This document shows positions 1-41,048 of a stretch of 41,048 nucleotides of DNA, in pieces. Position 1 is the first letter of the stretch. Each line of letters begins with the position of its first letter. The notes below the pieces were generated by a model. That model did no database searches. It was not told where the DNA came from and saw only the letters and a list, made by a program, of their open reading frames with translations. The position numbers and the translations under genes were made by a program. Source of the stretch: a virus; IMG/VR virus record IMGVR_UViG_3300037042_001541, positions 1 through 41,048 of that record; one strand, given 5' to 3'.

Positions 1-38
1 CGCAATATGCCCGTCCCGTGATGATGGTACGCGAGGGA
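1..38. repeat. Terminal direct repeat, left copy
   Basis: These 38 bases are identical to the last 38 bases of the window (41011-41048). The reading frame of a 60-residue gene continues perfectly across the join, so the repeat is most simply the overlap left by assembling a circular or circularly permuted molecule, not a biological terminal repeat. Confidence 0.95.
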
Positions 39-116
39 TGGGTTCAGCGTGGGCAAGAGCCTGTATGGCGTGACACCGTGACGATTCGACAGATTCCAAA
101 GGAGGTGCAGCCGTGA
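1..116 (+). CDS. Small hypothetical protein, 3' part of a gene spanning the circular join
   Basis: This is the C-terminal part of a gene that begins with GTG at 40944. When the 38-base overlap is removed, codons continue in frame from 41048 to position 39 and stop at TGA 114-116, giving 60 residues in total. The N-terminal half begins MSRDDYELVSAFHITETRVV and the C-terminus ends in IPKEVQP. The last codons contain AAGGAGG, which is the ribosome binding site of the next gene (GTG at 113), and stop and start overlap as GTGA. I do not recognise a domain. The protein is polar with no membrane segment. Confidence 0.75.
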   Translation, partial: QYARPVMMVREGWVQRGQEPVWRDTVTIRQIPKEVQP

Positions 117-505
117 GCGACCGTGAATTGCTGACCGAGTGCCTTGATGTGTTGACGCACGACGCCGCGCAGAGGACTTTCGCTGGCGGGGTGAGGATGT
201 CGCAGTTGGCGATCAAACTCCGCGCCGCCCTCGCCGCGCCGAGCCTTGCCGTGACCGTTGACCCGCGACTGACGCCTGACGAAGCGGCGGCGATTTCGTC
301 TGCCCTCGCCGCGCCGAGCGAGGACATCGAAGCCCTGCGGCGGGATGCCGAGCGGTACAGAAAGCAAAAAGAACGCAGTCACAGGCTGCAACGCTTATTG
401 AAAGAGTGCGTGAAGGTGATGCAAGCAAATGTTGTGTTCCGTGACACCAAGGTACATAAGGATTTGAAAGCACGGATTCGCATTGAATTGGAGGACAAGC
501 GATGA
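113..505 (+). CDS. Hypothetical early phage protein, 130 aa
   Basis: The gene starts with GTG overlapping the previous stop and is preceded by a strong AAAGGAGG. The middle of the protein (residues about 30-75) is Ala/Pro/Asp-rich. The last third (about residues 73-130) is highly charged and Lys/Arg-rich and looks alpha-helical or coiled-coil. No enzymatic motif is visible. It overlaps the next gene by ATGA at 502-505, so the pair is translationally coupled. Such small proteins in early phage clusters often modify the host, but nothing in this sequence shows a function. Confidence 0.7.
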   Translation: MSDRELLTECLDVLTHDAAQRTFAGGVRMSQLAIKLRAALAAPSLAVTVDPRLTPDEAAAISSALAAPSEDIEALRRDAERYRKQKERSHRLQRLLKECVKVMQANVVFRDTKVHKDLKARIRIELEDKR

Positions 506-729
506 ACGAGAAGCCCGAGGCTTTGAGGTTGGCGGATGACCTTAAAGCGTTCGCCCAATTCGGTGGTGGTCAAATGGATATCAAATCCGCCAACGAACTG
601 TGCCGCCAACACGCCGAGATTGAGCGGCTGCGGGGGTTGCTGGCGGAAGCCCAAAAAGCGGTTTGGATGAATTACGACTGCGATTTACTAGCCCGGATTG
701 AAGCCGCGTTGAAGGAGGTGCCGCGATGA
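502..729 (+). CDS. Hypothetical small phage protein, 75 aa
   Basis: It starts with ATG overlapping the upstream stop (ATGA). The second half carries a helical stretch of the type AEIERLRGLLAEAQKA followed by LLARIEAALKEV. This resembles the short, Leu/Ala-rich, weakly coiled-coil proteins common in phage early regions. The C-terminal codons include AAGGAGGTG, the ribosome binding site for the next gene at 726. No catalytic motif is seen. Confidence 0.7.
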   Translation: MNEKPEALRLADDLKAFAQFGGGQMDIKSANELCRQHAEIERLRGLLAEAQKAVWMNYDCDLLARIEAALKEVPR

Positions 730-818
730 CGCTCGTCCACTTACAAGCCGGGGCCGTCATCGTCGCCGTCATCATCATCCTTTTGCTGACGATTTGGGGG
801 GATCACTACTATGACTAA
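726..818 (+). CDS. Tiny single-span membrane protein, 30 aa
   Basis: The frame has a strong ribosome binding site (AAGGAGGTG, 714-722), an ATGA overlap with the upstream gene and a TAA stop. The peptide is almost entirely one hydrophobic helix (residues about 8-24, rich in Val, Ile and Leu) followed by an acidic, Tyr-rich tail. The length and single membrane span suggest an inner-membrane microprotein. It could be a small toxin-like or superinfection-exclusion factor, but that is inference from topology only. Confidence 0.6.
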   Translation: MTLVHLQAGAVIVAVIIILLLTIWGDHYYD

Positions 819-987
819 CGAACAGACGGCAAAGTATCTTGCACTACGCGAAGCCGTAGAGCGTGCCGATCAGTTGACGGCGGTGCAAGAGCGATACCTT
901 AAAAGCCAGGAGCTGCTAATCGAACAACTCACATCCCGCATCCGTCGGCTAGAGTCGGAGCTGTCAGAAGCCAGGTGCGGCCCGTGA
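811..987 (+). CDS. Small coiled-coil protein, 58 aa
   Basis: An ATG at 811 lies inside the end of the membrane microprotein gene (8-base overlap). The product is highly charged and helical throughout, with a heptad-like stretch LLIEQLTSRIRRLESELSEA near the C-terminus, so it probably dimerises as a coiled coil. A GGGGG run lies just upstream (797-801) as a possible ribosome binding site. It ends by GTGA overlap with the next frame at 984. Function is unknown. Confidence 0.6.
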   Translation: MTNEQTAKYLALREAVERADQLTAVQERYLKSQELLIEQLTSRIRRLESELSEARCGP

Positions 988-1106
988 TTCGGTTTTCGGA
1001 TTGGTTCCGTGGGTGGCGCTATGTGCGGGGGCGACGAAGCGCCGACTGGCGCCGCGTGCCCCGGCCTAATTGGGCCTGCTGTCGCGGTGGCCGGGAGGTA
1101 TGGTGA
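984..1106 (+). CDS. Putative Arg/Trp-rich small protein, 40 aa
   Basis: The frame begins GTG within a GTGA overlap and ends TGA at 1104-1106. The peptide has six Trp and about eleven Arg in 40 residues, plus a Cys-Cys pair, which is unusual. The ribosome binding site (AGG at 972-974) is weak. Dense packing with neighbours on both sides supports it as a real coupled gene, but the composition could also be a chance open frame in GC-rich DNA. Confidence 0.4.
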   Translation: MIRFSDWFRGWRYVRGRRSADWRRVPRPNWACCRGGREVW

Positions 1107-1165
1107 TGGCCTTCTTCTTAGGACTTTTGGCTAGCGTCTTGGTCGCCATGCTATTTGACGATTGA
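1103..1165 (+). CDS. Putative 20-aa hydrophobic leader-like peptide
   Basis: It starts at GTG 1103 or ATG 1106 after a clear GGGAGGT ribosome binding site (1092-1098). The peptide is one short membrane helix (AFFLGLLASVLVAML) ending in Asp-Asp. It is the last rightward frame before the convergent primase-helicase gene, whose 3' end it overlaps by 15 bases. The good ribosome binding site and coupling argue for translation; the very short length argues for caution. Confidence 0.4.
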   Translation: MMAFFLGLLASVLVAMLFDD

Positions 1166-3445
1166 GAGCGCAGGCTCCACGCCCTCGGCCATGCGCCGAA
1201 GCTCGGAGCGAGCGATAGTGGCGAACTGGGGGTGAGCGTAGACGTGTTTCTTGGTCGGTAACTCACGCGAGTGCAGCCGACCACAGTCTACCCACCCCGC
1301 ATCCCGTAGCGCGTGCATGAGCGCCGCTGGCACCACCCTGACACCACCAGGCGCGAGGCTTTGCAGCCGGTCGCAGATGGCGTAGAAGGGGGAGGCAATG
1401 ACGCCACGGGCGAAATCGCCTTGACGCTGGCGGATCATTTCGACAAGGAACGACTCGGCGGTACTCATCGCCGATTCAATCATGATGATCTTGGCCTCAG
1501 TCATGGCGGGGGTTGCGCCTGGGTTGAACGCTGACACATCGCGGGCATCAAGCCACGCGGCGACGGCTTCAAAGCCGCCAGTCTTGTACCAATCCCACAT
1601 CACCTCGGCTTCAAACGAAGACATCTTCTCGGCGTCTGACCAGACGACGAACCAGCGCCGGTCGTCGCTAGGCAAGGATATGGCCGCACGCTCGTTGCTG
1701 AAGGCGAGGACGAACACGCGATTTAAAGCATCGTAGGGGTGTAACCCCTTGCGGTGGATCGTGAGCAGCTCAGGCGGCGCTGCGATGATGGGCTTGAGTT
1801 GATTTTCAAGCGCCCGACGATCCTTAGCGTCGGCTTGGCGCAGCTCGTTGATGACCATGACCTCAGCCTCAAGCGCATAGCCCCACTGTGAGGACAGTTC
1901 CTCGTTGCGAACGAGGCTGATGTTGGTGTTGCGCTCACCGCCGATAGACCAGAGGAACGGCGCCCAAAGGGTGTCCTTGCCGCTGCCAGGTCGTCCCCCG
2001 TGCAGGATGGCGTGGTTGACCTTGCGGTTCGGGTGTTGACGCTTGAAGGCCATCACATCGAAAACATGGCTACGCTCGGCGGGGTCGGGAATCATACGCT
2101 CGGCGTGCTGAAGCCAGAGGCTGACATCCCCGGCAGAGGCCGGTGGGCGGGCATCGCGCCAGCGGTTGGCGTAGACCAAGCCAGCGCGGGAAACAAGGGT
2201 AGACTCGCCAGCGGCGAAAGTGACGCCGACCAGGGCGCGAGCGCCCATCGCTTGGCGGTTCTCATCAAAGCAAATGGACGCCTCGACGCGGCGGTTGTTG
2301 TGAATGGACTGGCAGGTGATATGCCGAAAGGTTGCGTTAAAGGTCGCACGCGAGAGTTGCCGCCGATCCGTCAAGTCAAAGTAGGCATCATCGTCCTGAA
2401 GGTAAGCGAACCGCTCAAACCATTCAGTTTTCTGCACTCGCCCCATCTCGCGGGCTTCAACTTCCTTGATGACGCGCTTGGCCTCATCGGGGAAAGCATC
2501 GGTCGGGGTGATTTGCGAAAGCGCGGCGCTCATCTTCTTGGCGAGCAGGTCATCCCGCAGCCCGTAGCCCGCGGCAGGGCCGCCCTGATCTTCAACCCAC
2601 CGCAGGTACTTCTCGCTGTTCCAGTCGCCGCAATGGCCGTGGAAGCAGGTATAGGCGCGGTTGACGGGGTGGTACCGCCCGTCGCCCCTGCCGTCGGTGT
2701 GCGATGCGTGGTTGGGGCAGAGGACGCCGTACCAGCCCTCGTTGTTGGCACGCTCCAAGAGCTGCCCCTGCTCCTGCACCCACTCCAGCACCGTGTCCAT
2801 GCCGTCATCGTCTAAGGCGATGCCCGCGTGGGTTGAGGTGTCGGCGGGGGCGGGGGTGACATTGAAGGCGGCGATGAGCTGCGGCAGACTGAACTCGCGC
2901 TCAGGGTAGAACTCCGCCAGCACTGCGGCGAAGTCATCGCGCCCAGGCTTGAGGTTGATGCTCCCCGGGATGCGGAAGTTGCGGACGGGGTTGATTGCGC
3001 CGGGGTCGGTGAACCCTGCCTCGGCTATGGCCTTGATGGCGGCGGCGAACTCCCCGCGCCGGGGCTGATCGTCAAGCGCGAAGGTGTAGCCCCACTGATA
3101 GTTACCGGGTGAGGTTTCCATCTTCCAGGTGGGTTCAATGGGTGGGATCTTGGCCTTGGTGCCTACATCATCCAGCACCATGAAGGCGACCCGCTCGCAG
3201 TTGGCGGCAGATGCGGATACGCCGTCGGTCATGCGATCCACGATGAAGCAGCCGGTGTTGCAGTACCAGGCGCCGGGGGTGGTGAAGTTGGCCTTCCCCG
3301 GCAGGTACGACGGCCAGACATACCGGGGAAGCCCCGCGCCATCAAGCATCGGCTGACCGGCGTAAACCTTCGGCTTCTGACGGACGAACAGGATGACTTC
3401 CCCCTCGGGGGCAATCTGTGTAAGATAGTCGGTGAATCGTTGCAT
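1151..3445 (-). CDS. Primase-helicase (primase-like N-terminus, zinc motif, SF3-type helicase)
   Basis: This 764-residue protein is the likely replication initiator/primase-helicase. The N-terminal part (about 60-190) has an acidic LDD near residue 92 and the motif NFRIPGSINLK near 156-166, typical of phage/plasmid primase-polymerase-like domains. A zinc-binding cluster follows (C243, H246, C267, H271/C272). The helicase domain has Walker A GRPGSGKDT (about 484-492), Walker B VMVINEL (about 529-535), a sensor-type SNE near 583-585 and a conserved DDRRW near 594-598, as in the D5/P4-like SF3 group. A purine-rich ribosome binding site (GAGAGAGAGGA) precedes ATG 3445. It is the last gene of the leftward replication cluster. 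The assignment to primase-helicase is firm; the exact family is inferred. Confidence 0.85.
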   Translation of the reverse strand: MQRFTDYLTQIAPEGEVILFVRQKPKVYAGQPMLDGAGLPRYVWPSYLPGKANFTTPGAWYCNTGCFIVDRMTDGVSASAANCERVAFMVLDDVGTKAKIPPIEPTWKMETSPGNYQWGYTFALDDQPRRGEFAAAIKAIAEAGFTDPGAINPVRNFRIPGSINLKPGRDDFAAVLAEFYPEREFSLPQLIAAFNVTPAPADTSTHAGIALDDDGMDTVLEWVQEQGQLLERANNEGWYGVLCPNHASHTDGRGDGRYHPVNRAYTCFHGHCGDWNSEKYLRWVEDQGGPAAGYGLRDDLLAKKMSAALSQITPTDAFPDEAKRVIKEVEAREMGRVQKTEWFERFAYLQDDDAYFDLTDRRQLSRATFNATFRHITCQSIHNNRRVEASICFDENRQAMGARALVGVTFAAGESTLVSRAGLVYANRWRDARPPASAGDVSLWLQHAERMIPDPAERSHVFDVMAFKRQHPNRKVNHAILHGGRPGSGKDTLWAPFLWSIGGERNTNISLVRNEELSSQWGYALEAEVMVINELRQADAKDRRALENQLKPIIAAPPELLTIHRKGLHPYDALNRVFVLAFSNERAAISLPSDDRRWFVVWSDAEKMSSFEAEVMWDWYKTGGFEAVAAWLDARDVSAFNPGATPAMTEAKIIMIESAMSTAESFLVEMIRQRQGDFARGVIASPFYAICDRLQSLAPGGVRVVPAALMHALRDAGWVDCGRLHSRELPTKKHVYAHPQFATIARSELRRMAEGVEPALSIVK

Positions 3446-3467
3446 TGTGTGTCCTCTCTCTCTCTTG

Positions 3468-3495
3468 GCCCCGGCCTGACCGCCGGGGCTTTTTT
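3468..3495 (+). terminator. Intrinsic terminator oriented rightward
   Basis: GCCCCGGC (3468-3475) and GCCGGGGC (3482-3489) form a perfect 8-bp GC stem with a six-base loop, followed at once by six T on the plus strand. This is a textbook rho-independent terminator for rightward transcription, although the flanking genes run leftward. On the minus strand the same hairpin is preceded, not followed, by the homopolymer. Confidence 0.7.
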
Positions 3496-3877
3496 ATTTG
3501 ACGGCTACCAGCCCTTGCCGATGCAGCTTGCGGTCGGCGGCGTTCTCGCGCGTCGTTCCATACGTCAAATTGTCAATGTGGTTGTTTGTTTTTTGCCCAT
3601 CTAAATGCCGTATTTCGCAGCGTTCCGTCATTTGTGGGCGCGCGCCTTCAAAAGCGTTTAACACCAACTCATGTACATACACAGTTTTTGTGACCCCAGC
3701 GCGCGCCAGCTTAACGCTTAAATAATTGTTAGTGAAGAATTGCTTTATGTCGCGGCCTTTATATGTCATGCCTTTGTGTCGGCCATAAGGAACCTGCCGA
3801 GTAAGCGACCGCACGTTTCCGTAGTTACTTACTTCGTAAAAACCTTCATACCCCGGTATAGCAGTCCACATTTCCAT
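3494..3877 (-). CDS. HNH homing endonuclease with NUMOD4-type DNA-binding motif
   Basis: This 127-residue protein begins with a NUMOD4-like segment (W..IPGYEGFYEVSNYGNVRSL pattern, residues about 3-25) and ends in an HNH nuclease core (EIRHLDGQKTNNHIDNLTYG). Both are hallmarks of free-standing phage homing endonucleases. I chose ATG 3877, two bases after the polymerase stop, because GGAAGG lies at a good distance; an in-frame start at 3913 would overlap the polymerase. The coding sequence is visibly richer in A+T than its neighbours. It sits directly between polymerase and primase-helicase, a usual niche for homing endonucleases that cut intronless polymerase alleles. Confidence 0.88.
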   Translation of the reverse strand: MEMWTAIPGYEGFYEVSNYGNVRSLTRQVPYGRHKGMTYKGRDIKQFFTNNYLSVKLARAGVTKTVYVHELVLNAFEGARPQMTERCEIRHLDGQKTNNHIDNLTYGTTRENAADRKLHRQGLVAVK

Positions 3878-3878
3878 G

Positions 3879-5828
3879 TTAGCCCTTCCCGTATCTTTCC
3901 ATCGTCTTGACATCGGCCTTGAGCGGTAAGCCCGTAGCCCATGCGGGTGCGGTGTTCATAACCCCATCCAGATGTTCGGCTGCGGCGGCGACGGCGGTGT
4001 TAGGCACGTCTAGCACGATTTCGTCGTGGATATGCAAAGTAATAAACTCCAGTTGTCGAAGCGCAGCGCGCAGCACATCGTTGGCCACGGCTTGGGTGAT
4101 GTTCTCGCAAGCAAGCCCTTTCCACAGCCGCGCACGGGGCCATTCGGTGGCATCGGCGGCGGGTTTCCATGAGGCTTTGAGATACGATACCCCATCCTTT
4201 TCGATTCGTGCAAACGGATAGCAAAGAATCCGTCCGCTAGGTAGCGCGTACCAAAGGTGGGTGCCGTCGGCGTAGTAGACGATGCGCCCGACGCGGATCT
4301 CCGTGCCTGGGTTCCGAAGCGCGGTCATGTAGCCGTCCTCCAGCTTCTGCCAAAAGCGCACCGCCCACGGGTTAGCGCGGCGCCACGCCTTGACAATCCG
4401 CTCGGCATCTGACTCAGGGAGCGTAACCCCATAGTTCCGTGCCATCGCCGCGAAGGCTCCAACGCCCCCTGCGAAGCCAAGCGAGAGGATAGCGACCTTG
4501 CCTATCTGCCGCTGCTCGTCATCCACGGCGGCGGGGGTGGTGTTGAAGATGCCTGCGGCTTCGCGCTTGTAGATGTCGCCGCCAGCGCGGAACACATCTA
4601 AGACGGACTCCGCTGCGGGATCGGCTGAAAGCCACGGTGTCACCCGCGCTTCAATGGCCGACCAGTCTGCGACCACAAAGGTATGCCCCGGGGCGGGGAT
4701 GAGGGCGGGGCGGAGCATACCCTTGAGTACATCCGTCACCCGCTTGCCGTAAGCCGGGACGATGCTGTGCCCGCGCACCAGCGCCTGGCGCGCCCCTGCG
4801 GCGTCCTTGATGCACTTGCGGGTAAAATTGTGAACTTGCGCCCCGTAGGAGGATGCCCGACCCGTAGCCGCGCCGCCTGCGAACACGAACGCGCCCCGCA
4901 CCCGGTCATCATCCACATCGGCGAGGCTTCGCAGTCGCTGGAACTTGGCGACGGACGACGCCCAGAGGTCATCGGCGCACTGGATCATGTCGGCCACATC
5001 TGGGGGCACTTGCTCGGGGTCGGTGAGCGCAAGGAGGTTGGCACGCACGGTTTTGTCAATGGAATACTTCTTCTCGCCGTCCTTAAAAGTGACCATGAGC
5101 TTCTTGGCATCCTCGCCGACACGCGCTAGCACCCACTCACGCATCTTGGGGCTACGGACGGACTGGATCTCGCCGGTAGAGATTTCGGCTACGAGGGCTT
5201 CGATGTCTACGCGCTCGGCCTCGGCGTACTGCATAGCCGCATCGCAGAGTTCCTTGTCCACGCGCACGCCACGGTCGTTGATGCGCTCGTTCACATGGTA
5301 GTCGGCAAGTTCCTCGGGCGAGAGGTCACGCATGGCGAGACTGATTTCCCGCATGGTGCGAACATCCTGCTCGCAGTAGCCGATCATCTCGTCCATGAGG
5401 AACGGGTCGGTGTTGAAGGTGCCATCGGCGCGGGGGATGGAGAGCTGCCGGATGAGCTGCGAGCCGCGATGGTCTTTCTTCATCTTGGACGACACCGCAC
5501 GGCCTACATCCTCAAGCGAACCTGGGAGGCAGTTAGCCCGGGCTTGGGTCGCGGTGCAGTAGAACTGCTCCAAGCGGTGATTGGTCTGCGCCACATACCA
5601 AAGGATCAGGCGCTCAAAGGTCGCGTTGTGGGCGCGGATTTGGCCTTGGTGCAGCGCCACGCGCTCGGGGAACGGGAGCTTCGGCACCCATGTCTGCACT
5701 TCCTCATCGCCAAAGGCGTAGGACATACAGATGATTTCGGTCGAGAGGTCACGGGCGTAGTTGTAGACCCCGGCGGTCTTCAATCCGCACCGGCTACGGG
5801 TCTCGAAATCAATATAGAGAGTGGTCAC
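3879..5828 (-). CDS. DNA polymerase, family A (phage Pol I-like)
   Basis: This 649-residue replicative polymerase has an N-terminal 3'-5' exonuclease domain: Exo I DFET at residues 7-10, Exo II around HNATFE 67-72, Exo III YCEQDV 151-156. The polymerase domain has motif A VADWSAIEAR (385-394), motif B R440/K444 to about G455, and motif C HIHDEI (599-604). All catalytic acidic residues are present, so it should both polymerise and proofread. It lacks a 5' nuclease domain, as usual in phages. The start is GTG in a GTGA overlap with the methyltransferase stop. Confidence 0.96.
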   Translation of the reverse strand: MTTLYIDFETRSRCGLKTAGVYNYARDLSTEIICMSYAFGDEEVQTWVPKLPFPERVALHQGQIRAHNATFERLILWYVAQTNHRLEQFYCTATQARANCLPGSLEDVGRAVSSKMKKDHRGSQLIRQLSIPRADGTFNTDPFLMDEMIGYCEQDVRTMREISLAMRDLSPEELADYHVNERINDRGVRVDKELCDAAMQYAEAERVDIEALVAEISTGEIQSVRSPKMREWVLARVGEDAKKLMVTFKDGEKKYSIDKTVRANLLALTDPEQVPPDVADMIQCADDLWASSVAKFQRLRSLADVDDDRVRGAFVFAGGAATGRASSYGAQVHNFTRKCIKDAAGARQALVRGHSIVPAYGKRVTDVLKGMLRPALIPAPGHTFVVADWSAIEARVTPWLSADPAAESVLDVFRAGGDIYKREAAGIFNTTPAAVDDEQRQIGKVAILSLGFAGGVGAFAAMARNYGVTLPESDAERIVKAWRRANPWAVRFWQKLEDGYMTALRNPGTEIRVGRIVYYADGTHLWYALPSGRILCYPFARIEKDGVSYLKASWKPAADATEWPRARLWKGLACENITQAVANDVLRAALRQLEFITLHIHDEIVLDVPNTAVAAAAEHLDGVMNTAPAWATGLPLKADVKTMERYGKG

Positions 5829-7039
5829 TTCGTCACCTTGGCAATGCGCTCACCAATCCATCGCATGCACGGCACCGCCATGCTGTTGCCGAGGGCTTTG
5901 TAGCGGGGGCCGTCCGGTGCCTCGTCCTTTTTGCGCCACGGGATATTTGTATACCCGTCCGGAAAGCCTTGCAGCCGCTCGCACTCGGTCGGCGTGAGGC
6001 GGCGGACTTGCACGGCTACCATCACCGTTGGCCCGCTTGCATTTACGCTGCTGCCGGGGGTGCCGATGGTCGCCGCCACCTCGCCCGTGATGGCGCCGTT
6101 GTAGCAGTCGGTGCCGAGCGCCATTGACTGGGCAACGCCTAACATCCCACCAGCACGGCCAGCCACCCGCATGGTGGGGGCTAAATCTAAAGTCGCGTCG
6201 CGGCCATCGTCGTTGCGACTAAAAGCCACCGGCAGGGCAACGGCGGCTTGCTGCGATGTTGTCAATGCATCGCTGATGCTTGTGTCTCGAGCATCGGTCG
6301 GCAACTGCGAGGTTTGGGCGTTGTGATGGAAAGCCACCGGTTGAGCAACGGTGCCCTCAAAACCACCTCCGGCTGTCCTCGCCTTCAAACACCCGAACAG
6401 TTCGCGGCTAGCATTCTGCTCCTCGTCTATGCCATACGCAAAGCCATCGCTAACGCCTCGGGCAACGCCTTGCCCCTTTTCTCTGCTCGGCGCAGGATTC
6501 CGGCACACGCTTTCGGACTCAAAAAGAACCGCTGCGGCACCGGCCTGGTCTCCAAGACATCCGACAACGAACACACGGCGACGGCGCTGGGCCACTCCGA
6601 ACCATTGTGCGTCCAGCACCCGATAGGCCCACCCGTACCCCAGCTCCCCCAGCGCTGCGAGGAAGGTGCCAAAATCCCGTCCTCCGTTTGAACTGAGGAC
6701 ACCTGACACGTTTTCCCAAACAATCCATCGAGGCCGGTGACGTTCAGCGATTGCAAGAAACGTAAGCATGAGGTTGCCTCGGGGGTCATTAAGCCCTTTG
6801 CGGAGGCCCGCGACGCTGAAGGACTGGCAGGGGGTTCCTCCGACAAGAAGGTCAATTGATTCAAGATTCCACTCCTTGAATTTGGTCATGTCGCCGACAT
6901 TGGGGACATCGGGGTAGTGATGCGCGAGCACCGCGCTCGGGAACGGCTCGATTTCGCTGAACGCGACGGGCTGCCATCCCATGTGGTGCCAGGCAACGGT
7001 CGCGGCTTCAATGCCGCTGCAAACAGAAAGGTATCGCAT
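5825..7039 (-). CDS. DNA (cytosine-5-)-methyltransferase
   Basis: The 404-residue protein transfers a methyl group from S-adenosylmethionine to cytosine C5. Motif I (SVCSGIEAATVAW, residues 5-17), motif IV with the catalytic PC (GGTPCQS, C71), motif VI (WENV, E109), motif VIII (AQRRRRVFVVG, 150-160) and motifs IX-X near the end (RRLTPTECERLQGFPDG, ALGNSMAVPCM) are intact. The variable stretch at about 190-340 would be the target recognition domain. The likely role is protecting phage DNA from host restriction. There is no good ribosome binding site: the start follows a terminator T-run by three bases. Confidence 0.95.
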   Translation of the reverse strand: MRYLSVCSGIEAATVAWHHMGWQPVAFSEIEPFPSAVLAHHYPDVPNVGDMTKFKEWNLESIDLLVGGTPCQSFSVAGLRKGLNDPRGNLMLTFLAIAERHRPRWIVWENVSGVLSSNGGRDFGTFLAALGELGYGWAYRVLDAQWFGVAQRRRRVFVVGCLGDQAGAAAVLFESESVCRNPAPSREKGQGVARGVSDGFAYGIDEEQNASRELFGCLKARTAGGGFEGTVAQPVAFHHNAQTSQLPTDARDTSISDALTTSQQAAVALPVAFSRNDDGRDATLDLAPTMRVAGRAGGMLGVAQSMALGTDCYNGAITGEVAATIGTPGSSVNASGPTVMVAVQVRRLTPTECERLQGFPDGYTNIPWRKKDEAPDGPRYKALGNSMAVPCMRWIGERIAKVTK

Positions 7040-7041
7040 AG

Positions 7042-7068
7042 AAAAAGTCGGGGGCCGCAGGCGCCCCC
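7042..7068 (-). terminator. Intrinsic terminator between the 215-aa gene and the methyltransferase
   Basis: On the minus strand GGGGGC and GCCCCC form a six-bp all-GC stem with a seven-base loop, followed by GAC and five T. It lies in the only non-coding gap (40 bases) inside the leftward replication cluster. The T-run ends three bases before the methyltransferase ATG. Confidence 0.6.
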
Positions 7069-7079
7069 TTCTCCCTTGG

Positions 7080-7727
7080 TTACAGTGCGCGACGGCGACG
7101 GCCCTGCGGCGCGGCGTCCCCCACCGCGGGGGCTTCGGCCACTTCAGCAGCGGCGTCTGCCGCGCCGTCCATGGACACCCACCCGACCACCTTGAAGATG
7201 GGCGTGTAGATGCGACCGTAGGACTTGTGCTGGTAGTGATCCTTCAGAAGCGTCACCAACGGCACCGGCTGGCTCTGATCCTTCTCCACCTGCTCGGCGA
7301 TGGCTGCGGCAAGGGTCTGAATCGCCTTCTTCCCGCCGACCGAAGTCGCCGAGAACCGCGCTTCCAAACCCTCATCCTCGCCGCTGATGCACTTCAGCGA
7401 CATCCCGACCTGCGTCTCCCACCCCTTCTTGGCGGCGGCGGGTGCCGGTGCCAGCTCGGGAAGAGGCTGCGTGACGGGAACCATCGACTCCGCCAACACC
7501 TCGCCGTCGCCCCAGGCGATGAAGCCGTGGACGAACGAGAACGGGTTAATGGCCCACTTGCTGCCTTCCTGCACCTCGGTCTGGTCAGCGCCGAAGACCC
7601 AATGGCCGGTCTTGTCCATCTTCAGGATGGTGACGCCATCACCGACGGTGGGGATGGAACGCAGCGCCTGCGCGAGCGTGGCGGGAGCCGGAAGACCGGC
7701 TTTCTGGAACAAAGTGATATCTGACAT
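7080..7727 (-). CDS. Conserved phage protein of unknown function, 215 aa
   Basis: I do not recognise a named family. It lies between the Cas4/RecB-like nuclease and the DNA-modification/replication genes, a position where many phages encode single-strand DNA-binding or recombination accessory proteins. The sequence has a folded N-terminal part, a Pro/Ala linker (about 93-100, LPELAPAPAAA) and a second segment (WETQVGMSLKCISGEDEG onward) with the pattern of an OB-like beta-rich domain. An acidic Ala-rich tail ends in four Arg. An acidic C-terminal tail would suit an SSB, but the basic end does not. ATG 7727 is chosen for its AAGGAG ribosome binding site. Confidence 0.75.
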   Translation of the reverse strand: MSDITLFQKAGLPAPATLAQALRSIPTVGDGVTILKMDKTGHWVFGADQTEVQEGSKWAINPFSFVHGFIAWGDGEVLAESMVPVTQPLPELAPAPAAAKKGWETQVGMSLKCISGEDEGLEARFSATSVGGKKAIQTLAAAIAEQVEKDQSQPVPLVTLLKDHYQHKSYGRIYTPIFKVVGWVSMDGAADAAAEVAEAPAVGDAAPQGRRRRAL

Positions 7728-7743
7728 GATTGAACTCCTTGGA

Positions 7744-8877
7744 TTACACGATTTTTGACAAAGCAGCAGACAACTGCTGCCCAATTTGCAACACGGCGGG
7801 ACGGGGATCGCTCTCCGGCGCCAGCGTGGTGCCCGATGACTGCGATGTCACCAACTCCGGGGGGAGCGGCTTCTTCACAGTCTTCAGTTTCTTCTCCGCC
7901 TGCGCTACCGACAGCACAGACGGCGTTTCGTAGGGGTCGATGCCAGCGGCCTTCAGCGCCGTGGCGGCGGCTTCCTCGTCCGTCCACTTGCGCGTGGCAC
8001 GCTTCTGGACGAGCTTGTAGCCGGGGACGGGGTTGCCAGACTCTAGCACTTGCAGCGCAAGACCGCGCAAGTCGCTGACCCATTCCTCCAGAAGCGCAGC
8101 GCGGGTGAGCGCGTCCGAGAGTTGCTGTACATCCAGCTCCTTAATCTGCTTTTGGAGCGCCCGGTCAACCACGCCCGTCATCAGGGGGCAGATGGGCTTG
8201 GCCGCGCACCAACGGCAGTGGGCGCCCGCCTTCATGGGCGCTGCGATGCTCTGGCTATCGCGCACGGCGCGAACCAAATCGTTTTCAAACTGCGTCACGC
8301 GATGAAGGGTTGTCACCCAACGCCTGACGACGGGCGGCTGCACGATGACGATTTCAATTTCGGTCGCGCCGTCAAACACCCACTCAAGGTTTTCTGTCCG
8401 GCTAGCAGCGGCGGTGTAGAACAGCCCCTGCTCGTTTTCCTCGGCGTCCACCGCAACGCCGTCGCCGAACTTCCAGTCCAGCACCACGGCGCGGTTGCCG
8501 ATACGCCCGATGAGATCGGCGCTACCGAACACGCCGGGGAGCAAGTCGCCGAAGGAGACTTCCGCCTCCACGACATACTCCATGCAGTTGTCGGGGTCGA
8601 TTTCGTTGAGCGCGGCAAGCGCAGGCAGAATCTTTTCATCCAGCAGATCTTGGTCAAGTGTAGCCGTGATGCCGTCCTCGGTGTGCGTAGCGCCCAAGAA
8701 GTCGCTCGGCGGGTTGCCGTGTTCCAGAATGAGCGCGATGACCTTGTGCAAGAGCGACCCGCGCACGCTGTACTCGGTCGCGGGCTTGGGCGGAACCTTC
8801 TGGACAAGCGCCACGCTGCCGGGGCAGGCGATGACGCGCTTGGCGGTAGAGCCGCCGACGATTTTGGAATGAGCCAT
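7744..8877 (-). CDS. Cas4/RecB-like PD-(D/E)XK nuclease (DUF2800 type)
   Basis: The 377-residue protein has the nuclease core GSADLI (D121) and VVLDWKF (D134, K136), with H44 as a possible motif I residue. One Cys near the N-terminus (C18) and three near residues 221, 224 and 230 (CRWCAAKPIC) match the iron-sulfur 'staple' layout of Cas4 and AddB nucleases. It probably degrades or resects DNA ends in replication or recombination. ATG 8877 is chosen because GAGGG precedes it and a strong promoter lies just upstream; a longer open frame to 9291 would run over the divergent gene. It is the first gene of the leftward early operon. Confidence 0.85.
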   Translation of the reverse strand: MAHSKIVGGSTAKRVIACPGSVALVQKVPPKPATEYSVRGSLLHKVIALILEHGNPPSDFLGATHTEDGITATLDQDLLDEKILPALAALNEIDPDNCMEYVVEAEVSFGDLLPGVFGSADLIGRIGNRAVVLDWKFGDGVAVDAEENEQGLFYTAAASRTENLEWVFDGATEIEIVIVQPPVVRRWVTTLHRVTQFENDLVRAVRDSQSIAAPMKAGAHCRWCAAKPICPLMTGVVDRALQKQIKELDVQQLSDALTRAALLEEWVSDLRGLALQVLESGNPVPGYKLVQKRATRKWTDEEAAATALKAAGIDPYETPSVLSVAQAEKKLKTVKKPLPPELVTSQSSGTTLAPESDPRPAVLQIGQQLSAALSKIV

Positions 8878-8908
8878 GACTGAACCCTCGTTGACTGATA
8901 GTGAGGCA

Positions 8909-8937
8909 AGGTTAGACGCAAGGAATCGGCTTGTCAA
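8909..8937 (-). promoter_or_regulatory. Leftward sigma70 promoter for the replication operon
   Basis: On the minus strand a perfect TTGACA (8937-8932) is followed after 17 bases by TAACCT (8914-8909). The first gene, the Cas4-like nuclease, starts 32 bases downstream of the -10 box with its own GAGGG site. Confidence 0.7.
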
Positions 8938-8952
8938 GCGTTTCGTTACAAG
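8930..8952. promoter_or_regulatory. Imperfect dyad, candidate operator in the divergent promoter region
   Basis: The outer arms CTTGT (8930-8934) and ACAAG (8948-8952) pair perfectly, and two of the six inner pairs also match, around a centre at 8941. It covers the shared -35 region of both divergent promoters, so a protein bound here could control both. No regulator gene is recognised in the window. Confidence 0.4.
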
Positions 8953-8959
8953 ATAGGAT
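8931..8959 (+). promoter_or_regulatory. Rightward sigma70-like promoter for VRR-NUC/SNF2
   Basis: TTGTCA (8931-8936) and TAGGAT (8954-8959) are separated by exactly 17 bases. The VRR-NUC ATG lies at 8966, only six bases after the -10 box, so a transcript started from it would be leaderless or nearly so. Confidence 0.5.
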
Positions 8960-8965
8960 GGGGGC

Positions 8966-9244
8966 ATGAAAGAAAAAGACATTGAGCAGCGGTTGGACTG
9001 GGCGGTACAGCGCGCCGGGGGGCAGACCTGGAAGTTTGTCAGCCCTGCGAATCGCGGCGTATCGGATCGCATCGTTTGCTTGCCGAACGGCGATACCTGG
9101 TTCGTGGAACTGAAGCGCCCCGGCGGTAAGCGCACGGCGTTGCAGGAGCGGTTTGCGAAACAGATGGTGGCGCTACGGCAGAAGTACGCCCTGTTGTCAA
9201 GCGCGGAGGAAGTCGATGCTTGGGTTACGACCATATCAGGCTGA
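8966..9244 (+). CDS. VRR-NUC domain nuclease
   Basis: This 92-residue protein is a minimal PD-(D/E)XK nuclease of the VRR-NUC family, which includes the nuclease domain of FAN1 and many stand-alone phage proteins. The core GVSDRI (D34), WFVELKRPGG (E48, K50) and downstream Q60 are present, and the length is typical. It likely cuts branched or flap DNA during replication or recombination. It is encoded directly before, and overlaps by 29 bases, an SNF2-type helicase, a pairing seen in many phages. Confidence 0.92.
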   Translation: MKEKDIEQRLDWAVQRAGGQTWKFVSPANRGVSDRIVCLPNGDTWFVELKRPGGKRTALQERFAKQMVALRQKYALLSSAEEVDAWVTTISG

Positions 9245-10559
9245 AGCCGCCGACTTCCTCTACGCCAACGACCGCGCCATGATGCTTGCACCCGTGGGCG
9301 CAGGTAAGACGGCGACGGCGCTTGAGGCCATGCGCGATGCCGTGCGGGACAAGGTGGTCGCTCGGTGGCTCGTCGTTGCGCCCCTGCGCGTAGCCCGTCA
9401 TGTATGGCCCGTAGAAGCCCCCAAGTGGGCGCCGGAGTTGACCCTAGCCCTTGCCGTAGGCTCAGAGCAGACGCGCTATAAGGCGCTCCACGCGCCCGTG
9501 CAAGTGGTCGTGACCAACTACGACAGCCTTCAGTGGCTTGCTAAGCAGCAGCTCGACTTTGACGGCGTGGTGTTTGATGAGCTGACTCGGCTCAAGAACC
9601 CGTCCGGCAAACGGTTTAAGGCGTTTCTGGAAGCCATTGAGCATATCGGCATCCGGTGGGGTCTGACCGGATCGTTCACCAGCAACGGCTTGGAGGATGT
9701 CTTTGGGCAGTGCAAGATTATCAACCAGAAGCTGCTAGGCCGAAGCAAAGGGGCGTTCCTCCAGCAATACTTCCACTGCATCAACCGTGACCACGGGCAG
9801 TGGGAACCGGCGGCGGGGGCGCTAGAGCAAGTCATGGCGCGCATCAAGCCTGCGACCTTTGTGCTAGAGCCTGGGGTCTACACCGACACCTTGCCGCCCC
9901 TGCACACGGTTCTCATGCGCTGCGACATGGCTGACCGAGCGCCCTACGAGAAGATGAAGGCCGACTTCCTTGTGGATTTCCCCGACGCCCAAGCGGTAGC
10001 GGCGAACGCAGGCGCCGTCACCCAGAAGCTCCAACAGATGGCCGGGGGCTGGGTGTACGACACCCGCAAGACGCCGCACCCCGACAAGCCGGGAAAGTTC
10101 ATCGTCACGCAGACCCCGGTGTGGTTTTCTAGCCACAAGTTTGACCTTGTGGATGAGGTTGTTGCCGAGAACCAACACGCTTGTACAATTATTGTTTACA
10201 ACTACCAGGAAGAACTGGCAGAATTGCAGCGTCGGTATCCGACGGCGCAGACGATTGACTCGCCGCAGGTTGTTGATCGGTGGAACCGGAGCGAGGTGGA
10301 GCTGCTGTTGCTGCACCCCAAGTCTGCTGGCCACGGGTTGAACCTACAGCACGGCGGGTGCCGGATGGTGTTCTGCTCGCTGCCGTGGTCGCTTGAGGAA
10401 TACGAGCAGACGGTCGGGCGGCTACACCGCAGCGGCCAGAAGCACGACGTATGGGTTTATATCTTGCTCACCAACAAAACCGTTGATGAGCGCATCTGGG
10501 CAGGGTTGCACGACAAGCGCAGCCTGTCCGACTTGGCGATGAAGGAGTTGACCGAATGA
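9216..10559 (+). CDS. SNF2-type DEAD/DEAH-box helicase
   Basis: The 447-residue superfamily 2 ATPase has a Q-motif-like LRPYQAEAADF, Walker A APVGAGKT (25-32), a DE Walker B (VVFDELTRLKN, D121-E122), motif III-like LTGSFTSN (150-157) and motifs V-VI near the end (SAGHGLNLQHGG, QTVGRLHRSGQ 398-408). The start at ATG 9216 is chosen because GGAGGA precedes it by seven bases; a start at 9153 would add residues unrelated to the fold. It probably translocates on duplex DNA and works with the overlapping VRR-NUC nuclease in fork or recombination-intermediate processing. Confidence 0.93.
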   Translation: MLGLRPYQAEAADFLYANDRAMMLAPVGAGKTATALEAMRDAVRDKVVARWLVVAPLRVARHVWPVEAPKWAPELTLALAVGSEQTRYKALHAPVQVVVTNYDSLQWLAKQQLDFDGVVFDELTRLKNPSGKRFKAFLEAIEHIGIRWGLTGSFTSNGLEDVFGQCKIINQKLLGRSKGAFLQQYFHCINRDHGQWEPAAGALEQVMARIKPATFVLEPGVYTDTLPPLHTVLMRCDMADRAPYEKMKADFLVDFPDAQAVAANAGAVTQKLQQMAGGWVYDTRKTPHPDKPGKFIVTQTPVWFSSHKFDLVDEVVAENQHACTIIVYNYQEELAELQRRYPTAQTIDSPQVVDRWNRSEVELLLLHPKSAGHGLNLQHGGCRMVFCSLPWSLEEYEQTVGRLHRSGQKHDVWVYILLTNKTVDERIWAGLHDKRSLSDLAMKELTE

Positions 10560-10750
10560 ACTGGTACGAACTGAACGCCCGACTGCCGGGGCTGGATGAG
10601 AACGCGGTTAAGGAACTGCTGGATCACGAACGCATCAACGGGCGGCGCAAGTCGTTCCTTGAGCGTCTGCACCAGCGGTTTACCGCCATGCGCGCCGAGC
10701 GCGAACGGGCGGAGATTCTGACCGAGGCAATCCCCCGCCGCGAAGGCTAG
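10556..10750 (+). CDS. Small conserved phage protein downstream of the helicase, 64 aa
   Basis: It starts in an ATGA overlap with the helicase stop. The product is helical and basic, with an Arg-rich stretch (INGRRKSFLERLHQRFTAMRAERERAE) that could bind nucleic acid. It ends four bases into the 3' end of the convergent phosphoesterase gene. I know no domain for it. Coupling to the helicase suggests an accessory role. Confidence 0.65.
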   Translation: MNWYELNARLPGLDENAVKELLDHERINGRRKSFLERLHQRFTAMRAERERAEILTEAIPRREG

Positions 10751-11742
10751 ACTTTCTCGCCCCGGAACCAGACCGCACCGGCCTCGAACACGGCGAGCTC
10801 GGGTTGCAAGAGCCGCCCGTCGCGGAAGGTCAGCACGGCAAAGCCCGACGCCCAGTTGTGCGGCGCGGCCTCGGTGTAGTTGAATTGCGGCCCGTTAATC
10901 TCGGCAAGGGTGCCGGCGTCCACCCCGTACCTGCGACCCCGGTAGTCGGCCCAAGCGGTGCAGCCCAATTTGTGCAGGTGGCCGTGGACATAGTGAGTGC
11001 CGCTTTTGAGGGTTGAATTGTAGGCGCTGTGGATGCCGCCGTTCAGCGGGCGATGCCTGATGACCGTCCAACCATCCGTCTCGGCATTGATGTGCAACGC
11101 CCACCCGGCACGCCAGCGAGGTAGGTAATCAAGCAGGGTTGCGCCGGATAGCCCTTCGGCTTCCGGCGTGTTCGCCGACCAGTAGTTTTCAAATCGCGCA
11201 TCGTGGTTGCCGATTGTACGCACCAGGCGCGCCCGCCCTGCCGCTCGTTCAATCTCGGCGCATCTGTCCTGCACGGCGTGGAGTTCATCCTTCAGCGTCG
11301 GCTGCTTCTCCCACATGATCCGCGCATGGCGGCTGATTCTGGCACCGTCGAGGATGTCGCCGTTCAAGCACACGATATCCGGTTTCGCGCTCTTAATCAG
11401 CCGCAACATGGCTTCGTGGGCGGGTGAAACCATGCCGGGCCAGTAGTGGCAATCGCTGGCCACAATCACGGTGCCGTTACGCACCGTCTCGCTCATTTCC
11501 CGCTCGTACTGCTCGGCGCGTTTTGCGGCCAGCTCATTGAGTCGTTTGCCGATGCCTGTCTTGCCCTTCTGCGTGTCAGAAGCAGGTCGCGGCGAGGATA
11601 GGCTGACCCCAAGATTTTGCTCTACCCGTCGCCGCCTAGCAAAGACGTTCCTAACCTTCATGTCGAAATACTCGGCGACTTTCTCCGCAGAACCTAGTCT
11701 TTCCCAGGCTTCGGCAAATTGTTCATCGGTTGAAAGTTTCAT
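10747..11742 (-). CDS. Calcineurin-like metallophosphoesterase with N-terminal helix-turn-helix-like region
   Basis: The 331-residue protein carries the full metallophosphoesterase signature: DCH (D97, H99), GDILD (G128-D129), GNHD (178-181), H230 and GHLH (254-257), which bind two divalent metals. The first 40 residues (STDEQFAEAWERLGSAEKVAEYFDMKVRNVFARRRRVE region) look like a DNA-binding helix-turn-helix. Substrate cannot be told from sequence; phage homologues act on nucleotides, DNA ends or phosphoproteins. It is the last gene of the late transcript and overlaps the upstream metallopeptidase by ATGA. Confidence 0.9.
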   Translation of the reverse strand: MKLSTDEQFAEAWERLGSAEKVAEYFDMKVRNVFARRRRVEQNLGVSLSSPRPASDTQKGKTGIGKRLNELAAKRAEQYEREMSETVRNGTVIVASDCHYWPGMVSPAHEAMLRLIKSAKPDIVCLNGDILDGARISRHARIMWEKQPTLKDELHAVQDRCAEIERAAGRARLVRTIGNHDARFENYWSANTPEAEGLSGATLLDYLPRWRAGWALHINAETDGWTVIRHRPLNGGIHSAYNSTLKSGTHYVHGHLHKLGCTAWADYRGRRYGVDAGTLAEINGPQFNYTEAAPHNWASGFAVLTFRDGRLLQPELAVFEAGAVWFRGEKV

Positions 11743-12050
11743 TTTTCCTCGTTGAATGTAGTCAACGCTTGGTGCAGCAGACTGCCGAGATTGTCCACAA
11801 AATTTTCGTCATCATTTAACGGGTGGTTCATTTCCGAGAGGATGCAATGCCCTAGCTCGTGGCAAAAAGTCTGCTGCAATTCTGTTTCGCCCTGATCCCC
11901 ACGCAGGTCAATGCGGTGCCGGTTGGGGTCATAAATGCCCACATCGTCTTTGGAATGACGCCACCGAGAAAGCGGGACGATGCGAACTGCGACCGCGTGA
12001 CCATGCACCCTAAATCGGCGCGGTATGCCGAGCCGGGTTTGGCGGGTCAT
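11739..12050 (-). CDS. Zinc metallopeptidase-like protein (HExxH)
   Basis: This 103-residue protein contains FCHELGHCIL, giving the zinc-binding HExxH at 64-68, with acidic residues downstream (NDDENFVD) that could give the third ligand, as in ImmA/IrrE-like peptidases. An N-terminal basic strand precedes a DRHRIDLR-type beta strand. ATG 12050 is chosen because it overlaps the spanin stop (ATGA). ImmA-like enzymes cut repressors, but no target is encoded here, so the role is open. Position in the lysis cluster could also suggest virion or cell-wall maturation. Confidence 0.75.
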   Translation of the reverse strand: MTRQTRLGIPRRFRVHGHAVAVRIVPLSRWRHSKDDVGIYDPNRHRIDLRGDQGETELQQTFCHELGHCILSEMNHPLNDDENFVDNLGSLLHQALTTFNEEK

Positions 12051-12502
12051 GGCGCCGCCCACCCCTGCAAGGCGCGCAGCTTGGCAATCTCCTTATCGCA
12101 ACTACGCGCTAAATCCCTCAAGTCGGGGCCGATGTCCGGCCCTTCTCCAGAATCTGCTCCAGGCGCTTCTGCATCTCCCCCGGCGGCGGGGGCGGAACCA
12201 TCAGTTCCTTCGGGGGTGTGCGGGGCGCGGGGCACGGCGGGGGTGCGGCACAGCCGGACAGGACGAGTATCCCGAGGCACACGGTCAACGCTATCAAGCT
12301 CTGCTTGGTAGGCGCTGGAAGCCGCTTCAGCGCGAGCACGATCAGCGCGCTCGGCCCGTAGTTCAGTCTCCAGACGGTCAATTTTAGGCTCCAGTTCATT
12401 GCGTACACCCTCGCGGATCTTGTGGACAGCAAGCGCCGCGCCGCCAATCAGTACGGCTACGGCAATCAGATGGGGCAGATAGCGTAGCAGGAGGACGGGC
12501 AT
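12047..12502 (-). CDS. Rz: Inner-membrane spanin (Rz-like)
   Basis: The 151-residue protein has one N-terminal membrane helix (about residues 8-27, HLIAVAVLIGGAALAV), then a long charged coiled-coil region (EPKIDRLETELRAERADRARAEA) typical of i-spanins that reach across the periplasm. A separate lipoprotein frame is embedded inside it. ATG 12502 is used; TTG 12505 is also possible. It follows endolysin and holin in the late operon, the canonical lysis order. Together with the o-spanin it would fuse inner and outer membranes, which implies a Gram-negative host. Confidence 0.85.
   Translation of the reverse strand: MPVLLLRYLPHLIAVAVLIGGAALAVHKIREGVRNELEPKIDRLETELRAERADRARAEAASSAYQAELDSVDRVPRDTRPVRLCRTPAVPRAPHTPEGTDGSAPAAGGDAEAPGADSGEGPDIGPDLRDLARSCDKEIAKLRALQGWAAP
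12118..12339 (-). CDS. Rz1: Outer-membrane spanin lipoprotein (Rz1-like), embedded in Rz
   Basis: This frame lies wholly inside the i-spanin gene in another phase. It encodes a signal peptide with a lipobox (LVLSGC, Cys at residue 30) followed by a short Pro-rich mature part (AAPPPCPAPRTPP, later five Pro in a row), exactly the Rz1 pattern. GTG 12339 is proposed as start because it gives a 29-residue signal with a basic N-region (LKR); the ribosome binding site is weak. The mature lipoprotein is about 44 residues. Confidence 0.8.
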   Translation of the reverse strand: MLALKRLPAPTKQSLIALTVCLGILVLSGCAAPPPCPAPRTPPKELMVPPPPPGEMQKRLEQILEKGRTSAPT

Positions 12503-12642
12503 CAATCGTTACCTTCAGCCTGAAAGCCGGGGCAAGTGTTGCGGACGGTGTACCAGCCGTGGTGCGTCTTGTGAGCGCACCAGACCTTGGCATCACTTTG
12601 CGTGATGGGCGCCGCCCAAAAGCACTTGCGACATAGCATCAT
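12502..12642 (-). CDS. Small Cys/His-rich (zinc-binding-like) protein, 46 aa
   Basis: The frame lies between endolysin and spanin, overlapping both by one to four bases. It has two consecutive ATG codons with GATGAGG upstream. The protein has a CRKC pair near the N-terminus, then WCAHKTHHGWY and a final CPGF, so four Cys and several His could bind zinc. Function is unknown; similar short zinc-binding proteins are common in phage genomes. Confidence 0.7.
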   Translation of the reverse strand: MMLCRKCFWAAPITQSDAKVWCAHKTHHGWYTVRNTCPGFQAEGND

Positions 12643-13136
12643 GCCTCATCTCGACTCGCTGGCCTACCGTTGGAGGCTAGAAGCGGTAGCGTAGCGGTGT
12701 GGGAGGGTTCTCTTACCGTTATCGGCCAACGATAACCCAAGACCCTAGCGCGGTCAAACGGCGCGATGCTTACGGCGTTGCCTTGGTTGCCACCTAAGAT
12801 CATAAGCCGCGCCTGCTCATCCTGCCCTACGACAAAACCAACGTGACCGCCGCCGCCGCGCTCAAGGACAACAACGCAGCCTACGGCGGGTTTGATAAGC
12901 GGGACGCCCCAGTTGAGCCACGCCCGAGCGCGGTAGCCTGCCTTTGCTGACGGCATCCCGAGGTCACGGAAAACGCCGTCAACGAACACGCCGCACCATG
13001 CGGTTTCGTCGTCGTCCCACCACGCCCTCATCTGCCGCAGCCACCGGCCAATCTGCGGATCGGTGAACCTGCCGTGGATCTCCCGCAGCCCAATGAAGGT
13101 TTTGGCGTAGGGGAGCCAAGGCGGTAAATCGGTCAC
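12639..13136 (-). CDS. Endolysin, NlpC/P60-like cysteine peptidase (TIGR02594 type)
   Basis: The 165-residue protein fits the TIGR02594/CHAP-like peptidoglycan hydrolases. The catalytic Cys lies in TAWCGVFV (C48), the His in GGGHVGFVVG (H98), and the third polar residue is probably N117 in GGNQGN. There is no signal peptide, so it needs the holin for access to the wall. It starts with GTG overlapping the stop of the upstream membrane protein, within holin, membrane protein, endolysin, spanin order. Confidence 0.88.
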   Translation of the reverse strand: MTDLPPWLPYAKTFIGLREIHGRFTDPQIGRWLRQMRAWWDDDETAWCGVFVDGVFRDLGMPSAKAGYRARAWLNWGVPLIKPAVGCVVVLERGGGGHVGFVVGQDEQARLMILGGNQGNAVSIAPFDRARVLGYRWPITVREPSHTATLPLLASNGRPASRDEA

Positions 13137-13426
13137 GGCTTTATCCCCGTCACGAAATAGAACACAAGGCTTGCAAGCGCGGCGATTAGCAGCAGCATAC
13201 CGCCGACAACGCGCAGCCCGATATGCAGCAGCGTCTTGTTAAGCGTGGCCATGTTGGCATCCAGGTGCCGCACTTGCACGGTCAACTCTGACACGGCCAC
13301 CGCCGTTACGCGGCTGCGCTCGGCGCAATCGACAAGGTGATCGTTCAGCGCCGCCGAGGTGCCAAGCGCCAACCGCTCGACCGACCGCAGGCGGTCATCC
13401 TGCGTTTCTGACAGTCCCCCGCCCAC
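13133..13426 (-). CDS. Membrane-anchored coiled-coil protein, possible holin partner
   Basis: The 97-residue protein has a polar helical N-terminal part (residues 1-65) and one C-terminal membrane helix (about 72-92, VVGGMLLLIAALASLVFYFV), the layout of XhlA-like phage proteins that cooperate with holins. It starts with GTG one base after the holin stop. It could be an antiholin or a second holin; sequence alone does not decide. Confidence 0.75.
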   Translation of the reverse strand: MGGGLSETQDDRLRSVERLALGTSAALNDHLVDCAERSRVTAVAVSELTVQVRHLDANMATLNKTLLHIGLRVVGGMLLLIAALASLVFYFVTGIKP

Positions 13427-13427
13427 A

Positions 13428-13622
13428 TCACTTCTCGCTGAGAGGCTGAGTGGTGATGGTTCGCAGGGCGATGTTGGTCATGGCGCCTATCAGCAAGATA
13501 GCCGCCGCAACCTGCGCTCCGAACAGCGTCGTCAAGTGCGCGCCGACCAGCTCCAGGCTTGCAAGGAGGGTGAGCGCAAGGTTCCACCAGACGGTTTTAG
13601 ATTTCAGGGCGCCTTTCAACAT
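13428..13622 (-). CDS. Holin, two membrane spans
   Basis: The 64-residue protein has a short basic N-terminus (KGALKSK), two hydrophobic segments (about 13-31 and 35-55), and a polar tail ending TTQPLSEK. This is the pattern of small class II-type phage holins next to endolysin genes. It would form pores in the inner membrane at the end of infection. It is three bases downstream of the large ejection-like protein gene and one base upstream of the XhlA-like gene. Confidence 0.85.
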   Translation of the reverse strand: MLKGALKSKTVWWNLALTLLASLELVGAHLTTLFGAQVAAAILLIGAMTNIALRTITTQPLSEK

Positions 13623-13625
13623 GGG

Positions 13626-15878
13626 TTATGGCCTCAGGGAGTTGGTGTTTGTGGGTTCCTTTTCCTTCGACTCAACGGCGAAGGATCGGGCGGCAAGGGC
13701 GACATCGCGGCTAAAGCCGTTCCAGCTCTGCGCGTTCTTGAACTGCGCCAACACTTTGTTGCGCTCTGCGGTCGGCAGGGCATCAAGCAGTTGCGCGAAC
13801 GAACGGCCAGACTTGGCAGCGTTGATGACGGCATCGGCGGTAGCGTCGGCCACCTTGGCTTCAATCGCCGCCAACACTTCGTTGGTGGCCGTTGTAGCCC
13901 GAGTAAAGAACGGAAAGCGCAGGCGCGTTCCGCGTTTAGACTGTATTTTCTCCAAAGGAGCGCGCCCCGCACGGGCTTGCGCCGCCGCTTCAAGGTCAAG
14001 GCCGATGGTGGACTGCAATTTGGCAAGGAACGGCTTGTCTCGCGTCAGCACTTCGGCAATGTTGTACTTGCCGCCACCAAAAATCTTTTCGACAATTTTG
14101 GGGTCTTGCCCAGAAAGGATATTGAGAATCTTGGTCTTGGCGGCGGGGGTGCCTTTGCGCCATTCGCTCTGCAAGACATCCGCAAGCTCCATCTCGTCAA
14201 TCTGCATCATACCCTGCTCAAAGGTGCGAAGGTAGTCCTTCCACCCCTTGCCCCCGGCCTTTTCGATAGCATCGTCCATGACGGGGCGCAACCGCCCGAG
14301 GATTTCTGCGGCCATGCGCCGCTGCGCCTGAGCATCGGCGTTCGGCATCAACTGTTGGATGACGCCGGAGATGCCGTTCTTGCGGATGGCATAGATTGCT
14401 TCCGGGGTGATGACGCCGTTCTGCGCCGACCAATCATCAAACATCTGCCGCACTTGCGGCAGCGCCTTAGCCAGCGTCGGGTTGAGGGCGACATCCGGAT
14501 CGCGCAGCATACGGTCAATAGCGCCCGTAAACTTGTCCGCCGTAATAGGAGCAAGCCCCCGGTCTTTCATACTCTGAAGCGTGTTCTCGGCAGCGCGGGC
14601 AGCGCCGCCTGCTTGCAGCGATTCGGCGGCGGCTTCCGTAGCCCGAACATCCGCACGGTCGGCCAACTGGCCGGGGAACGTGTACCTTGCCGGAGGGCGC
14701 GGAGCCGCGCCTACCGTTGCAGCGCGAGCGCCGCCACTTGCCGACCAGTTCTTTGCCCAATCCAGCGCCCGATCAGCGGCGGGTACGAACCGACGCACCC
14801 GATCCACCGCTTCTGCGGCGGCAGCGCGCCCTTCTTTAGCCAACACTTCAAGCCGGGGCATGACGCGCCCCGTCTGCCCTGCCGCCTCAAACGCTTCTTG
14901 GCGCATCGGCGTAGTGATAAGGCCAAGGGTTTCTTTCGCTCCTGCCCGAGCCGCACGCGCTTCCGTTTTGGTTGCGCCGCCGGACATACGGGCAAGGTAG
15001 TTGGCAATGTCCTGCGTCTCGTTCTTGCGAAACGCATTGACCACGCCCGCAGGGTCAGCATCTTCAGCGGCCTTGAGCAACGCCTGAAGCACCGGCAAGT
15101 CCATGTTTGCCGCTACGCGACTGGCGGGGGCATCCGGCTGCGCCTGCATGGCGGCGCGAAGGGCGTTGATTTCGTTTCCAATAGTCTGACGGACAAGCGT
15201 GTTAGCGCGCACATCAGCGGATCGGCCAAGTACGGCATCCGCAACGGCACCCGCACCCTTAGACACCAGTTTGGCTACAGGCGGGGCTACGAGCGCGATG
15301 CCCGTACCGACCGCCGCGCCGGTTCCGGCTTCCTCTGCGCCGCCCATGATAGCCCCCGCCGCCGCGCCAGGTACGGCGGCGCCTCCGGCGCGCATAGCAA
15401 GTTGCGCTGCTTTCGGTGCCGTAGTCGCAAGCCCACTCTGAAAGCCGCTAGTCTCGATGGCTTTGGCTGCGGGCAAGAGGTAGTTGGCAACGCGGGGCGC
15501 TCCTGCGGCTAGCAGTCGCAGCCCCCCGCCAAGTATCGGCCCCGCCGCTACGCCAGCGGTTACTTTAAGGAAGTCAGTCATCGCCGCCAGTCGTTCGTCG
15601 GGCGTTCCCGCTTCTTCAACTTGCGGCCGAAAGTTTGTTGCTCGATCTCCGGCTACCGAAATAGACGGCATACGGCGTTGCGGAGTTTCGCTAACAGCCG
15701 CAGCGGGGGCAGGCTCTGCCGCAGCGGGGGCGGGGGCGGGGGCAGGGGTGGGGGCAGACGTCTCTTGCTGCCGCGCAAGCGCATACGCTTGTGCCACCTT
15801 GTCAAACTCGGGCGTGCCCTTCTTGTCCTTGTTACGAACAATCCAAGCCGCATAGTCCTGCGCGGAGGCCACTGTCAT
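13626..15878 (-). CDS. Large Ala/Gly-rich virion protein, probable ejection (internal virion) protein
   Basis: The 750-residue protein begins with a short motif (DYAAWIVRNKDKKGTPEFD) found at the start of several phage internal proteins. Then comes a Pro/Ala linker (about 42-65), a Gly/Ala-rich hydrophobic region (about 105-215) that could insert in membrane, and a long helical remainder. It follows the gp7-like and 447-aa proteins, so the three probably form the DNA-ejection conduit, as gp7, gp20 and gp16 do in P22. No peptidase motif is seen. The function is inferred from composition and order. Confidence 0.7.
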   Translation of the reverse strand: MTVASAQDYAAWIVRNKDKKGTPEFDKVAQAYALARQQETSAPTPAPAPAPAAAEPAPAAAVSETPQRRMPSISVAGDRATNFRPQVEEAGTPDERLAAMTDFLKVTAGVAAGPILGGGLRLLAAGAPRVANYLLPAAKAIETSGFQSGLATTAPKAAQLAMRAGGAAVPGAAAGAIMGGAEEAGTGAAVGTGIALVAPPVAKLVSKGAGAVADAVLGRSADVRANTLVRQTIGNEINALRAAMQAQPDAPASRVAANMDLPVLQALLKAAEDADPAGVVNAFRKNETQDIANYLARMSGGATKTEARAARAGAKETLGLITTPMRQEAFEAAGQTGRVMPRLEVLAKEGRAAAAEAVDRVRRFVPAADRALDWAKNWSASGGARAATVGAAPRPPARYTFPGQLADRADVRATEAAAESLQAGGAARAAENTLQSMKDRGLAPITADKFTGAIDRMLRDPDVALNPTLAKALPQVRQMFDDWSAQNGVITPEAIYAIRKNGISGVIQQLMPNADAQAQRRMAAEILGRLRPVMDDAIEKAGGKGWKDYLRTFEQGMMQIDEMELADVLQSEWRKGTPAAKTKILNILSGQDPKIVEKIFGGGKYNIAEVLTRDKPFLAKLQSTIGLDLEAAAQARAGRAPLEKIQSKRGTRLRFPFFTRATTATNEVLAAIEAKVADATADAVINAAKSGRSFAQLLDALPTAERNKVLAQFKNAQSWNGFSRDVALAARSFAVESKEKEPTNTNSLRP

Positions 15879-17218
15879 TCACCTCGCAAAATACGGTCAG
15901 CTTCATCAAACACCGACGGCGCTGCCGCAGGCGCCGCAGCAGGAGCTGCCGCAGAAGGCTTGGCTTTATAGAACGGCGAATCTGCGTGCGCCATTTCGTA
16001 TGCCTCGGTCGCGTTTGTGACAAGACTATCCATAAACGTCTTGATTTCAAGAAGTCGATTTCTTGCCTCGCCCTCCTCCATCGTCGGAGTCAGCGTGTCA
16101 ATCATGCCTTCCAAAATCGGCCATTCACGCTCGGTAATTTGACCAACGGAACCGCCGCTTCCTTGCCGGATCAACTGCAAACCAGCAGTCTTCAAACTGC
16201 TCCGCAACGAGTCAAGCTGCGATTTCAAGTTCGCGGTTTTGCCGCTAAACTGCGACGACACATACGCATTGTAGCCGCCAAACAGTTTGTTGAAAGCATC
16301 ACGATTATTTTCATCAAGCAAAGACTCTATTTTAGTGTTTGCAAGATTGCGCTGCGTTTCAATCCCCTTTACAGTGGTAAAATCAGCCGAGTGGGCTTTG
16401 CGCTGTTTCAGGTACAACTCAGACCCCGGCACGGCTTCAATCCGCCCGGTTTCGGCGTTCCACTTCTCCCCCGGCTTGAGTTTGGCGGGAGGCTCTACCA
16501 GATTTTTCGGCGCCGCTGCGGCTTTTTCTGCCAACTCCACGCGCCGTTGCTCCAAGGCGGTGCGAGCTCTATCACCGGGCGACATCGTGACCGCCGCCTG
16601 TGACCCTGGCACAACGGTTGCGGGGCCGCCGCCTCGGGTCGGCGTAGCAAGCACACGCACATTTCCGCCAAGGTTCTGCGAGGTGAAAGTCTGCTCGGTC
16701 TGCTGCGCGGCGGTCAGCGCCGCCCTTTGAATCTGCTGCAAGCCTAACGCTAGAACTTTCGGATCGTCCGGTGCAGACTCAAGCATCGCAGCGACTTCAG
16801 GCGAAAGAAGCCCTGACGCCACAGACTGCGCCACCCAAGGCGCAAGCGTGGCTTTGTTAAGCGCGCTAGGGTTGCTTAAAAGCGCGCCAGCTTGACTTGC
16901 GACAATCCCCGCCGCCTTTTCAACATTCCCCAACTCCGCGCCGCGAGTCGTGGCTAGTGACCCTCTGGCTTTGGCGCGAGCGTCCAGAATGTTAACCCCG
17001 CCTGGGGTTCGCAGCAGCTCCTCATCAGACGCGCCGCGAGCAAGTACGGCTCGCAGGGCGTTGGCGTCTGCAACCTCTTGCTGCGCCTGCTGCATCTTGA
17101 GGGCGTTGAAGGCTTCCTGCTGCCGTGCAGCACTAGCGGACCGCCCCATTTCTATGCCGCTGACGAAAGAGCCAAGCACATTGGCTGGCTGAATCTGCGT
17201 GTCACCGATAATAGGCAT
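15875..17218 (-). CDS. Probable ejection/internal virion protein, 447 aa
   Basis: The protein is strongly helical with many Gln and Ala (SASAARQQEAFNALKMQQAQQ) and has low-complexity segments (about 425-436, AAAPAAAPAAAP). It has no signal peptide or catalytic motif. It is sandwiched between the gp7-like ejection protein and the 750-residue protein, with ATGA-type overlap to the latter. P22-like phages carry three such ejection proteins together, so this is likely the gp20-like member. I rely on position and composition, not on a recognised family. Confidence 0.65.
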   Translation of the reverse strand: MPIIGDTQIQPANVLGSFVSGIEMGRSASAARQQEAFNALKMQQAQQEVADANALRAVLARGASDEELLRTPGGVNILDARAKARGSLATTRGAELGNVEKAAGIVASQAGALLSNPSALNKATLAPWVAQSVASGLLSPEVAAMLESAPDDPKVLALGLQQIQRAALTAAQQTEQTFTSQNLGGNVRVLATPTRGGGPATVVPGSQAAVTMSPGDRARTALEQRRVELAEKAAAAPKNLVEPPAKLKPGEKWNAETGRIEAVPGSELYLKQRKAHSADFTTVKGIETQRNLANTKIESLLDENNRDAFNKLFGGYNAYVSSQFSGKTANLKSQLDSLRSSLKTAGLQLIRQGSGGSVGQITEREWPILEGMIDTLTPTMEEGEARNRLLEIKTFMDSLVTNATEAYEMAHADSPFYKAKPSAAAPAAAPAAAPSVFDEADRILRGE

Positions 17219-17221
17219 GGC

Positions 17222-17992
17222 TTATCTCGGCCCCGAGAAACTAGACGGAAGAACACGCCGACCCGTGACATTGACGCCGGTAAGCATTGACGCATCCCCG
17301 CCACCGCCGCCGCTGCTGCCGAAATACCCGCCTCGCATCATGCCGTACCCCATAGCCGCTTGCCCCAAGGCGTTGCTGATAGCGTTGGCCTGTCCGATGT
17401 AGCCCGAAGCGCGAGCGCGGCCCGACTCCATCATGGTGTTACCGGCGTTGACGCCAAACTGCCCCGCCTGGTTCGACAGCTGCTGCGTGGCCGTCTGCCC
17501 TGCGCCATAAAGCGACCCAAGCGCGCCCATGCGATCCGACTGAAGCAAACGCATACGGTTGAAGGCGTTGGTGAACTCGCCCGAAGCGAACTCCTGTCCG
17601 TACCGCCCTGCGGCTTTGAGCGCACCGCCAGAAATCATCCCGCCGCGAGCCGCCGCCGTGCGGTCAAGGGACTTCAAACCCTCGCTCAAGCGGAACTGAT
17701 AGCCGGGATCCATCTCCATGTCGGCGGCGGTAAACTGCCGTCCGACCGCGCCGTACCCCGCTGAGTTAGGGTCGCCGCCAAGGCCGAGCATCCGCATCAT
17801 CTCGTTCTGCGAAGTGATGCCCGCCTGACGGAACGGCTCTGCCAATTCCGTCTGGCGATTGAACATCTCACGCTGCAACTGCGTGGCTTGGTCAGCCGCC
17901 TGCTGTTGAGCGCGAGAGGCTTTTCGTGCGGCGCGGGATTGCGACACGCCGCCGATGATGGCCGAGCCAAGGATTGCGGTTTCAATTCCCAT
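17222..17992 (-). CDS. DNA ejection protein (P22 gp7-like)
   Basis: The 256-residue protein starts with a hydrophobic, Gly-rich segment (ETAILGSAIIGGV) like other virion proteins that enter the cell envelope. Next is a Gln/Ala helix, then a characteristic stretch DPGYQFRLSEGLKSLDRTAA near residues 95-114, followed by ARGGMISGGALKA, found widely in podovirus DNA-transfer proteins. The tail is Gly-rich. It is probably packaged in the capsid and ejected first. Confidence 0.78.
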   Translation of the reverse strand: MGIETAILGSAIIGGVSQSRAARKASRAQQQAADQATQLQREMFNRQTELAEPFRQAGITSQNEMMRMLGLGGDPNSAGYGAVGRQFTAADMEMDPGYQFRLSEGLKSLDRTAAARGGMISGGALKAAGRYGQEFASGEFTNAFNRMRLLQSDRMGALGSLYGAGQTATQQLSNQAGQFGVNAGNTMMESGRARASGYIGQANAISNALGQAAMGYGMMRGGYFGSSGGGGGDASMLTGVNVTGRRVLPSSFSGPR

Positions 17993-18347
17993 CGGATGCG
18001 CCTCTCACAAAAAAGTCGTCTTGCTGTACAAATCCAAGCCGCTGCAAAATGCCGTGCATATATTCGTGCCCGGGGGTCACGCGGGTGGTCACACGCGGCG
18101 CGGCAAACAAGTTTTGCAGCACCGCCCGAGTCGCCCACCGCTTGCGCCACTCAGGCACCACGGAGACGTGCAGCTCGTCCCCTCTAAAATACACTGCGCC
18201 GATACATTCGTCACCCCTCATCAGCGCCTTGACCGTCCACCCCTCCATAGCCGCCGCGTACTGCTCGTAAGGTATCGGCGCCGTCCAATCCGTCGCCCGA
18301 TAACCCGCCCGTAGCCCCGCCTCTCGGTCGTCGGCTAGGGTTGTCAC
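17982..18347 (-). CDS. GNAT-like acetyltransferase-fold protein
   Basis: The 121-residue protein has the rhythm of a small GNAT domain: a strand GAVYFRGDELHVSVVPEWRKR (about 50-70), a helix AVLQNLFA, and a final strand-helix TTRVTPGHEYMHGILQRLGFVQ resembling the last half of GNAT folds. The usual Q/RxxGxG/A acetyl-CoA motif is not obvious, so it may be a degenerate, structural version. It starts by GTGA overlap with the upstream virion gene and overlaps the ejection protein gene by 11 bases. Confidence 0.55.
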   Translation of the reverse strand: MTTLADDREAGLRAGYRATDWTAPIPYEQYAAAMEGWTVKALMRGDECIGAVYFRGDELHVSVVPEWRKRWATRAVLQNLFAAPRVTTRVTPGHEYMHGILQRLGFVQQDDFFVRGASDGN

Positions 18348-18679
18348 GACACTTCCCGCCCCGAGCAGCGGATGTTGATGGCCGACGCCGTACCGGCGAT
18401 GGTCGAGATGAAGCCGCCGGGGGATATGATGTGACCGACCAACTCGGGGAAGGTGTAAGTTTCCCCCGCCAGCAGCGTCTTGGCCTTGACAATCAGGTTC
18501 TGATTGCCGGGGGTGTCGTTCAAAGCGACGAGGTTGACCGACAGCGTAGCCGCCGCCGCGCTGTAGTTGGTCGCCGTGAACTTGTCAATGATGGCTGACA
18601 CCCCAGAGGCCACATACTGCGTGGTCTGTGAGTTAAGCGCCGTGCGGGATGAAACTAGGACTTGGACTGCGATGGCCAT
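18344..18679 (-). CDS. Beta-rich virion-associated protein, 111 aa
   Basis: The protein is Thr/Ser/Ala/Val-rich and looks all-beta, with an alternation typical of fibre or head-decoration domains (NYSAAAATLSVNLVALND, then GETYTFPELVGHII). ATG 18679 is chosen for its GTGAGGT ribosome binding site; an upstream frame to 18703 is less likely. It lies between the Gly-rich fibre-like gene and the GNAT-like gene. I do not recognise a family. Confidence 0.65.
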   Translation of the reverse strand: MAIAVQVLVSSRTALNSQTTQYVASGVSAIIDKFTATNYSAAAATLSVNLVALNDTPGNQNLIVKAKTLLAGETYTFPELVGHIISPGGFISTIAGTASAINIRCSGREVS

Positions 18680-18686
18680 AGGTACC

Positions 18687-19685
18687 TCACGGTGCGGAGT
18701 CAACCGATACCGTTATGGTACAGAAGTTGACAACTGCTTGCGTAGATGCAAGACGAATCTGGATGTACAGCTCTCGCTGGACGCTGTTGTTTGTAGCCGT
18801 CAGCGTAAAGTCGCGGGTGGTGCCAAGACTGAGCCAAGTCGCCGGGGTAGCCCCGCCCGTAGTCCCGCCGCCCGACCCCCACTGCGCGTAGACCTCATAG
18901 TTGGCGGCGGTGCCGCTTGTCAGCCATTGCCCCGAGATAGCGGTCAAGACGCCAGCGGAGTTGGTGCGTGAAGCCACTCCCGTGTTGGCAAGACGGTAGG
19001 TAGCCGTGGCCGTACCGCCGATACCCGCCAAAGAGTTGTTCAGCGCCGACTGATCGGACAGCACCACGTTAGAGGGGTAAGTCCAATAGAAGCACACGCT
19101 GCCGTCGCCGCCTCGAAAGCCGAAGCCGCCTGTGACGCCGCTATCGTTACCGCCGCCGCCGGGGGTGTTGCCGGGAGCGCCGCCCGTGCCGCCGCCGCCC
19201 GCCACGTTTCCGGCGTCCCCGCCGAGGCTGATACCCCCCGCCGTAGGCGCTACGCCAAGATCCCACGGGATGCCGCCGGTCATGGAGGTTGTACCCGCCG
19301 CACCTGGCGCGGTTGTCTGCCCGCCCTTGCCGCCCCCTGCCGTCAGGGTGATGGTGGGGGATATGGGCGGGACTTCAATAACAGAATTGGTGCCGTCGGC
19401 GCCGTTACTGTACGGGCCACCACCTTGACCAAACACCGCCACGGTATAGCCAATCTGCGTGGTGCCGCCTACGACCGAGAACGACCGCTTCACAAACGCC
19501 GCGCCGCCGCCGCCATAGCCCGCTAGGCCGGGGTTAGAGCTACCCCCGCCACCACCACCCCACAACTCCACGGTGCAGCCCGTAGCGCCCGTAGGGGCGG
19601 TAATGGTGCCAAATGTACCCGGCGCCATGCACTGCGAGGCTAGGCCGTTGCTTCCCGTGAGCAGGACTAGGGCGATGTGAGCCAT
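18687..19685 (-). CDS. Glycine-rich tail fibre or adhesin
   Basis: The 332-residue protein starts at ATG 19685, sharing one base with the upstream TAA. Residues about 35-195 hold many Gly runs (WGGGGGGSSN, GYGGGGAA, GGGKGGQ, GGGGTGGAPG, PGGGGNDSG). These match the Gly-rich, polyglycine-II-like adhesin folds of T4-like gp38 and similar host-recognition tips. The C-terminal half is a Thr/Ser-rich beta domain. With the fibre-like gene upstream it probably forms the receptor-binding device. Confidence 0.7.
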   Translation of the reverse strand: MAHIALVLLTGSNGLASQCMAPGTFGTITAPTGATGCTVELWGGGGGGSSNPGLAGYGGGGAAFVKRSFSVVGGTTQIGYTVAVFGQGGGPYSNGADGTNSVIEVPPISPTITLTAGGGKGGQTTAPGAAGTTSMTGGIPWDLGVAPTAGGISLGGDAGNVAGGGGTGGAPGNTPGGGGNDSGVTGGFGFRGGDGSVCFYWTYPSNVVLSDQSALNNSLAGIGGTATATYRLANTGVASRTNSAGVLTAISGQWLTSGTAANYEVYAQWGSGGGTTGGATPATWLSLGTTRDFTLTATNNSVQRELYIQIRLASTQAVVNFCTITVSVDSAP

Positions 19686-20485
19686 TAGCTCACCCCCGGG
19701 CCACCGATGAGCCAAGAAGTGCTGCCAATCTTGTGCAGCACCGCCATGCCGTTACGCGCCACGGAGCGGGTGCCCGTCGTGGTGCTGTTGGCAAGGGTGA
19801 GCGTGTCGGTGGTGATGGCGACCGAAAGCGTGGTGGTGTTGGTGTTGACAACCAAAATCACCGTGCCGATAGGAAACGCTACCGTGCCGTTAGCCGGAAT
19901 CGAAAGCGTCAGGCTAGTGCCGTTCATCAGCACCGACTTGCTCGCGTCCGAAAGGATGAGGGTGTAGTTGGCGGTCTTGCTGACCTGCGGCGCGTCCCGA
20001 TAGCCAACCGGATAGTTGGTGTTGGACGGCGCGTTGTCAGGAATCTGCGCGGTGCCGGTGAAGGTGGGGCTAGCGATGGGGGCGTAGGTCGCTGCCGCCG
20101 TTGCCGCCGTGATGCCGTTGGTGATGCCGTAACCCGCAAGCGTGGTCGGCGTGCCCGTTATCTCCGACCAAGGCACCCCGGCGATGCTGAGATCGTTGAT
20201 GCCCGTCAAGTCGTCGTGGGTGCTGATGGTGACGTTGGCGGCGGTAGTCAACACGAACTTGTACGCCGATCCGGTATCAAGCCAGATGGACTGCGGGACG
20301 CGCCCCGCCGAGTCCAACACAATCGGGTTGGTGTGCGGGGTCGCACCCGTAGCCGAAGTGAAAGTGGCAAGGGGGGTGGTGGTACCCGCGACGTAGGTCA
20401 GAATCTTGCCGCCCGACAGCGGGTTGCCGCTGTTGTCGAAGAACTGCGCTCCGGCGCCAGCCATAGGGGAGAGATGAACGGTCAT
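19685..20485 (-). CDS. Tail fibre protein
   Basis: The N-terminal motif (FFDNSGNPLSGGKILTYVAG, then TTPLATFTSATG and NPIVLDSAGRVP, residues about 15-64) is a common virion-attachment domain of phage tail fibres. It is followed by a typical fibre repeat (WSEITGTPTTLAGYGI) and TFTGT segments. The C-terminal part is beta-rich and Thr-rich. The 266-residue length is short for a complete receptor-binding fibre, so the next gene may complete it. It overlaps the upstream gene by ATGA. Confidence 0.82.
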   Translation of the reverse strand: MTVHLSPMAGAGAQFFDNSGNPLSGGKILTYVAGTTTPLATFTSATGATPHTNPIVLDSAGRVPQSIWLDTGSAYKFVLTTAANVTISTHDDLTGINDLSIAGVPWSEITGTPTTLAGYGITNGITAATAAATYAPIASPTFTGTAQIPDNAPSNTNYPVGYRDAPQVSKTANYTLILSDASKSVLMNGTSLTLSIPANGTVAFPIGTVILVVNTNTTTLSVAITTDTLTLANSTTTGTRSVARNGMAVLHKIGSTSWLIGGPGVS

Positions 20486-21183
20486 GGTGCCACCTGCGTA
20501 ACAGTAAGGATGACGGACGGCGCTGCGGGGCCGAACGCCGTTGCAGCGAAGGTTTCCAGAATGATGTCGGTGCTGTCAACTGCCCACATCAGCTCAAAAT
20601 AGTCCCCGGCACCTAGCCGCAAGACAAAGTTCCACGCCGCGACGATCTCGGCGTTGTTGTCTTTCATGCGTATGTGCGACATGGAGTTGGCGAGGCCGGT
20701 ACCCGCGCCGTTGATGCGCGGCCAGATAAACACCATCCCCGCGCCACCCGCAGTCTTGTCGAGCTGTGCCGAAAACTGAAAGTCGTAGGTTCCAGGCGCG
20801 GTTACATAGATGCGCGAGGTCGGAGTGCCACGGTAGCACCCTGCGGCGATATCCGTCGTGTTAAAGGTGATGGGGTAGGCCGTATTGATAGCCGCTGCCG
20901 TCTGACGGGTCGTGTCGTAGAAAGCCCCGTAAGCCGCCGCAGGCTGCGGGGTGCTTGGCGGGGCGACCGCGAGGGCTTGGATGTCGGTCTGAAGCGCCGC
21001 GACTTCCGCAGTCGCGCCGGTAAGCGGAGCGATTGCGAGGTCGGCCAAGGTGATGTCCGTAGCGCCGCCGCCCGTCAACTGGAACTGGTTGTTGAGGTAG
21101 CGGAACCACTCACGCGAGATGAGGCCGGTGCGCTCGTCAATCAGCGGCACGCGAGGGGCGGGAATGTTGGTGATGTTAGGCAC
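20482..21183 (-). CDS. Virion/tail protein with C-terminal jelly-roll-like domain, 233 aa
   Basis: The N-terminus (PLIDERTGLISREWFRYLNN) is a segment seen in many phage structural proteins. From about residue 85 on the pattern (AYGAFYDTTRQTAA, YVTAPGTYDFQFSAQL, IRMKDNNAEIVAAWN, RLGAGDYFELMW) resembles C1q/TNF-like jelly-roll domains, which trimerise at fibre tips. It is placed between the gp10-like tail protein and the tail fibre, so it may be part of the tail hub or the receptor-binding complex. Confidence 0.7.
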   Translation of the reverse strand: MPNITNIPAPRVPLIDERTGLISREWFRYLNNQFQLTGGGATDITLADLAIAPLTGATAEVAALQTDIQALAVAPPSTPQPAAAYGAFYDTTRQTAAAINTAYPITFNTTDIAAGCYRGTPTSRIYVTAPGTYDFQFSAQLDKTAGGAGMVFIWPRINGAGTGLANSMSHIRMKDNNAEIVAAWNFVLRLGAGDYFELMWAVDSTDIILETFAATAFGPAAPSVILTVTQVAP

Positions 21184-22606
21184 TGGTCGGCTCGATCATC
21201 AGCTCCGCGCCCATGATAGCCGTCACCACCGGATCGGTAGCCGACGCCTCGTACACACGGTCGCGGGACTTGAGCGTAGCGCCCAAGCGGTTCCAGATGA
21301 CGCGGGTTTCGGTGCGACCGATAGCGCCCATCGGACGCCAGTATTCGTAACTCCAAGTGTGCCCGCCGTCATCCGACCACCGCAGCATCATCTGCGGGTT
21401 GTTGCCTTGGCCTACGGAGATGCCGACACCGACTTGGCAGTCCACCTGCAAGCGGCGATGAATTGTTCGCTTCAGGTCATTCTGCCCCGGCCCTAACGCA
21501 CGCCACGACCGTAGCCACTTCTGCGCCGCGCCGTTGTCAGCGTACACCGCCAAGTCAAAGGCGTAGATGTTGCCATTCTCAAAGTCGCCCACGACCGGAT
21601 CGCCGTTGAACCGCGCCTGGCAGTTAGAGCGATGGCGGCGAAACCGGCCATCCTCAAGCGCGGCGCGTTCGTGCCAAGCCTGCGTCGATGCATCGTACAC
21701 CCAAGTCGTCTCCGCGCTCGGGAACACCAGAACATAGAAGGCGTGGCCGTCCTGCTGATAGGTGTAGGCAAGGGCATCGCTCATGTCGGCGTAGCCCTGA
21801 ATCGCAAACTCCACCGCATGGGTAGAGACGCGCACGCCCTGATAGCCCTGCGCCCGATAGACGATGCCTTGGCCGCGAGCATCCGCCCCGAGCCAGAAGA
21901 CGCTGTTGTCAAGCTTGGCCACGGAGTAGGGGGCGATGCAGCCGATTTCGTTATACGCGCCTTGGATGCGCGTCAGCGGGAAGTCTAGGTCAGCGGAGTT
22001 GTACCAGACCTCAACCGAGTTGGTGCCAAAGAGCCACACTTCGCGGTGGTCTACCGCCAGCGCCACCAAGCCGTCGGGCGAGCCTTCGGCGCTGGCAAAC
22101 TCTAGCGGGTCAATGGCCAAGCCATCAAACAGGCTTGTCACCCAGATCTTCTGACTGTTCGGCTCGTTGAAGACGAAGTAGCCGTCAAGGTAGCCAACGT
22201 TGACGGCGCCGGGGAAGTCGGGGTCGGTAATCTTGGCAAACACGTTGGTCGCCATGTTGTAGATGAACCCGTCAGGGTTGCAAGCGACGAAAATCTGCGT
22301 GCCGTTGTCGGCTATTGACACCGGCCCATACCCCGTGATGTCGCCCAACTTGGTCGCCGTCAGCCCCGAGGTGACTTTGTAGAACTCCAAGCCCGAAGCG
22401 ACATACACATCCGTGCCGTGCGCCCACAGCCCACGGATGGGGCCAGCGCCTACGGTGGTGACAAGGCGCAGCCCCGGGCACCGTTGCAGGTACGCCGGTT
22501 CCTTGCCGCCCTCGGGGATGGCCTCGGGGTAGAGATTGACCATCCGATTGTCGGCAGCATTGGGGCTTCGCAGCACATAGCTGCTGCCGAGAATCGGGGT
22601 CTTCAT
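21176..22606 (-). CDS. P22 gp10-like tail hub / DNA stabilisation protein
   Basis: The 476-residue protein has the usual N-terminus of the family (PILGSSYVLRSPNAADNRMV, then NLYPEAIPEGGKEP) and repeated beta-propeller-like segments (GTDVYVASG, GTQIFVACNPDGFIYN, DGYFVFNEPNSQKIWV). Gp10 of P22 is part of the tail that closes the portal vertex after packaging. Order is scaffold, coat, gp4-like, gp10-like, as in P22 relatives. The length agrees with the family. Confidence 0.85.
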   Translation of the reverse strand: MKTPILGSSYVLRSPNAADNRMVNLYPEAIPEGGKEPAYLQRCPGLRLVTTVGAGPIRGLWAHGTDVYVASGLEFYKVTSGLTATKLGDITGYGPVSIADNGTQIFVACNPDGFIYNMATNVFAKITDPDFPGAVNVGYLDGYFVFNEPNSQKIWVTSLFDGLAIDPLEFASAEGSPDGLVALAVDHREVWLFGTNSVEVWYNSADLDFPLTRIQGAYNEIGCIAPYSVAKLDNSVFWLGADARGQGIVYRAQGYQGVRVSTHAVEFAIQGYADMSDALAYTYQQDGHAFYVLVFPSAETTWVYDASTQAWHERAALEDGRFRRHRSNCQARFNGDPVVGDFENGNIYAFDLAVYADNGAAQKWLRSWRALGPGQNDLKRTIHRRLQVDCQVGVGISVGQGNNPQMMLRWSDDGGHTWSYEYWRPMGAIGRTETRVIWNRLGATLKSRDRVYEASATDPVVTAIMGAELMIEPTSA

Positions 22607-23391
22607 CAGTAGTTGCCAGCGTAGATGTTGAAGCGGTTGCGCCGCGCCATGAGGCTATAGGGCATCGCCATCAAGTCATCGGGGTTGTTCACGCGCTTAA
22701 GCGTGCGCTTGCTAACCATCGCAATCCGACGCACATCCGCCGCCGGATCGGTGTTGAACTCCGGCGCAAGCTCCAAGGCCAAGTTGTAGCGGAACGCCCG
22801 AAGGTACCCCGGCGGGAACAGCAACTCGGTATCCAAACTCGCAGCCGTGGCCAAGGGCGACACGGACACGAAATGGAACTCTAGCGTCCGCGTCGGTACC
22901 GGGTACACCGCCAAGGTGATGTCGGGGTAGGTCATGTTGACCCACATGACTTGCGGGAAGGTGCTGGTGACCGTCTTGACCGCGATGTTGTTGTACTGCA
23001 ACTGGTTCAAGAACTTGATGCCATACGACACGTTGGTAGACGGGTCGCGGAAGAAGGTCGAGTCCTCAAGCAGAATCGGACGCTGCGTGACATAGCCGTT
23101 CGGCACAATCAAATCATCGTTCTGCGTCACCAACGGATCGCCGCCTTCGGTGCCAAGCGGGTACAGGAAGTCACCCGACGGCCCAAGCGTGCGGACACGG
23201 TTTCCCGGCTCCCAGGTGAACACCTGCTCCTGCGTGGAGAACACGGCCAGACGCTCCGTACTCCAGCTCTCCAGCATCTGGTTCAGCGCCGGTAGGTTGT
23301 CTTGGTAGACGGCCTCGGGCAACACATTGCCCGAAGCCGTCAGACCAAGCAGACGATGCGCCCCGTTCAGCAGTTCACGAACGGTGGTCAT
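22606..23391 (-). CDS. P22 gp4-like tail accessory factor, copy B
   Basis: The 261-residue protein begins with an N-terminal helical motif (TTVRELLNGAHRLLGLTASGN) and has later features LLFPPGYLRAFRYNLALELAPEF (about 191-213) shared with the next gene's product. Gp4-like proteins form a dodecameric ring under the portal and help to seal the capsid. It is directly upstream of gp10-like in a TGATG overlap. P22 itself has one gp4; here a second, similar gene lies immediately upstream. Confidence 0.8.
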   Translation of the reverse strand: MTTVRELLNGAHRLLGLTASGNVLPEAVYQDNLPALNQMLESWSTERLAVFSTQEQVFTWEPGNRVRTLGPSGDFLYPLGTEGGDPLVTQNDDLIVPNGYVTQRPILLEDSTFFRDPSTNVSYGIKFLNQLQYNNIAVKTVTSTFPQVMWVNMTYPDITLAVYPVPTRTLEFHFVSVSPLATAASLDTELLFPPGYLRAFRYNLALELAPEFNTDPAADVRRIAMVSKRTLKRVNNPDDLMAMPYSLMARRNRFNIYAGNY

Positions 23392-23394
23392 GGC

Positions 23395-24126
23395 TTACCC
23401 CATGCTCTGCTGCGGAACGGAACCCACGTCGTTGTAGATGTTGGAGTTGGGGATGTTGCCGATTTTGCTGTTCGGCAACTTCTGGATGTTGGTGCGGATG
23501 AGGCTGTCCAAATCCATCTTGAGATTGGACACCGACTCCGGCGCCACCTTCGATCCGTACTCCGGCGCCAACTCCATCGCCAACGACAACTCCAGCAGAC
23601 GCTGATAGCCCGGAGGCAGGTACTGCGTGGAGACGAGCGATGCGTAAGCGCCGATCATCTTCTCCGACTTGATGAACAGCGACACCGCCGCGTTCGGCGT
23701 GGGGTAGAGCAGGATGCGGCCATACGGCGCGTCAGGCCGGTACAGCAGCTTCTGCGGAGTCCCCGCAAGCGCCTTGGAGGTGATGTTCGTCCAATACTGT
23801 TCGGTGATGAGCGCAAGCGGCGTGTCCACGTTGCTGATGCGAACAAACGCGCCAACGATGCGGATGGGACGGTTGGTGACGAAATCGGCGGCGGGGACTA
23901 CTCCCGGCTCGTTGCCGATGGTGTAGGTACTCTGCGCGTTGACCGTATTGAACTGCTCCGCCAACGTGGCGTAGTAGAACTGCGGGTTGGCGGAGTACGA
24001 GTCAATGATGGAGTTGAGGCTGTACAGGGAATCCTGCGCCTCTGCGGCTGTGGGCGCTTCGCCCGAAGCCAGAACCCCAAGAAGACGGAGCGACTTGTAG
24101 ATCAACTCCTGCGCGGTGACAGCCAT
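23395..24126 (-). CDS. P22 gp4-like tail accessory factor, copy A
   Basis: The 243-residue protein shares its outline with the downstream gene: N-terminal helical segment (ELIYKSLRLLGVLASGEAP), NSIIDSYS, and QYLPPGYQRLLELSLAMELAPEYG near residues 175-200. The two are about 30% alike by eye along the C-terminal half and are probably paralogues forming stacked rings or a hetero-oligomer. Only three bases separate it from copy B. Confidence 0.78.
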   Translation of the reverse strand: MAVTAQELIYKSLRLLGVLASGEAPTAAEAQDSLYSLNSIIDSYSANPQFYYATLAEQFNTVNAQSTYTIGNEPGVVPAADFVTNRPIRIVGAFVRISNVDTPLALITEQYWTNITSKALAGTPQKLLYRPDAPYGRILLYPTPNAAVSLFIKSEKMIGAYASLVSTQYLPPGYQRLLELSLAMELAPEYGSKVAPESVSNLKMDLDSLIRTNIQKLPNSKIGNIPNSNIYNDVGSVPQQSMG

Positions 24127-24129
24127 GAT

Positions 24130-24315
24130 TTATTCCTCGGGCGTTCGGCGTCGTCGTTTAGCCTCAAGCCCATTGCTTGGTTCAGCCTCCACACTCGATG
24201 CGGGAGGGGTAGACGGATCAAACTGCACCCATCCCTGCCGTAAGTCGGCGGCCATCTCCTGTTCGGAGATGGCCACCTTCTCACCGTGCCGAGAATGGCG
24301 CAGATAGTACAGCAT
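24130..24315 (-). CDS. Small hypothetical protein between capsid and tail genes, 61 aa
   Basis: The protein has an N-terminal folded segment (LYYLRHSRHGEKVAISEQEMA, then DLRQGWVQF) and an acidic/basic low-complexity tail ending RRRRTPEE. The segment recurs in phage proteins between capsid and tail genes. It starts in a one-base overlap with the upstream virion gene and is only three bases from gp4-like copy A. Probably a head-tail joining accessory; not recognised. Confidence 0.65.
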   Translation of the reverse strand: MLYYLRHSRHGEKVAISEQEMAADLRQGWVQFDPSTPPASSVEAEPSNGLEAKRRRRTPEE

Positions 24316-24818
24316 CAGGCCGGGGTGAAGGTCAGCGCATACACCGGAGCGACCACGGTGTTTGCGAGGGTGCCGGTCGCCGCCGCCCGCATACGCAGTC
24401 GGTCGCCCTTCACTACGACAAGGCTAGCCGCCGTGCCGGTGAGCGTCAGGTCGCGCCGTGCATTTGCAACAAGCGCCGAGCCGCCCGTTACCTGGGTGGT
24501 GTTGACCGCCGTAGCCGCCAGCAACGCCGCCGAACCCGCACCCGCCTGCCCCAAGTTGGTGATGGAGAAGGTGATGTAGTTGGTGTTGTTGGCCGCAAGA
24601 GCGTCCACACCCGAGAAGATAGCGCTCGACACCACGCCCGAATACGGCGCGATGATGAACGTGTCGCTGTTGCCCGTGGTGGCAATGGTGCCACCCTGAT
24701 GCTGAGCTACAAAGTCCGAGAACAGGTCGTTCTCAGCCTTAGCCGCTTCGCTGATTTCCGTGCCCGACTCCAACACCGGGTCGGCGAAAGCAACGCCGAT
24801 AGGCTTAGTATTTGCCAT
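24315..24818 (-). CDS. Virion structural protein, 167 aa, possible head decoration
   Basis: The product starts ANTKPIGVAFADPVLESGTE and is rich in Ala, Thr, Val and Gly with alternating strands, typical of decoration or minor head proteins. It follows the coat gene and a 131-residue protein in the late operon. AGGGGAA lies upstream as ribosome binding site, after a very stable hairpin. It has no known catalytic motif. Confidence 0.7.
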   Translation of the reverse strand: MANTKPIGVAFADPVLESGTEISEAAKAENDLFSDFVAQHQGGTIATTGNSDTFIIAPYSGVVSSAIFSGVDALAANNTNYITFSITNLGQAGAGSAALLAATAVNTTQVTGGSALVANARRDLTLTGTAASLVVVKGDRLRMRAAATGTLANTVVAPVYALTFTPA

Positions 24819-24839
24819 GAAAGTTCCCCTGAAGGTAGG

Positions 24840-24865
24840 TAGCCCCCGCCCGAAGGCGGGGGCTA
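24840..24865 (-). other. 11-bp hairpin with UUCG tetraloop in late mRNA
   Basis: In the minus-strand transcript TAGCCCCCGCC and GGCGGGGGCTA pair fully around a TTCG loop closed by C-G, the extra-stable cUUCGg type. No T-run follows, so it is not a standard terminator. It lies in the 54-base gap between two virion genes and may protect or set the 3' end of the abundant coat-gene mRNA. Confidence 0.75.
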
Positions 24866-24872
24866 CTAGCCG

Positions 24873-25268
24873 TTACACGCGGTAGGCGACCCACGAACCG
24901 TCAGCCACCTTGCGAGCGCGGTAGCGCCCCGAGGTGCTGATGGCGACCGTGTTCGAACCCACAACCGTGAAGCCCGTGCCGCCGTTGAGCGTCACCGCAC
25001 CCGAGGCCGAGCCAAGGTTGACGATGACAAACTCAAATGCGGTGTTGTCCCCCGCGTTCGGCGAATCCGCATCCACCAAAGCCGCAGTGGGCAGCGTGAA
25101 GCCGACCGCCGAAGCGTTGGTGGAAGTGATGAGGCCGTTGGCGAGATCCGACGCCGCGAGGGTGACGGTGGTGCCCGTGTATGCGACGGGAGCCTTCTGC
25201 GGCGAGAACTGCGCCTCGTCTGCGCCCGGGCCGACCTGGTAGCCGCCCGTGCCGTTTGGGATAGACAT
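24873..25268 (-). CDS. Virion protein next to the coat gene, 131 aa
   Basis: The protein has a Gly/Pro N-terminus (SIPNGTGGYQVGPGADEAQF) and a beta-rich body (TTVTLAASDLANGLI, FEFVIVNLGSASGAVTLNGG, GRYRARKVADGSWVAYRV) like small trimeric head-decoration or fibre domains. Its C-terminal part resembles the end of tail fibre gene 19685-20485 in style. A strong AGGAG ribosome binding site precedes it. It is directly downstream of coat and is probably highly expressed. Confidence 0.72.
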   Translation of the reverse strand: MSIPNGTGGYQVGPGADEAQFSPQKAPVAYTGTTVTLAASDLANGLITSTNASAVGFTLPTAALVDADSPNAGDNTAFEFVIVNLGSASGAVTLNGGTGFTVVGSNTVAISTSGRYRARKVADGSWVAYRV

Positions 25269-25295
25269 GCTGATTTCTCCTGAAAGGGTTGAGGG

Positions 25296-26501
25296 TTAGC
25301 CCCAGACGCGGGTGGCGAGCTGCGGACGGAGGACTCCGTAACCGTACAGCACGTCAATGCGGCAAGGCATCCGGTCGTTGTTGATGTCGTACTGACGCAC
25401 GACACGCAGCGAGATCCCGTTGTGAACCTGTCGGCTCGCCATGTCAACGCCCTGCGGGAGCAGGAGGTCGGCGGTGGCGAAGGTGATGGCGTCCTTGTGG
25501 TACGCCAGGTTCTGCGGGTACTGCGTGGAGGCCGCACCGAGGAAAGTCACCGCCGCCGAGTTCTGCGGGAACGAATCCACAGTCGCCAGCGCGTGGCTAG
25601 AGGTGTAGATGGCGGGGCTGATTCGCACATCGGTGAAGGCGCTGGCGGCAGCGGTCTTGGCTTCCGTGACCACGAACTGCTGGAGCGAACCAGTGGACTC
25701 GCGGGTCTGCGGGTTGACAGCGAACACGTTGGCGATGGTGAACACGTCACCAACGTTCAGCGTCTGCGCGGTCGTGCCGTTGAACGAGATGGTGCTTGCA
25801 CCCTGCGTGGACACCGTGCCGTTCACCGTGATGGTGCCCGAGCGGGAACCCGTGGTGAACTGCTTGATGGACTGGCTCATGCCGATTTCATCAAAGCCCA
25901 AAATGCCCTCACCCATCATGCCACCCTTGAACTGCTTGCTCACGGTGGAAACGGGGTTGAACAAGCCCTTCATGCCCTCAACCAACGCCGCGTTCGCAGC
26001 CGGGTTGACGGTCATGTAGCGCGGCGACATCGGCGCAGCGGCCTCGTTGAGCTTCTGGTTGGCCTGAAGCATGACGAGCGAAGTGGCCGGGGTCGTGCCG
26101 GGGGTGCCGACCGACTGGTAGATGCCGTTGTAGGCGTTGGCCACGTCAGCGTCCACGCTCGCAGCGAGCTGCGAGATACGCGGCTTCAGCACGCGCTCGG
26201 CGAAGTCGTCCAACTGAAGCGCCATTTCGGCACTGGTGAAGTTGACGCCGATGTGCTTCTGGCTGGAAACCGTGAGCGAGGTGTACTGCTCGTTGTCGCT
26301 CTGCACGGCAAGGGCGGCGCCGTCCGTGACGAGAGCGCGATCCGGCAGACGGATGCGAAGGGTCGAACCGATTTTGGCGCCCTGCACGGCGAAGGAATCG
26401 TCGTACTGGCGGTTGACGTTGCGGGTGATGACGAGGTTGTTCTCCAGGATTTCCAGAGCCTTCCGCGTGATCATGTCGATGGTCAGAAGTGAGTTAGCCA
26501 C
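25296..26501 (-). CDS. Major capsid protein, P22 coat-like
   Basis: The 401-residue protein has the profile of P22 gp5-like coat proteins: an N-terminal helical arm (ANSLLTIDMITRKALEILENN), a body with TLRIRLPDRALVTDG and QKHIGVNFTSAEMALQLDDF, an inserted beta-rich domain (about 220-290) and a C-terminal strand YGYGVLRPQLATRVWG. I prefer GTG 26501, with GGAG six bases before it, over TTG 26513. It directly follows the scaffold gene, and with portal, gp4 and gp10-like proteins it forms a P22-type head module. Confidence 0.9.
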   Translation of the reverse strand: MANSLLTIDMITRKALEILENNLVITRNVNRQYDDSFAVQGAKIGSTLRIRLPDRALVTDGAALAVQSDNEQYTSLTVSSQKHIGVNFTSAEMALQLDDFAERVLKPRISQLAASVDADVANAYNGIYQSVGTPGTTPATSLVMLQANQKLNEAAAPMSPRYMTVNPAANAALVEGMKGLFNPVSTVSKQFKGGMMGEGILGFDEIGMSQSIKQFTTGSRSGTITVNGTVSTQGASTISFNGTTAQTLNVGDVFTIANVFAVNPQTRESTGSLQQFVVTEAKTAAASAFTDVRISPAIYTSSHALATVDSFPQNSAAVTFLGAASTQYPQNLAYHKDAITFATADLLLPQGVDMASRQVHNGISLRVVRQYDINNDRMPCRIDVLYGYGVLRPQLATRVWG

Positions 26502-26524
26502 AAATTTCTCCAAAAGAAAGAAGG

Positions 26525-27295
26525 TTAGCGGTTACGCGCTTCCCACTGTTTCCGCTGCCGCTCGCGCTCGGCTTCGATCCACTCCGACGTACTCAACTCC
26601 TTCACGGAGCGAGGGTCGGTCGTGTCCCGAACCGGAGCGCCAGTTGCTCTTGCCGTCACCGGACGGATAGGCGGGGGCGCATTGGTTGTCTTGCGAACCG
26701 GCGGGGCGTCAGCCAACTTGGCCTCCATCCTGCCGATCTCCTTGGCTTGCAGAAACGGCGGGAGCCGCGAGATACGGTCAGCCTCCTTGGGATTCATCCC
26801 AAGGTGATAAGCGAGTTCAGGGCCGATATCACTGGCCTGAATCGTCTCCGCCATCACGGTCGTGATACGAAGCTGCGGGTTGTACGCGACTTGTTCAAAG
26901 TCCTCGTACTTATCCCTGACCGCTTCCTCACGCTCCTGATACGCGGAGATGCGCTCCTGCTGTTCGCGCTCGGCCTCACGCTTGGTCAGAAGTTCAGCGG
27001 CTTTGCGTTCGGCCAGAGCCTCGGCATAACCTTCTGGGTCTTCTTCCCTCGCGGGCAAAGGCGCGTCAGCGCGGGGTGCATCCGCTGATCGAGCTGCCTG
27101 CTCACGCTCCCACTTACGCCGTTCACGCGCAAGCCTCTTGCCTACCGCCGCATCCATTTCCTCTTGGGTAAAGGTCTTGGTGGCAGGCGTCTCCGGCTGT
27201 GCCGCCTCAGGGGCAGCGACTTCGGTTTCTGGTGCCGCCGTGGCTTCCAGTTCCGGCGCGGGGACTTCCGCTACAACTTCATTCGTATCAGACAT
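26525..27295 (-). CDS. Scaffolding protein
   Basis: The 256-residue protein is extremely charged with an acidic Pro/Ala/Glu N-terminus, a long Glu/Arg/Lys helical middle (RERRKWEREQAARSA, KREAEREQQERISAYQERE) and a basic C-terminus (EAERERQRKQWEARNR). This is typical of phage scaffolds whose basic C-terminal helix docks on coat. It lies immediately before the coat gene. AAGGAT precedes ATG 27295. Confidence 0.88.
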   Translation of the reverse strand: MSDTNEVVAEVPAPELEATAAPETEVAAPEAAQPETPATKTFTQEEMDAAVGKRLARERRKWEREQAARSADAPRADAPLPAREEDPEGYAEALAERKAAELLTKREAEREQQERISAYQEREEAVRDKYEDFEQVAYNPQLRITTVMAETIQASDIGPELAYHLGMNPKEADRISRLPPFLQAKEIGRMEAKLADAPPVRKTTNAPPPIRPVTARATGAPVRDTTDPRSVKELSTSEWIEAERERQRKQWEARNR

Positions 27296-27341
27296 GATGT
27301 GATCCTTGCGAATCCCTGGTCAATCGGGCCAGTACGAGTGG

Positions 27342-27370
27342 ATGGTATGCGACTTGTGGCACAAGTGCAA
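27342..27370 (-). promoter_or_regulatory. Candidate promoter with embedded palindrome before scaffold/coat genes
   Basis: On the minus strand TTGCAC (27370-27365) and TACCAT (27347-27342) are 17 bases apart. The perfect 15-base palindrome ACTTGTGCCACAAGT (27366-27352) occupies the spacer and the edge of the -35 box. It lies in the 75-base gap before scaffold, the largest gap in the late operon. The -35 match is weak (three of six), so an activator may be needed. Confidence 0.45.
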
Positions 27371-27532
27371 CTAGTATGCGGTTCCGGTGCCGGCTTCTGG
27401 CGGGCGCAAAAACGCGCTTACAATAAGCACGGGGTTTGCGCTGATTGATGCTTGACCTAAGTTTGTGGCCGGGACTCCCGCTGCTTGCGGTTGATCGGGG
27501 GGCGTAGCAAGTTGAACCGTAAGAACAGCCAC
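27371..27532 (-). CDS. Small virion-region protein, 53 aa, member of a duplicated pair
   Basis: It starts with GTG 27532 behind GGGAG that overlaps the end of the 297-aa gene, and ends at TAG 27371. The product contains TNLGQASISANPVLIVSAFLR and ends RPPEAGTGTAY. The last eleven residues match seven of eleven of the 44-residue protein at 28439-28573 (RTPEAGVGFAS), and the DNA shares CGCCAGAAGCCGG. So it belongs to a duplicated module. One weak hydrophobic segment is present. Function is unknown. Confidence 0.6.
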   Translation of the reverse strand: MAVLTVQLATPPDQPQAAGVPATNLGQASISANPVLIVSAFLRPPEAGTGTAY

Positions 27533-27535
27533 GTA

Positions 27536-28429
27536 TTACTCCCAAAGCATCGCAATGCGATATGCGGGCGAAGTGGTTGGGTTTGTAAAATTACTAGCTC
27601 CGTGGAAACCGCCATCTAAAGTAATGTAATTTCGAGTGGTACCGCCGACAACAGCCGCAGTAAACGTTGTAGTTAAAAGAAACTCAACAGAAGATACTGT
27701 CACCAACTGCATTACGGGATACACACGCGGCATTGCCGTCCAATGAAGAAACGCTTGCTGGTCACTTCCGACGGCGGTATTAGTGAGGTTGTAAGGAACG
27801 ACACAAAACTGTCCGTCCACATCTACCGCCCCTGCAACATTAGTAATTGTGTTAAGCGCCTGAACTACAGGGCGATTACCAGTATTAGATCCGCGCCAAT
27901 ACACAGAAATACCTTGCGCGCCGGGGGCTCCAGAAAAATCAGTTGTACGACAGACAAAAAACCCAAATAAATTCGCCTCACCCCCCATTCCGCCGACGTA
28001 TGCGGTTACCCCAAAAAATCCGGCTGACGCAGAAAAACACATATACGACGGGCGGAGGGTTCCTGGTAAAGATATCGACTGACTTACGTTACTTCCCGAG
28101 CAAGTCCTACGCGAAGAAACTACGCCCGTAAGTGTTCCTGATCCATTGCTATTGGTTCCTACGGTAAGCCAAACGCCGGGATAACCAATTCCGCCAGCGC
28201 TCCCGTACTCAATCTTCATAAATACCGCTTGACTGGGAAACCGCCAAATCTGGTACCCGGCGGCAACGTTAGCGGCGGGGCGGGTCGCCGTGGCGATATC
28301 AATCTGCCCCGTGTCGGCAGTCTGCACCAAGCCAACTTCGCCTAACTTGGTAGAAAAATCTGTCACCCATGCACGAAAAGTTGCATCGTTTGACTGCTCA
28401 ATAGGAAAAGACCAAGCGCGAGTTGTCAT
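27536..28429 (-). CDS. Virion/tail-like protein, 297 aa, long copy of a duplicated module
   Basis: The protein begins TTRAWSFPIEQSNDATF and ends SPAYRIAMLWE. Both ends match a 30-residue gene located 150 bases upstream (QWDFPID... YRFAMIWE). The interior is Gly/Ser/Thr-rich and beta-like. The DNA is visibly richer in A+T than the surrounding late genes. The likely role is as a structural, possibly fibre-like, protein. The ends-only resemblance implies insertion of the large central domain or deletion from the short copy. Confidence 0.72.
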   Translation of the reverse strand: MTTRAWSFPIEQSNDATFRAWVTDFSTKLGEVGLVQTADTGQIDIATATRPAANVAAGYQIWRFPSQAVFMKIEYGSAGGIGYPGVWLTVGTNSNGSGTLTGVVSSRRTCSGSNVSQSISLPGTLRPSYMCFSASAGFFGVTAYVGGMGGEANLFGFFVCRTTDFSGAPGAQGISVYWRGSNTGNRPVVQALNTITNVAGAVDVDGQFCVVPYNLTNTAVGSDQQAFLHWTAMPRVYPVMQLVTVSSVEFLLTTTFTAAVVGGTTRNYITLDGGFHGASNFTNPTTSPAYRIAMLWE

Positions 28430-28438
28430 AAAAATACC

Positions 28439-28573
28439 TTACGAAGCGAACCCGACACCGGCTTCTGGCGTCCGAAAGTATTGCCCAACGCCAATAGCCA
28501 CAAAGGTATTCACTACTAGAATAGCAATGGAGGGGCAAAGATTGGTGTCAAATGCGCGTATGAATGTCTGCAT
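28439..28573 (-). CDS. Small protein, 44 aa, paired with the 30-aa gene
   Basis: ATG 28573 follows the 30-aa gene by three bases and the frame ends at TAA 28439. The product has a central hydrophobic segment (PSIAILVVNTFVAIGVG, about 14-30) likely to span a membrane, then YFRTPEAGVGFAS. Its C-terminus is related to that of the 53-residue protein at 27371-27532. The upstream GGGAGTAAGTC gives a possible ribosome binding site. Confidence 0.6.
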   Translation of the reverse strand: MQTFIRAFDTNLCPSIAILVVNTFVAIGVGQYFRTPEAGVGFAS

Positions 28574-28576
28574 GAC

Positions 28577-28669
28577 TTACTCCCAGATCATCGCAAAGCG
28601 GTATGAGAAAGTAGACGCCCCCGCGTCGGTTTGGTGGTCAATCGGGAAATCCCACTGCTTGACGGTCAC
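28577..28669 (-). CDS. Mini-gene, 30 aa, short copy of the 297-aa protein's ends
   Basis: GTG 28669 overlaps the upstream stop (GTGA) and the frame ends at TAA 28577. The peptide is TVKQWDFPIDHQTDAGASTF followed by SYRFAMIWE. Its first half matches the N-terminus of the 297-aa protein (W.FPI[DE]) and its last eight residues match the C-terminus (YR.AM.WE). It therefore looks like the same gene with about 265 interior residues absent. It is coupled to the next gene, so translation is likely. Confidence 0.6.
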   Translation of the reverse strand: MTVKQWDFPIDHQTDAGASTFSYRFAMIWE

Positions 28670-29163
28670 GGAGTCTCCTCAACAATCAACTGGAAGTTGA
28701 TAGCCGTAAAGACGCTGGAGGACTGAAGGTAGAACGTCACCAGATCGCCAGCCTCAAGGATGGTTGAAGTCCATCCGGTGAAGTTGCTGCTGAACAGCGA
28801 AGTGCCGCTGGTGATGGTCGGCTTGGCAGCAGCGCAGATGGACTGCGCGACGGTCGGAAGCACCGGCTTTTGCCGACGCCACACGTCGATGACGCAAGCC
28901 CCCGTGCCGCCCTGCCCGATGATGTTGAGCGAAAGAATCTGGCACCGGCTCGGGATTTCAGTCGTGGCCGCAAGCGGCGCGACAACCGCACCGCCAAGCG
29001 AAGTCGCCCACACTGCCCCGTGCGAACGGCGACGAACCGGCGCCCAGACATCGTTGAGCGCCGTTTGGCGGGTCTGCCCGCCCTGCACCACGGCGACGAT
29101 TTCCGATCCGGTGAGCGGCGTAATGGCCGTCGGCAGAGAGGTAATCTGGATAGGATTGCTCAT
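28666..29163 (-). CDS. Virion-associated protein, 165 aa
   Basis: The N-terminus (IQITSLPTAITPLTGSEIVA, then VVQGGQTRQTALNDV) is a very common segment in phage structural proteins that join a fibre or head fibre to the virion. The rest is beta-rich (IPSRCQILSLNIIGQGG, FYLQSSSVFTAINFQLIV). It follows the coiled-coil gene and is four bases coupled to the 30-aa mini-gene. A head fibre or tail-associated function is plausible. Confidence 0.75.
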   Translation of the reverse strand: MSNPIQITSLPTAITPLTGSEIVAVVQGGQTRQTALNDVWAPVRRRSHGAVWATSLGGAVVAPLAATTEIPSRCQILSLNIIGQGGTGACVIDVWRRQKPVLPTVAQSICAAAKPTITSGTSLFSSNFTGWTSTILEAGDLVTFYLQSSSVFTAINFQLIVEETP

Positions 29164-29166
29164 GGC

Positions 29167-29658
29167 TTACCCCTTGAGGCTCGCGGCCATGTTCTGGAGC
29201 GCCTGGAGCTTGTCTGCGACCTTGGCGCGGTCAGCCTCTAGCGCCGCCTTGGCGGCTTCCGCAGCGGCCTGTGCGGCCACTACAGCGGCTTCCTTGACCC
29301 CAAGCTCACGCTCCCGAGCCGACAACGCGGTTTCACGCGAAACAGCCGCCGCGTTCAGGTCGGCCTCGCGCTTGTCAAGCGCCGCCGAACGGGCGTCCTG
29401 CTCACGCTTCTTGTCGGTAGCCTTAGCCGACACAGCCTTGGCATCATCCAGCATCTGCGTGGCGCTGGCTTTGGCCTCGGCTAGAAACTTCGCGGCTTCG
29501 TCGCGGTCGCGCAGGGCGTCTTCCGCCGCCGACAGTGCGCCTTGGCGCTTGCGGAGTTCGTCCCGCAGCTCGGTGAGTTGAGCCAACTGCAAGGGCAGTT
29601 GCTTGGTGTAAAAGTCAACCGGATCGAAAGATGCGGCGTCGTTGGCTACAGCGGGCAT
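29167..29658 (-). CDS. Coiled-coil virion protein, 163 aa
   Basis: From about residue 20 to the end the protein is one long Ala/Glu/Asp/Lys/Arg-rich helix with heptad character (RDELRKRQGALSAAEDALRD, EREADLNAAA style, ALEADRAKVADKLQALQNMA). It likely forms an extended trimeric or dimeric rod. It sits among virion structural genes between terminase and scaffold. Such proteins often act as chaperones or fibre stalks. No catalytic motif. Confidence 0.7.
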   Translation of the reverse strand: MPAVANDAASFDPVDFYTKQLPLQLAQLTELRDELRKRQGALSAAEDALRDRDEAAKFLAEAKASATQMLDDAKAVSAKATDKKREQDARSAALDKREADLNAAAVSRETALSARERELGVKEAAVVAAQAAAEAAKAALEADRAKVADKLQALQNMAASLKG

Positions 29659-29668
29659 GGTTGCGACC

Positions 29669-29974
29669 TCAAGCGTAGTAGCTGATGTTGAGAATAGCGC
29701 CAGCCGCCTGCTGGATGAAGCGCACCTGGGACAAGTCGCCGTCGTACTGGAGCGTTACGCCCGCAGCCAGCGGCATACCGACCGTTGTGGTCGGGGCTAC
29801 GCCGTCATCGCGCCACCGAACACCCGCCGTCTCGGGGGTGATGATGGCAAGCGTCGGCTTGACGAACGACCCGTTAGCGTCCCGCGTCGGTACCGTAAGC
29901 GCCGCCGAGGCCGACAGCGAGGTAATCTGCTGATAGCCGATGCAAGAAGTGATCGCCTTGAGATTGATAGCCAT
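29669..29974 (-). CDS. Small virion protein, 101 aa
   Basis: ATG 29974 is chosen because GGAG lies nine bases upstream; GTG 29980 would put the site too close. The product is a beta-rich domain (TSLSASAALTVPTRDANGSF, TPETAGVRWRDDGVAPT, GVTLQYDGDLSQVRFIQQAAG) found in several phage structural clusters. It may decorate the head or base of a fibre. I do not recognise a family name. Confidence 0.7.
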   Translation of the reverse strand: MAINLKAITSCIGYQQITSLSASAALTVPTRDANGSFVKPTLAIITPETAGVRWRDDGVAPTTTVGMPLAAGVTLQYDGDLSQVRFIQQAAGAILNISYYA

Positions 29975-29976
29975 AG

Positions 29977-30120
29977 TCACATTCTCCTGCGTTCAGTAAA
30001 GGAACGCAACCGAATCAAGTTTATATCAACCGCAGGGGTCGGCGGAATAACGCCGCCACCCCAAGAGTCGCCCCATGAGGTAGCCCAAGAGTTACCCCAA
30101 GTCTTAAAAAGGAAACCCAT
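29977..30120 (-). CDS. Small Trp/Gly-repeat protein, 47 aa
   Basis: ATG 30120 shares one base with the upstream TAA and the frame stops at TGA 29977-29979, just before the next gene. The N-terminal half has three spaced copies of a W-G-x-S-like repeat (KTWGNSWATSWGDSWGGG), then a Pro turn and a basic end. Short proteins with similar aromatic/Gly repeats occur in phage structural clusters and are usually missed. The ribosome binding site is weak. Confidence 0.55.
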   Translation of the reverse strand: MGFLFKTWGNSWATSWGDSWGGGVIPPTPAVDINLIRLRSFTERRRM

Positions 30121-30641
30121 TACAGCGGCCCCCATTCGTTACCGGCAGCGCCCGTACCCACCACCTGAACGTTATTGACGTACTGGATGTTGGCGTCGAC
30201 CTGACCGGCCACCGTAAAGGCCAGCGAGTCGGTCTTGGCCTTCACCGCCGTCAAATCAGCCGACGTAGCAAGACCCGACTGAATCTCTGTAACGGCGCTT
30301 GTTGCAAGGCTTGTTGCCGTGATGGCATCGGTGCCAAGGCTGGAAACCGTGACCGAATCGCCAGGAAGCGAAGCGTAGACCTGTTCGCGCAAATCAATAG
30401 GATCGGCGCTTGTCGCCGTGATGTGCAGCACCAGATCCCCGAGGGTGTTTGTATTTGTGGTCGTCAAGCTGACTGAATACCAACCGTCGCCACGCTCAGT
30501 GACCGTAGGCGAAATGCTGGCAAACGCCCCGCCATCTTTGCTGGCGGTGATTGAAAGCGTAGCCCCCGTCAGACCCGTAACATGGTCACTTGAAGCGGTC
30601 AGGAAGACCATCAAATTCCGCGCTGTGTTTTGCTTGAGCAT
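30120..30641 (-). CDS. Virion structural protein, 173 aa
   Basis: The first 80 residues (LKQNTARNLMVFLTASSDHV, TGATLSITASKDGGAF, TVTERGDGWYSVSLTT) form an Ig-like beta domain that is widespread in phage virion proteins. The C-terminal part is helical and Ala/Thr-rich, ending in VQVVGTGAAGNEWGPL, a likely oligomerisation or attachment peptide. It lies downstream of the 472-aa structural protein with three bases between them. Confidence 0.75.
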   Translation of the reverse strand: MLKQNTARNLMVFLTASSDHVTGLTGATLSITASKDGGAFASISPTVTERGDGWYSVSLTTTNTNTLGDLVLHITATSADPIDLREQVYASLPGDSVTVSSLGTDAITATSLATSAVTEIQSGLATSADLTAVKAKTDSLAFTVAGQVDANIQYVNNVQVVGTGAAGNEWGPL

Positions 30642-30644
30642 GAT

Positions 30645-32063
30645 TTACCCCTTGTTCACAACGCGGGACTTGCTGTACGTGTTACCACCACCGCCAGCGG
30701 CATACGTGCCCGTAAACTCGGTTCCGTTGGCACCATAGGATACACCAAGTTTCACATCAGCCTCGATTGGCTGTTCAAGTGTGCCGGTGTAATCGTTCCC
30801 GTTAGGCCCGAAAACTACGCCCTGATCGACATCGCCGACCGGCGGGTAGGTGCCGCTCACGGTCGGCGGGTAGTGCAGCAGCACCGCCTCAATGTCGAAG
30901 TTGATGAAGGTTGAGGTGTTGCCGATGGCCTGTGTGCCGCCTGACGCGACATCTCGACCGGCAATAAGGCCAAGACCATCACCCGGCTTGATGATGATGC
31001 CCTTGCCCGGCTCGGCGCTAAAGAGCAGGTCATCGTCCATCGTGCCGGTACGCATACCGGGAACCTCACCGATAGCGCGAAAATCCTGCGCTCGGGTGGA
31101 GCGTGATAATGTCCCGGCGTCGATTTGCGCTCTGTTCCATGCCTGAAGCATGGTTACAGCTCCGTTATAGGTCAGGCCGTGCGTCTGGTAGTAATCCGCC
31201 TGCCACTCGCCTGCGATGACCGGCTGGAACGAGCCGCCGACCACCTGCAACGCAGACGGTACGGACTTGGATGTATCTGGGCGAATCGGCGTCACCGTGC
31301 CGCCACCGAGCGCGACGCCGGCAATCCGGCAAAGCCGCAGCGCGGGGGTTACCACAGCCTCGCCGTCCATCGGCAGCACCCAAAGGCGAACCGCAAGAAC
31401 CACGCCCGAGCCGCTACCGTTGAAGATGGCGAAAACTGCCTCATCCAATCGGCGGTCTGTTGATAGGTCAACCGAGCGGCAAATGTAAGTTGCGCCGGTC
31501 GTTGTGTTTGTGACCACCGCCGCCGTCTGCATGGAGTGCTGGGTGCCGTAGGCGTCTTGGAACAAACCAACGCCCTGCCCTTCACGCAGGATAATCGGCT
31601 CGACATTCACACTCTCGCCGCCGCGAAAAATGTCGGCGAAGTGCGACTTCTGATGGCTGACCATCGACCCGCCGTAGGTCGCAGACGAGAACTGGGAGTT
31701 GCTGGCGGTTAACGAATAGGCAGGCGAATCCGCGATGCGCCGAAAAATGTCGGTTGCCGTCACGCTGTCGGGATTGTTGCGAACAAGGACTTGCGCCGGG
31801 AGCGCAGAATCAGCCGTGTCCATGCGGATCGGCGTGATGCTATCCCCGCCAGTCAGCGCGGTGATGCGCTTGATGGACAGACTGCCGGGCTTGCCTATCG
31901 CAGCGGTGTTGTTCGACAGCGGCGCAGACGGCGATACCCGCAGCGACACCAGCTCAAAATACCGCCGCTCGTCCGCAGTCTCGGTGTTGAAGATGCCGAG
32001 GAGGCCATCCTCCAACGGACGGACATCGACGGCATCGAGCTTCAGATACAGCGTTTCAGCCAT
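30645..32063 (-). CDS. Large virion structural protein, 472 aa, with repeated beta module
   Basis: Two internal segments carry a repeated pattern: RITALTGGDSITPIRMDTADSA then TATDIFRR near residues 66-110, and RIAGVALGGGTVTPIRPDTSKS near 246-268. The same pattern is in the 173-aa protein at 32248-32769. The C-terminal part has two short repeats (QGVVFGPNGNDYTGTLE and KLGVSYGANGTEFTGTY), a known phage-protein tail repeat. The protein probably forms part of the virion surface. Its start overlaps the zinc-ribbon gene by eight bases. Confidence 0.75.
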   Translation of the reverse strand: MAETLYLKLDAVDVRPLEDGLLGIFNTETADERRYFELVSLRVSPSAPLSNNTAAIGKPGSLSIKRITALTGGDSITPIRMDTADSALPAQVLVRNNPDSVTATDIFRRIADSPAYSLTASNSQFSSATYGGSMVSHQKSHFADIFRGGESVNVEPIILREGQGVGLFQDAYGTQHSMQTAAVVTNTTTGATYICRSVDLSTDRRLDEAVFAIFNGSGSGVVLAVRLWVLPMDGEAVVTPALRLCRIAGVALGGGTVTPIRPDTSKSVPSALQVVGGSFQPVIAGEWQADYYQTHGLTYNGAVTMLQAWNRAQIDAGTLSRSTRAQDFRAIGEVPGMRTGTMDDDLLFSAEPGKGIIIKPGDGLGLIAGRDVASGGTQAIGNTSTFINFDIEAVLLHYPPTVSGTYPPVGDVDQGVVFGPNGNDYTGTLEQPIEADVKLGVSYGANGTEFTGTYAAGGGGNTYSKSRVVNKG

Positions 32064-32244
32064 CGGGCGGCGCCTCGTCTACAACATCAAAGCGCGAGTA
32101 GCGGTCGAGCACACCGCAACCGGGACAGCGGACAGGCGGGGAGGTGTTGCCCTGCCCGCCGTTGATGTCCTGCTCGACACGCTCGGCCAGTTCGCCCGAC
32201 ACGACCCACTCATGCCCGCAGGTGAGATGTCGGAGCGTAGCCAT
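32056..32244 (-). CDS. Zinc-ribbon protein, 62 aa
   Basis: The protein has C9 and H11 in LTCGHEW and C40/C43 in RCPGCG, a four-ligand zinc ribbon. It has no other domain. It lies between two related virion genes, overlapping the downstream one. It could be a small nucleic-acid-binding or folding factor; function is not clear. Confidence 0.7.
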   Translation of the reverse strand: MATLRHLTCGHEWVVSGELAERVEQDINGGQGNTSPPVRCPGCGVLDRYSRFDVVDEAPPDG

Positions 32245-32247
32245 GAG

Positions 32248-32769
32248 TCAGGTCGCCGCGTCGGTAAATTCGATTTCGAGGTCAGCCGTGCCGACCGCCG
32301 AAGAACCGGAATGGAACAGTTGTACACCTTCCGAAGCGCGGGCTGTGACGGGTTCCACGTTGGTGTCGCCGTAGCCCGCGTTCCAAATCTCAGCGAAAGG
32401 GACAAGCGTCAGCCAGTTGGCCTGCGTCGTGCCGCCGACAATCGGCTCTTCGTTGACAAACAAGAAACGACGGAAAATGTCCGTACCCGTCACCGTGCGG
32501 TTTGTGCCGCAAGTCGTGTTCGCGTCAAGTGCCGACGAGTTGGTGTCGTGCTTGACCGGAGTCACCGCCGTGCCGCCCGATGCCGCCGTGATGCGCCGCA
32601 CCTGACCGGTCGTGATGACACCCGTCACCGCCGCCGTGCCGTTGTTGAACCAGTACATGCGATATGCGCGGATAACCCGCGCCGTGCCGGTTGCGTTGAA
32701 CACATCGAGCATATCTTTTGCCGATGCGTAGGCGATAGCACCGCCCGTTGCTCTCCAAGTCGCTGCCAT
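32248..32769 (-). CDS. Virion structural protein, 173 aa, shares module with 472-aa protein
   Basis: The segment GQVRRITAASGGTAVTPVKH, DT.SSALDA and VTGTDIFRRF (about 54-102) is clearly the same motif as in the 472-residue protein downstream. The N-terminus (WRATGGAIAYASAKDMLDVF) is typical of phage proteins of this set. It is probably a structural paralogue, maybe forming a heteromer with the larger protein. Confidence 0.72.
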   Translation of the reverse strand: MAATWRATGGAIAYASAKDMLDVFNATGTARVIRAYRMYWFNNGTAAVTGVITTGQVRRITAASGGTAVTPVKHDTNSSALDANTTCGTNRTVTGTDIFRRFLFVNEEPIVGGTTQANWLTLVPFAEIWNAGYGDTNVEPVTARASEGVQLFHSGSSAVGTADLEIEFTDAAT

Positions 32770-32772
32770 GTC

Positions 32773-33072
32773 TTATGCTCCTAAAGTGATGATTTTGCCC
32801 GTGCCTTGCGTAGCGCGGAACACTTCTATCTCGCCCGATCCGTCCATCTGCGGCCCCGCCGCCCATTGCTGAACCTTGCCGTCATGCAACGCCTTCACGC
32901 TTGCATCAAGGTCATCCCGCGTGTCCCCCGCCTCAAGGCCAAGCCGCCGTGCGGACTGTACCTTTAGCATGAAATCAGCACACCGCTTGACTGCCCACGC
33001 GGGCACGGGCGTCTCAGTTCTGAGAAGCCACGAACCCAAAGCCGGTCGCCATTCCATCGCGGGTTGTTTCAA
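32773..33072 (-). CDS. Hypothetical phage protein, 99 aa
   Basis: I place the start at TTG 33072, in a TTGA overlap with the upstream stop and with GAGG nine bases before; ATG 33057 is the alternative and lacks a ribosome binding site. The product has an N-terminal helix (WAVKRCADFMLKVQSARRLG) and ends in a stretch EIEVFRATQGTGKIITLGA. No family is recognised. It may belong to the head completion or fibre attachment set. Confidence 0.6.
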   Translation of the reverse strand: MKQPAMEWRPALGSWLLRTETPVPAWAVKRCADFMLKVQSARRLGLEAGDTRDDLDASVKALHDGKVQQWAAGPQMDGSGEIEVFRATQGTGKIITLGA

Positions 33073-33431
33073 GCCAAAAACCTCAACTTGTAGATAGTGG
33101 AAAGGTACAGCCCGACGATTTCGTCGATGATGTTCTGAATGGGCGAATCGTCCTTCTCGCAAACCTCGTAACGCGACTTTTCAACCGCCGCCAACGACTC
33201 CTGCAAAAACTCCAAGACGTTGCTCGTCTTGCGAACCGCTGGCACGGGGATGGCGCCCATCAGCCCATGCCGACCCTGATAGGCTTCGGCAAACTGATCG
33301 GCCAAGTCAATTATACCATCGTAGAAGCCCTGCAACGCTACGTGCTTGGCGTAGTTGCGGGTGTTCAGATGCACCGAATGGGCGACATTACGGGCGAGGA
33401 ACAGATGGCCTACGAACTCGTTGGCTTTCAT
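33069..33431 (-). CDS. Dps/ferritin-like helical protein (DUF5856-like)
   Basis: The 120-residue protein is all-helical with an arrangement close to Dps/ferritin ferroxidase sites: H18, H21, H30, then D45 and E49 (FYDGIIDLADQFAEAYQG). In Dps the spacing between the second His and Asp is also 15 residues and Asp to Glu is four. It is short compared with Dps (about 160-180 residues). Phages have related proteins of unknown role. It sits between portal and structural genes. Confidence 0.6.
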   Translation of the reverse strand: MKANEFVGHLFLARNVAHSVHLNTRNYAKHVALQGFYDGIIDLADQFAEAYQGRHGLMGAIPVPAVRKTSNVLEFLQESLAAVEKSRYEVCEKDDSPIQNIIDEIVGLYLSTIYKLRFLA

Positions 33432-35518
33432 GGCTCGCTCATCCCAAGCGGCGGCATATCAGCAGACGGCGCCACCAAGTCCCCAGAGGACAGCATCCCG
33501 CTGATGGTGCCCATCACAATGTCCTGAATCTGCTCCTCGGACATCGCCGGTTGCATCGCGCTGATGCGCTTCGTCTCCGCATCAAACGCCTTGATCTTGG
33601 CTTCCGTCTCCTTAATGTCCAGCTCACGCGCTTCCATCGAGTCCTGCACCTTCATCAACATCTGGTGCATAGCCTCCATCTCCTGCGCCATCGCCTGCAT
33701 CTGCTGGTTCGCCGCCGCAAGCGCCGGGTCATCATCGTCAGCCAAGAGCTTCGGATCGACCATCTTCTTGAGCCGCTTGGCAATCTCCTGCGCTCCCGGC
33801 CAGTCCATGTTCTTGACGAACAGGTCGCCAGCCACAGCCCACAGCTCGGGGTTGCCCTGAAGAATCTGCGCCATCGCCTCCATGGCCTCCTGGCGTTGCG
33901 TCATATACGACGGGCCAGTGGTGACGCGGACATCGTACCGGCCAACGCCCAAGTTGTAGATGCGCTCGATGACATTGCCCGATTCGTCTTGAATCTTGCG
34001 AACCGGCTCCTGCTGCATGGGGTCAACCTTGACCCGCTTGACTTCCTCGTCAATGCCGATGACCCGCGCCACGCGCTGCGTGTCGTAGATCTTGGGGATA
34101 AGGTCAACGAGCTGGCGCGTGACATAGCGAACGGCCCTAGCCCGGTTGTCTACATAATGGTATGTGCCGGTGTCGCCTTGCTTTTCACGCGCCAGAATGG
34201 CCCTGCCCGAACGCTCGTTGGACGCAGCGCCAAGGCTAGAGTCATAGATCCCCGTTGTCGTTTTGATGTCCTCGGCGGCGCCTGCCTTCGCGGCAATCAG
34301 CCCGTGCTGCACCATCGGCGGCTCGGCGCGCTTCGGCAGCGGCAGCACGCTGCCCTGCCCGTCGGTGACATCTGGATTCACTTCCAAGTACGGCCAGTTC
34401 TGCGTGTTCGCAGACTTCCACTGTTGCTCGTACCCCTCAAACTGTCCGCCGTAGCCGATAAACGGCGCCTTGGGCGCCAAGGCCAGCATCTCGGCCTCTT
34501 GGCTCACCCAGTAGTTGTACATCCGCTGCGCGTCCTTGGCGTTACGCACAAGGCCCGAGACATACAACCGGCCATCAACCTCAAACTCGTTGCCGACGAC
34601 ACGCACGACCGGAATCCACTTCCCAGGCCATACCTGCTTCTCCAGCACCTCCGCGCCGTTGGTTTTGCACCACATGATGGTGCAGACATCCACTTCGCGG
34701 GTGCGAACGACCGGCAAACCCATAGCTTCGGCCATCTTGGCCTCTTGCGAGTCGGCGTATGCCGTGCTGCCGTCGGGGTACAGATTTAGTGTCTTTGGCG
34801 AGTAATCCTTGTAGAAATACTCCGCAACACGCACCGTGTCCTTGCCGATCCACGCCGAGAGCGCCCCATCGCCGACACCGCGCTGCATCCAAACCGAAAC
34901 CGGATCGGCTTTCGGGAACGCACGCTCAAAGTCGTCATGCGACATATCCTCGGTGATGAAGCACCACTCCGCATCCTCGCCGCAAGGGTCTTGGATGGTG
35001 GGATCCATGTAGACGCTGAACGAGTTGCGGATGCGCCCGATGAGCAGGTCTTGGTCAAAGCTCGCATCGTCGCAATACTTCGTCAGCACACGGATGTAGC
35101 CCTCGCCGTAGGCTACTTGGTTGTCGCAAGCGGTGTCGTAGGCGACATCAGCGTTTGAGATGTACTCGATGTGCTTGATGATGCCGTCGAATATCTCCGC
35201 CACCTCGCCGTCGGCTTTGTCATCCACCGGGATGACCTTGCCCATCGGGCGGTTCTGCCGCTGCTCGTTCGTGACCTGGCGGATGTGCTGCGGGAGCTTG
35301 TTGATGGTCAAGCAAGGCCGCGCCGCAACCGTCTGTCCCTGCACCGAGCCGCGAGTCGCCAGCACGTCCTGCGGCCACTGCCACTGGTTGTCCGGCGACC
35401 CCGCCATGAAGCGTAGGTCATCCAGCTCGTCCTCGCGGCTGTCGCTGTAAGCCGACAGCGCCAAGGTCATGCGCTGACGGGCGATGCCAAGAATCTTCTC
35501 GTTTTCGTCCTTGGCCAT
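33428..35518 (-). CDS. Portal protein, P22-like
   Basis: The 696-residue protein has the length and segments of P22-type portals: ALSAYSDSREDELDDLRFMA near the N-terminus, RPCLTINKLPQHIRQVTNEQRQ (about 67-88), and later VDDKADGEVAEIFDGIIKHI. The C-terminal region from about 610 is helical and Gln/Met/Glu-rich (the barrel). It forms the dodecameric DNA channel. ATG 35518 is preferred, in a TGATG overlap with terminase. Confidence 0.92.
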   Translation of the reverse strand: MAKDENEKILGIARQRMTLALSAYSDSREDELDDLRFMAGSPDNQWQWPQDVLATRGSVQGQTVAARPCLTINKLPQHIRQVTNEQRQNRPMGKVIPVDDKADGEVAEIFDGIIKHIEYISNADVAYDTACDNQVAYGEGYIRVLTKYCDDASFDQDLLIGRIRNSFSVYMDPTIQDPCGEDAEWCFITEDMSHDDFERAFPKADPVSVWMQRGVGDGALSAWIGKDTVRVAEYFYKDYSPKTLNLYPDGSTAYADSQEAKMAEAMGLPVVRTREVDVCTIMWCKTNGAEVLEKQVWPGKWIPVVRVVGNEFEVDGRLYVSGLVRNAKDAQRMYNYWVSQEAEMLALAPKAPFIGYGGQFEGYEQQWKSANTQNWPYLEVNPDVTDGQGSVLPLPKRAEPPMVQHGLIAAKAGAAEDIKTTTGIYDSSLGAASNERSGRAILAREKQGDTGTYHYVDNRARAVRYVTRQLVDLIPKIYDTQRVARVIGIDEEVKRVKVDPMQQEPVRKIQDESGNVIERIYNLGVGRYDVRVTTGPSYMTQRQEAMEAMAQILQGNPELWAVAGDLFVKNMDWPGAQEIAKRLKKMVDPKLLADDDDPALAAANQQMQAMAQEMEAMHQMLMKVQDSMEARELDIKETEAKIKAFDAETKRISAMQPAMSEEQIQDIVMGTISGMLSSGDLVAPSADMPPLGMSEP

Positions 35519-37044
35519 CAGGCGCTCATCCAACTGCTGTTGACACCGCCGCCTTCCTGCATCGTCACGCGCCGCGCAAGGGGCCGCGACTCGCGGTGCG
35601 CGAGCGGGTAGGCGAACGTGACGGCGATAGCGTCGGCTGCGTCAGGGGACGCCAACCCGCGTGCCTTCATGTCTTTTTTGCTCTCCAACTGGATCGCTCC
35701 GGCTGAGTTGAACTTCTGGTGGGGGCCGACCAAATCGGCCTTCAGCGTCCGATCCGGCGGTAAATGCGCGCTCTGGAGCCATGCTTTCATGTCCGCCCAC
35801 ATCTCCGTGCGCTTGTTCTGCCAAGCCGCAGGGTTACGGGACTTCCAACCGAAGTTGACTCCGCGAACTTTATACCTCTGCTCCTTCAATCGGTCAAGGA
35901 TGCCGTAACCCAAGCCGCCCTCGTCAATCACCGTCATCACCGGCTGGTACTGCTCCATGGCGTCAATTACCCGCCCCACCGTCGCCATTGTGTCCTCGCC
36001 CCGGTAGCGGTGGATGGCGATGATATCGCGCCCCTGCCGCACGGCGATGACCGTAGAGTCGGCGCCGCTTCGCGCCGGGTCTACTCCGATGACCCTAGGA
36101 GCCGTCTCGTCCTTGAAACGAGGTCGAGCCACAGCCTCGTCCACCAGCCGGGGGCTGATGAACTGGTCTTCTCCGTCGCCGGGGAACTCCCCGTAGACTT
36201 CAACCCGGGCTTGGGGGCTGTCGGGGCCGTATTCGGCGATGATTTGCTCGTAGACCGCCTTGTCGGTGTCTTCGACGGTGCGCGAGTCAATGTTTTGCGT
36301 GCGCCAGAAGTCCCTTTTTGCGTTGAAACACTCATAGAAGTAGCCCTCCGGCCTTCGCGGGTTAGAAAATGCAAACCAAAAGCGATTTGGCGTGTTTTCG
36401 GTGAAAAATCCCGATGTCACCGCCCAAATCGAGTCAGGAATACCGCTCGCCTCGTCGAAAACGACGAGAACACCATCGAAATTGTGAACTCCGGCGTAGG
36501 CATCGGGGTTTTCCTCGCTCCACAAGCGCCCCTCCACGCTCCAGTAGCGCGTACCCTTCTTCAGATCCTTCTCCACCAGCTCCGCCAACCACTTCGCAGG
36601 CATCACCCGAGTGGCCGACACCTCATACCAGTGGCTATTGAGCAAAAGCGCGAGCCACTTTGTGATTTCCGCCCAGGTAATCGAGCGCAACTGCGACTCG
36701 CTGTTAGCCGAAACGATGGTCGTGGAGCCAATCCGCGTGGTCAACATCCACAGCACGATCCAACTGACCAACGCCGACTTGCCAATGCCACGGCCCGAAG
36801 CCGTCGCCATCCGCATCACCTCGTAGTTGGTGAGCGTCCTGTTCTTGGCAATCTGCGCCGCGATGTCCCGCAGCACCTTGCGCTGCCACCGCCTCGGCCC
36901 CTTGAAGTGTTCCAACGGCGTCCCCGCCTGCCCCCACGGAAAGGCAAACAGCACGAACGCTTCGGGGTCATCCTTGATGGCGGGCGACCATAGCCGCGCC
37001 ATCAGTTCTTCTTCCTCTTGGGCGCTGTAGATGGGTAGTTGCAT
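35518..37044 (-). CDS. Terminase large subunit
   Basis: The 508-residue packaging motor has an ATPase domain with Walker A ASGRGIGKS (82-90) and Walker B VLVVFDEAS (D197, E198), and a C-terminal RNase H-like nuclease with acidic residues in GVDPARSG (D322), VIDEGG (D374) and SPDAADA (D468, D471). It cuts and translocates DNA into the prohead. It overlaps the small subunit by TGATG, and circular assembly of the genome suggests headful cutting. Confidence 0.95.
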   Translation of the reverse strand: MQLPIYSAQEEEELMARLWSPAIKDDPEAFVLFAFPWGQAGTPLEHFKGPRRWQRKVLRDIAAQIAKNRTLTNYEVMRMATASGRGIGKSALVSWIVLWMLTTRIGSTTIVSANSESQLRSITWAEITKWLALLLNSHWYEVSATRVMPAKWLAELVEKDLKKGTRYWSVEGRLWSEENPDAYAGVHNFDGVLVVFDEASGIPDSIWAVTSGFFTENTPNRFWFAFSNPRRPEGYFYECFNAKRDFWRTQNIDSRTVEDTDKAVYEQIIAEYGPDSPQARVEVYGEFPGDGEDQFISPRLVDEAVARPRFKDETAPRVIGVDPARSGADSTVIAVRQGRDIIAIHRYRGEDTMATVGRVIDAMEQYQPVMTVIDEGGLGYGILDRLKEQRYKVRGVNFGWKSRNPAAWQNKRTEMWADMKAWLQSAHLPPDRTLKADLVGPHQKFNSAGAIQLESKKDMKARGLASPDAADAIAVTFAYPLAHRESRPLARRVTMQEGGGVNSSWMSA

Positions 37045-37508
37045 CAGCGTGCGCCCTCCGGCACAACCTCAAGCGCCGCTACACGGCTCTCCGCCGCAGC
37101 ATACCCTAGCGCCGTCGGTAACGCCTTACCCTCTATCACGCGCCCTTGCGCCGCCGCCAGCGCGCCTGTAATGCTGATCTGCTGCGTCACATCGACCTGA
37201 ACCTGCTGCTTGGCTACCCAGCCATGCACGTTCTGCAAGATCGCAAGCGCCGCCTTGGCGTCACCCTCACGCGCCGCCTTGTGCAACAAGCCAGAAACCG
37301 CTAGCTCACTGTCCGCACGGCCCTTCTCTTCGGCCATCCGAACCAACGGGTCTAGCTCACACAAGCGCCGATACTCCACCGGCAACATCCCCGCAGCCAA
37401 GGCCAGGTTGTCACCCCGTAGCCCCAGGCTTGCAGCGTCATACACCGCCTGCAACCGAACCTCAGTCGCACGCAACTCCCGTACCGTCAACGGCAACGAC
37501 TTGAACAT
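37044..37508 (-). CDS. Terminase small subunit
   Basis: The 154-residue protein lies directly before the large subunit. It is helical with an N-terminal helix-turn-helix-like part (LRATEVRLQAVYDAASLGLR, GDNLALAAGMLPVEYRRLCE), a central coiled-coil (SGLLHKAAREGDAKAALAIL then QNVHGWVAKQQVQVDVTQQI), and a C-terminal segment, as in phage small terminases that recognise the packaging site. The first gene of the late operon; it begins 24 bases downstream of a tandem repeat (37533-37586). Confidence 0.85.
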   Translation of the reverse strand: MFKSLPLTVRELRATEVRLQAVYDAASLGLRGDNLALAAGMLPVEYRRLCELDPLVRMAEEKGRADSELAVSGLLHKAAREGDAKAALAILQNVHGWVAKQQVQVDVTQQISITGALAAAQGRVIEGKALPTALGYAAAESRVAALEVVPEGAR

Positions 37509-37532
37509 GGGGCAAACCTAGCACACATCTTT

Positions 37533-37586
37533 AGCCGTAAGCAAATGGCTTGTGGCTTCGAGCCGTAAGCAAATGGCTTGTGGCTT
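37533..37586. repeat. Tandem 26-bp direct repeat upstream of terminase, each unit dyad-symmetric
   Basis: Two exact 26-base copies lie at 37533-37558 and 37561-37586 (period 28 bp). Each is an imperfect palindrome of the form AGCC-N3-AGC-N5-GCT-N3-GGCT on the minus strand. The location, 25 bases from the terminase small-subunit start, suits an operator pair or a packaging recognition site. Confidence 0.85.
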
Positions 37587-37772
37587 TTTGCTGGGGGTAA
37601 AAAAATTTCTCACGGCCCCACCGTAACAGTAATGACGTTTGCGTTGGCCCTACCCGGGGGCAGGGGGTGCCTGGTCGATGCTGTGGCAAAAAGGCAACGG
37701 CTGTGGCCTGGCCGCCACAAGCTGCGATCCGTTAGGTGTGGGCAGTCTGCTAGGGGCTAGCGACTGTCAGCC

Positions 37773-37835
37773 GACAGCCGACAGCCGACAGCCGACAGCC
37801 GACAGCCGACAGCCGACAGCCGACAGCCGACAGCC
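37773..37835. repeat. Nine tandem GACAGCC heptamers
   Basis: The heptamer GACAGCC is repeated nine times without error over 63 bases, preceded by one degenerate unit (TGTCAGCC). Open frames across it are only products of the repeat. It borders the iteron array and may be part of the origin or a length-variable spacer. Confidence 0.95.
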
Positions 37836-38003
37836 TCTAGCCGTAGGTTGTGGGCAATGTGGGCTATTCGTTTTAGATTGCCCACATTGCCCACACATAG
37901 CATCCGGCGTGGGCTTGAGGCATACGGCGTGGGCCATGTGGGCAATGTGGGCATAGCCCACAAAGTCGCAGCGCGTCGACGGCGCGAGTCCAACATGTGC
38001 TAG

Positions 38004-38012
38004 TTATCCACA
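38004..38012 (+). promoter_or_regulatory. DnaA box, perfect consensus
   Basis: TTATCCACA is an exact match to the bacterial DnaA box consensus (TTATNCACA). It lies in the gap between iteron clusters, five bases before a LexA box, so host DnaA may help to open the origin. Confidence 0.7.
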
Positions 38013-38016
38013 GGCA

Positions 38017-38036
38017 TACTGTATGCGTATACAGTA
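38017..38036. promoter_or_regulatory. LexA (SOS) box-like palindrome
   Basis: TACTGTATGCGTATACAGTA is a perfect 8-bp-arm palindrome with CTG-N10-CAG spacing. It agrees with the E. coli LexA consensus (CTGT-N8-ACAG, flanked by TA) at every defined base. It lies inside the candidate origin. Confidence 0.7.
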
Positions 38037-38308
38037 GTTCAGCCAATCCTCTTTCAACTTAAAAACATTGCCCACATTGCCCACAACCTCAGCCCCACGC
38101 TATAAATACAGGCATTTGAGCGTGGGCAATTCGGCCGAAAAGCATTGCCCACAATTCGACCCACAATGCCCACAAAAAACGATTGCTCCGAAACGGATTC
38201 AATTAGCAACAAAAAGGCTTGTAAGGTGTCCTATTACTATGTTGAGATTCGTACTACTGAATTGCCCACAAATCAAATCAAATGACCCACACTTTAGAGG
38301 ATACTAAA

Positions 38309-38518
38309 ATGACCTTTGCCGAAAATGTAATCGAAGAATTACGCTCCATGCAGGATGCGGAATTGATTAGCAAGCGCACACTGTCCCGTGCCGTTCGCAT
38401 TGTCCGTAGCGATACGGACACCTTTTGCGATAGCGCATACGGTGTGAATGGATACCGCGACTCTGTAATGTCTGTCACCGATGGCGCGGATCTCGCGGTA
38501 TCCCTTGCCACTATCTAA
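38309..38518 (+). CDS. Hypothetical protein, first gene right of the origin, 69 aa
   Basis: ATG 38309 is chosen over an upstream ATG at 38282 because AGAGGA precedes it at eight bases. The protein begins TFAENVIEELRSMQDAELIS, is mixed helical and has acidic, Ser/Thr-rich middle. No domain is recognised. It is separated from the next gene by a hairpin, unlike the densely overlapping genes further right. Confidence 0.65.
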   Translation: MTFAENVIEELRSMQDAELISKRTLSRAVRIVRSDTDTFCDSAYGVNGYRDSVMSVTDGADLAVSLATI

Positions 38519-38530
38519 TGCCGCATCCCA

Positions 38531-38554
38531 TAGCCGCCTAGCAATAGGCGGCTA
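38531..38554 (+). other. 10-bp hairpin with GNRA (GCAA) loop
   Basis: TAGCCGCCTA and TAGGCGGCTA pair fully around GCAA, a stable GNRA tetraloop. No T-run follows. It lies in the gap between the 69-aa gene and the clamp-like gene, so it could be a weak terminator, an RNA-processing site or an mRNA stabiliser. Confidence 0.75.
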
Positions 38555-38600
38555 GCCGATGCGCCATTGCATCATTCACTACAATAAAGGATACAGTACA

Positions 38601-39326
38601 ATGCTTAACACAATTGCAATTCCGTTAAATGTGCTCCGTGCAACGCTCACGCACACCGCCGTTAAAGATATCCGGTATTACTTAAACGGGGTCTTTATCG
38701 ACACTGCACGCGGCAAGGTAGTAGCAACCGATGGCCATCGCATGATTGTGGTAGACGCTGAGACAGTGCGCCATGCCGTTATTCCGTCTTTCATCATTCC
38801 GGACGATTCAATCCGCGCCATGATGTCCGCCTATAAAGGCACGACCTGGGCGACTAGCTGCGCACCGGTAGATATCACGGTGACACTTGCCGATGTTCCG
38901 TCCGGCGGCGTGCGCGTGAACACGGGCACACTGGCAGCGCCTACGGGCACGGTAAATTTTAACGCCATCGACGGCAAGTATCCTGATTACAGCCGCGTCA
39001 TTCCGGCACCGGATCAGGTGGGCGCATATGCTTTTTCCATACTGAACCCCGATTATGTAGTGGACGCTATTGCCGCCGTTAAAATCCTCGCAGGTATCCC
39101 GGCAAAGAAAAGCGCCGCTATCCCGGTATGGACGCAAGGCGACCGGCCCGCGTTGGTCTATGGCCGTGATTCTGGCCCTAAGGCGCTAATCATCATCATG
39201 CCGATGCGTGACGATAGCGGCGCCGCTGGCATAATCGCAGCGGATAGGGCGCTAGATTCTACCCGCGCCGCGTGCCGTGCCGCGCAACCGGAAGCCGCGG
39301 CGCCCACCGTCGCTGAAGCCGCCTAA
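38601..39326 (+). CDS. Sliding-clamp-like protein, shortened DnaN (beta subunit) homologue
   Basis: The 241-residue protein closely follows the middle domain of bacterial beta clamps: VKDIRYYLNGVFIDT (21-35), VVATDGHRMIVVD (40-52) and IDGKYPDYSRVIP (123-135). Then LNPDYVVDAIAAVKIL (148-163) and ALIIIMPMR (195-203) match the last half of domain III, whose C-terminus in E. coli ends MPMRL. Domain I and about the first half of domain III are missing, and a 38-residue Ala-rich tail is added. ATG 38601 with AAAGGA upstream is preferred to an in-frame codon at 38559. It may tether a polymerase or interfere with the host clamp; whether it forms a ring is unknown. Confidence 0.8.
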   Translation: MLNTIAIPLNVLRATLTHTAVKDIRYYLNGVFIDTARGKVVATDGHRMIVVDAETVRHAVIPSFIIPDDSIRAMMSAYKGTTWATSCAPVDITVTLADVPSGGVRVNTGTLAAPTGTVNFNAIDGKYPDYSRVIPAPDQVGAYAFSILNPDYVVDAIAAVKILAGIPAKKSAAIPVWTQGDRPALVYGRDSGPKALIIIMPMRDDSGAAGIIAADRALDSTRAACRAAQPEAAAPTVAEAA

Positions 39327-39332
39327 CCCCCC

Positions 39333-39369
39333 GCCCCATGGCGTAAGGTAAACCCTTGCGCCATGGGGC
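39333..39369 (+). other. 16-bp hairpin downstream of the clamp-like gene
   Basis: GCCCCATGGCGTAAGG (39333-39348) pairs with CCTTGCGCCATGGGGC (39354-39369) with one G-U pair and a five-base loop. There is no T-run afterwards. It separates the clamp-like gene from the next leader and is long enough to be an RNase III-type processing site or a rho-dependent/blocking hairpin. Confidence 0.75.
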
Positions 39370-39380
39370 CGCATCCTCTA

Positions 39381-39420
39381 CACTACAATTCGTTACAGTC
39401 AACTACAGGACACTACATCA
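39381..39420 (+). repeat. Four helically phased decamers with YTACA core
   Basis: The 40 bases before ATG 39420 are four 10-base units, each with a (C/T)TACA core at exactly 10-bp intervals (39383, 39393, 39403, 39413). The first unit also holds a TACAAT -10-like box. Ten-bp phasing places the cores on one face of the helix, as for cooperative protein binding. Confidence 0.6.
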
Positions 39421-39818
39421 TGACAACCGCAACTCTTGACCTCACCGCCGACATTATCAATGTGCGCGACATCATCGCCCGTTTTGAGGAATTGGAAAAC
39501 GATATCGAAAATTGCACGATTGCGACGGATGCGATGGACGCAATATCTGTTGCGCGAGAGCACTCCACCCTTGCCGCCATTCTTGATGACCTGAAAGGCA
39601 ATGGCGGCGACGAACAATGGCGCGGCGACTGGTATCCCGTCACGCTCATCTGCGATTCGTATTTCACTTACTACGCCCGTGAGATGTTGGAAGACTGCGG
39701 CACGATCCCGCGCGACCTTCCGTCATGGGTGGAGATTGACTGGGACGCGACCGCCCGTAATGTCCGCATGGACTACACGCCCGTCGATATCGACGGCGTG
39801 ACCTACTGGTACCGCTGA
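39420..39818 (+). CDS. Conserved phage/plasmid protein of unknown function, 132 aa
   Basis: The protein has an N-terminal helical part (IINVRDIIARFEELENDIEN) and a conserved C-terminal half (DEQWRGDWYPVTLICDSYFT, DYTPVDIDGVTYWYR). Proteins with this aromatic ending occur in phages, plasmids and integrative elements and are usually unnamed. The acidic composition recalls DNA-mimic antirestriction proteins such as ArdA, but I cannot establish this. ATG 39420 follows AGGA and the phased decamers; an in-frame start at 39363 would lie within the hairpin. Confidence 0.72.
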   Translation: MTTATLDLTADIINVRDIIARFEELENDIENCTIATDAMDAISVAREHSTLAAILDDLKGNGGDEQWRGDWYPVTLICDSYFTYYAREMLEDCGTIPRDLPSWVEIDWDATARNVRMDYTPVDIDGVTYWYR

Positions 39819-39831
39819 CAGCGGACAGCTT

Positions 39832-39860
39832 CAATCCGCCCTGCTTATGGGGGCGGATTC
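39832..39860 (+). other. 9-bp hairpin between early genes
   Basis: AATCCGCCC (39833-39841) and GGGCGGATT (39851-39859) pair fully around a nine-base loop. It is followed by three CTAAA repeats and the AAAGGG ribosome binding site of the next gene. No T-run follows it directly. Confidence 0.65.
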
Positions 39861-39895
39861 TGGATGTTCACTAAACTAAACTAAAGGGTAAAAGT

Positions 39896-40090
39896 ATGCG
39901 ACCAAAGTTTAAGCTCTACCGTACCGGCTGGATTACCGTGATGGAAAAAAACGGCCCGCTGTATTCCGCAATCGTCCGCAATGCAGCGGGGGAAATACAC
40001 GATAAGGTCAGGTGCGACGATTACCGCACGGCATCGGAATACTACCGTGCCTTTTCCGCTATCGCCAGAAATGGCAAGGCCGCGCCATGA
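39896..40090 (+). CDS. Hypothetical small protein, 64 aa
   Basis: ATG 39896 is preceded by AAAGGG and a CTAAA-repeat leader. The protein is a small, basic alpha/beta fold (KFKLYRTGWITVMEKNG, IVRNAAGEIHDKVRCDDYRT, SEYYRAFSAIARNG). It ends by ATGA overlap with the next gene. I do not recognise it. It starts the fully coupled series of tiny genes that crosses the circular join. Confidence 0.68.
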   Translation: MRPKFKLYRTGWITVMEKNGPLYSAIVRNAAGEIHDKVRCDDYRTASEYYRAFSAIARNGKAAP

Positions 40091-40224
40091 CTCCGGCCTT
40101 TGATTGGGCGATCCTGCTCGCGGCCTGGTTCGCGTTGTTCGGGATAGGCGCGTGCATCTTGGCCGTGCTGGAATGGCGCGATAGGCGTAAGGCGAGGCGC
40201 AAGGCGCAAGGCGGGGCCCCATGA
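40087..40224 (+). CDS. Single-span membrane protein, 45 aa
   Basis: ATG 40087 overlaps the previous stop. The peptide has one long membrane helix (WAILLAAWFALFGIGACILAV, about 7-27) followed by a strongly basic tail (EWRDRRKARRKAQGG), so the C-terminus probably faces the cytoplasm. It may act in superinfection exclusion or as a membrane anchor; topology is the only evidence. Confidence 0.62.
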   Translation: MTPAFDWAILLAAWFALFGIGACILAVLEWRDRRKARRKAQGGAP

Positions 40225-40316
40225 CCCCCGTTGAGATCCGGCGGGCGATATGGGCGGCATTGTTCCTGCTGGCCGTCACTTGGGGCTGTGCGCTAATCGC
40301 TGGGGGTGCGCCGTGA
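40221..40316 (+). CDS. Single-span membrane microprotein, 31 aa
   Basis: ATG 40221 overlaps the upstream stop and a GCGGGG stretch precedes it. Residues about 10-27 (WAALFLLAVTWGCALIAGG) form a membrane helix after a short basic N-terminus. It is the second consecutive membrane microprotein; the two may act together. Confidence 0.58.
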   Translation: MTPVEIRRAIWAALFLLAVTWGCALIAGGAP

Positions 40317-40492
40317 GCGCCCCTCAGCCCACGCCCGGGCTGATAGGTGCGGCCATGCTGGAGGCGCTGGAGGTCGCAAGGGACTGGTGTATGGCCGAGC
40401 TAGCGCATCCCGGCGTCCATGATCCGCAGGATTTGCTCGACACGCTCGAGGCCGCGATAGAGCTGGCGACTGGAAAGGAGACGCCGCAGTGA
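40313..40492 (+). CDS. Hypothetical small helical protein, 59 aa
   Basis: GTG 40313 overlaps the previous stop (GTGA); GGGGGTG upstream serves as ribosome binding site. The product is helical and acidic (EALEVARDWCMAELAHPG, DLLDTLEAAIELATGKE). It ends with GGAAAGGAGA, which is the ribosome binding site for the next gene. A longer in-frame opening from 40250 would overlap the membrane gene fully and is less likely. Confidence 0.65.
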   Translation: MSAPQPTPGLIGAAMLEALEVARDWCMAELAHPGVHDPQDLLDTLEAAIELATGKETPQ

Positions 40493-40740
40493 AAGACGAT
40501 CCATTTTTTGACCCTGAAACCATGTATCGCGCGCCTGGCACAAGCGCCACATATCTCCGGCCTAAATGCTGGAATTGCACATATTTTGATGCCAGCGAGG
40601 ACGGCCCGTTTGAACGGGTGATGCACCATTGCCGGATCAGTAAACATCGGGCGTTGCCTGGATGGACAAAGGCAGTCAAGGGTACGCATCTGACAGAACA
40701 CAACAACTGTTGTGATTTTCACGAACCGTCGGAGGATTGA
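40489..40740 (+). CDS. Cys/His-rich putative zinc-binding protein, 83 aa
   Basis: GTG 40489 follows AAAGGAG in a GTGA overlap. The protein contains CWNC (27-30 region), MHHC in the middle and NNCCDFH near the end, six or more potential metal ligands, so it is probably a small zinc-bound fold. Role unknown; phage zinc fingers often target host nucleic-acid or signalling enzymes. Confidence 0.68.
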   Translation: MKDDPFFDPETMYRAPGTSATYLRPKCWNCTYFDASEDGPFERVMHHCRISKHRALPGWTKAVKGTHLTEHNNCCDFHEPSED

Positions 40741-40743
40741 GCG

Positions 40744-40947
40744 ATGACCGACTTTATCGAATACAACCTTGGCACAATCGCCGCAAATATGCCCGGCCGC
40801 CGCGAACGCATTGCTACTGCTTGCATGGCGGGGATGTTGGCTAATCCAGATGTCGACCCGTGGCGGGTTAAAGTAGCCGTGGATGCGGTATTTCACGCCG
40901 ACGCGCTGATTGCGGAACTCGACAAGCCGAAGGAGGTGCAGCCGTGA
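40744..40947 (+). CDS. Hypothetical small protein, 67 aa
   Basis: It lies three bases after the previous stop. The protein is helical (RRERIATACMAGMLANPDVD, DAVFHADALIAELDKP). This pattern is seen in many small phage proteins with an ANPDVD-like turn. It ends PKEVQP with an AAGGAGG Shine-Dalgarno sequence inside the last codons, serving the next gene at 40944. Confidence 0.7.
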   Translation: MTDFIEYNLGTIAANMPGRRERIATACMAGMLANPDVDPWRVKVAVDAVFHADALIAELDKPKEVQP

Positions 40948-41048
40948 GCCGTGATGATTACGAACTCGTTTCTGCTTTTCACATCACAGAGACTAGGGTG
41001 GTGAACAATCCGCAATATGCCCGTCCCGTGATGATGGTACGCGAGGGA
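40944..41048 (+). CDS. Small hypothetical protein, 5' part of the gene spanning the circular join
   Basis: GTG 40944 overlaps the previous stop. Thirty-five codons run to the window end and continue at position 39 to the stop at 116, giving a 60-residue protein. The cassette AAGGAGGTGCAGCCGTGAGC around this start is repeated exactly at 99-118, around the next gene's start. No domain is recognised. Confidence 0.75.
   Translation, partial: MSRDDYELVSAFHITETRVVNNPQYARPVMMVREG
41011..41048. repeat. Terminal direct repeat, right copy
   Basis: Identical to bases 1-38. See the left copy: the gene reading through the join shows that the two copies are one locus of a circular map. Confidence 0.95.

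Follow-up and report, generated by a model that had tools for sequence, protein, structure and literature searches.

Sliding clamps are taught as rings, and their pocket for clamp-binding motifs (the CBM pocket) is regarded as a universal docking site and as an antibiotic target. The bacterial beta clamp, DnaN (TIGR00663; PF02767), is a three-domain protein of about 360-400 amino acids that dimerizes head to tail, with domain I contacting the first half of domain III. Escherichia coli also has beta*, a short form of DnaN without domain I; beta* retains all of domain III and is made from dnaN. T4 gp45 and PCNA belong to the clamp superfamily and likewise have a peptide pocket on the subunit, with two full domains per chain in a trimer that depends on a loader. 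Loader-free viral clamps are also known (PMC9690074): the herpesvirus proteins UL42 and UL44 have the clamp fold but need neither a ring nor a loader to function. Their DNA-binding surface is basic, and they have no DnaN-type CBM pocket.

We analyzed a gene encoding a compact clamp-like protein, here called the mini-clamp, in a viral DNA record of 41,048 nucleotides (IMGVR_UViG_3300037042_001541), the whole of which we refer to as the window. The mini-clamp shares with DnaN the fold and sequence of domain II, the residues of the CBM pocket and the C-terminal MPMR, but it lacks domain I, the first half of domain III and the DnaN dimer interface. It resembles beta* in lacking domain I, and differs from it in being encoded by a separate phage gene. 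It has 1.5 domains (three modules) in place of the two full domains of gp45 and PCNA, and no match of the gp45/PCNA type was among the PDB matches listed. No sequence relation to UL42 or UL44 was seen. Its architecture is that of the proteins in PHROG 3007, which have a similar core length, and its C-terminal tail is longer than most of theirs.

The family is already known, in that its members are grouped in PHROGs and are often annotated as beta subunits. However, we found no functional or architectural study of the compact form in the open-access literature. What is new here is the pocket-retaining architecture, the evidence of selection and a correction of the RusA label that the family carries.

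An intact gene for a compact beta-clamp relative

The mini-clamp ORF is intact and open, and lies exactly where an earlier, sequence-only reading of the window had placed it (Table 1). An alternative ATG is present upstream and in frame, at 38559. We prefer the start at 38601 because of the family alignment and a ribosome-binding-like site, AAAGGA, that precedes it at 38585-38590. Promoter and terminator scans around the gene gave chance-level results only, and no DNA-level relatives were found in the phage collection.

Table 1. Coordinates of the mini-clamp gene, its modules and pocket motifs, and other features of the window
Feature	Position	Strand	Description	Secondary structure in the model (DSSP)
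Mini-clamp gene	38601..39326	+	241 aa; PHROG 3007, PF02767, AlphaFold pLDDT 87.7	
Module 1, first half of DnaN domain II	38601..38768	+	residues 1-56; beta-alpha-beta-beta-beta; E. coli DnaN alignment	E3-8 H9-16 E30-34 E39-43 E47-52
Module 2, second half of DnaN domain II	38769..39005	+	residues 57-135; terminates in DGKYPDYSRVIP	E64-67 H68-79 E91-97 E108-113 E116-121
Module 3, second half of DnaN domain III	39027..39212	+	residues 143-204; terminates in MPMR	H150-164 E176-179 E182-188 E195-199
C-terminal tail	39213..39323	+	predicted helix 207-228	
RYYLNG, pocket subsite I and adjoining loop	38673..38690	+	residues 25-30; E. coli R152-G157	
ATDGHRM, pocket	38724..38744	+	residues 42-48; E. 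coli 171-177	
DGKYPDYSRV, pocket	38970..38999	+	residues 124-133; includes E. coli P242, R246, V247	
NPDY, pocket subsite II	39045..39056	+	residues 149-152; E. coli N320 and Y323	
IIMPMR, pocket	39192..39209	+	residues 198-203; E. coli V360-R365	
Iteron-like array	37849..38270	.	8 exact TTGCCCACA copies, both strands, upstream of operon	
DUF5906 primase/helicase-like protein	1151..3445	-	PF19263 E 3e-10; phrog_1156 DNA primase E 2e-21	
Family A DNA polymerase	3879..5828	-	PF00476 E 1.2e-22; phrog_17 DNA polymerase E 4e-92	

Homology searches, with matches well above chance level, confirmed that this ORF encodes an intact, compact relative of the beta clamp, consisting of the entire domain II of DnaN and the second half of domain III. 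The sole Pfam match is the DnaN central domain, PF02767 (E 1.9e-6, mini-clamp residues 17-129). The NCBIfam model for DnaN, TIGR00663, matches with an E-value of 4e-11, but its score of 42.4 bits is below the cut-off of 137.65, so the equivalog threshold is not reached. The match to PHROG 3007 (E 1e-31) extends over mini-clamp residues 4-206 and over profile positions 2-188 of 190. As a single sequence, the mini-clamp matches residues 138-254 of the E. coli beta clamp in the PDB (E 3e-8), while a profile made from 59 relatives detects DnaN structures at E-values down to 1e-33. This profile aligns to all of domain II and resumes only in the last ~55 residues (7rzm 320-374), so that the first half of domain III has no counterpart in it. 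The claim that the protein comprises about 1.5 clamp domains therefore holds, as does the strong match reported in domain II and at the MPMR end, where the landmarks RYYLNG, ATDGHR, DGKYPDY, N..Y and MPMR are all retained.

The sequence-only reading had also estimated that about 120 N-terminal residues and about 75 residues inside domain III are missing. The first figure agrees with the absence of domain I (~125 aa); the second is slightly high, as the absent first half of domain III corresponds to ~60 aa (mapping ~55-65). At 241 aa, the protein thus does not have the three-domain layout of DnaN. The two missing stretches are those that form the head-to-tail dimer interface of DnaN, including I272 and L273. 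When these two residues are changed, DnaN is monomeric and unable to tether Pol III (PMC11139829). Because the loss includes these interface residues, a DnaN-type ring is very unlikely. The C-terminal tail is missing in many relatives, whose proteins stop at MPMR.

Predicted fold

AlphaFold, run with the family alignment, modeled the window protein with a pTM of 0.80 (for pLDDT, see Table 1), as three beta-alpha-beta3 modules followed by a C-terminal helix. In a Foldseek search with this model, all PDB matches listed were DnaN (E 4e-10). The sequence-only reading would have fallen if the predicted fold were unrelated to the clamp, and this is not what these results indicate. Superposition of the window model on DnaN is moderate (TMq 0.57, rmsd ~6), so the placement of module 3 and the closed pocket in this protein should be read as predictions.

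A shorter, tailless member of the family, L063, was modeled with a pLDDT of 88.4 and a pTM of 0.87. Compared with E. coli beta, this model has a TM-score (query) of 0.76, with ~256 alignment columns for its 198 residues, which is what an alignment that passes over the missing half domain should give. Because domain II by itself makes up about 0.6 of the L063 protein, the score suggests that part of module 3 is placed in the model where the second half of DnaN domain III sits. Many compact relatives are also present in a viral structure library, where they are annotated as beta subunits.

Retention of the CBM pocket

The most informative feature of the mini-clamp, which the sequence-only reading had missed, is that the retained parts are those that make up the CBM pocket. 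In E. coli beta, this pocket is formed by R152, L155, T172, G174, H175, R176, L177, P242, R246, V247, N320, Y323, V344, V360, M362, P363, M364 and R365 (PMC11139829). The window protein is identical to E. coli at 15 of these 18 positions, and two others are conservative changes (L177 to M and V360 to I), so that V344 alone differs (D).

The same tendency is seen across the family. Averaged over 117 compact relatives, retention is 89% at the 17 pocket positions that do not vary in cellular DnaN, versus 52% at 38 further DnaN-conserved positions of the same regions (p 0.003, in a test that counts positions as independent). Several of the retained "non-pocket" positions are neighbors of pocket residues, so this contrast is conservative. 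A column conservation test using 79 sequences gave a p-value of 7e-8. The residues of RYYLNG are 97-100% conserved in the 117 relatives, and the most highly conserved residues (D150, R152, Y154, L155, G174, P242 and P363 in E. coli numbering) are in the lining of the pocket or next to it. Beyond the pocket and its adjoining loops, no patch of comparable conservation was seen in the compact family. The residues that were kept thus point to docking, while those that were lost include the dimer interface, and we expect that the pocket would bind CBM peptides.

Distribution, selection and annotation of the family

Relatives of the mini-clamp were found in 37 records of the phage collection, including Bcep781 (gp15), BcepC6B (gp31), Shigella phage EP23 (gp08) and Acinetobacter phage 4316 (UKM17100). 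In the viral contig collection, two queries detected 86 and 263 relatives, respectively, of which at most 80 each were taken up. Among 129 distinct viral relatives, the frame is no longer than 300 aa in 120; seven are longer forms of 361-449 aa, and two are slightly over the limit (308 and 310 aa). A search of cellular genomes gave chromosomal dnaN loci, with full-length DnaN in 78 of 80, and these served as the comparison set. The window protein is a divergent member of the family, with a best identity found of ~40% and, more usually, 25-34%.

The absence of two DnaN blocks might suggest a degraded dnaN pseudogene or an assembly artefact, and a pseudogene with frameshifts was indeed named in the sequence-only reading as an outcome that would overturn it. 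However, intact ORFs of similar size are found in more than 100 distinct proteins from unrelated phages, including isolates. Moreover, the median dN/dS is 0.11, and the highest is 0.23 (35 independent pairs), which indicates purifying selection on the compact form. The compact family and its dN/dS lead us to dismiss this explanation with near certainty.

PHROG 3007 is labeled "RusA-like Holliday junction resolvase", and this label has been copied into phage records; depositors have named members "DNA polymerase III beta subunit" or "DNA Pol III b subunit fragment". Known members of PHROG 3007 match the same PHROG profile as the window protein. We considered whether the latter could be a RusA and rejected this, since it matches no RusA Pfam model and no other PHROG labeled as RusA. 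In Bcep781 (NC_004333.2), the true RusA is gp22, which is separate from gp15 and matches phrog_34 and phrog_140, and not PHROG 3007. One weak match (E 0.003) was seen between the BcepC6B mini-clamp and phrog_12598, which is also labeled RusA-like. Given that the members are DnaN relatives, the RusA-like label of PHROG 3007 looks wrong, and its correction exposes an annotation error that is spreading through phage records.

Replication genes of phages that carry a mini-clamp

The polymerase of the window belongs to family A, as had been claimed (Table 1). PF00476 detected such a PolA in 20 of 31 carrier records. With a profile of the carriers' own polymerases, 10 of 14 additional records were positive, and the 11 earlier negatives stayed negative. 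In total, PolA is present in 30 of 45 carrier records, with the caveat that some matches are weak or partial and that some records are possibly fragments. The 15 records without PolA include the deposited phage genomes Pseudomonas USP_25 and Vibrio 1.115.A (labeled partial). Pol III alpha, Pol B and the clamp-loader family PF13177 were each found in 0 of 29 carrier records, in searches whose controls were positive; a loader from the host would be present.

No canonical CBM was found in the window PolA by a motif scan. Among 15 PolA-type polymerases of carriers, there is likewise no consistent canonical CBM, as the two isolated loose matches are in different places. The well-sampled families of neighboring genes that include the window have no consistent CBM either. 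In the clusters of neighboring genes, only two motifs recur in large families, and we rejected both: QAALL, in the C-terminal helix of the DUF5906 protein, is recurrent but unconserved and is absent from the window, and QLPIY, at the start of TerL, is unconserved (QKPIY, QEPRY and QTTRY in relatives).

In four loci (Acinetobacter 4316, BcepC6B, L210 and L232), the mini-clamp gene directly follows polA on the same strand, overlapping it or within ~40 bases. In relatives of the window lineage, the mini-clamp gene is instead convergent with a DUF5906-polA pair ~2.5-5 kb away; in the window itself, this pair is at the opposite end of the record, an arrangement that fits a permuted genome. At least 20 relatives (e.g., loci L043, L034 and L029) have a DUF5906/primase-like protein linked to polA, and the DUF5906 protein is probably the replicative primase-helicase of the window lineage. 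Two further genes were observed beside these in the window: a homing-type endonuclease with NUMOD4 and HNH_3 (3494-3913, minus strand), between the DUF5906 and PolA genes, and a C-5 cytosine DNA methylase (5825-7039, minus strand; PF00145, E 1e-53), beside the PolA gene.

Possible functions of the mini-clamp

The explanation that we favor, although tentatively, is that the mini-clamp is a non-ring mimic of beta that grips CBMs and competes with the host clamp for host proteins. Such a phage-made mimic would have kept one complete CBM pocket and shed domain I and the interface half of domain III. As a soluble peptide-binding module, it could grip the CBM of host proteins of replication or repair, for which clamp-loader delta, Pol III alpha, accessory polymerases, MutS/MutL and RecBCD are candidates. 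It would compete for these proteins against the host's own clamp, while the phage genome would be copied by the phage PolA, which would need no beta. We infer a host-directed peptide mimic because the pocket is conserved, because the DnaN interface and a loader are absent, and because the polymerase has no evident CBM. The bound peptides are therefore more likely to be those of host proteins than those of the phage's own polymerase, and the mini-clamp presumably acts without encircling DNA. The selective retention of the pocket, with no equal patch elsewhere and with the I272/L273 half gone, is consistent with this explanation, as are the lack of Pol III alpha and PF13177 in carriers where PolA is frequent, the models of the fold (including that of L063) and the low dN/dS. 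Monomeric DnaN, in which I272/L273 are changed, has an affinity for delta ~50 times that of the dimer (PMC11139829), so competition with the host clamp is chemically reasonable. However, the contacts of delta with beta include a loop that is not part of the pocket (PMC11139829), and delta may therefore bind the mini-clamp less well. It is also important to consider that 15 carrier records are without PolA, as a phage that depends on Pol III or the loader would be hurt by their sequestration, and that the window model superposes on DnaN only moderately. The sequence-only reading had raised the possibility of a decoy for clamp-binding host proteins, with which the selective retention of the pocket is compatible; a pure decoy is disfavored, since no polymerase of their own was recognized in about a third of the carrier records.

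A PolA without a canonical CBM could still bind the mini-clamp in another way, and the position of the gene right after polA in four loci suits a polymerase accessory as well as a mimic. As an accessory, the mini-clamp would bind the phage PolA through a non-canonical contact and also DNA, as a monomer or dimer, and would raise processivity without a loader, in the manner of UL42/UL44. The frequency of PolA and the absence of PF13177 in carriers agree with this. Moreover, the compact family is less acidic than DnaN (median pI 6.6 versus 5.2; the window protein has a pI of 6.8 overall, and of 8.7 for residues 1-204, without the tail), and a lysine in the helix of module 3 is conserved in 72% of compact forms and not in DnaN. 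However, judging by pI, the family seems near-neutral and not strongly basic, no second surface that could hold a polymerase is conserved at the family level, there is no consistent CBM in PolA, and the mini-clamp also occurs in records without any recognized polymerase. We consider an accessory role somewhat less likely than the mimic. A ring of different stoichiometry, which had been suggested from the sequence, is improbable. It would place four subunits of 1.5 domains around DNA, with the lone module 3 of each possibly paired with that of its neighbor into a shared domain. The module count fits (3 x 4 = 12, as in the DnaN dimer), module 3 is without its natural partner half, and relatives that end in MPMR have no tail to cover it. 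Nonetheless, domain I and the interface-bearing half of domain III are both missing, so this ring is little supported; in addition, no loader was found, and roughly half of the DnaN-conserved positions other than those of the pocket have been lost. The poorest prospect, in our estimation, is that the pocket serves to bring host CBM proteins to the phage origin or primosome (Pol III where there is no PolA, and other enzymes elsewhere). This would account for mini-clamps both with and without PolA, and the gene is beside a candidate origin, with iteron-like arrays upstream in most window-type relatives (see below). However, no second binding surface was identified on the mini-clamp.

If the mimic hypothesis is extended to the whole family, there might be a widespread class of phage proteins in which a clamp has been reduced to a single CBM pocket, forming a non-encircling, loader-free hub or competitor that draws CBM proteins away from the host clamp while the phage replicates. 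We offer this generalization with even more reserve. In a clamp relative that is under selection and has the pocket but no DnaN ring interface, docking would be uncoupled from encircling. Either phages would then have a new means of interfering with the replication of their hosts, or their family A polymerases would have a helper that needs no loader. The mini-clamp is small, likely soluble, and likely suited to existing CBM-peptide assays.

Sequences flanking the gene

All 8 copies of TTGCCCACA in the window are inside the array upstream of the operon (Table 1), while 0.4 copies are expected across the whole window. This array is a candidate replication origin or operator. Similar arrays are common in window-type relatives: at least 5 copies of one 9-mer are present in 82% of their 1.5-kb upstream regions (n=33), versus 0.7% of 142 control stretches. 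The repeated 9-mer differs between lineages, with arrays at L014, L039, L048, L172, L174, L216 and other loci. These arrays are thus candidates for a replication origin with lineage-specific iterons. Beside the iteron region, at 37768-37845, the window has a perfect tandem repeat of a 7-base unit, CAGCCGA.

PADLOC gave no match to a defense system. Directly downstream of the mini-clamp gene, at 39420-39818 on the plus strand, is a gene for a conserved phage protein (phrog_25535, E 7e-44), whose product has a very weak likeness to an anti-restriction family (E 0.009).
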